DNA of 27,758 nt from a virus, in IMG/VR virus record IMGVR_UViG_3300042939_000072, positions 1 to 27,758 of that record. One strand, 5' to 3'. How positions within the stretch are numbered: the first letter of the stretch is position 1; each line of letters starts with the position of its first letter. A program made the position numbers and the translations under genes. The notes beneath the pieces were generated by a model. The model was not told the origin of the DNA. It made no database searches and saw only the letters and a list, made by a program, of their open reading frames with translations. Of this stretch, positions 1 to 27,758 are shown in pieces.

Positions 1-219
1 AGGCGAATGTATTGGGAGTACGTTGATCTTTGCGTCGAACTAAACCCAAGTAGTTTTCTGCCGGTCGGCGTCAAGAAGCAGTGGTGGCACTTCTTGAAGA
101 TCGAACACCCAGAGACTAGTCGGAGCCGCAGCGACATATCGCATCCTATTTGGCCCCCACCGCAGTCGAGGCCAGCGGAGACACGGCAGGCGTTACGGGC
201 GGCTGGAGTTGAGCAATAG
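1..219 (+). CDS. C-terminal part of an unidentified upstream gene (cut by the window edge)
   Basis: Reading frame 1 is open from the first base to a TAG at 217-219, giving 72 residues. A Met codon at base 7 could be a start, but the frame continues to the left edge, so this is more likely the end of a longer protein. The sequence has aromatic-rich stretches (MYWEYVDL, KQWWHFLKIEHPE) and a Pro/Arg-rich tail, which is common at the ends of enzymes. I recognise no family. It lies on the same strand as everything else and is followed by a 163-base gap. It could also be a chance open frame. Confidence 0.35.
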   Translation, partial: RRMYWEYVDLCVELNPSSFLPVGVKKQWWHFLKIEHPETSRSRSDISHPIWPPPQSRPAETRQALRAAGVEQ

Positions 220-382
220 AACTAGTGAATACGCGGACCCGTATATCTGCAATAACGCAGCGGCCCGCTTGTCGCCACTCGCGACATGACCCCCGAACGT
301 ATGTCAAAAGCGACGAAAAGCGATCACGTTCTCGTATGATCCTGGCGGCCTGATTGCTTGACACGCCAGTCACCATAGCGGC
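220..382 (+). promoter_or_regulatory. Intergenic region with short hairpin and direct repeats; possible regulatory region
   Basis: This gap holds a small hairpin (GTCGC 271-275, loop CACTC, GCGAC 281-285), a longer-range inverted repeat (GAACGT 295-300 with ACGTTC 326-331) and a direct repeat of AAAAGCGA (306-313 and 316-323, period 10). A TTGACA occurs at 358-363, but no convincing -10 box lies 17 bases after it before the next start codon. It is one of the largest non-coding stretches here, so a promoter or operator for the downstream operon is plausible but unproven. Confidence 0.25.
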
Positions 383-1279
383 ATGACCACCATCACGCTT
401 GACGAGATCGAGCGGCATCATCCCGACGTGCTGCTGCCGCCCGACGCGGAGTTCGCAGACCAGTACGCGAGCGACGTGGGCCTCGGCCGACGCCGCGCTG
501 CTTCCAAGAGCGTGGCCTTCGTCGCCATCTGCCGCAACGCGATGCCGTGGTTGCCTCGCACACTGGAACTGGTCGAGCAGACCGGGGCGATGTTTCGCGA
601 GTGGTCGTGCTTCATCTACGAGAACGACTCGACGGACGAAACGAAGGACGTGCTCAAGGCGTGGAGCGATGGGCAGCAGCGGCACGCAAGCCTCAACGAC
701 AACGGCAGGCCGCATCTCAACTACACGACTCACCGCGTTCGGACAGTCGCACTGGCCGAGTACCGAAAGGCGTGTCAGCAGTTCGTGCGAGACGGAAAGC
801 AACCCGACTATGTGATTGTGTTTGATACCGACCCGTGGGGTGGCTGGAGCGTGGACGGCGTTGCCAACTCGGTCGCATGGCTTGAGCGAGACAGCAGCCT
901 GTACGGTCTGGCATCGTATTCGTGGGGCGAGTGGGGCGAGCATCGCATCCACTACGATGCCTTCGCCGCACGGCTCAATCACTGGCAGCAACGCGACCAG
1001 CAGTGGTTCCATCACTGGCATCCTGCCGTTGGTTCGCCTCCCATCGAGTTTCGCTCCGCGTTCGGTCAGTTGGCGATCTACCGGACAGGGCGGTATCTGG
1101 AAGGGACGTATCGCGGCGATGACTGCGAACACGTCTGCTTCCACCGCAGCATCGAGGTTGCGGCCTCGTTCGACGAGGGCGACTACTACCACGGGGCCAG
1201 CCACACGCGGCTCGCGATCAACCCGTCCATGCGATGCGTGTCGTTCTGGCATCCCGACGAGGCCAAGCATGGCGGGTGA
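383..1279 (+). CDS. GT-A fold glycosyltransferase
   Basis: The 298-residue protein has the layout of an inverting GT-A (GT2-like or CAP59-like) glycosyltransferase. An N-terminal strand (SVAFVAICRN, about 43-52) leads into a nucleotide-binding loop YENDSTDET (79-87). A DxD motif follows in VFDTDPWGG (D148, D150), which in this fold coordinates the metal and the nucleotide sugar. The C-terminal half is rich in Trp, His and Tyr, as in acceptor-binding regions. No signal peptide or membrane segment is seen, so it should be cytosolic. The start ATG lacks a clear Shine-Dalgarno. The gene overlaps the next one by 11 bases. In a phage the acceptor could be modified DNA bases, a virion protein or a host surface glycan; the sequence does not decide this. 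Confidence 0.75.
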   Translation: MTTITLDEIERHHPDVLLPPDAEFADQYASDVGLGRRRAASKSVAFVAICRNAMPWLPRTLELVEQTGAMFREWSCFIYENDSTDETKDVLKAWSDGQQRHASLNDNGRPHLNYTTHRVRTVALAEYRKACQQFVRDGKQPDYVIVFDTDPWGGWSVDGVANSVAWLERDSSLYGLASYSWGEWGEHRIHYDAFAARLNHWQQRDQQWFHHWHPAVGSPPIEFRSAFGQLAIYRTGRYLEGTYRGDDCEHVCFHRSIEVAASFDEGDYYHGASHTRLAINPSMRCVSFWHPDEAKHGG

Positions 1280-1670
1280 CACGTCACGGATCGACCTTGC
1301 AACGCTGAAAGTCCAGTGGGCTAGCCATTCCTCATACGCCGCGCTCTGCTCATTCTGGACCGTGACCCGCGAGCAGATCATCCGCCTCAAGCACGTCCTG
1401 CCGCTGCCTCCGAGGCACGACCGACGGCTGAGGTTCCGCCCGCCACGCAACGAGAAGCCAACGCCAGAGGAAATCGCCGCGTCGGAGTCCAGCCTGTCAT
1501 TGGCTCCGATGGTCGCCGCACGGGCAACGTGTGTGACATCACAGTGGACGGACGAAATCCGGCTCCAGCGTCAGGTCACCAAGCCAACAGGATTTCGCAT
1601 GGAGCCTGTCGAAACGCCCGAGGAACTGCGGGATGTGTTCTACGACTTGAACCGTGAAAGCCAGTGGTAA
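1269..1670 (+). CDS. Small protein with a helix-turn-helix-like N-terminus
   Basis: This 133-residue protein starts at an ATG inside the end of the glycosyltransferase gene (11-base overlap), which points to translational coupling. Residues about 9-45 (LATLKVQWASHSSYAALCSF, then WTVTREQIIRLKHVLPLPPR) have the spacing of a homeodomain-like HTH of the GcrA or resolvase type. Here a Trp precedes helix 1 and the recognition helix is followed by Leu-Pro-x-Arg. The remainder is basic and then acidic, with QWTDEIRLQRQ near residues 100-110. It is probably a DNA-binding regulator or an accessory packaging factor. The HTH is a judgement by eye, and no exact family is recognised. Confidence 0.55.
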   Translation: MAGDTSRIDLATLKVQWASHSSYAALCSFWTVTREQIIRLKHVLPLPPRHDRRLRFRPPRNEKPTPEEIAASESSLSLAPMVAARATCVTSQWTDEIRLQRQVTKPTGFRMEPVETPEELRDVFYDLNRESQW

Positions 1671-1729
1671 GGGCTGCAAGGGGAGGCACTTCATTTGAGA
1701 AAAAAGAGTGATCCCCGAGGACACCATAG

Positions 1730-2281
1730 ATGATTTCGTTTTTGCTCATCGTTGCTGCGGCAGCGATGTTCTTCGGCATCGACGCGGACAAACTCAAGGC
1801 ACTTCTTGAGGCAGTCAAGCCGCACGTCGATTACCGCAAGTTTCTTGGTCTCGGCCTCGTCTGCCTAGCGTTGCTCATGCTGCCTTCGTGGGGTCGCAGC
1901 AACGTGCCTCCGCAGCCGTTGCCAGACACCGGGCCGCTCTCGCTGGAGGGAGACTTCCGTGGTGAAACAGCCAGCCAAGACGCAGCGACCGTTGGTTGCC
2001 TCCTGACCGAACTGGCCGATGAACTTGAGTGGGACGGTTCGCTCAGCGAACCGTTCTACGTCACTGGGTCGCAGATCGACCAACTCCGCAAGACCTCCCG
2101 CATCCTTCGCTGTCGAGGAGAAAGCATCGGCGATCGCCAGCCAGCCGCACGCGACAAGATCGCTGAGTATCTGGAAGTCCATGTTGGCACGGATGGCGGT
2201 CCACTGACGCCAGAGAGCCGCGATGCTTGGGTGTCGGCGTTCCGCGATGTAGGGAGGGCGGCAAGTGACGCAGCGCAGTAA
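1730..2281 (+). CDS. Membrane protein of unknown function, possibly part of a lysis cassette
   Basis: The 183-residue protein begins with a hydrophobic segment (MISFLLIVAAAAMFFGI, 1-17). A second transmembrane-like stretch lies near 38-52 (FLGLGLVCLALLMLP), with a short amphipathic region between them (KLKALLEAVKPHVDYRK). The rest is soluble, acidic and Ala-rich, and is followed by the gene for a membrane-anchored protease. GAGG at 1717-1720 lies 9 bases upstream of the ATG and is an acceptable ribosome-binding site. It overlaps the next gene by 17 bases. Two N-terminal membrane segments next to a hydrolase would fit a holin-like role, but there is no family match to prove it. Confidence 0.6.
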   Translation: MISFLLIVAAAAMFFGIDADKLKALLEAVKPHVDYRKFLGLGLVCLALLMLPSWGRSNVPPQPLPDTGPLSLEGDFRGETASQDAATVGCLLTELADELEWDGSLSEPFYVTGSQIDQLRKTSRILRCRGESIGDRQPAARDKIAEYLEVHVGTDGGPLTPESRDAWVSAFRDVGRAASDAAQ

Positions 2282-3389
2282 CGGGTCGTGGACTCTTTCG
2301 GCCATCTCCTTCGTCATCTTTGCGGCGGCTCTCGGCACGTTGGTCAGCCGATACGTCGGAATCCTTGCTGATCGTGTCGAGAACAACTTCGGCTATCTGC
2401 CAGACCCTGAAGGCACGGCTGAGTTCCTTGGGGAACTCGACCAGCCAAGATTCGCACAGGCTGGCAAGGACTGCATGGACAACGTGGTCAAGCAGGACAC
2501 GTTTCTTTACCGCTACGCAGACGAGGCTCATCGGTCCGTCTACGGCAAGCCGTTCACAGCGTGGGACCAAGGCTCCGCTGGAACCTGTGTCTCGTTTGGA
2601 TGGGGGGTGGGCTCCTACATCGGGCAGTCTGTGTCGTGGAAGCAGGGAGAACTTCCAGCCCCACCGAAACTGGTCGCGACCGAACCGATCTATGGAGGGA
2701 GTCGCACGCTTGCTAGGCTTCCTCCCGTCACGTTCGCAGGATACAGCGACGGATCATACGGTGCTGCCGCTGCCAGATGGGTGGCTGGCCGATGCAAAGA
2801 CAAGGAAGTCGGAGGCATCCTGTATCGGGAGGTCATTGGCAAGTACGACCTGACCCGCTACTCGATTGAACGCTCCCGTGAATGGGGAGCGAACGGGCCA
2901 CCGCGAGAGATCGCAACCGCTGCATCCAACCATCGTGCGCTCGCCGTGGCACAGGTTTCGACGTGGGACGAGTTGGTTGCTGCGATCACGTCAGGGTATT
3001 GCGTCCCGATCTGCTCAGACGTTGGATTCGCCGCCACGAAAACTCGAGACAAGGATGGCTTCCTTCCTCGCGGCGGCAACTGGTCTCACTGTATGTGCTG
3101 CATCTCAATTCGCTTCGCGGACGGTCCCGGGAAGCGTGACGGAGTTCTGATCCTCAACTCGTGGAACACCACATGGGTGAACGGGCCGAAGTGGCCCGCT
3201 GATCAGCCTGACGGTTCGTTCTGGTGTTCGCGGGCTGATATCGAAGCGATTCTTCGTCAGGGCGATTCGTTCGCGATTGGTGGCGTGTCTGGATTCCCTT
3301 GGCGAAAACTGGAGCATCGAGAATGGATGTCGCCGTCTCCGCAGGCGTCGAGCCGCGAGTCAACGATCAACCACGCGCTCGCACTGTGA
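2265..3389 (+). CDS. Membrane-anchored papain-family (C1-like) cysteine protease
   Basis: The 374-residue protein carries the catalytic signature of a papain-fold cysteine peptidase. Gln102 in WDQGSAGTC matches the oxyanion Gln, with Cys108 as nucleophile. His275 in GGNWSHCMCC is the general base, and Asn298 in LILNSWNTTW matches the usual NSW motif. One hydrophobic helix at about 11-29 should anchor it in the membrane or act as a signal-anchor. The GTG start at 2265 overlaps the upstream stop, as is common in this operon. It sits among small membrane proteins, so it may act as a lytic enzyme, a virion protease or a host-surface-cleaving enzyme. C1A-type proteases are unusual among phage lysins, which are more often NlpC/P60 or CHAP members of the broader papain-like fold. 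Catalytic assignment is firm; role is inferred. Confidence 0.75.
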   Translation: MTQRSNGSWTLSAISFVIFAAALGTLVSRYVGILADRVENNFGYLPDPEGTAEFLGELDQPRFAQAGKDCMDNVVKQDTFLYRYADEAHRSVYGKPFTAWDQGSAGTCVSFGWGVGSYIGQSVSWKQGELPAPPKLVATEPIYGGSRTLARLPPVTFAGYSDGSYGAAAARWVAGRCKDKEVGGILYREVIGKYDLTRYSIERSREWGANGPPREIATAASNHRALAVAQVSTWDELVAAITSGYCVPICSDVGFAATKTRDKDGFLPRGGNWSHCMCCISIRFADGPGKRDGVLILNSWNTTWVNGPKWPADQPDGSFWCSRADIEAILRQGDSFAIGGVSGFPWRKLEHREWMSPSPQASSRESTINHALAL

Positions 3390-3628
3390 CGCGTAACACG
3401 TTCGTCGCCGCGTGCCTTGCGTGCCTTGTCGCAGGGTACTTGGTTGCGTGCGCTCCCGGCTTCGATCCGCTCAATCCGTTCGTGCCGAAGCACGACCGAC
3501 CTGTGCTGCGTTTCCTGCAACGGATGGCGAAACTCGGTTTGTGGGTTGCGGTGTTCGCTGACCCGCCTCCTGTGCAGGAGCGGGTCTATCGCGGTCAAGG
3601 AAATATCTGTCACTCGGAGGGCTGGTGA
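3386..3628 (+). CDS. Small membrane protein of unknown function
   Basis: An 80-residue protein starts at a GTG that overlaps the protease stop codon (GTGA at 3386-3389). An ATG at 3323 is an alternative start, but it would overlap the protease by 67 bases. Residues 5-22 (TFVAACLACLVAGYLVAC) form one hydrophobic helix. Residues about 48-58 (AKLGLWVAVFA) form a second, shorter one, separated by a Pro-rich linker (APGFDPLNPFVPKHDRP). The size and topology resemble small phage membrane proteins such as holins or spanin components. No family is recognised. Confidence 0.6.
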   Translation: MTRNTFVAACLACLVAGYLVACAPGFDPLNPFVPKHDRPVLRFLQRMAKLGLWVAVFADPPPVQERVYRGQGNICHSEGW

Positions 3629-3629
3629 A

Positions 3630-3881
3630 ATGATTAGCGTGATCGTCTGGTTGGTGTTTGGCTGGATCGCTGGCTCGGTCGCTGAGTGGCTGTGGCCTCC
3701 CGCTGCACCGCGTTCCAAGTTCGTGACGATTGGCATCGGCGTCGCTGGCTCGGTCGCTGGCGGACTTGTGGGGTCTGTTATCACTGGAAGCAACTACGCT
3801 CCCGGTGGTTTGATCCTGAGCGTCGCCGGGGCGTTGCTCTGTATGTTCGTCTGGAAGAAATACAACGAGGCCAGCGTATGA
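3630..3881 (+). CDS. GlsB/YeaQ/YmgE-like (transglycosylase-associated) small membrane protein
   Basis: The 83-residue protein is nearly all hydrophobic and has three membrane segments: ISVIVWLVFGWIAGSVAEW (2-20), VTIGIGVAGSVAGGLVGSVI (32-51) and LILSVAGALLCMFVW (61-75). The WLVFGWIAGSVA opening, the central glycine-rich G-xxG-xxGG helix and the terminal LxxxGA helix match the layout of the GlsB/YeaQ/YmgE (Transgly_assoc) family. That family is normally a chromosomal stress-response membrane protein. Inside this cassette it may be co-opted as a holin or anti-holin. GGAGG at 3616-3620 lies about 9 bases before the ATG. Its stop overlaps the next start (ATGA). Confidence 0.65.
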   Translation: MISVIVWLVFGWIAGSVAEWLWPPAAPRSKFVTIGIGVAGSVAGGLVGSVITGSNYAPGGLILSVAGALLCMFVWKKYNEASV

Positions 3882-4171
3882 TCGCCCTGTTCTGGAAGTG
3901 GGTCGTGTCGCTGCTGGTGTGGCTTTCTGCTGACTCAAGTGCCATCAAAGCCGAGCCTGCTCGATGTGCCGCTGCGGTTGCTGCTGCAAGGGCAAGCATG
4001 GTGGGTGCGGATGCTGTTCGTGTGGGCGTGGAGGCAGTACCGACGCCGCAGTTCGACGCCCACGCGGAGAAGTGCAAGCGGTGCTACAACCGCAACCCCA
4101 ACGGGCCGGGGCTGTGCGATGAAGGGTTCCGCCTGCTGCAAGAAGACTTGAAAGCCAACCAGAAGAAGTAA
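3878..4171 (+). CDS. Small secreted or membrane-tethered protein with a Cys-containing C-terminus
   Basis: The 97-residue protein overlaps the preceding gene by ATGA. It has a short hydrophobic N-terminus (MIALFWKWVVSLLVWLSA, 1-18), an Ala-rich region (about 28-50) and a charged C-terminal part with KCKRCYNRNPNGPGLC (C-x2-C and a later Cys), which might bind zinc or form disulfides. The end is strongly basic. With one N-terminal anchor and a periplasm-sized body, it could be a spanin-like or accessory lysis protein. No family is recognised, so this is a context-based guess. Confidence 0.55.
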   Translation: MIALFWKWVVSLLVWLSADSSAIKAEPARCAAAVAAARASMVGADAVRVGVEAVPTPQFDAHAEKCKRCYNRNPNGPGLCDEGFRLLQEDLKANQKK

Positions 4172-4178
4172 GGCGTCC

Positions 4179-5045
4179 ATGCCACAGTCACCACGCCTCC
4201 TAAGGCCTAGACAGACGATTCACCCCGAGGCTGCGGCGTGGGCGGCTCGCGTTGTTGCCAACGGATCGTCAGTGAGCGGCCTTACGTTGTCCGCTGTGGA
4301 TAAGTTTTGCAAGGCCATCGCATCGGCAGGCATCCGCGACCGCTTCTATCGGCTCAACTTGTTCTGCGGCACGGGACTCAACGCTGCACTGGTGCCGCTC
4401 TATCGGGGACCGTCGCTAGGCGGGACGCAGTACGGCGGGGCGACCGATACGAATCTCGGCTCTCCGGCGTTCCTCGCCGGTGACTACAACGAGATGGGGA
4501 CAAGCGGCGGATTGCTAGGCAACGGATCAAGCAAGTACCTAAACACCGCTTTCAACGTCGATCAACTTCCCGGTGCTGCCAACTGCCACATTGCTTCGTT
4601 CATCACTGGCACGCAGGACATCACCGCAGTCAGAACTCTCGTAGGTACGATTTTCAACGGAGTTACGGACAGGTATCGCCTGTTTGTGCGAACCGATGGG
4701 TCAACTTCTCCGAACTACACGCTGCAAGTCGATCTAGGGAAGTCGGACGCTGCAAGCCAAATCAATCGAACGAACACAAGCAGCGGACTTTTTGTTGGCT
4801 CACGCACAAGCACTACAAGACTTGTCCTGTATGCCAACGCTGCTCAAGTAGGCATCAACGAAACCCCAGTAGCCGAAACTACCGGCGCGTCACCGTTCTT
4901 TGTTTTCGCCCGCAACGGCCCAACGGAGTTTTATAACGGGCGAATGGCTGCATACAGCATCGGTGCTGGCATGGACGCACCACAGGTGACTGCCTACAAC
5001 ACTGCTATGCAAGCGTTTCAAACGGCCATGACGAGGATCGCATGA
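4179..5045 (+). CDS. Probable phage receptor-binding or tail-fibre protein with a lectin-like (LamG-type) beta-sandwich
   Basis: The 288-residue protein is rich in Gly, Ser, Thr and Asn, with beta-strand-like segments and no membrane helix. Residues about 55-250 read like a concanavalin/LamG-type fold (for example HIASFITGTQ, TDRYRLFVRTDG, TRLVLYANAAQVGINETPV, FFVFARNG). The C-terminus (RMAAYSIGAGMDAPQVTAYN, then TAMQAFQTAM) is a recurring ending of phage lectin-like structural proteins, where a final helix packs on the sandwich. It likely binds surface sugars as a spike, fibre or decoration. It is separated from the other tail genes, so it may have been gained independently. Its stop overlaps the next start (ATGA). 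Confidence 0.6.
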   Translation: MPQSPRLLRPRQTIHPEAAAWAARVVANGSSVSGLTLSAVDKFCKAIASAGIRDRFYRLNLFCGTGLNAALVPLYRGPSLGGTQYGGATDTNLGSPAFLAGDYNEMGTSGGLLGNGSSKYLNTAFNVDQLPGAANCHIASFITGTQDITAVRTLVGTIFNGVTDRYRLFVRTDGSTSPNYTLQVDLGKSDAASQINRTNTSSGLFVGSRTSTTRLVLYANAAQVGINETPVAETTGASPFFVFARNGPTEFYNGRMAAYSIGAGMDAPQVTAYNTAMQAFQTAMTRIA

Positions 5046-5371
5046 CACTCTCCGACCTCACGCTCCCGATGCCACACGCTGACTGCAAAGACCTCGCGCT
5101 GGTCTACCCGCATGAGGTTGCGGTGGCCCTGTACACAATCCAAGAGCAACACGGCGACCCGCGACATATCTGCTACGGCAGGCAACTCACCGATGGTCGC
5201 TGGATGATTGACGGCGAGGTTCTGTCCGCTGTTGGCGAGGGCGACCTGTTTGGCTGGATCGCGGTCCACATGACGCCGGAACTCATGGATCAGGTGGAAG
5301 TCATCCCCCTGGCCGACGCCGTGCCGCAACTGGTGCCAGAGGAATCCCCTGAGCCGCCGCTGCAAGTCTAG
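5042..5371 (+). CDS. Small acidic protein of unknown function
   Basis: The 109-residue protein is acidic and starts at an ATG overlapping the end of the lectin-like gene (ATGA), so it is probably translated together with it. It contains no membrane helix or recognisable catalytic motif. Phrases such as ICYGRQLTDGRWMIDGEVLS and GDLFGWIAVHMTPELMDQ suggest a small alpha/beta fold, and the C-terminus is Pro/Glu-rich. It may be a chaperone or partner of the fibre-like protein upstream, by position only. Confidence 0.5.
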   Translation: MTLSDLTLPMPHADCKDLALVYPHEVAVALYTIQEQHGDPRHICYGRQLTDGRWMIDGEVLSAVGEGDLFGWIAVHMTPELMDQVEVIPLADAVPQLVPEESPEPPLQV

Positions 5372-5444
5372 ACCGTGCTGCTCATAGGCTTGGGTGTGAG
5401 GCCACGTCGCGGGCTTGACCCGTGCCACCACAGGAGAAGATGCG
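5372..5444 (+). promoter_or_regulatory. Short intergenic region with a small hairpin and a ribosome-binding site
   Basis: A short inverted repeat (CGGG 5410-5413, loop CTTGA, CCCG 5419-5422) precedes AGGAG at 5432-5436, which lies 8 bases before the ATG at 5445. No terminator T-tract follows the hairpin. The ribosome-binding site fixes the start of the following gene; the hairpin is too short to assign a role. Confidence 0.3.
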
Positions 5445-5801
5445 ATGTCCGAAATCAAGATGCGCCGCCGCTCGCGGCAAGTGCCGATCACGCTGACCAC
5501 CTCCACCGCGTCCGCCACCACGCTGTTCCTTGAGGACTTCGCGGGTGGTGTGGTTGACGTCGGAACGATGAGCACCTCGGCCACTACGCTCCAGATGTGG
5601 GGCAGCAGTGCAGAGGGCGGCACGTTCAAGCGGCTCTACAACGCGGACGGCTCAGTGGCCGACATCACGCTCGCTCCATCCACGGCGGTCGGAACCATCT
5701 ACGCTCTGCCTGACGCGGTGTTCGGTGTGCCGTACCTCGAAGTGCTGGTCGGCAACACGGCAGGCACCGGCGTGGCTGCGACCGTCACGCTCAAGAGTTG
5801 A
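5445..5801 (+). CDS. Small beta-rich probable virion protein
   Basis: The start is set by AGGAG 8 bases upstream of the ATG; a further in-frame ATG-like codon upstream lacks such a site. The 118-residue protein has a basic N-terminus (EIKMRRRSRQVP) and then a Ser/Thr/Ala/Gly-rich body with alternating hydrophobic strands (ITLTTSTASATTLFLEDFAG, VVDVGTMSTSATTLQMWG). The C-terminal part has the strand pattern YLEVLVGNTAGTGVAATVTL, typical of small Ig-like or jelly-roll phage decoration proteins. No exact family is recognised. It lies between a fibre-like gene and the HNH endonuclease. Confidence 0.5.
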   Translation: MSEIKMRRRSRQVPITLTTSTASATTLFLEDFAGGVVDVGTMSTSATTLQMWGSSAEGGTFKRLYNADGSVADITLAPSTAVGTIYALPDAVFGVPYLEVLVGNTAGTGVAATVTLKS

Positions 5802-5802
5802 G

Positions 5803-6108
5803 ATGCCGCAACGCATAGAGATGTTCCGCCTGCCACGCTCCAACGCAAAAGTGCGGAGGCGTGAGCAGCGTCCGAACGCGGCGGCTCGCGGCTACTGCGA
5901 CGGGAAGCACAAGGCATGGAGAGCGGCGGTACTTCTCCGTGATGACTACACCTGTCGGTCGTGCGGCAGGGTATGCGGATCGAAGCGTGAGGCTCACGCT
6001 GACCACATCATCCCGGTCGTGCAGCGGCCAGACCTCCGCTACACCGTGGATAACGGTCAATGCCTGTGCCATTCTTGTCACAGCCGCAAGACGCGGACTG
6101 ACGGGTGA
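5803..6108 (+). CDS. HNH endonuclease
   Basis: The 101-residue protein has the classic HNH zinc-binding core: DDYTCRSCGR (Cys51, Cys54), then AHADHIIPVVQRPDLRYTVD with the DH catalytic pair, and finally NGQCLCHSCHSRKT with the second Cys pair and the conserved Asn/His. In HK97-like phages, an HNH protein near the terminase works with the large terminase subunit in genome cleavage and cos-end processing. Here it lies about 2.6 kb upstream of terL, separated by the modification genes. The basic N-terminus may help DNA binding. The start ATG at 5803 is two bases after the previous stop. A homing HNH is the alternative, but the small size and location favour a packaging role. Confidence 0.8.
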   Translation: MPQRIEMFRLPRSNAKVRRREQRPNAAARGYCDGKHKAWRAAVLLRDDYTCRSCGRVCGSKREAHADHIIPVVQRPDLRYTVDNGQCLCHSCHSRKTRTDG

Positions 6109-6141
6109 ACGTGGGCATTTGACAAGGGTGGTATCACGAAA

Positions 6142-6163
6142 TGGCCCATATACATATGGGCCA
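6142..6163. repeat. Perfect 10-bp inverted repeat (TGGCCCATAT / ATATGGGCCA)
   Basis: The arms at 6142-6151 and 6154-6163 are exact reverse complements with only two bases between them. This forms a near-perfect dyad suited to a dimeric DNA-binding protein or a cruciform. It abuts a second palindrome of C and G runs at 6164-6175. Confidence 0.7.
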
Positions 6164-6289
6164 CCCCCTAGGGGGGGTGACCAAAACCGGTCCCAACCAG
6201 CAAAACCATCACTGTTCCCTGTGGGCGTGAGGCCGGGGGTTTGTGGCCCCCCCCCACCTTCAAAAGCCCAAATACGCTCCCTACGGCCA

Positions 6290-6317
6290 TTTCACCCCTG
6301 AAAGGCACTTTCACCCC
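6290..6317 (+). repeat. Direct repeat TTTCACCCC, two copies 19 bases apart
   Basis: The copies are at 6290-6298 and 6309-6317. The second ends directly at the start codon of the ParB-like gene, where a ribosome-binding site would be expected but is absent. The 19-base period is close to two helical turns, which suits a repressor operator. Function is unproven. Confidence 0.4.
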
Positions 6318-6950
6318 ATGAACATCCGCAACCGCGTCAAAACGCTCCGTATGGTCCCTGCCAGCGACCTCCGGCCCAACCCCAAGAACTGGCGAACGCA
6401 TCCCAAGGCACAGCAAGACGCCTTGCGTGGTGTGCTGTCGGAGATCGGGCTGGCGGATGCCTGCCTCGCACGGGAGTTGCCGGATGGATCGCTGATGCTG
6501 ATCGACGGGCATCTCCGCGCGGAGACGCTTGGAGACGGAGACGTTCCTGTGCTGGTGCTGGACGTGAACGAAGCCGAAGCAGACAAACTCCTTGCGACCC
6601 TTGATCCGCTGGCTTCCATGGCGGATTCCGACGCCGCACGGTTTGAGGAACTGCTTCACACGGTGAACACCAGTAGCCAAGCCTTGCAGGAGTTGATCGC
6701 GGAGACTGCCAAGCAAGCCGGTCTGTACGAGAATCTGGACGAGCCGGAATCGGAGGAAGCCGAGCCGAGCGAAGGCGATGATTCCACCGATCCGCCTCCG
6801 AGCGGCGTCCGGATGGTGCAGTTGTTCCTTGACGAGTCGACCATCGACGAGTTCCAGGACTCTTGCACCAAACTCGCGGAGGAGTACGCGACCGAGAACA
6901 TTACCGACACGGTTCTGGAGGCTGTGCGACGTGCAAGTGCATCACTGTAA
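6318..6950 (+). CDS. ParB/sulfiredoxin-fold (ParB-like nuclease domain) protein
   Basis: The 210-residue protein opens with a ParB-like N-terminal domain: DLRPNPKNWRTHP (17-29), a short helix (AQQDALRGVLSEIGL), then LIDGHLRAET (61-70). The last motif is the counterpart of the ParB GERR box. It is followed by VPVLVLDVNEAEADKLLATLDPL, typical of phage and methylase-linked ParB-like proteins. The second half is acidic and Ser/Glu-rich (about 125-160), ending in a small helical domain. Such proteins occur in phage DNA-modification gene clusters and near terminases, where they may nick or bind modified DNA; Iyer and colleagues noted ParB-superfamily genes beside TET/JBP genes. The start ATG at 6318 is chosen because the domain begins right after it. 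It overlaps the next gene by 20 bases. Confidence 0.8.
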   Translation: MNIRNRVKTLRMVPASDLRPNPKNWRTHPKAQQDALRGVLSEIGLADACLARELPDGSLMLIDGHLRAETLGDGDVPVLVLDVNEAEADKLLATLDPLASMADSDAARFEELLHTVNTSSQALQELIAETAKQAGLYENLDEPESEEAEPSEGDDSTDPPPSGVRMVQLFLDESTIDEFQDSCTKLAEEYATENITDTVLEAVRRASASL

Positions 6951-7857
6951 GGCGAAGTTCGACGCGGACCACCTTGCCGGGACAAAACTGGATGAGTCGC
7001 ACTACGACGTGCTGCTCGGCGGTGATGAACCTTGCGACGTGTTCAAGCCAGACGGAACACCGCTGGTCAAGTACCGTCCGCAGTGGTTCAGCAGCGAGTT
7101 GTGCCGATCCGTCCTGCCAGCGTGCCGAGCCGCAGCCACCGAGACCGACCAGCGTGGGCTGGCGGCTGGCGACCTTTCCACAGTCAAACTGCGGAAGCGT
7201 GACGCCGCGTTGCAAGGACCGCACGGCAAGACAAGCCTGCGAGCCATCAAGACTGATGGCACGGTCAGCAACACCACGCGAGCAGGGCTCGTCAACAGCG
7301 GCATCATCGGCTACTTCGACAGGAGCGCACGGTATCCGTTCTGCAGGCAGACTTCCTTCGTGATCAAGGAGGCTGCATCGTGGAAACGGTTCCTTCCGTA
7401 CATCGAGCGAGCCGACGAAGGATTCCGCGAGTTCATGCCGGATCGCTGGTCAGCACAGCGTGAATACTCGAGCCGCACGGCATCGGACTGGGTGATTCCG
7501 CAAAGCACGTTCACAACGGTCACGGTCAACAAGAACTTCCAGACCGCGACACACAAGGACGCTGGAGACCTTGCGTGCGGCTTCGGCGTGATGTCCTGCC
7601 TGCGGAACGACAAGTACGACGGAGCGCATCTCGTGTTTCCGGCGTACCGCGTCGCGGTCAACCTCGGTCACGGCTGCCTGTGTCTCGCAGATGTGCATGA
7701 GTGGCACAGCAACACGTCGTTCACACGGATGCGAGTCGGCTACGAGCGGATCACGCTGGTGTTCTACTACCGAGAGAACATGATCCACTGCAAAGACGCG
7801 AAGGCAGAAGTGAACCGCGTGAAGAACCGCAAGAGAGGGGATCCGCTGCACCGATGA
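6931..7857 (+). CDS. TET/JBP-family 2-oxoglutarate, Fe(II)-dependent DNA base dioxygenase
   Basis: The GTG start at 6931 gives 308 residues. The protein has the family hallmarks in order: GYFDRSARYPFCRQTSF (127-143), then FTTVTVNKNFQTATHKDAGD (194-213) with the iron-binding HxD pair His208/Asp210. LVFPAYRVAVNLGHG follows, then LADVHEWHSN (252-261) carrying the distal iron His (His256 or His259). Last come Arg273 and the strand YERITLVFYYRENM, where the Arg would bind 2-oxoglutarate. These enzymes hydroxylate the 5-methyl of thymine or 5-methylcytosine in DNA. All ligands look intact, so it should be active. It sits between a ParB-like gene and a glycosyltransferase, a known type of phage hypermodification neighbourhood. 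No cytosine methyltransferase or pyrimidine hydroxymethylase is visible, so the substrate is undetermined. Confidence 0.87.
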   Translation: MQVHHCKAKFDADHLAGTKLDESHYDVLLGGDEPCDVFKPDGTPLVKYRPQWFSSELCRSVLPACRAAATETDQRGLAAGDLSTVKLRKRDAALQGPHGKTSLRAIKTDGTVSNTTRAGLVNSGIIGYFDRSARYPFCRQTSFVIKEAASWKRFLPYIERADEGFREFMPDRWSAQREYSSRTASDWVIPQSTFTTVTVNKNFQTATHKDAGDLACGFGVMSCLRNDKYDGAHLVFPAYRVAVNLGHGCLCLADVHEWHSNTSFTRMRVGYERITLVFYYRENMIHCKDAKAEVNRVKNRKRGDPLHR

Positions 7858-8723
7858 AAGTTTTTGTTTTCACCTACGACCGCTACGACTCAATCAGCAC
7901 GCCGCTGCTGCTCGACAAGAGCAACGTCCCTCACGTTGTCTTGTGCCACAGCGAGGAGTCGCGGAAGCGGTTCGTTGACGGCGGCAGGGTCAAGCAGGAA
8001 AACATCGTCGCCACCAAACAGCCGAAGGGGCTGGCGAACAACCGGAACGCCGCACTCGACATGATGGACGATGGTGAGTGGGCTGTGTTCTTTGTTGACG
8101 ATTTGAAGTCCGTCACGGAACTGCGCGACTACGACGCGAGGAAGTCCACCCGCCTCGGCATTTCGATGGACAACCAATCATCGTTCAAGGGGATCTTTGC
8201 CAAGGAGATCCCGCTCAGTCAGTTCATGCGGCGTGCGTATGAAACCACCGCAGCCTGCGAAGGCGTCGGAGCCAGCCTCGGCGGCTTCTGCGGCATTTCC
8301 AACTCGGTCTTTCGCGATGCCAAGTGGCGGTTCAACGTCCTTGCCGATGGGCGAGCGTGGGTCGTGAAGAAAACATCGCTCCGCTTCGACACCAACGCTC
8401 AACTCATTGACGATCTGTGCTGGACAGCCCGCAACATACAGCGGTTCGGTTGCGTGGTTGTGAATCAGTGGGTGCTGCCAGACTGCAAGCGATACACATC
8501 CGGGGCATACGGAAGCATCGAGCAGCGGATGCCGCAGAAACTCAAAGAGGCTGCCCACCTTGTGAAAACATATCCATCCTTGATCCGCATCGCGGATAAG
8601 GCTGGATGGCCGCGTGGTAGTCATGTTGTGCTTAAGAGAACGCTGAACAACAAGCAGATCGCAGCGTGCGAAGCCGCTGTCATCTCGGCGACTCGCCGTT
8701 TCGCACCTCCCCCTCCGTGGTGA
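7854..8723 (+). CDS. GT-A-like glycosyltransferase linked to the TET/JBP enzyme (TAGT-like)
   Basis: The 289-residue protein begins at an ATGA overlap with the dioxygenase gene, so the two are probably co-translated. It opens with a Rossmann-like strand and loop VFVFTYDRYD (3-12), typical of GT-A enzymes. KGLANNRNAALDMM (58-71) follows, then AVFFVDDLKSV (77-87), where Asp82-Asp83 replace a DxD. This order (TxxR, GLxxxRN, DDD-like) resembles the TET/JBP-associated glycosyltransferase (TAGT) family described by Iyer and colleagues, but exact membership needs a profile search. Its likely job is to transfer a sugar to 5-hydroxymethyl pyrimidines made by the neighbouring dioxygenase, protecting phage DNA from host nucleases. 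No membrane segment is present. A virion-protein glycosyltransferase is the alternative. Confidence 0.72.
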   Translation: MKVFVFTYDRYDSISTPLLLDKSNVPHVVLCHSEESRKRFVDGGRVKQENIVATKQPKGLANNRNAALDMMDDGEWAVFFVDDLKSVTELRDYDARKSTRLGISMDNQSSFKGIFAKEIPLSQFMRRAYETTAACEGVGASLGGFCGISNSVFRDAKWRFNVLADGRAWVVKKTSLRFDTNAQLIDDLCWTARNIQRFGCVVVNQWVLPDCKRYTSGAYGSIEQRMPQKLKEAAHLVKTYPSLIRIADKAGWPRGSHVVLKRTLNNKQIAACEAAVISATRRFAPPPPW

Positions 8724-8727
8724 AATC

Positions 8728-9255
8728 ATGGGCAAGCGTGGACCCGCGCCAGAACCGTCGATCCTGAAATACATTCGCGGCAATCCGTCCAAGGAGACGC
8801 TTCCTGCCAACGAGCCAACGCCTCCGCTCATGCCGCAGGACTTCCCGCCACCGAAGGCACTGGACGGCAAGTGCATCGAAGTCTGGAAGGAATCCGTGCA
8901 GACGTTGTCGCGGATGCGGGTGCTGACCGAGGCAGACATTCCGACGCTGACTCGCTACTGCATCGAAACGGTTCTGTACCTTGCGTGCTATGAGAAGGTG
9001 AAGATCGCAGGCGAGGAATACACACACTGGGAGCCAGACCCGAACCGCACGGACGGCAAGATGCGGATCAAGTACACGCAAGTTGCTCCGTGGGCAACAC
9101 AGATGCACCGCCATCACGCTGCGATGCTGCGGATCGAGCAAGAGTTCGGCATGACGCCGAGCAGCAGGTCACAGGTTTCAACGACGAATGGCAACGAAGA
9201 TACAGACCCGGTTGCCGCCTACGCTGCAAAGCGACGCCGCTCGTCAGGGGCTTGA
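8728..9255 (+). CDS. terS: Terminase small subunit, P27-like
   Basis: The 175-residue protein starts with MGKRGPAPEPSILKYIRGNP and a Pro-rich linker (NEPTPPLMPQDFPPP), the signature opening of the P27/HK97-type small terminase. A helical body follows (LDGKCIEVWKESVQTLSR, LTEADIPTLTRYCIETVLYL) and a C-terminal helix (MHRHHAAMLRIEQEFGMTP) that resembles the oligomerisation and terL-contact region. Its role is to recognise the packaging site and load the large subunit. An insertion near 90-115 (GEEYTHWEPDPNRTDGKM) replaces the shorter loop usual in the family. It overlaps terL by 68 bases, longer than the usual 4-20. Confidence 0.9.
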   Translation: MGKRGPAPEPSILKYIRGNPSKETLPANEPTPPLMPQDFPPPKALDGKCIEVWKESVQTLSRMRVLTEADIPTLTRYCIETVLYLACYEKVKIAGEEYTHWEPDPNRTDGKMRIKYTQVAPWATQMHRHHAAMLRIEQEFGMTPSSRSQVSTTNGNEDTDPVAAYAAKRRRSSGA

Positions 9256-10795
9256 CTACTACTTCGATCCAGAGGCAGCGCAGCACGCGGTCAACTTCTT
9301 TGAAGAATGGCTGCGACACAGCAAAGGCAAGCACGCTGGCAAGCCGTTCACGCTGCTTGAGTGGCAGACCGTGATGATTGGTGAGTTGTTCGGCTGGAAG
9401 CGGATGGACGATCACACTCGTCGCTTCCGCGTGGCCTACATCTCCACAGCAAAGAAGCAGGGGAAGTCCACGCTTCTTGCTGGCATCGGCCTGTATCTGC
9501 TCGTGATGGACGGCGAGAACGGGGCTGAAGTCTACGGAGCGGCTGCGGACCGAGAGCAGGCGTCGGTCGTGTATCGCGAAGCCGCGAGCATGGTTCGGGC
9601 CTCACCGCAACTCTCCCGCGTGCTGGAGGTCATCGACTCTCGCCGCACGATTGCCTACCGCAAGGAAGCGTCGTTCTACCGCGTCCTTTCAGCCGACGCG
9701 TTCCGCGCGGAAGGCTTGAACATTCACGGGCTGCTCTTTGACGAACTCCACGCCCAAAAGGATCGCAGGCTGTGGGACGCGCTCCGGTACGGTGGTGCAG
9801 CACGCGAGCAGCCTCTCCTCGTCTCGATCACGACGGCGGGCTACGACCGGAAAGGAATCTGCTACGAGCAGTACCAGTATGCGAAGGCAGTCGCGGCGAA
9901 CTGGAAGCACGATCCCACGTTCTTCTCCTGCATCTACGAAATGGAGGATGAATCTGATTGGAAAGACCCCGACGTGTGGCCTCAGGCGAATCCGTCGTGG
10001 GGCGTGACGATCAAGCCGAACGACTTCGCACTGGACGCAAGAGAAGCCGAGCAGTCGCCAACCAAACTCAACTCCTTCCTGCGATACCGGCTGAACACTT
10101 GGACATCATCCGACGTGCGGTGGCTGTCACCGGAGGTGTGGGAGCAGGGGTCCGTTCCGCTCCGGGACTTCGGGGATCGTCCTGTCTACGCTGGCCTTGA
10201 CCTTGCCACCACATACGACCTTACCGCGTTGGTTCTGGTCTGCCCTGACCCGGAGGACGGAAGCCTCGACGTGCTGCCGTTCTTCTGGATTCCAGAGGCG
10301 AACGCCGTGGAGCGAACCACTCGCGACAAAGTGGACTATCTCGGATGGATACGGGACGGGCATATCCGCGTGACCAACGGAAACGTCACGGATTACACCG
10401 TGCTGCACCGCGATCTCGCGGCGATCTGCGAGCAATACAAGGTTCGGCAACTGGCCGTGGACTTGAAGTTCAACGGGCAGATGATCGCTAATATGCTGCA
10501 AGGGGATGGGGTGGACGTAAGAGGATATCCACAGGGTGGTCGCGCCATGAGCGCGCCTGCCAAGGCACTGGAGAACCTTCTAGCCAACTCAAAAATCCGT
10601 CACGCTGGTCATCCCGTGCTGTCGTGGTGTGCCGGAAACGTCGCTGTCCATGAGGACCGATACGGAAACATTTATCCGAGCAAGGCAAAGTCAACGGAGC
10701 GCATCGACGGCATCGTGGCGTTGTGCCAAGGGATCGGGAGTTGGGTCGGAAGCGAGCAGAAGCCGAACGAATCTCCCGAAATCTTTTTCATATGA
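9188..10795 (+). CDS. terL: Terminase large subunit (Terminase_1, HK97-like)
   Basis: The 535-residue protein is a two-domain packaging motor. The ATPase has a Walker A-like P-loop STAKKQGKS (86-94), a Walker B LLFDE (182-186, Glu186 catalytic) and a coupling motif SITTAG (213-218). The RNase H-like nuclease begins at VYAGLDLATTYDLTALV, with Asp338 as the first metal ligand. A second acidic residue is likely in LAVDLKFNG and another near the C-terminal STERIDGIVAL. It translocates DNA into the prohead and cuts genome ends. The length is typical for the family. The ATG at 9188 is preferred because the domain starts soon after it. It overlaps portal by ATGA at 10792. Confidence 0.94.
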   Translation: MATKIQTRLPPTLQSDAARQGLDYYFDPEAAQHAVNFFEEWLRHSKGKHAGKPFTLLEWQTVMIGELFGWKRMDDHTRRFRVAYISTAKKQGKSTLLAGIGLYLLVMDGENGAEVYGAAADREQASVVYREAASMVRASPQLSRVLEVIDSRRTIAYRKEASFYRVLSADAFRAEGLNIHGLLFDELHAQKDRRLWDALRYGGAAREQPLLVSITTAGYDRKGICYEQYQYAKAVAANWKHDPTFFSCIYEMEDESDWKDPDVWPQANPSWGVTIKPNDFALDAREAEQSPTKLNSFLRYRLNTWTSSDVRWLSPEVWEQGSVPLRDFGDRPVYAGLDLATTYDLTALVLVCPDPEDGSLDVLPFFWIPEANAVERTTRDKVDYLGWIRDGHIRVTNGNVTDYTVLHRDLAAICEQYKVRQLAVDLKFNGQMIANMLQGDGVDVRGYPQGGRAMSAPAKALENLLANSKIRHAGHPVLSWCAGNVAVHEDRYGNIYPSKAKSTERIDGIVALCQGIGSWVGSEQKPNESPEIFFI

Positions 10796-12639
10796 TCGCA
10801 CCGAATCATCAGCATCGAATCCTGTGGCTCCCTGACGGAGAGGAGCGAATGTTCGACGATGACGCTCCAAGCCGCTCGTCGGCTGGCGTTCGCATCACGT
10901 CCAGCAACGCTCACCAAGTATCGGTCGTGTTTTCCTGCCTCCGCGTGATCGCGGAGACGGTCGCGAGCCTTCCGCTTCATGTGTTGGAGCGAACCGCTGG
11001 TGGAGGCAAGCGGATCGCCAAGGAACTCCCGCTGTATCGCCAACTGCACTCGCAACCGAACGGCTGGCAAACGTCCTTTGAGTGGCGAGAGCAGGCTGTG
11101 TTCCACGTCGGACTGTGGGGAAATGCCTTCTCGGAACTCATCCCCGGCCAGATCGTTCCTCTCCATCCGTCGCGGATGAAAACGGAGCGTCTCGAGAACG
11201 GCAAACTGCGATACAAGTATCGCGAGGAAAAAGGAACGGAGACGGTCTACGACGAAGCCAAAATCCTCCAGATTCGTGGCCCGTCTGATGACGGCGTGAA
11301 CGGGTTGTCCGTTGTCGAGGAGTGCAAGGACGCGATCGCGTTGGCTCGTGCGTGCGAACTGCACGGAGCAAGGTACTTCGCTGCTGGAGCGCGTCCAGGC
11401 TTCGTCCTCTCCACGGAAGGGCAACTCAACGCCGAAGCCCGCGAAGCCCTCCGGTCGCAGTGGGATCGTCGGCACGGTGGAGTCGGCAACAGCCACAACA
11501 CGGCGGTCCTCACTGGTGGTCTCAAGCCATACGAGGTTCCGCAAGCAACCAACACCGACAGTCAGTTCATCGAACTTCGTCGCTACCAGTTGGAGGAGAT
11601 TGCGAGACTGTTTCGCATTCCCGGCTCGCGGCTCGGCCTTGCTCCCGACACTCCAGAGGCTGACATCGCGTTCGTCACGCACTGCATCATTCCTTGGCTC
11701 CGAAGGTTTGAGTCCGCGTTCACTCGCGACCTTATCGGAGACGATGACCGGTACGTTGTTGAGTTCGACGTGCGAGGCTTGCTCCGTGGCGATGCCGCAA
11801 GCCGCTCAGCGTTTTACCGTGCGATGTGGGACATCGGCGTGGTCAGCACGAACGACATTCGGGCCGACGAGAACATGGACCCCGTTGAAGGCGGCGACGT
11901 TCGCTACCGTCCGCTCAACATGGGAACGCTCGGTGAAAACCCATCCGCGAACGACGTGCTGGCACAGCAGCAGCCGGGAAGCGGGATCGACGGGCAGGCT
12001 GTTGAGGGCGGGCTTGATGCCGCCGCAGCGGAGGAGCCAGTTACTCCGTCCGAGCCAGAGGCTCCGCAGGTTGCGGACGTGTCGCTCAATGGAGCGCAGA
12101 TCACAGGCCTCATCGCAATCCTCTCGCAAGTTCCTGCCGGTCTCTTGACCAAGGAAGGAGCAGCGGCACTCATCGCTGCTTCGTTCCCAAGCATCTCCGA
12201 TGCTCAGGTCACTGCGATCCTCGCGGGGGTGTCGGCTGTCAATCCAGCAGGCAGCGTGCAGCCTCAGCAGGCCGCTCCTGCCGCAGCCGCTCCGCTTGGT
12301 CGCTCGCTCCCTGAGTCGCGGGCGATGACGATCAGCATCGACTTCGACCGCACGTTCTCCGCTGATCCGCAGATGTGGGGCGAGTTCGCCAAGAAGGCAG
12401 TCGCGGACGGCAATACCGTCGTGATGATTTCCCGCAGGCCAGAGTCAGATCGAGAGGAGGTGATCTCATCTCTCGGCGACTACGCCGAGTCGTTCTCGCA
12501 AGTGCTGCTCGTCGGCGGCGAAACGCTGAAGGCTGACGCCGCCGACGCCGCTGGAATCAACGTGGACGTATGGGTAGATGACTCACCGCAGACGATCACG
12601 GACAAGCAAGTCAAGCGGGTGGAAGATGGCGAAGTATGA
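10792..12639 (+). CDS. HK97-type portal protein fused to a C-terminal HAD-like phosphatase domain
   Basis: Residues about 30-400 of this 615-residue protein are an HK97-family portal: SVVFSCLRVIAETVASLP near 44-61, a wing region with LHPSRMKTERLENGKLRYKY, and the crown/stem region ending in NEDIR-like TNDIRADENMDPVEGGD. The ring forms the DNA channel. A linker with LNGAQITGLIAILSQVP follows, an extension seen in other portals. From residue 512 a HAD-superfamily domain appears: SIDFDRTFSADP (Asp517/Asp519 nucleophile pair), VVMISRRPE (Ser547, motif II), Lys580 (motif III) and VWVDDSP (Asp596/Asp597, motif IV). All four motifs are intact, so it may be a phosphatase or nucleotidase. An in-frame ATG at 12325 begins exactly at this domain and could also give a separate 104-residue protein. 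The fusion is unusual. Confidence 0.88.
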   Translation: MIAPNHQHRILWLPDGEERMFDDDAPSRSSAGVRITSSNAHQVSVVFSCLRVIAETVASLPLHVLERTAGGGKRIAKELPLYRQLHSQPNGWQTSFEWREQAVFHVGLWGNAFSELIPGQIVPLHPSRMKTERLENGKLRYKYREEKGTETVYDEAKILQIRGPSDDGVNGLSVVEECKDAIALARACELHGARYFAAGARPGFVLSTEGQLNAEAREALRSQWDRRHGGVGNSHNTAVLTGGLKPYEVPQATNTDSQFIELRRYQLEEIARLFRIPGSRLGLAPDTPEADIAFVTHCIIPWLRRFESAFTRDLIGDDDRYVVEFDVRGLLRGDAASRSAFYRAMWDIGVVSTNDIRADENMDPVEGGDVRYRPLNMGTLGENPSANDVLAQQQPGSGIDGQAVEGGLDAAAAEEPVTPSEPEAPQVADVSLNGAQITGLIAILSQVPAGLLTKEGAAALIAASFPSISDAQVTAILAGVSAVNPAGSVQPQQAAPAAAAPLGRSLPESRAMTISIDFDRTFSADPQMWGEFAKKAVADGNTVVMISRRPESDREEVISSLGDYAESFSQVLLVGGETLKADAADAAGINVDVWVDDSPQTITDKQVKRVEDGEV

Positions 12640-13642
12640 CCATATCGACTTCGCTCCTCCCGCTGGCGTTCGCAGCGAAGCAGCCAAGGGTCTTGAGTGG
12701 CGTGATGAGTTCAACCGTGGAGGCACGGCTGTCGGCGTGGCTCGCGCCCGCGATCTCTCCAATGGCACGAACATCTCTCCTGACACGGCGAAGCGGATGG
12801 CGAGTTACTTCGCCCGCCACGAGGTGGACAAGAAGGGACAGGGATGGAGCCCCGGCGAGGACGGGTTCCCGAGTGCTGGCCGAATCGCGTGGGCTCTGTG
12901 GGGAGGTGATCCGGGACAAGCGTGGGCAAACAAACTGACCAAGCAGATTGAAGCAGCAGACAACGCAAACAGGAGCATGATGATGAACATTGAACGGCGG
13001 TCACTTGCGATTGACGAGATCGAATCCGACACTCCGCTGCTCGCCGTCGAGATGCGAAGCGAGGAAGGCAGCGATGAGGCTCGCGAGTGGATTGTGGGGT
13101 ATGCGGCGAAGTTCGGCGTTCTTTCGCTGGACTTGGGCGACTTCGTGGAGAGGCTTGACCCCGGTGCTTTCAATCTTGTGTCTGAGCGGCGTGGACGCAA
13201 GAAGCCGCTCCAGACCCGTGCGCTGTGGAATCATGATCCGAACTTCCCGCTCGCTCGCTATCCCGAAACTCTGAAACTCACCGTGGATGACGTTGGGCTG
13301 CGGTACGAGTTCCCCGTCCCTGACACGTCCTACGGCAAGGACATCGCCGCGAACGTTCGGGCTGGAATCGTCCGTGGTTCTTCCTTTGCCTTCCAAGTCG
13401 GCACGGACGGCGACGAGTGGAGCGTGGAGGACGGACGCAGCGTGCGGACGATCAAACGAGTTGACTCGTTGATCGACGTTTCGCCAACGACGTTCCCGGC
13501 GTACCCCGACTCCGACGTTGCGGTGGCAAAGCGGTCCTACGACTCGTTTCAGCAGTCGTTGTTCGCGAATCGCGAACGCCGCACGATTGCAGCGTCGAAG
13601 GCGAACGAACTCCGCGAGTATCTCAAAAAGCATGGCCGCTAA
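12626..13642 (+). CDS. Prohead protease (HK97 S78 type) with an N-terminal extra domain
   Basis: The ATG at 12626 gives 338 residues. Residues 1-110 are a separate conserved domain (KGLEWRDEFNRGGTAVGVAR; ISPDTAKRMASYFARHEVDK; SAGRIAWALWGGDPGQAW), known from other phage head proteins and of unclear function. Residues about 125-310 are the serine protease: EWIVGYAAKFGVLSLDL, ERLDPGAF, then LWNHDPNFPLARYPETLKLT with catalytic His203. GIVRGSSFAFQV with the nucleophile Ser (252 or 253) follows, and then VSPTTFPAYPDSDVA. It cleaves the capsid delta domain during head maturation. An internal AGGAG 7 bases before an in-frame ATG at 12983 lies exactly between the domains. The gene overlaps portal by 14 bases and the next gene by 11. 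Confidence 0.9.
   Translation: MAKYDHIDFAPPAGVRSEAAKGLEWRDEFNRGGTAVGVARARDLSNGTNISPDTAKRMASYFARHEVDKKGQGWSPGEDGFPSAGRIAWALWGGDPGQAWANKLTKQIEAADNANRSMMMNIERRSLAIDEIESDTPLLAVEMRSEEGSDEAREWIVGYAAKFGVLSLDLGDFVERLDPGAFNLVSERRGRKKPLQTRALWNHDPNFPLARYPETLKLTVDDVGLRYEFPVPDTSYGKDIAANVRAGIVRGSSFAFQVGTDGDEWSVEDGRSVRTIKRVDSLIDVSPTTFPAYPDSDVAVAKRSYDSFQQSLFANRERRTIAASKANELREYLKKHGR
12971..12985 (+). promoter_or_regulatory. Internal ribosome-binding site within the prohead protease gene
   Basis: AGGAG at 12971-12975 is followed by three consecutive in-frame ATG codons at 12977, 12980 and 12983; the third lies at an ideal 7-base spacing. It would start a protein of about 219 residues that is just the S78 protease domain. 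This suggests that both a long form and a short form are made. Confidence 0.55.
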
Positions 13643-13805
13643 GACGGGCGACCGATGCCCGAAGTGTCGCGAAGGAAAGTTGCTGATCGCGTCAAGCCAG
13701 CGGCAGGGTGTGTACCAAATAAGGTACTTACGATGCCGCTGCTGCGGTGCGACTGACAAGCACATCCTCGCCGCCAATGAGGTCAGGCGAACGAAGGCTA
13801 CCTGA
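13632..13805 (+). CDS. Small zinc-ribbon protein
   Basis: The 57-residue basic protein has two Cys pairs: RCPKCREGKL (C-x2-C) and LRCRCCGATDKH (C-x-C-C). They are about 25 residues apart, as in a zinc ribbon similar to phage Com-like translational regulators or other small zinc-binding proteins. It starts at an ATG inside the end of the protease gene (11-base overlap). It is placed just upstream of the capsid gene, so it could regulate capsid expression or assembly, but there is no direct evidence. It is short and could be missed by automated callers. Confidence 0.65.
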   Translation: MAAKTGDRCPKCREGKLLIASSQRQGVYQIRYLRCRCCGATDKHILAANEVRRTKAT

Positions 13806-13915
13806 GTTCTTTACTCTTGCGGTGTTCGTTGCTGGATGGGTCACGGCACAAGAGCCTAGTTTGACCGTAGGTGATGCGTCCGCGTCGCCACGAATCGCAC
13901 TAGGAGAGAATCGCC

Positions 13916-15298
13916 GTGGACAAGATCAAGGCACTGCTGGACGAACTCGCGAAGGTCACCGCTGAGATTCAGGCCGCGATGGAATCGGAAGATGCTCCCG
14001 CCGCCGAAGGCGAAGGCAGCGACCCGGCTGCGATGGCTGCCGAGGAGAACTCCCTCCGATCGCTGATGACCCGTGCCGACGCGATCAAGGCCAAGATTGA
14101 TTTCTTGGAGAAGGTTGCTGAGAAGGAAAAAGAACTTCGTTCCGTGCTGGAGCGTTCCGCTCCTGCCAAGGCGATCGAGACACCCGTGGCGAAGGAGCCA
14201 ACCGTGGAGAAGCGAACCGAGTACGCTGTGCCGAAGCAGCACGACAATCTGCGAGCGTTCCGCTCTGCGGAGGCTGCATACCGCGCCGGTATGCACTTGA
14301 AGGGCTACGTCTTTGGTGACTCCGAGGCCCGTCGGTGGTGCAAGGATCACGGCGTCGAGTCGCGTGCTCAGGCAGGCGGCATCAACAGCCTCGGCGGCGT
14401 GCTGACCAGCCCCGAACTGTCCAGCGAGATCATCCGTCTCGTGGAGGAGTTTGGCGTGTTCCCGCAGTACGCCAAGCGCGTCAGCATGAACAGCGACACG
14501 CTCGTTTTCCCGCGTCGGACCGGCGGTCTCACCGCTCGTCCGGTTGGCGAAAACATCGAAGTCAGTGCCTCGGACGTGACGTTCGACAACGTGGAACTCA
14601 ACGCGAAGATTTGGGGTGTGGCAAACCGCACGCCGAACTCGCTGCTTGAGGACAGCGTGATCAACCTTGCGGACGCGATGGCCGTTGAAACGGCTCAGTC
14701 GTTCAGCGAAGCATTCGACAACTCGGGCTTCATCGGTGACGGGACGCTGGCCTACCACGGCACGACCGGCATCTGCACGAAGATCCTCCAGTCGGCCTAC
14801 TCGGCGAGCGTCGTGACTGCCACGAGCAACACGACCTTCGGCGACCTGACGATGAAGAACTTCACGGACCTCCTCGCTCGGCTCCCGCTGTACGCTCGGA
14901 ACCGGAACGCTCGGTGGTACATCTCTCCGGCTGGCTGGGGTGCTGCGATGCTGCGGCTCGCCATGCTTCCCGGCGGATCGTCTGGTGCTGGTGGCAACTC
15001 CAGCGACAACGTCGCATCCGGTTTCGGCGAGACGTTCCTCGGCTACCCGGTCACGCTGGTGCAGCCGATGCAGTCGGCCCTCACCGGCACGACCGGCACG
15101 GTGGCCGCGCTGTTCGGTGACCTTTCGCAAGCCGCGATCTTCGGTGAGCGTCGAGCCATCTCGATGAAAACCGCCAGCGAGCGGTATATCGAGTTCGATC
15201 AGACTCTCACCTTCGCAACCACGCGCAACGCGATGGTCGTGAACGACATCGGATCGACCAGCAAGGCCGGTCCTGTTGTGGCTCTCAAGTTCGGCTGA
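13916..15298 (+). CDS. Major capsid protein, HK97 fold
   Basis: The 460-residue protein starts at GTG 13916 with AGGAG at 13902-13906, 9 bases upstream. Residues 1 to about 100 are charged and helical (KIKALLDELAKVTAEIQ; EKVAEKEKELRSVLE), matching the delta/scaffold domain that the prohead protease removes. The mature part shows the HK97 pattern: NSLGGVLTSPELSSEIIRLV (N-arm and spine helix), NSDTLVFPRRTGGLTARPVG (E-loop region), IWGVANRTPNSLLEDSVINL, then the A-domain (ARWYISPAGWGAAMLRLAML, GYPVTLVQPM, FGDLSQAAIFGERR). The C-terminus (TLTFATTRNAMVVND) is also typical. It makes the icosahedral shell. Expression should be high, judged from the good ribosome-binding site and the terminator after the next gene. 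Confidence 0.93.
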   Translation: MDKIKALLDELAKVTAEIQAAMESEDAPAAEGEGSDPAAMAAEENSLRSLMTRADAIKAKIDFLEKVAEKEKELRSVLERSAPAKAIETPVAKEPTVEKRTEYAVPKQHDNLRAFRSAEAAYRAGMHLKGYVFGDSEARRWCKDHGVESRAQAGGINSLGGVLTSPELSSEIIRLVEEFGVFPQYAKRVSMNSDTLVFPRRTGGLTARPVGENIEVSASDVTFDNVELNAKIWGVANRTPNSLLEDSVINLADAMAVETAQSFSEAFDNSGFIGDGTLAYHGTTGICTKILQSAYSASVVTATSNTTFGDLTMKNFTDLLARLPLYARNRNARWYISPAGWGAAMLRLAMLPGGSSGAGGNSSDNVASGFGETFLGYPVTLVQPMQSALTGTTGTVAALFGDLSQAAIFGERRAISMKTASERYIEFDQTLTFATTRNAMVVNDIGSTSKAGPVVALKFG

Positions 15299-15333
15299 TC
15301 CTGACACTCACTCTCTAGGAGATTTTTGATCCC

Positions 15334-15783
15334 ATGAATCACGTTGCTGCTACGAAGAGCGTCAGCAAGGCCGAGACCTCGGTTGCCTTGAACGCCACGC
15401 ACTCACTCGAGATCGACACGCTCGGTTTCGAGTATGCGTCGATTGACGTGCTGTTCAGTCCGTTCACGTCGGCCAGCGGTCCCACGACCGCTGCCAACGT
15501 GCTGCGAGTTGCCCAGAGCGACACCAGCGGTTCCGGTCAGGCGAATGTCAGCGGCTTCGTCGCTGGCACTGACTTCACTGTCGGTGCTGGTTCGACCGCA
15601 ACGGCGTCGGTGGGATATTCCCACCGGTTCGACATCGACCTCCGAGGCAAGCGTCGCTATCTGACGGTCTACGCGACCCCGGCCTCGACGTGCGGCGTGA
15701 TCACGTCGTGCCGTCTCGGCAAGGGCGAGGTTGGCCCGATGGACGCCACTGGCAAGAACGTCAACACTCAGGCGGTCGGCTGA
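15334..15783 (+). CDS. Probable head decoration or capsid-associated protein
   Basis: The 149-residue protein follows the capsid gene by 35 bases, with AGGAG at 15317-15321 (12 bases before the ATG). It is Ser/Thr/Ala/Gly-rich with many beta strands (ATHSLEIDTLGFEYASIDVL; YSHRFDIDLRGKRRYLTVYA) and no membrane segment. Position directly after the capsid and before a strong terminator suggests a stoichiometric shell protein such as a decoration protein, co-transcribed at capsid level. The SYAS-like strands resemble other small beta-rich virion proteins, but no exact family is recognised. Confidence 0.6.
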   Translation: MNHVAATKSVSKAETSVALNATHSLEIDTLGFEYASIDVLFSPFTSASGPTTAANVLRVAQSDTSGSGQANVSGFVAGTDFTVGAGSTATASVGYSHRFDIDLRGKRRYLTVYATPASTCGVITSCRLGKGEVGPMDATGKNVNTQAVG

Positions 15784-15809
15784 TCCGCTTGACACGACGA
15801 GCACAGTAG

Positions 15810-15850
15810 ACGGCGGGGAAGGCGTGAGCCTCCCCGCCGTTCTCACTTTC
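15810..15850 (+). terminator. Strong rho-independent terminator after the capsid/decoration genes
   Basis: A 13-bp GC-rich stem (15810-15823 with 15828-15840, one bulged A) with a GTGA tetraloop is followed by a T-rich stretch (TCTCACTTTCT, 15841-15851). It lies just downstream of the decoration gene and before a glycosyltransferase gene, so it would cap high-level capsid transcripts or reduce readthrough into later genes. Confidence 0.8.
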
Positions 15851-15863
15851 TGGAATCAAGAAA

Positions 15864-16595
15864 ATGCTCGTTCAAGTTGGCGGATCGTCGGTTGAGGTGC
15901 GGTGCGAGGCGATCCTGAGCGGGCCACGCTTCGGCCCGCTGATCAACATCTTTGGCTTCATCGAAGCGATGATGCCGTTGCACATCCGCCCGACGCTTGG
16001 GCAGGGTGCGTTCTGGAGTCAAGTGCTCACGCGGATGCTGGAGAAGTTTGAGCCGACCACGGAATACATCATCACGCTGGACATGGATTCCTTCGTGAGC
16101 CGCGAGAACATCGAGCATCTGTTCGCGCTTGCCATGACTTTCCAGTGCGATGCACTCGCGCCAATCCAAACCAAACGCGAGGACGGCAGGCCGATGCTCA
16201 CGCTGCTGGACACGCTCGACAACCCGCCCGAAGGCGGCGTGACGCAAGTGCCGAAAGAGTGGTTTGGTCACCCGGTGCAGCAAGTGGACACCGCTCACTT
16301 CGGCTGCACGATCATCTCGACCGCCGCCCTGCGACGCATGGCGAAGCCGTGGTTTCACGAGCAGCCCGGCCCTGACGGACGGTGGGACGAAGGAAGGACA
16401 GACTCCGACATCTCGTTCTGGAGGCAGTTCAAGGCGTGCGGCAATCGCCTCTACATCACGCCGCGAGTGGCAATCGGCCACGGCGAGTACGTCATCACAT
16501 GGCCGAGTCAGGAACTCGGGAAGCCCGTGTTCCAATACTGCAACGAGTGGCAGGAAACCCGCAAGCCGCCAGCCTCTGCATGGAAGGTAGAGTAA
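15864..16595 (+). CDS. GT-A glycosyltransferase within the virion operon
   Basis: The 243-residue protein has a GT-A core. A strand with YIITLDMDSFVSRENIEHLF (68-87) contains the DxD (Asp73, Asp75) for metal/nucleotide-sugar binding. Later come VDTAHFGCTIISTAALRRMA (acceptor-binding loop) and DSDISFWRQFKACGNRLYITPRVAIGHGEYV, typical of phage-encoded transferases of this fold. It has no signal or membrane segment. It lies between the capsid terminator and the head-tail connector genes, an odd place for a sugar enzyme. Capsid or decoration-protein glycosylation is therefore as plausible as DNA modification. The opening MLVQVGG suggests the start is correct. Confidence 0.75.
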   Translation: MLVQVGGSSVEVRCEAILSGPRFGPLINIFGFIEAMMPLHIRPTLGQGAFWSQVLTRMLEKFEPTTEYIITLDMDSFVSRENIEHLFALAMTFQCDALAPIQTKREDGRPMLTLLDTLDNPPEGGVTQVPKEWFGHPVQQVDTAHFGCTIISTAALRRMAKPWFHEQPGPDGRWDEGRTDSDISFWRQFKACGNRLYITPRVAIGHGEYVITWPSQELGKPVFQYCNEWQETRKPPASAWKVE

Positions 16596-16598
16596 AGC

Positions 16599-16799
16599 AT
16601 GAAAATACGGATGCTCCGACCCTACGGTGCGTACAAGGCTGGCGAAGTCCTCGACCTCCCGCAGCGGGTGGCCGAGGGGCTGATTGCGTGGGAGTACGCA
16701 GCGGCGACGAGAGACCAGCAACAGACGTTGATTGAGACAGCGAGTGTCGAGCCCGTGGCCGAGAAGGCCGACGCCAATCCAAGGAGACGCCGACAATGA
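16599..16799 (+). CDS. Small protein between glycosyltransferase and connector
   Basis: The 66-residue basic protein begins MKIRMLRPYGAYKAGEVLDL, an opening seen in several small proteins next to head-tail connectors in long-tailed phages. It looks like a short beta-hairpin or SH3-like fold with a helical segment (RVAEGLIAWEYAAA). The C-terminus is charged and ends in a basic stretch. Its stop overlaps the next gene by ATGA. Its function is unknown, possibly structural. Confidence 0.6.
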   Translation: MKIRMLRPYGAYKAGEVLDLPQRVAEGLIAWEYAAATRDQQQTLIETASVEPVAEKADANPRRRRQ

Positions 16800-17377
16800 G
16801 ACGCTACCGCAGCCTCAAGCGGCTGGTCGCCCCGGCTGCGGAACCGGTCACTCTTGCGGAAGCCAAGAGGCATCTTCGCGTTGATACGAATGATGAAGAT
16901 TCCCTGATCTCGCACTACATCACTACGGCCCGCGAGTGGTGCGAGGACTATCTTGATCGGGCACTGGTGACGCAGCAGTTGCTCATGCGGCTGGATGCGT
17001 TCCCTGACGAGATTGAACTGCCACGTCCCCCGATGGCGACGGCTGGCACAGCCACGGCGGTGTCGATCACTTACACGACCGGCGACTCACTGGCGACCGC
17101 GACGCTTGCCACGACCGAGTACCGCGTGGATCGCGATGCGACGCCGGGCGTGATCCGCAACGTCTACAACGGCTCGTGGCCTTCGCATCTTCTCGACCAG
17201 AACTCGGTATCGGTCACATGGTGGGCAGGCTACGGCAGTGCTGCCAGCGTGCCGCATCGCGTTCAAACTGCGATCTTGATGTGCGTTCACGAACTCTACG
17301 AGAAGCGAGGCGACGGACATATGCCAGAGGCTGCGAAGAGACTGCTCGACGCCGCCTCGTGGGGGTCATACACATGA
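16796..17377 (+). CDS. Head-tail connector protein (HK97 gp6 / phiE125 gp8-like)
   Basis: The 193-residue protein shows the gp6-like pattern: AEPVTLAEAKRHLRVD (14-29), EDSLISHYITTAREWCEDYL (34-53) and the C-terminal helical region with VPHRVQTAILMCVHELYEKR (150-170). These proteins form the ring that joins the portal to the tail-completion proteins. The length (about 190) is typical. The start ATG overlaps the previous gene by ATGA. The region about 75-120 has strand-like content expected for a beta insertion. Confidence 0.85.
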   Translation: MRRYRSLKRLVAPAAEPVTLAEAKRHLRVDTNDEDSLISHYITTAREWCEDYLDRALVTQQLLMRLDAFPDEIELPRPPMATAGTATAVSITYTTGDSLATATLATTEYRVDRDATPGVIRNVYNGSWPSHLLDQNSVSVTWWAGYGSAASVPHRVQTAILMCVHELYEKRGDGHMPEAAKRLLDAASWGSYT

Positions 17378-17790
17378 CGCTCGACGGGCGAGTGAACGTG
17401 GACGTGCTGTTTCACGACGTGAATGGTACGTCCTCGATCAAGGTCGTGACGCTGAACCAGTCGCAGGAATACCCTGACGGCAAGGTGGCTGTGGTCACCG
17501 GCACAGCCGGGACACAGGCTGTGAGTTTTGGCTCCATCGGGCAAACGACCTACCGCAACGCAGCAGGCCAAGCGGTGCTGATGGACTCCGTGGAGCGAGT
17601 GATCTTCACATGGAGCGGAGACTACCCGAGAGCCCTCGATGACTACGGCGACAATCAGTTCTATATGCAGTCGGTTAGAGGGATGCCCGCCGTGACGTAC
17701 TACCCGGCGTTTATTCCGACGTTGCGGATGGGTGCTGGAGTTGGCACGGGTACATACAAGATCATCCTTTGCGAGACTTTCAACCCGTGA
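17374..17790 (+). CDS. Virion protein of unknown function, first of a tandem paralogous pair
   Basis: The 138-residue protein starts by ATGA overlap. It opens MTLDGRVNVDVLFHDVNG, SSIKVVTLNQSQEYPDGKV, then AVVTGTAG, and is rich in beta-strand pattern and Gly/Thr. The next protein has the same opening order (EGRISVDATFHDKDG; SLNVVSLSASREYLTGTV; AVVTGTVG), so the two arose by tandem duplication. It lies between connector genes and likely contributes to head completion or a decoration layer. No known family is recognised. Confidence 0.6.
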   Translation: MTLDGRVNVDVLFHDVNGTSSIKVVTLNQSQEYPDGKVAVVTGTAGTQAVSFGSIGQTTYRNAAGQAVLMDSVERVIFTWSGDYPRALDDYGDNQFYMQSVRGMPAVTYYPAFIPTLRMGAGVGTGTYKIILCETFNP

Positions 17791-18188
17791 GCATCGAAGG
17801 CCGCATTAGCGTTGACGCGACGTTTCATGACAAAGACGGTGACGAGTCGCTGAACGTCGTGAGCCTGAGTGCATCGCGTGAGTACCTGACGGGCACGGTG
17901 GCTGTGGTCACCGGCACTGTTGGAGCGTCAAACCAAACTTTCCTGACTGACCCTTCAACGTACAGAAACGCTGCTGGTTCAATCGTCTCGTTTGAAAACG
18001 GCGTGAGCGTGATTGCGTTCATCTGTTCCGCTGAGGCGCAGTTGTCGGAGGTGTCTGGTTCGGCATATTCCCGCGTCATCGCCAATACGCCTGTCGTGCT
18101 GCATCCAGAGCAAAGCGGCATCGACGGCTTTACCATCCGAACCAACAGCGGGACAGCAACCTACACGGCGGTGATGTATGGCCCTTGA
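17787..18188 (+). CDS. Virion protein, second of a tandem paralogous pair
   Basis: The start is the GTG at 17787, overlapping the previous stop (GTGA). This makes the N-terminus MSIEGRISVDATFHDKDG, aligning directly with MTLDGRVNVDVLFHDVNG of its neighbour. A TTG at 17769 would be a longer alternative. The 133-residue protein continues with TYRNAAGSIVSF, similar to TYRNAAGQAVLM in its partner, and then diverges. It is a beta-rich protein, probably structural. It overlaps the next gene by 11 bases. Confidence 0.6.
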   Translation: MSIEGRISVDATFHDKDGDESLNVVSLSASREYLTGTVAVVTGTVGASNQTFLTDPSTYRNAAGSIVSFENGVSVIAFICSAEAQLSEVSGSAYSRVIANTPVVLHPEQSGIDGFTIRTNSGTATYTAVMYGP

Positions 18189-18498
18189 TGCCGGGACACT
18201 TCGCGAGCGAGTGACGGTGCAGCAGGCGACCGAGACGCGGAACCGCCTCGGAGAATCTATCTCCGAGTGGGCGACGTTCGCAGAAGTGTGGGCTAGCGTG
18301 AACGGTGTGTCGGCTCGCGAGTACCTTCTGGCAGGCCAGCAACAGATAGACCTTTCGCACCGCGTGAAGATGCGATACCTCACGGGGCTCACGTCGAAGA
18401 TGAGACTGTCGTGGCGTGGTCGCACGCTTGAAATCATCTCAATCCTTGAGCACGAGAACCGCAGCATTCACGAACTGATCTGCCAGGAGGTGCAGTGA
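18178..18498 (+). CDS. Head-tail joining protein (SPP1 gp16/Phage_H_T_join-like)
   Basis: The 106-residue protein has the family pattern: DAGTLRERVTVQQATETRN (4-22), GESISEWATFAEVWASVNG (25-43), then AREYLLAGQQQIDLSHRVKM (46-65) and RLSWRGRTLEIISILEHENRS (75-95). This is the usual compact beta fold of head-closure adaptors. It closes the head and joins it to the tail. It shares its end with a strong AGGAGG for the next gene. Length and order match siphophage morphogenesis modules. Confidence 0.88.
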   Translation: MALDAGTLRERVTVQQATETRNRLGESISEWATFAEVWASVNGVSAREYLLAGQQQIDLSHRVKMRYLTGLTSKMRLSWRGRTLEIISILEHENRSIHELICQEVQ

Positions 18499-19394
18499 TG
18501 GCCGTCGCCGGAATCAAGTTAAAACTCAGCACCACAGAGTTCGCCGACCTCGTGCGGCAGATTGGCACGTTCCTCCCGCCGCCGAAGGCTACGAACGTGC
18601 TCGCACCGATCATCCGCAAGGCCATCAAGCCGACCGAGAACTACTTGCGGTACATCACGCCGGTCGGGCCAACAGGGAACCTCAAGCGTGCGGTGACCAG
18701 CAAGGTTGTCCCATACAAGCAAGATGGCGTCGCGGTCGGCATCGTGGGATACACGCGTGCTGGCAGAGGGCCAGCACGCAGTGCTGCGGGCGGGAAAGTG
18801 CGGGCTGGCAAAGACCGTGCGTTTCATCAATGGTGGCTGGAGTACGGCACCGACGAGCGGAAGATCACGGAAGCCAAGCCGCGAGTCTATGCTAGAAAAA
18901 GTCCGACCGCTCCGTTCTTGCGTACTAGGGGTGCCTCTGTATCCCATCAGGTTCGCCCGCACACTCGGACTCGCAACGGCAAGTCTTATCAGGTCAAGGG
19001 CTTCTCTAGGGTCAGGGACTCGGCTGTTACGGAAACCGTCAGCGGCAAAGGCGTGCTGCACACGGTGCAGGAGCAGACGCCGACCTACATTGCTTCGTCG
19101 TTCAACGAGCTCGGGCCGTTCTCTATCATCAAGTCGACAGGGCGAGACGGGCGGGTGGAAACCGATCCCGCCTACCCTCGGGCTTTTTTCCGCAAGTCAA
19201 AGACGCCGATCATCATCCCCGCAGTGCAGGCTGGCGGCTCTACCGGGATGCCGCCGCTCAGCACCGCGTGGGAACAGACTCAAGCGGTCGTGGCCGAATC
19301 GCTACGCCGTGACCTTACCCTGACGCTCGAGCAGGCGTGGGCCGCCCTGCGGTACAGGGATTCCGGAACCGTCAGCGGTACGGACACGCTCTAG
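18498..19394 (+). CDS. Tail-completion protein, HK97 gp10-like, longer than usual
   Basis: The start ATG at 18498 is fixed by AGGAGG at 18485-18490, 7 bases upstream. The 298-residue protein has gp10-like segments: TNVLAPIIRKAIKPTENYL, TPVGPTGNLKRAVTSKVV, VAVGIVGYTRAG, then FHQWWLEYGTDER (about 110-122, matching the FLEFGT-like motif) and a C-terminal FFRKSK with a final helix. Typical members have about 130-160 residues. Here the middle 125-230 (basic, then TPTYIASSFNELG) is an insertion. It likely connects head and tail. Confidence 0.72.
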   Translation: MAVAGIKLKLSTTEFADLVRQIGTFLPPPKATNVLAPIIRKAIKPTENYLRYITPVGPTGNLKRAVTSKVVPYKQDGVAVGIVGYTRAGRGPARSAAGGKVRAGKDRAFHQWWLEYGTDERKITEAKPRVYARKSPTAPFLRTRGASVSHQVRPHTRTRNGKSYQVKGFSRVRDSAVTETVSGKGVLHTVQEQTPTYIASSFNELGPFSIIKSTGRDGRVETDPAYPRAFFRKSKTPIIIPAVQAGGSTGMPPLSTAWEQTQAVVAESLRRDLTLTLEQAWAALRYRDSGTVSGTDTL

Positions 19395-19431
19395 CCTGCA
19401 AGGGGAAAGGCTTCTTCTGGCATAGTGCGGT

Positions 19432-19851
19432 ATGCCACTCAAGAGCCCCGAGCAAGGCCTCGCTACCGTCCTTGTGTCCGATCCTGCGGTTGCGGCTGCG
19501 GTTGGTACGCGGGTGTATCCCGTCATCGCTCCAGCGACCGCTACCCTGCCGTTCGCAACGTGGCGAAGGTCCGGAGTCCAGCGGACGCATACGCTTTCCG
19601 GGCCGATGGGTATGCCTACCGTCGTGCTGTCGATTGACCTTTACGCCGAGACCTACGAGGCAGTAAGAGACCTCGCGGATCGTGTTCGGCGTGCTCTGGA
19701 TGGGTACGGGGGTTCTCCATCAGACTCGGTATTAGTGGACAACGTAAGCCTTGACAACGAGGCCGACGGGTTCATCCAGTTGGCTGGCGGCGATATGCCT
19801 CCGGTCTACAGTGTGACGCAGACGTACTCAATCATGTGGCAGGAGATATAG
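19432..19851 (+). CDS. Tail terminator/completion protein (DUF3168-like)
   Basis: The 139-residue protein shows the DUF3168 layout: SPEQGLATVLVSDPAVAAAV (5-24), TRVYPVIAPATATLPFATWR, then VVLSIDLYAETYEAVRDLAD and VRRALDGYGG with a C-terminal beta strand VTQTYSIMW. In siphophages this family caps the tail tube. It lies between the gp10-like and tube-like genes, as expected. Confidence 0.82.
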   Translation: MPLKSPEQGLATVLVSDPAVAAAVGTRVYPVIAPATATLPFATWRRSGVQRTHTLSGPMGMPTVVLSIDLYAETYEAVRDLADRVRRALDGYGGSPSDSVLVDNVSLDNEADGFIQLAGGDMPPVYSVTQTYSIMWQEI

Positions 19852-19857
19852 CACACC

Positions 19858-20247
19858 ATGTCGATCACGACTCCACACGCAGGGACAGGCACGACGCTGC
19901 GGCTCGGGGCTGACCTCTTCACAGTCACCAACATCGTTGTCTCTTACAACGACCCGACCGCTGACCAGGAGAAGATCGACGTCTCGCACCTTGGCCTGAC
20001 GCAAGGTGCGTCCATCGCCACGCTCGATCGCCCGCTCCAAGGTTCTACGACCGACACGGGCCGCACTGTGCAGTTCGACTACCTCGGCCGCACGATTATC
20101 GCCGATGCCTCGACAGGAACCTGCACGATCACCGTGAGCAGCGTTGCTCTGCTCTCGGCCATCGCGTACACCGTGAACGCCAGCACGCTGACGCTTGCGA
20201 CCAACGACGCGATCCGGGGGCAGGCCACGCTCCGCATCGCTCGATAG
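19858..20247 (+). CDS. Probable major tail (tube) protein, first of two
   Basis: The 129-residue protein is beta-rich with Thr/Ser/Asp repeats (TGTTLRLGADLFTVTNIVVS; STTDTGRTVQFDYLGRTII; TCTITVSSVALLSAIAYTVN), typical of the tail tube fold. AGGAG near 19841 precedes the ATG. It follows the terminator gene and precedes another small beta-rich protein, an order expected for tube genes. The exact type is unrecognised. Confidence 0.6.
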   Translation: MSITTPHAGTGTTLRLGADLFTVTNIVVSYNDPTADQEKIDVSHLGLTQGASIATLDRPLQGSTTDTGRTVQFDYLGRTIIADASTGTCTITVSSVALLSAIAYTVNASTLTLATNDAIRGQATLRIAR

Positions 20248-20267
20248 TCGCATGACGGAGGCCCGTC

Positions 20268-20588
20268 ATGGCGATTGCTTGCACTGGAGTCACAGCCGTC
20301 TGGAATGGGACGGCGTTCGGTGAGGTGTCCAAGATCGACGTGCAGCGTGGAGGCGAGTTGCCGATGGGCCGCTCGACTCGCTGGACGCTTGACGCAGGGA
20401 CTATAGAAATATCGTCCTTCTCCACGACGCGGTTGACTGCTGACCAGTACGGTCTTAAGTCAACGCTTCAAGTGATTGGCGGCGGGCTGACCTTCACCAC
20501 GAAGGCCATCTGCCAATCGCTTCGTGCAACAGGGGCCGTCAACGACGTGACGCGGTACGTCGGCGTTTTCAAGATTGTCATGGAGTAG
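20268..20588 (+). CDS. Small tail (tube-like) protein, second of two
   Basis: The 106-residue protein has beta-strand segments (CTGVTAVWNGTAFGEVSKID; STRWTLDAGTIEISSFSTTR; GLTFTTKAICQSLRATGAV), with a GGAGG-like site about 8 bases upstream of the ATG. It lies directly before the tail chaperone gene, where the tube protein usually sits. It may be the main tube component or a partner of the preceding one. Confidence 0.6.
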   Translation: MAIACTGVTAVWNGTAFGEVSKIDVQRGGELPMGRSTRWTLDAGTIEISSFSTTRLTADQYGLKSTLQVIGGGLTFTTKAICQSLRATGAVNDVTRYVGVFKIVME

Positions 20589-20590
20589 AT

Positions 20591-20968
20591 ATGCCACTCA
20601 CAGCAGCAGAACTCGCAGCGCAAATCCTCGCGGCCGACGACCTCGGCATCCTCAAGGTCAACGTCAAGGAATGGCCCGACGCAGAAGGCAAGCCGATGGT
20701 GCTCGGCATCCGCGTGATGACCGTTGGCGAACGCGACGGCTACGAACGCGAGTGGATCGGCAAGCGTGAAAGCGGCATCGAGAACTTCCGCACGAAGTTC
20801 CTCGCCCGCTGCCTGTGCCACCCCGAGAGCGGCGAGCGGCTGTTCACCGACGAGCAGATCGCCAGCCTAGCCAGCAAGTCAGCCAAGGTGGTGTCCACCT
20901 TGTTTGAGAAGGCGATGAGCCACAACGCGATGAGCGAATCGGACGTGGAGGAACTCGCAAAAAACTAA
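20591..20968 (+). CDS. Tail assembly chaperone (gpG-like), upstream frame
   Basis: The 125-residue protein lies between the tube and the tape measure, as does lambda gpG. It has an alpha/beta body (LGILKVNVKEWPDAEGKPMV; IRVMTVGERDGYEREW) and an acidic helical C-terminus (ESDVEELAKN). Its last codons are GCA AAA AAC TAA. The A AAA AAC heptamer at 20959-20965 lies in the zero frame directly before the stop. Slippage by one base back enters the frame of the next protein with no stop between. Both the short and the fused forms are therefore expected. Confidence 0.85.
   Translation: MPLTAAELAAQILAADDLGILKVNVKEWPDAEGKPMVLGIRVMTVGERDGYEREWIGKRESGIENFRTKFLARCLCHPESGERLFTDEQIASLASKSAKVVSTLFEKAMSHNAMSESDVEELAKN
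20959..20965 (+). other. -1 ribosomal frameshift slippery site A AAA AAC
   Basis: The heptamer fits X XXY YYZ in the reading frame of the upstream gene (gcA AAA AAC), immediately followed by TAA. A -1 shift gives L-N-L-R-P-S-R-Q-F-L-F-R and so on, joining the downstream frame 18 codons before its ATG at 21019. A weak 4-bp stem (CCTC 20970-20973 with GAGG 20982-20985) follows. The arrangement matches lambda G/GT. Confidence 0.82.
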
Positions 20969-21018
20969 ACCTCCGTCCGTCGAGGCAGTTCCTGTTTCGG
21001 CTGGCGGGGCATCTAGGA

Positions 21019-21276
21019 ATGACGGTCGGCGAACTGGAACGCCGCATGACAACGAGAGAACTTGCGGAGTGGATGGCATACGTCCGCCACTTCCAAGCGA
21101 TCCCCGACTCATGGGCGCAAACCGGCTTGCTCGTCTCCGCGATGATGGCTCCCTACAGCGCACGAGGACAATGCCCGAAGGCAAGCGACTTCAACCCGAT
21201 TGAGACGCCACCGCAGCACGTTCTGCAAGCGAAGGACGCAATCATGGACTTGAAGAAGCAACTGGGTTTCGACTGA
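21019..21276 (+). CDS. Tail assembly chaperone, downstream (gpT-like) part, reached by frameshift
   Basis: The 85-residue frame (MTVGELERRMTTRELAEWMA; SAMMAPYSARGQCPKASDFN) looks like the T part of gpGT: GELxxxMTxxELxEWxAY is the usual signature of this region. Translated by frameshift it extends from about 20965, giving a fusion of about 228 residues with the upstream 125-residue protein. An independent ATG start is possible but would be unusual. Its stop overlaps the tape measure ATG (TGATG). Confidence 0.85.
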   Translation: MTVGELERRMTTRELAEWMAYVRHFQAIPDSWAQTGLLVSAMMAPYSARGQCPKASDFNPIETPPQHVLQAKDAIMDLKKQLGFD

Positions 21277-24200
21277 TGGCTACCGTTCTTGGACTTGCGT
21301 TGAAGGTTTCGGCGGATGCCTCTGGCGTCCAGAAATCGCTCACGCCTGTGCAGAGGGCGTTCCAGCAACTGGACGCCGAGGCCAAGAAGGTCACGGACGT
21401 ATTCAAGCAGTTTGAGGGGGCGAGTGCTGGGGCTGGTGCGGCACAGCAGAAGTTCGCCACCGACCTCGCGTTCTTGGGTTCTGCGCTGCGGACAAGAAAA
21501 CTTGACGCTAAAGAGTACGCCGAGGAGTTTGCGAAACTTGAGGCGGCTGCAAAGGCGACGGCCGAGGCCTTTGCTCAAGGCGTCCAAATAACAGAGTCCA
21601 ACCGCACCGCCGAAGAAAAGCGGGCGATCGAACTCAAGAAACTCGATGACCTTCTTGAACTTGGGGCCATCAGCCAAGAGACGTTTAACCGTGCCTCCGC
21701 CGAGGCGAGCGGTGCGAACAAGGCAGCGGCGGATGCCGCAGCAGCGGCGGCGAAGGATCAGGCGGCTGCTGACAAGGTTCGCGGCGATCAAGCAACGCGA
21801 GCCGCTGCGATTGTCGAAGCTAATCTCACCAAGGAGCAGAAGGCACAGCGCGACTACAGCGTATCGACAAGGGAACTCAACGCGCTCCGCAAGGCGGGAT
21901 TGCTCACCGAGGCCGAGTATTCCACGGCGTTGCAGCGCGTCTCCACTGATTACGCGAAGGCGACACTCGCCGCTGATAAGTTTGGTAAGGAGACCGGCAA
22001 GGGCGGAGACGCTGGCGTCCTCAAGTTCAACGAACTGAGCGGCGTGCTGTCCGCGCTGCCGGGACCGATTGGCAACGTGGCTGGCCGCCTGTCGGGGCTG
22101 TCCAGTGCTGGCGAAGGCCTCGGCCGCGTGTTCGCTGGCGGGTTGAACAAAGGGCTGGCATCAGTCAGCACGCAGTTCACGGGCCTGCTCACGTCTACGA
22201 ACTTGGCACTCGTCGGCGTGGCAGCGTTCGGTGCTGGCGCGGTGGCGGTTGCGAACGGGCTGATCAACCTCGATGACCGCGTTGACAAACTCGGCAACAC
22301 GGCCGACAAACTTGGCGTCTCGTTTGAGTTCATCCAGACGCTTGAGGCGGCAGCGGCGAGGAGCGGTACGAGCGTAGATGCTGTGAGTTCTGCATTCGGC
22401 CGACTGCAAAAGAACATCACCGGCGTGGACGAGGAGAGCAAGGCGGCACAGGCTGCGCTCAAGAGCATCGGCGTCACGTCGGAGGAGTTGGCAGCACTCA
22501 AGCCGGAAGATCAATACAAACTCATCGGAGAGCGGCTGCAAGCCATCGAAGATCCCGCGAAGCGAACCGCTGCATCCATTCAGTTGTTCGGCAAGAGCGG
22601 TGCTGAACTGCTTCCGTTCTTCAAGAACCTTGGCGGCGCATCTGACGATATGGAGCGGTTCGGTCGTGCATTGACCGACGTGGATCGCAAGCGGATTGAC
22701 GATTTCGGTGCAGGCCTCGATGCGTTCGGAGTGGCGACGGAAGGACTCGGACAGACGCTTCTGCTGCCGTTCGTTGGACTTGGTGAAGGTGTGACGAAGG
22801 CGTTCGCGGAGGTGGTTGCTGGCCTCACTTCGATCATTGACCCCATCGGCAAAGTGCTGGAGCCCATCTTCACGCAGATCGGTCGCGTGATCGAGTTGAT
22901 TGGCACGAACCTCGGCAACCTCGGGCGAGTAATCGGTGCGGTGCTTGAGCCGTTTGGCGTGATTGTGCAGGGGATCGCCCAAGCGTTTGAACCGCTGAAC
23001 GACGCGGCCCTCAACTTCTTCAAGGCCCTCAGCGATGGAGCGGTGGCGGCGACCGAGTTCGTGGTGTCCTTCACGCCCGTGGGGCTTGTGGCTGACAACA
23101 TGGGCGTGATCTCCGAGACGTTGAGCCGCATCATCACGATCATCACCACGGCGTTCGCCAAGGCAGGCGAGTACGTTGCCAACCTTGCAGGGCAGTTCGG
23201 CGAACTGGTTGCCAGCACGCCGCTCCTGTCCACGCTCGGCGACGTGGCCTCGGCTGTGTTCGGGACAATCGCAACGGTGATCGGCAACCTTGTGTCTGGC
23301 ATCGGCGAGTTCGTTGGCAACCTCTTGACGATTGCCGAGTATTGGCTCGGCATCGAGGAGTCCACCAAGAAAACCGCAGCGGCAACCGTGGCCGTTTCCG
23401 AAAGCACTGCCGAAGTTTCCAAGGAAGCGCAGAAGGCAATCGAGGAACGGGAGAAAACCTTCCAGCGTCTCCGCGAGGAAGTGAACAACGCGATAGATGA
23501 CTCGCGGAAGTTCGGTGCTGCTGGCCGGGAAGCGGCGTTGCAATACGAGGCGTCGATTGAACAACTCAAGAAGCGGCTGTCCGCTGGCATCATTGACGAG
23601 GAGCAGTTCCGTCGTTCGGTGAGAATGGCTGGACAGGCTTTTGACGATGAAATCAAGGCCATCGAAGATCGTTCAAAACTTGAAATCAAGGTCAAGGAGA
23701 ACGCGGAAAAGGCCATCGAAAAGGTCGCTGACCAGATCGACAAGGCGGCGATCAAGGCCGAGGACTTCGGCAAGGCTGGTGATCGTGCTCTCGACCAGTT
23801 CGCGGGGCGTGCTGACTCGCTGAAACTCCAGTTCTCTGCTGGCCTCATTGACGAAAAGCAACTGGAGCAAGGCGTCGCCGCAGCCAATCGCGAGTACGAC
23901 AAGCAAATCGAAAAGATAAAGCAGGCGAACGCCGAACGCCAGAAGCAAATCGAGGACGATAAAAAGCGTTCGGAGTCGTTGCTTGACGAGATGGACAAGA
24001 CTCGTGCCGTGCAGCGTGACCGCGAAGCAGTGGAGCGAGAGGTCGCCCGCGTGCGTCAGGAGGCAGCGGCCAACGGGTTCTTCACGCCTGAGCAGCGGCA
24101 GCAGTTGCTTGACCTCCAGAAGTTGCAAGGCGACCTCGCCGAGAAGCAGCGTGCCGTCGCTCAAGGTTTTGAGAAGGGCTATGCCGAGGCGTTCGACAAG

Positions 24201-25040
24201 ACCCGAGACAAGTTCGACTCGCTCATTGTGAAGTCCGAGGAGTTCGGTGCGGCGGGGCAGGAGGCAGCACAGCGTCTTGCCAGCGGGCTCACCAATGCGG
24301 CGCAACTTGCCGAGCGTGGGGCTATCGGCGAAGAAGCCTATCAGCGGGAGGTCGCACGGCAGGAGCGGCTGTACGAAAACGAAATCGCGGGCCTCAAGAA
24401 AGCAGCCGATGAACGGCTCAAGGTCAACGAAGCGGTCGATCAAATCCTGCTGCTGCAATCGGTCGGCGGCGACTCGCAGCGGGCCGAGGCGAAAAAGCAA
24501 GTCCTCGCCATCGAGCAAGAGATTGCCCGCGTGCAGGAGGAGATCGCTGCCGCACGCAAGGCCGACGATTCCGAGGCGGTGAAGGCTGGTGCGGCGAGGC
24601 TTGCCCAACTCGATCAAGCCGCCGCCACTGAGCGAGACATCGCAAGCGGTGCGTTCAAGCAGCGGGAGGAGTTCAAGAAGCAGTCCGAAAAGCAGATTGC
24701 CGATCAGAGCAAGGCACAGCAGCAGTACGCACAGCAGCAGACCAAGATTTTTGAGGAGCAGCAGAAGGCAGCAGCCGCCGAGGCCAAACGGCAGGAGGAA
24801 CGCCTTGCGAAGTTGAACACGCTCGGCGCGCAGACGATCAAGTCGCAGGACGTGCGAACAACGGAAGGCGCAAGCCTCGTGCTTCAAACCATCGCCAGCG
24901 GGCAAGACCCGGCACTGATCCAGCAGCGTTTGCAGACCAAGTACCTTGAAGCCATCGCGGCTGGCATCGGTCAGGCGAGCAGCAACTACTTCAACCAGCC
25001 CGTAGCCATCGTAGGCTACTCATCCTTCGGACAGCGATAA
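21276..25040 (+). CDS. Tape measure protein
   Basis: The 1254-residue protein is the longest here and lies directly after the frameshifted chaperone. It is Ala/Gln/Glu-rich and largely helical. It has coiled-coil stretches (KKLDDLLELGAISQETF; QRVSTDYAKATLAADKF), hydrophobic segments about 300-325 (LLTSTNLALVGVAAFGAGAV) and 545-680, and a long charged coiled-coil region in the C-terminal third. Short repeats of the form L..xxGxIxxExF occur six or so times. It sets the tail length and forms the core before DNA ejection. By about 1.5 angstrom per residue, the tail would be near 190 nm. Confidence 0.92.
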   Translation: MATVLGLALKVSADASGVQKSLTPVQRAFQQLDAEAKKVTDVFKQFEGASAGAGAAQQKFATDLAFLGSALRTRKLDAKEYAEEFAKLEAAAKATAEAFAQGVQITESNRTAEEKRAIELKKLDDLLELGAISQETFNRASAEASGANKAAADAAAAAAKDQAAADKVRGDQATRAAAIVEANLTKEQKAQRDYSVSTRELNALRKAGLLTEAEYSTALQRVSTDYAKATLAADKFGKETGKGGDAGVLKFNELSGVLSALPGPIGNVAGRLSGLSSAGEGLGRVFAGGLNKGLASVSTQFTGLLTSTNLALVGVAAFGAGAVAVANGLINLDDRVDKLGNTADKLGVSFEFIQTLEAAAARSGTSVDAVSSAFGRLQKNITGVDEESKAAQAALKSIGVTSEELAALKPEDQYKLIGERLQAIEDPAKRTAASIQLFGKSGAELLPFFKNLGGASDDMERFGRALTDVDRKRIDDFGAGLDAFGVATEGLGQTLLLPFVGLGEGVTKAFAEVVAGLTSIIDPIGKVLEPIFTQIGRVIELIGTNLGNLGRVIGAVLEPFGVIVQGIAQAFEPLNDAALNFFKALSDGAVAATEFVVSFTPVGLVADNMGVISETLSRIITIITTAFAKAGEYVANLAGQFGELVASTPLLSTLGDVASAVFGTIATVIGNLVSGIGEFVGNLLTIAEYWLGIEESTKKTAAATVAVSESTAEVSKEAQKAIEEREKTFQRLREEVNNAIDDSRKFGAAGREAALQYEASIEQLKKRLSAGIIDEEQFRRSVRMAGQAFDDEIKAIEDRSKLEIKVKENAEKAIEKVADQIDKAAIKAEDFGKAGDRALDQFAGRADSLKLQFSAGLIDEKQLEQGVAAANREYDKQIEKIKQANAERQKQIEDDKKRSESLLDEMDKTRAVQRDREAVEREVARVRQEAAANGFFTPEQRQQLLDLQKLQGDLAEKQRAVAQGFEKGYAEAFDKTRDKFDSLIVKSEEFGAAGQEAAQRLASGLTNAAQLAERGAIGEEAYQREVARQERLYENEIAGLKKAADERLKVNEAVDQILLLQSVGGDSQRAEAKKQVLAIEQEIARVQEEIAAARKADDSEAVKAGAARLAQLDQAAATERDIASGAFKQREEFKKQSEKQIADQSKAQQQYAQQQTKIFEEQQKAAAAEAKRQEERLAKLNTLGAQTIKSQDVRTTEGASLVLQTIASGQDPALIQQRLQTKYLEAIAAGIGQASSNYFNQPVAIVGYSSFGQR

Positions 25041-25933
25041 TGGCGACAAGCGTAGTCCTCACCACCGAACTGGCGCGCGAGCAAGAGATTGACCGCTTGG
25101 GTGATCGTGTGGCACGGCGGACGTGGGTCTGCACGCTGTCTGACGATACGCTCACGGCGGCTCCAGTGGAGACGGTGGCAACGCAGATTCTCGCTGCTGT
25201 TGGCCTCCCAACTTTTGGGACAGCGCATCCGGAGTACCAGAGCCTGTTCTTTCGCAAATACACGATGACGGAACGATTCGGAGACTCTCCGTATCACGTT
25301 CAACTTGTCGCCGAGTATGGGCTGCTCACGGCCAACGACCTCCTGACGCCGACGGCACAGGCAGCACAGTGGTCGTTTGAGGCGACGCAGGGGCAACAGG
25401 CTGCGCTTTACTACTACCCAAACAGCGGCAGTGACACGGTGTATCCGCTCGTGAACTCTGCGAATGACTATTTTGAGGGGCTCGTCACGGACGAAACAAT
25501 GACGAAGGCCACGATGAAAAAAAACTACGCCAACTTCCCGACGGCGTTGATGGCAGCGACAAACAGCATCAACATTGACGGATGGTTTGGCGGCCCGCAG
25601 CACACATGGAAGATCATTGGCGTCAACGCCGAATACACCGTCGGCTTCCACAACTGGACCGTGGTTGACTACTGGGCAACGTCGGTGCAGATGATGTACC
25701 GCCAGACGGGGTGGAAACTCCTGCTGCCAGACGTGGGCTGGAACTTTATTGACGGCGGACAGAAACGCAGGGCGATGGTGTTCGATTTCAAGAATAGCGA
25801 GTGGGTAGCGTCTCCGAACCCTGTGGCACTGTATCAAGGAAACATCAACGTTACTGGCCGCCCTGACATTCTGCCGCGCCGCGTGAATCCAGAGGCGAAC
25901 TTCGCATCACTATTCCCTGAAATACCAGCGTGA
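25040..25933 (+). CDS. Tail-tip or distal-tail protein, unknown family
   Basis: The 297-residue protein follows the tape measure through a TAATG overlap. It is rich in Tyr, Trp, Asn and Gly, with alternating strands (YHVQLVAEYGLLTANDLLT; AEYTVGFHNWTVVDYWA; GWKLLLPDVGWNFIDGG), typical of distal-tail or baseplate proteins. No signal or catalytic motif is visible. It stands where a distal tail protein usually sits. No known family is recognised. Confidence 0.6.
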   Translation: MATSVVLTTELAREQEIDRLGDRVARRTWVCTLSDDTLTAAPVETVATQILAAVGLPTFGTAHPEYQSLFFRKYTMTERFGDSPYHVQLVAEYGLLTANDLLTPTAQAAQWSFEATQGQQAALYYYPNSGSDTVYPLVNSANDYFEGLVTDETMTKATMKKNYANFPTALMAATNSINIDGWFGGPQHTWKIIGVNAEYTVGFHNWTVVDYWATSVQMMYRQTGWKLLLPDVGWNFIDGGQKRRAMVFDFKNSEWVASPNPVALYQGNINVTGRPDILPRRVNPEANFASLFPEIPA

Positions 25934-26364
25934 TGAAACCCACAGGCCCGTTCTCTGCTTCGCAGTTCACGAGAGAATCCGCCGAGCGGATTGCCCGCGT
26001 GGTGCGGCGTGCCGAGACGGCACCTATGGCTGGCGTGCCCCTGACGTTTGACAAGCGGTTCCCGCAGCAAGAGCGGAAGGCCGTTCGCATTGGCACGTTT
26101 TCTGGCTCGTGGCCCATAAGCGGGACCAAGACGGTCACGTTCAAGTATGTGACCGAGACGCCGAACACCGCGATGGTGACGAACCTAGTCTGCGGCCTCA
26201 ATCCTGCTGGCTCCTGCGATGTGTCCATCGCACGCGAGGGCACGTCGTGGTTCCTGCTCCAGCCGAACCTTACGCAACTCCCCGGCTACTCAGCGGACGG
26301 TACGCAAGTGCTGGCCGTGGTCAGTGGAAATCTCGTGTTCGTCGGAACCACGTCGTGCTCCTGA
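25933..26364 (+). CDS. Small probable tail-tip protein
   Basis: The 143-residue protein starts at an ATG that overlaps the previous stop (TGATG); a GTG three bases earlier is the alternative. The N-terminal helix (FTRESAERIARVVRRAET) is followed by beta-rich segments (TKTVTFKYVTETPNTAMVTN; GTQVLAVVSGNLVFVG). It contains a Cys pair at the C-terminal half (LVCGLNPAGSCDV) and another near the end. The role is inferred from place only. Confidence 0.55.
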   Translation: MKPTGPFSASQFTRESAERIARVVRRAETAPMAGVPLTFDKRFPQQERKAVRIGTFSGSWPISGTKTVTFKYVTETPNTAMVTNLVCGLNPAGSCDVSIAREGTSWFLLQPNLTQLPGYSADGTQVLAVVSGNLVFVGTTSCS

Positions 26365-26381
26365 GATAGAAGCCAAACGCG

Positions 26382-27146
26382 ATGACGCTCGTACTCAAGG
26401 CTGGAGCGATCATTGTTGAAGGTGGACTCCTCGGCGCAGGGCAAGACTGCTGCTGCGGTTCGTCCTCATCGAGTAGCAGTTCGTCCTCATCGAGCAGTAG
26501 TTCGTCCTCATCGTCCAGTAGTTCGTCCTCGTCGAGCAGTAGTTCGTCATCGTCCAGTGACTCGTCCTCGTCGAGCAGTAGTTCGTCATCGTCTAGCAGT
26601 TCGTCATCGTCAAGCAGTGACTCGTCCTCGTCCAGCGGCTCGTCCTCGTCCAGCGGCTCGTCCTCGTCCAGTGGCTCGTCCTCGTCCAGCAGTGGGAGCA
26701 GTTCCTCATCTGCATCCGTGGAATGCACTACCGACGGAGACTGCGGATGCGAGCCTGGATACACCTACTATCCAGAGGCGGCGGGGAGTGGACACAGCGG
26801 ATGCTGCCCGCCCGGATCGTACTATGAAACCGGGCATGGCTGCTGGAATGGCGAGCCCGGAACAGAAACGGCGGCTGGCGAGAGTCGATTCTGCTGCTGC
26901 GGCAAATGCGGGCCAGCGTATCTCCCGCAGCCTGCGTCTGACGGCTCGACTCCGTGCCGAAAGTGCTCGATCTGTAAAGGCGAAGGACACGCTGGCGGGC
27001 CTTTCGCAGACTTCATTTCAATGCTTGACGCATACGCTGCGCTCGGTGTTTCTACGCCACTGTCTGAAGTCCTGTGCAGTGACGGGTTTTATTTTGAAAC
27101 GTGCGAGTTTGAGTTTGACCCAAACAATCCGAACAACTGCCCGTGA
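26382..27146 (+). CDS. Poly-serine stalk protein with a cysteine-rich C-terminal domain
   Basis: The 254-residue protein has a short N-terminal segment with hydrophobic residues (LKAGAIIVEGGLLGAG) and a CCCG motif. A serine tract of about 85 residues follows (27-111), broken by occasional Asp and Gly. The C-terminal domain is Cys-rich (about 20 Cys, in CGCEPGYTYY, CCPPGSYYETGHGC, FCCCGKCGPAYL, CRKCSICKGEG), probably disulfide-bonded or zinc-binding. A stiff, possibly O-glycosylated stalk with a Cys-rich knob would fit a surface-exposed tail-tip protein. The Ser codons alternate between TCN and AGY in 18-21-base units, so the tract is repeat DNA but selected at protein level. No known family is recognised. 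Confidence 0.7.
   Translation: MTLVLKAGAIIVEGGLLGAGQDCCCGSSSSSSSSSSSSSSSSSSSSSSSSSSSSSSSSSDSSSSSSSSSSSSSSSSSSSDSSSSSGSSSSSGSSSSSGSSSSSSGSSSSSASVECTTDGDCGCEPGYTYYPEAAGSGHSGCCPPGSYYETGHGCWNGEPGTETAAGESRFCCCGKCGPAYLPQPASDGSTPCRKCSICKGEGHAGGPFADFISMLDAYAALGVSTPLSEVLCSDGFYFETCEFEFDPNNPNNCP
26460..26711 (+). repeat. Serine-coding tandem repeat (18- and 21-base units)
   Basis: The tract is built of units such as TCGTCCTCATCGAGCAGTAGT (a seven-codon form) and TCGTCCTCGTCCAGCGGC (a six-codon form). They alternate TCN and AGY serine codons, with GAC and GGC interruptions. The period is a multiple of three, so length changes keep the frame. This could vary among related phages by slippage or recombination. 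Confidence 0.75.
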
Positions 27147-27562
27147 CGATGAGCACTCAAAAAATCAAAGACGTGATGACGCCGGATCGACTTCGTGCGC
27201 TGAAGGCGATGGCACTCTCAAAACCCGACGGCTTTTTGGAGAAGGTGCTGGAACTTCCGAGCGACGCCACAGCCAAAGACATTTTGGCGGTCACGACCTC
27301 GCTGCAAGGTGGCTCAATCTCTTTGACTCAGAAAGCAAAAAACTTCGCCGTCGCCACGGCGAAACACATAGCAGCAGGGTCGCCAACGTGCAGCGACGAG
27401 GAGATAGGTCGCCGACACGACATCTGCCTCGGCTGCGAGTTCTTCAAAGACAACTCATGCAGCAAGTGTGGATGCCCAATCTCCAGAGACAAGAAGTTCA
27501 TCTCAAAACTTGCGTGGGCAGATCAGTCGTGTCCCGTCGGTAAGTGGGGACCGGCATCGTGA
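27143..27562 (+). CDS. Small protein with a C-terminal cysteine-rich (zinc-binding-like) domain
   Basis: The protein has 139 residues from GTG 27143 (GTGA overlap) or 137 from ATG 27149. The N-terminal half is helical and basic. The C-terminal half has RRHDICLGCEFFKDNSCSKC, GCPISRDKKFISK, then LAWADQSCPVGKWG. The arrangement C-x2-C, C-x2-C-x-C and a final CPxxxW is similar to a small family of phage-encoded Cys-rich proteins found near tail genes. It probably binds a metal. The function is unknown; perhaps it helps the upstream Cys-rich protein fold. Confidence 0.65.
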   Translation: MTMSTQKIKDVMTPDRLRALKAMALSKPDGFLEKVLELPSDATAKDILAVTTSLQGGSISLTQKAKNFAVATAKHIAAGSPTCSDEEIGRRHDICLGCEFFKDNSCSKCGCPISRDKKFISKLAWADQSCPVGKWGPAS

Positions 27563-27758
27563 GCGATACTCATACAGGTCGAGCCGTTGATCGAAGGAGC
27601 CGCTTCTGCGGTTTTGCCGCTTTTGCTGCTTTCTATCACATCGCAGCGATGGGCAACTGGCAGGAGGTTGTCCTAGAGCAAAAGAGCATCACTGACGCCG
27701 TGGGGCTGCGACCACAATGCTTGCTGCTCGGCAGCGACGATGACGCGGCGTGGGCTCG
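27559..27758 (+). CDS. N-terminal part of a gene resembling a glycosyltransferase-like family (cut by the window edge)
   Basis: A GTG at 27559 overlaps the preceding stop (GTGA). The frame stays open to the window end, giving 66 residues. After a basic leader it has AAFYHIAAMGNWQEVVLEQK (about 25-44) and LLLGSDDDAAW at the edge. The phrase HI..MGNW.EVV.EQ followed by a strand resembles the start of a family of glycan-related proteins in which a His-Ile, NW and EQ motif precede a GT-like domain. The identification is tentative because only the first part is visible. If right, it would be the fourth sugar-transfer gene here. Confidence 0.45.
   Translation, partial: MSDTHTGRAVDRRSRFCGFAAFAAFYHIAAMGNWQEVVLEQKSITDAVGLRPQCLLLGSDDDAAWA

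Follow-up and report, generated by a model that had tools for sequence, protein, structure and literature searches.

Which chemistry is encoded by the short gene cluster that stands directly ahead of the terminase genes in an uncultured phage, and on which base of the DNA would it act? The window analysed here, meaning the whole stretch of 27,758 nucleotides from an incomplete 27.8-kb IMG/VR record, carries a ParB-like gene, a dioxygenase gene and a glycosyltransferase gene in immediate succession. An earlier note had read them, from the nucleotide letters, as a module for glycosylated 5-hydroxymethyl pyrimidines in phage DNA. Profile searches and the gene neighbourhoods of relatives both speak in favour, and this is still the best reading of the locus.

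Gene organization

The ParB-like gene (6318..6950, + strand; 210 aa, ParB/sulfiredoxin-like) ends with a stop codon at 6948-6950, past the GTG start of the TET/JBP dioxygenase gene (TET; 6931..7857, + strand; 308 aa), to give an overlap of 20 bases; a GGAGG sequence lies 9 bases 5' of this GTG. The stop codon of TET and the ATG (7854) of the TAGT-like, putatively GT-A-type glycosyltransferase gene (GT; 7854..8723, + strand; 289 aa) share the letters ATGA, hence overlap by 4 bases. The coordinates, starts and stops of the reading frames thus agree with the earlier description of three overlapping genes 5' of the terminase. The terminase small subunit (TerS; 8728..9255, + strand; Terminase_4, 7.9e-17) and large subunit (TerL; 9188..10795, + strand; TerL_nuclease, 2.7e-41; TerL_ATPase, 2.6e-29) follow. 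Relatives conserve the gene order. The best terminase relatives, mainly from Streptococcus and gut phages, are only ~44% identical and uninformative on the host. Comparison of the window with related locus L004 indicates purifying selection on all three genes (dN/dS of ~0.11 for ParB, ~0.11 for TET and ~0.06 for GT). At the GT-TerS junction, a search for mRNA folding found nothing (z +1.0).

The dioxygenase

Assignment of the dioxygenase to the TET/JBP family is firm on the basis of profile, catalytic residues and predicted fold. The protein matches Pfam Tet_JBP clearly over the cut-off (E=1.8e-21; 76.5 bits against 34.9), as the earlier note had anticipated; all 24 aligned TET relatives match the profile as well, and the 14 control genomes gave no match in any case (14/14). 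Its AlphaFold model (pLDDT 87.6) matches TET2 best (Z 22.0, 261 residues aligned); NgTet1 gives Z 19.4, compared to ~14 for the best non-TET entries. The Fe ligands H208, D210 and H259 and the 2OG-binding R273, mapped on TET2, are invariant in the 24 relatives; by alignment, we take their TET2 equivalents to be H1382, D1384, H1881 and R1896, respectively. The HxD motif at 208-210 and R273 are therefore retained from the earlier assignment, and of the two histidines considered there as distal ligand it is H259 that stands, since H256 is replaced by Q or F in distant TETs that keep H259. The putative base-contact positions D213 and R281 differ from N1387/H1904 of TET2. Their use to tell thymine from 5mC was rejected because ADDT-linked TETs vary there too (N/L in LittleMunchkin). 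Relatives of TET occur in at least 562 IMG/VR stretches. Bacterial genomes yielded seven relatives at 32-43% identity, most of them from metagenome bins, which give no indication of the host.

The ParB-like protein

In the proposed operon, the ParB-like protein is a constant accessory of TET and probably serves it as a DNA-binding or loading partner. It matches PHROG_498, a ParB-fused DNA methyltransferase family, at 1.6e-12 and the ParB-like families PHROG_620 and PHROG_723 at 2e-10 and 9e-10; Pfam profiles gave no significant match to it, and tblastn finds that the N-termini of phage DNA methylases resemble it. A ParB match lies immediately 5' of TET in 74 of the 78 TET loci with room for one, and reading of the coordinates adds L013 and L060. 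Its constant pairing with TET, and the existence of phage DNA methyltransferases with a fused ParB domain, lead us to guess at a loading or targeting factor. No ParA partition ATPase was noticed among the window reading frames looked at by eye. Instead of a single ParB-like gene, L008, L015, L017, L020 and L045 have a tandem pair ahead of TET.

The glycosyltransferase

The glycosyltransferase is best described as a putative divergent relative of the TAGT family that falls under the Pfam cut-off. TAGT (PF20691) is matched at E=0.0087 with 16.4 bits, where the cut-off asks for 27.5, and is the sole Pfam family matched by the GT family at all (4 of 6 members, best 4.2e-4); PHROG_842, a DNA glucosyltransferase family, is matched at 4.7e-6. 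Of the check proposed in the earlier note, a TAGT match proper thus did not materialize, and TAGT-likeness with a DNA glucosyltransferase match did. Invariant motifs are RN64-65, DDLK82-85, DGR165-167 and DD186-187. GT shares ~13-15% identity with the TAGTs encoded in L003 and P12024L. Profile-profile comparison with two TAGT sets returned low probabilities of 8.6% and 32.8% (unrelated control, 0.2%), with agreement in the aligned motifs of the N-terminal region. The AlphaFold model, built from 6 sequences, is of low confidence (pLDDT 55.9); its N-terminal half retrieves nucleotide-sugar transferases at Z 7-9, and Foldseek returned nothing <1e-3 for this weak model. Neither the PDB sequences nor the phage collection gave a match to GT.

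The family was found in eight IMG/VR loci, and all but L032, whose contig begins inside GT, have a TET gene in the same record. TET is an immediate neighbour of GT, or present elsewhere in its record, in the window, L004, L005, L007, L028, L029 and L031, and GT recurs beside TETs that are merely 25-30% identical (L029, L031).

Exchange of the decorating enzyme

Related phages keep the ParB-TET pair and exchange the decorating enzyme. The slot between TET and the terminase, with TerS at its far edge, varies in content among related ParB-TET loci; L003, L004 and L006, whose TETs are 93-94% identical, have three different enzymes downstream. A count on the maximum-likelihood tree of 43 TET rows gives no fewer than 15 switches of decorating type; in this tree, three terminal branches are long and 15 of the 39 internal ones are open. 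Synonymous distances between the window and L004 are 0.42 for GT and 0.41 for TerS, compared to 1.06 for ParB, 0.99 for TET and 0.87 for TerL; because of these lower values, GT and TerS seem, on sequence, to have recombined together as one block.

The decorating cassette is a GT of the window type in the window, L004, L005 and L007, a canonical TAGT in L003, L010 and P12024L (P12024L_27), and a small TAGT-like glycosyltransferase in L015 and L017. ADDT together with Ploopntkinase3, sometimes with a PLP enzyme, occupies the slot in L008, L012, L020, L045, L049 and L050, as well as in many loci of 40-46% identity; in the closest clade with ParB-TET followed by ADDT and a P-loop kinase, TET is 62-81% identical to that of the window.

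Further slot types were observed. A 314-aa protein of GT-B look, with no Pfam or PHROG match, is encoded at L006:5970-6914 and also in L036-L041 and L043. A set comprising a radical SAM/SPASM protein, a 300-aa protein and a TAGT-like glycosyltransferase is found at L018:1706-4304 and also in L013, L019, L021, L042 and L044; the 300-aa protein has no Pfam match, contains an RRSGSH motif and is sulfotransferase-like by eye. An FkbM-type methyltransferase lies behind ParB-TET at L009:1724-2416, L048:1821-2501 and 8497-9195 of L022 (HTVC112P), and might O-methylate 5-hydroxymethyluracil (5hmU) to a methoxymethyl base.

Thymine or cytosine as the substrate

The earlier note had left thymine and host-made 5mC side by side as possible substrates. 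The neighbours of related ParB-TET pairs point to thymine; no C5-methyltransferase was found in the window. ADDT denotes amino acid:DNA transferase, which, like the 5hmdU DNA kinase, is an enzyme of thymidine hypermodification. In the same slot behind related ParB-TET pairs, ADDT is matched at 1.2e-22 and 3.9e-13 and Ploopntkinase3 at 7.7e-17 and 4.8e-20. ADDT is present in 21 of 49 related records, compared to none of the 14 control genomes, and Ploopntkinase3 in 10 of 50. The ADDT of L008 has homologues in 386 phage records, of which Salmonella accounts for 162; Shigella phage Ag3 and SKML-39 are among them. In phages M6, ViI and W-14, a kinase phosphorylates 5hmdU in DNA before substitution, and the hypermodified T of Salmonella phage ViI derives from 5hmdU (PMC6449724). 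From its neighbours and the annotation of phage Tonitrus (PMC11955845), we infer 5hmU kinase activity for Ploopntkinase3. The domain is also present in Mycobacterium phage AlanGrant, whose whole 72-kb record gave no Tet_JBP match; there, positions 1-3152 (L107) encode a ParB-methyltransferase-like fusion, a PLP-type enzyme and Ploopntkinase3 consecutively.

A pre-replicative route to 5hmdU was rejected since the thymidylate-synthase-type hydroxymethylase (PF00303) gave no match over the cut-off in 49 records, one sub-threshold match in G045 aside. No source of a 5-hydroxymethyl pyrimidine other than TET is therefore visible.

C5-cytosine methyltransferase was detected in one of 50 related records (L021), noting that records may be fragments, and in none of nine further records, which include Cr30, DLP6, S-CBWM1 and two complete, cultured relatives, Pelagibacter phage HTVC112P and Nonlabens phage P12024L. 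Given the ADDT and kinase of the relatives and this near absence of C5-methyltransferase, the sequence comparisons make thymine a much more likely substrate than host-made 5mC, which is accordingly lowered from first choice; the argument is drawn from the relatives' neighbours, the window's own operon having neither ADDT nor a kinase-like reading frame behind TET. The cytosine version, in which TET would oxidize 5mC laid down by the host or by an off-contig phage methyltransferase and GT would glycosylate the resulting 5hmC, appears unlikely on these same two grounds, the thymidine-type ADDT and kinase beside related ParB-TET pairs and the scarcity of C5-methyltransferase even in complete genomes. 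It draws its strength from precedent: characterized phage TETs, as PMC12730594 summarizes, work on 5mC alongside C5-methyltransferases and glycosyltransferases, and the TAGT of T6-like phages is believed to extend cytosines that already carry glucose (PMC13390438). A methyltransferase gene could also lie outside the incomplete window, and L021 has one such candidate, a 245-aa C5-methyltransferase-like reading frame with PCQ and ENV motifs at about 3108-3840, some 6 kb 5' of ParB-TET.

Proposed mechanism

We consider it probable (about 0.73) that the cluster is a post-replicative operon in which TET makes 5hmU from thymine and GT adds a sugar, with a base-J-like glycosyl-5hmU as the product. 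The phage DNA would first be replicated with ordinary bases. ParB-TET would then hydroxylate the methyl group of some thymines in the replicated DNA to 5hmU, and the TAGT-like GT would glycosylate the 5hmU hydroxyl, drawing on the nucleotide sugars of the host; in the window, a sugar-nucleotide gene was not recognized. The DNA containing glycosyl-5hmU would thereafter be packaged, and the modification may shield it from restriction nucleases. The choice of thymine, the 5hmU intermediate, the transfer of sugar to DNA and the protective effect are all deduced steps of this proposal. The position beside the terminase suggests late expression, with modification just before packaging.

Could the glycosyltransferase share the operon and yet serve another acceptor? 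TET would in that case modify DNA and GT would glycosylate capsid, tail or host envelope, in line with the two more transferase-like genes of the window (383-1279 and 15864-16595) that are maybe for structural or surface glycosylation. We regard this as improbable in view of the 4-base GT/TET overlap, the co-occurrence of GT relatives with distant TETs and the filling of the relatives' slot by other base-decorating enzymes. That the dioxygenase acts on RNA (e.g., tRNA) or demethylates DNA instead of preparing it for decoration is hardly credible, for a weak PHROG match labelled queuine tRNA-ribosyltransferase is probably a mislabel, the 2OG oxygenases of AlkB/FTO type match the fold at Z ~13-14 and are far surpassed by TET2 and NgTet1 (Z 19-22, full length), and the neighbouring ADDT and TAGT enzymes work on bases of DNA; a neighbour for RNA modification was not seen.

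Extending the glycosyl-5hmU proposal to a large family of uncultured phages, we see an even chance that a fixed ParB-TET platform makes 5hmU, that the swapped cassette sets the attached group and that the product of the window is base J or something close to it. The attached groups would comprise several glycosyltransferase products, amino acids and possibly methyl ether or radical-SAM-made groups. If true, closely related phages would differ in DNA chemistry, and the window would supply the first case of glycosylated 5hmU from a phage. Similar platforms that bear different decorations would offer an unusually clean comparison of each decoration's effect on the phage, in simple two- and three-gene sets amenable to tests, and the swappable slot would represent a natural library of 5hmU-DNA decorating enzymes, of use for modification-dependent restriction and for DNA-labelling tools.

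Relation to known systems

Among known systems, the actinobacteriophage ParB-TET-ADDT-kinase operon comes nearest in layout, and base J in chemistry. In the base J pathway of kinetoplastids (trypanosomes), JBP1/2 oxidize T and the glucosyltransferase JGT then completes the modification. The two steps proposed here, T oxidation by a TET/JBP enzyme and glycosylation of 5hmU, are the same; in distinction, the genes of the window are phage-borne, GT is TAGT-like, and a ParB-like protein is extra. Thymine-oxidizing TETs in bacterial viruses would link the kinetoplastid pathway to phage DNA chemistry.

To our knowledge, the phage TETs studied so far act on 5mC. Iyer and co-workers are said to have predicted TET/JBP and TAGT operons in phages in 2013, and Burke et al. 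reportedly described phage 5mC-TET clusters for cytosine hypermodification in 2021. TET, TAGT and hypermodification operons are already known, and the novelty lies in the proposed ParB-TET platform, which would act on thymine and whose decorating enzyme, a glycosyltransferase in the window, can be swapped. The canonical TAGTs (P12024L_27, L003, L010) are likewise TET-linked and align with GT in the N-terminal motif region, from which the sub-threshold score and low identity of GT set it apart. Compared to the thymidine hypermodification systems, the window is without ADDT/aGPT-PPlase and kinase, and the PF00303 route is replaced by the proposed TET. Phage 5mC-TET clusters, as summarized in PMC12730594, similarly combine TET with glycosyltransferases for post-replicative, sugar-decorated pyrimidines, but contain the C5-methyltransferase that is so rare in the window's family.

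The operon of Rhodococcus phage Tonitrus comprises parB, tet-like JBP, aGPT-Pplase2 and 5hmU DNA kinase (PMC11955845). In Tonitrus and in Gordonia phage LittleMunchkin, a ParB-like gene and then TET head the operon, as in the window, and in LittleMunchkin the operon likewise runs into the terminase gene; after TET, however, both have a kinase and an amino-acid/polyamine-type transferase where the window has a glycosyltransferase. The LittleMunchkin TET shares only ~26% identity with the TET of HTVC112P, which belongs to the window's TET family.

Other genes in the window

Upstream of the module are a weak family-2 glycosyltransferase gene (383-1279) and a gene whose product has a papain-like look by eye (2265-3389), both with relatives in L003 and L007. 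A GT-A-like gene with an LDMDS motif (15864-16595) lies shortly 3' of a major-capsid-like gene and is kept at that place in L003, L005, L007, L012 and L017; its product is perhaps involved in virion glycosylation. Near the end of the window, the gene at 26382-27146 encodes a protein in which a cysteine-rich domain comes after a long poly-serine tract.

Follow-up and report, generated by a model that had tools for sequence, protein, structure and literature searches.

A HAD-type phosphatase domain fused to a phage portal protein is probably swappable cargo of the head

We analysed a window of 27,758 bases, the complete IMG/VR virus record IMGVR_UViG_3300042939_000072, whose portal gene continues in frame into a small haloacid dehalogenase (HAD) domain. 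This domain is probably a swappable cargo that is cut loose inside the head, rather than a part of the DNA-packaging machine, since in relatives it is attached to the head protease or encoded by a head gene of its own. The head operon has the order terminase small subunit, terminase large subunit, portal-HAD, S78 protease and HK97-type capsid protein (Table 1).

Table 1. Features of the head operon in the window
Feature	Coordinates	Strand	Basis
Portal-HAD fusion protein, 615 aa	10792..12639	+	Open frame from ATG 10792, stop 12637-12639
Portal core, residues 44-361	10921..11874	+	Pfam PF04860 span
Small helical module, residues 434-480 (NGAQITGLI...)	12091..12231	+	Confident helices in AF2 model of full portal
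Conserved island RSLPESRA, residues 504-511; proposed prohead-protease site E-S-R/A	12301..12324	+	Conservation, motif counts
HAD domain, 104 aa, residues 512-615	12325..12636	+	PHROG 4919/4256, invariant residues, AF2
S78 prohead (maturation) protease with extra N-terminal domain, without HAD	12626..13642	+	Peptidase_S78 5.5e-38, residues 141-310
ERRS in protease N-terminal region, candidate self-cleavage site	12992..13003	+	Near-invariant ERR[SAT] in relatives
EMRS, second protease motif, immediately ahead of S78 domain	13049..13060	+	E-x-R-[ASTV] in 93/96 relatives
HK97-type major capsid protein with long N-terminal delta region	13916..15298	+	Phage_capsid 5.2e-35
ESRA at delta/capsid-fold boundary, presumed maturation cleavage site	14357..14368	+	E-x-R-[ASTV] in 83/84 relatives

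The portal-HAD fusion protein

The sequence-only reading had described a portal frame that runs through a linker into about 104 residues with all four HAD motifs, and this was borne out. The open reading frame is uninterrupted, with neither a frameshift nor a stop between portal and HAD, and the motifs are D6-x-D8-x-T10, S36-R37-R38, K69 and D85-D86 (catalytic residues D517, D519, T521, S547, R549, K580, D596 and D597 in portal numbering). A frameshift or missed stop between two genes was considered and rejected, because the identical open junction is present in 95 distinct portal-HAD proteins. In Pfam, the fusion protein matched Phage_portal (PF04860, E 9e-87) over the full model (1-321) with 291.7 bits against a curated cut-off of 39.1, and in PHROG it matched the portal family PHROG 12 (1.3e-98). 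The Pfam search revealed neither a MuF domain (PF04233/PF06152) nor a kinase domain, the N-terminal part being the portal. The AlphaFold (AF2) model of the full-length protein consists of three confident islands, namely the portal core, a helical module and the HAD, with low-confidence linkers between them; the linkers that flank the helical module (392-430 and 484-509) are largely below pLDDT 50.

The HAD tail gave no match in Pfam, and PDB sequences searched with phmmer and with profiles yielded nothing significant. In PHROG it matched PHROG 4919 (2e-14) and PHROG 4256 (1.5e-13), which comprise small phage proteins with no assigned function. The HAD fold proposed from the letters was supported by structure prediction, as AF2 gave a capless alternating alpha/beta core (pLDDT 93, pTM 0.83). 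In VIA-align, the top solved structure was the 3'-phosphatase domain of T4 polynucleotide kinase (Z 10.4, 2.7 A, 95 residues), followed by bacterial Pnkp1 and MDP-1, and the best 50 matches (Z 7.6-10.4) were mostly annotated HAD-type phosphatases, dehalogenases or their relatives. An hhalign comparison of the HAD profile with T4 PseT paired R38 with R213 and was not significant (E 0.063 over 22 columns). A literature search on the active-site arginine of T4 Pnkp found nothing. Because the likeness to T4 Pnkp is at the level of the fold and the sequence comparison is not significant, a T4 Pnkp-like substrate is only a lead suggested by the model.

Among 46 diverse homologues, mostly 21-53% identical and spanning portal-fused, protease-fused and free forms, D6, D8, T10, R38, K69, W83, D85, D86 and P88 are invariant, and position 36 is Ser or Thr. 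The median dN/dS of the portal-HADs was 0.15 over 2108 pairs. The codons of the catalytic residues have undergone synonymous changes only, with R38 encoded by both CGN and AGG. These substitution patterns indicate that the portal-borne domain is under strong purifying selection, and we regard it as real, conserved and presumably catalytic.

Placement of the HAD domain in related phages

The HAD tail was used to search IMG/VR, and in every one of the 80 loci obtained the HAD was in frame with a portal, 49-99% identical to that of the window where the portal core was present. Other portal-HAD fusions, which the sequence-only reading had suggested looking for, thus exist in number: the enlarged set comprises the 95 distinct proteins mentioned above, all with the same junction. 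Stand-alone homologues were found as well, in the form of small free ORFs with 25-39% identity in the isolated phages 4MG, Motura, phiM6, Bas88 and P59. A scan with this stand-alone family led to a second placement: in 92 distinct proteins the HAD forms the C-terminal end of an S78 prohead protease, with Peptidase_S78 preceding it according to Pfam; a dedicated scan raised the number of such loci to more than 100. In a third arrangement, a free HAD ORF overlaps the end of a lambda-family portal gene ahead of the head genes, in an operon that also encodes a GpA-type terminase and a Phage_cap_E capsid protein.

In a tree of the HAD domains, the portal-fused, protease-fused and free head-operon forms constitute one head-associated clade (support 100/94). 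The portal-fused domains form a subclade (100/99) whose sister is the group of free head-operon genes (96/82), and the protease-fused domains group separately (97/76); four rows labelled free inside the fused clades (L005, L073, L329 and L388) are truncated contigs. No locus had both a portal-HAD and a protease-HAD among 77 distinct portal-HAD types and 65 distinct S78-HAD types, the partner gene being visible and free of HAD in 68 and 61 of these, respectively. Judging from these sequence relationships, different carriers bring the HAD into the interior of the head, and explanations tied to the portal vertex alone are therefore weakened. A Foldseek search of BFVD matched A0A2D1GPC3, A0A6J7WUA4 and A0A6J5R419, annotated as head maturation protease or XkdF, and the matches include the head maturation protease of Lactobacillus phage LJ; these annotations suggest that HAD-protease fusions also occur in other phage groups.

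The portal C-terminus also carries other modules. Portals 68-91% identical to that of the window have a Tudor-like (Hva1_TUDOR) module, a Zeta toxin, a zincin-like module with HExGH-type motifs, an unassigned module or a short basic tail as alternative ends, and some relatives combine HAD with Tudor or HAD with a zincin-like module. A portal 81% identical to that of the window (L183) ends in a Zeta toxin (PF06414, 1.1e-29), preceded by a leader, 'RDCGTGAGGFKPGNKC', that is common to zincin-like tails. HExGH-type zincin-like modules are found at the portal C-termini of L161, L146 and L058, in the last case after the HAD and together with an LPD1-like match below the cut-off (5e-4). In L155, a module of about 200 aa that follows the Tudor module gave no match in Pfam. 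As far as these sequences indicate, the swapping of tails is the exchangeable effector-module pattern reported for polyvalent and MuF proteins.

The matches in assembled bacterial genomes came exclusively from three Planctomycetota or Phycisphaerales MAGs, and Planctomycetota are therefore probably the hosts of the portal-HAD phages. The window itself encodes a Tet/JBP oxygenase (Pfam Tet_JBP 1.8e-21; 6931-7857) beside a weak match to a TET-associated (TAGT-like) glycosyltransferase (7797-8723; 0.01, below the cut-off), a pair suggesting that the DNA of this phage may contain hypermodified cytosines. The proposal that the HAD acts on modified nucleotides does not hold as a general one, because Tet_JBP was absent from most portal-HAD records (13 of 17 longer than 20 kb, some of them fragments) and from all 14 protease-HAD records tested; the 4 records with Tet_JBP among 42, which may be incomplete, were all of the portal-HAD type. 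Elsewhere in the window are an ORF with an almost pure serine run of about 80 residues, a low-complexity repeat, followed by a Cys-rich part (26382-27146), and an ORF of 374 aa with a papain-like 'DQGSAGTCVSFGWG' motif and no match in Pfam (2265-3389).

The boundary motif, the protease and the capsid protein

Just ahead of the HAD, RSLPE-x-RA stands as a conserved island in a variable Pro/Ala linker. In 23 diverse proteins, R510 is invariant, and E508 and A511 are conserved in at least 90%. The motif E-x-R-[ASTV] occurs at the portal-HAD join in 76 of 95 distinct proteins (1.1 expected), at the portal-Tudor or HAD-Tudor join in 63 of 66 (0.9 expected), at the boundary between the capsid delta region and fold in 83 of 84 (3.8 expected) and before the protease domain in 93 of 96 (5.9 expected), the expectations being taken from other stretches of the same proteins and the counts not being independent trials, because the sequences are related by homology. 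Four different protein boundaries thus share E-x-R/[ASTV], the slash marking the presumed cut. The capsid protein of protease-HAD phages has it in 6 of 8 cases. Two observations count against the portal as a carrier of cleavable cargo: E-x-R precedes the HAD in 0 of 73 protease-HAD fusions, 59 of which have R[AST] there, and about 20% of portal-HADs have x-x-R-A only (VLATRA, VLAARA).

The S78 protease gene overlaps the portal gene by 14 bases. The N-terminal domain of the protease ('KYDHIDFAPPAGVRSEAAKGLEWR...', 12626-12972) matches PHROG 2859 and no Pfam family, and is missing from many protease-HAD proteins. In the SPN3US phage, the protease cuts one three-residue motif in the capsid protein, the portal and the protease itself (PMC10052503). 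By analogy, and from the distribution of the motif, we infer that the S78 protease frees the portal HAD.

The portal as a possible carrier of cargo

Our best explanation, to which we give slightly more than an even chance, is that the portal C-terminus is a carrier from which the S78 protease frees the HAD in the head, and that the ejected phosphatase acts early in the host. In portal rings the C-terminal tails lie inside the prohead. Each subunit would bear a small HAD phosphohydrolase of the capless type, preceded by a flexible linker and an E-x-R/A site. During head maturation, sites of one kind in the capsid protein, the protease and the portal tail would all be cleaved by the protease, and about a dozen HAD molecules would end up free beside the DNA within the head. 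These would probably be ejected into the host along with the DNA and would serve there as an early-infection phosphatase whose likeliest substrates, as in T4 Pnkp, would be nucleotides or the 3' ends of polynucleotides. Retention in the head, ejection, catalysis and substrate are all inferred. A broader form of the explanation, in which interchangeable HAD, Zeta toxin, Tudor and zincin-like modules on portal or protease are cut at E-x-R/A and delivered with the genome, the HAD being a polynucleotide or nucleotide phosphatase that acts before phage expression, is plausible but somewhat short of an even chance.

The main rival to retention and ejection is that the cleaved HAD leaves the head, as many propeptides do. 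The HAD would then be a transient prohead domain that aids assembly, either as a kind of scaffold or through dephosphorylation or binding of a head protein, and is cut off without being delivered to the host. Released HAD could indeed be lost, because what prohead proteases cut off is as a rule expected to leave the head (PMC10052503), and both its attachment to the protease, a prohead-internal protein, and the head-associated lineage in the HAD tree fit such a role. The HAD, however, does not seem to be needed for assembly, because many close relatives lack it or carry toxin-type modules instead, and its catalytic residues are fully conserved; we consider this rival unlikely. Somewhat less likely still is the proposal of the sequence-only reading that the HAD remains part of the portal ring and has its function at the packaging vertex, for instance the removal of phosphates from DNA ends or from a packaging protein. 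A dodecameric portal would position about 12 copies next to the path of the DNA, the linker in the AF2 model would let them reach it, and the fold is Pnkp-like. The proposal is nevertheless disfavoured, as relatives whose portals lack the HAD have it on the protease or as a free protein, never doubled, and a protease-type motif is conserved at the join.

The remaining two rivals concern the domain itself. That catalysis has been lost and the domain merely binds a ligand or protein would agree with the missing cap and with the fact that no activity is known for PHROG 4919/4256, but D6, D8, T10, R38, K69, D85 and D86 do not vary among portal-fused, protease-fused and free forms, and the purely synonymous changes at the catalytic codons point the same way, making this very improbable. 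The in-frame ATG at 12325 (Met512), from which it had been suggested that a free copy could be made, does stand at the start of the domain in the window, as it does in 50 of 64 relatives. Internal initiation there is nonetheless hardly credible, because 14 of the 64 distinct relatives have CTC, CTT, TTA, CTA or TTG at this position, codons that initiate rarely or not at all, and a Shine-Dalgarno-like 4-mer lies upstream in only 15 of 64.

That enzyme domains occur on portals is already known, and the assertion that portals do not normally carry enzymes was too strong. Iyer et al. (2017) reported PBECR, 2H phosphoesterase and inorganic pyrophosphatase domains on portal or MuF proteins and proposed that such fused domains are packaged and injected (PMC5512222). 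The window protein is likewise an enzyme domain on a portal in a head operon, with a sister portal bearing a Zeta toxin. Unlike in that study, where HAD is unmentioned, a single small HAD is concerned here, which is also found on the maturation protease, and the boundary motif is common to capsid and protease processing sites. In MuF polymorphic toxins, a head protein from the packaging module bears exchangeable enzymatic modules at its C-terminus, for which co-delivery with DNA has been proposed (Jamet et al. 2017; PMC5576092), whereas in the present case the portal itself or the protease acts as the carrier, with no MuF domain. The internal proteins of T4 and the ejection proteins of SPN3US are similarly head-internal and freed by the prohead protease at a shared motif, but they have their own genes and N-terminal propeptides, and the cargo here is C-terminal on the portal. 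The stand-alone proteins of PHROG 4919/4256 belong to the same family by HMM and share the invariant residues; in contrast to portal-HAD, they are free and encoded away from head genes, several of them near genes for nucleotide metabolism or DNA polymerase. With the phosphatase domain of T4 PseT, the portal HAD shares the HAD motifs, including an S-x-R motif II, but it has no kinase domain and no significant sequence match, and its phosphatase activity is presumed. Our literature search returned no paper on a portal fused to haloacid dehalogenase or on a HAD-protease fusion, which is not proof of novelty. In the literature searched, portal-HAD appears to be unreported, and what appears to be new is the HAD itself, the fact that the protease can carry it instead, and the motif common to the boundaries.

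The arrangement would show concretely how an HK97-type phage could fill its head with enzymes that have no targeting signal of their own: the portal or protease would carry them, and the existing maturation cleavage would release them. From it one would expect HAD phosphatases in the virions of many probable Planctomycetota phages, whose proteases should cleave after E-x-R and before A or S. If the broader cargo-release explanation is true, the HAD would act before any phage gene is expressed. If the carrier explanation is true, the portal tail would lend itself naturally to the loading of protein cargo, and a place of action would be found for an uncharacterised family of phage HAD proteins.
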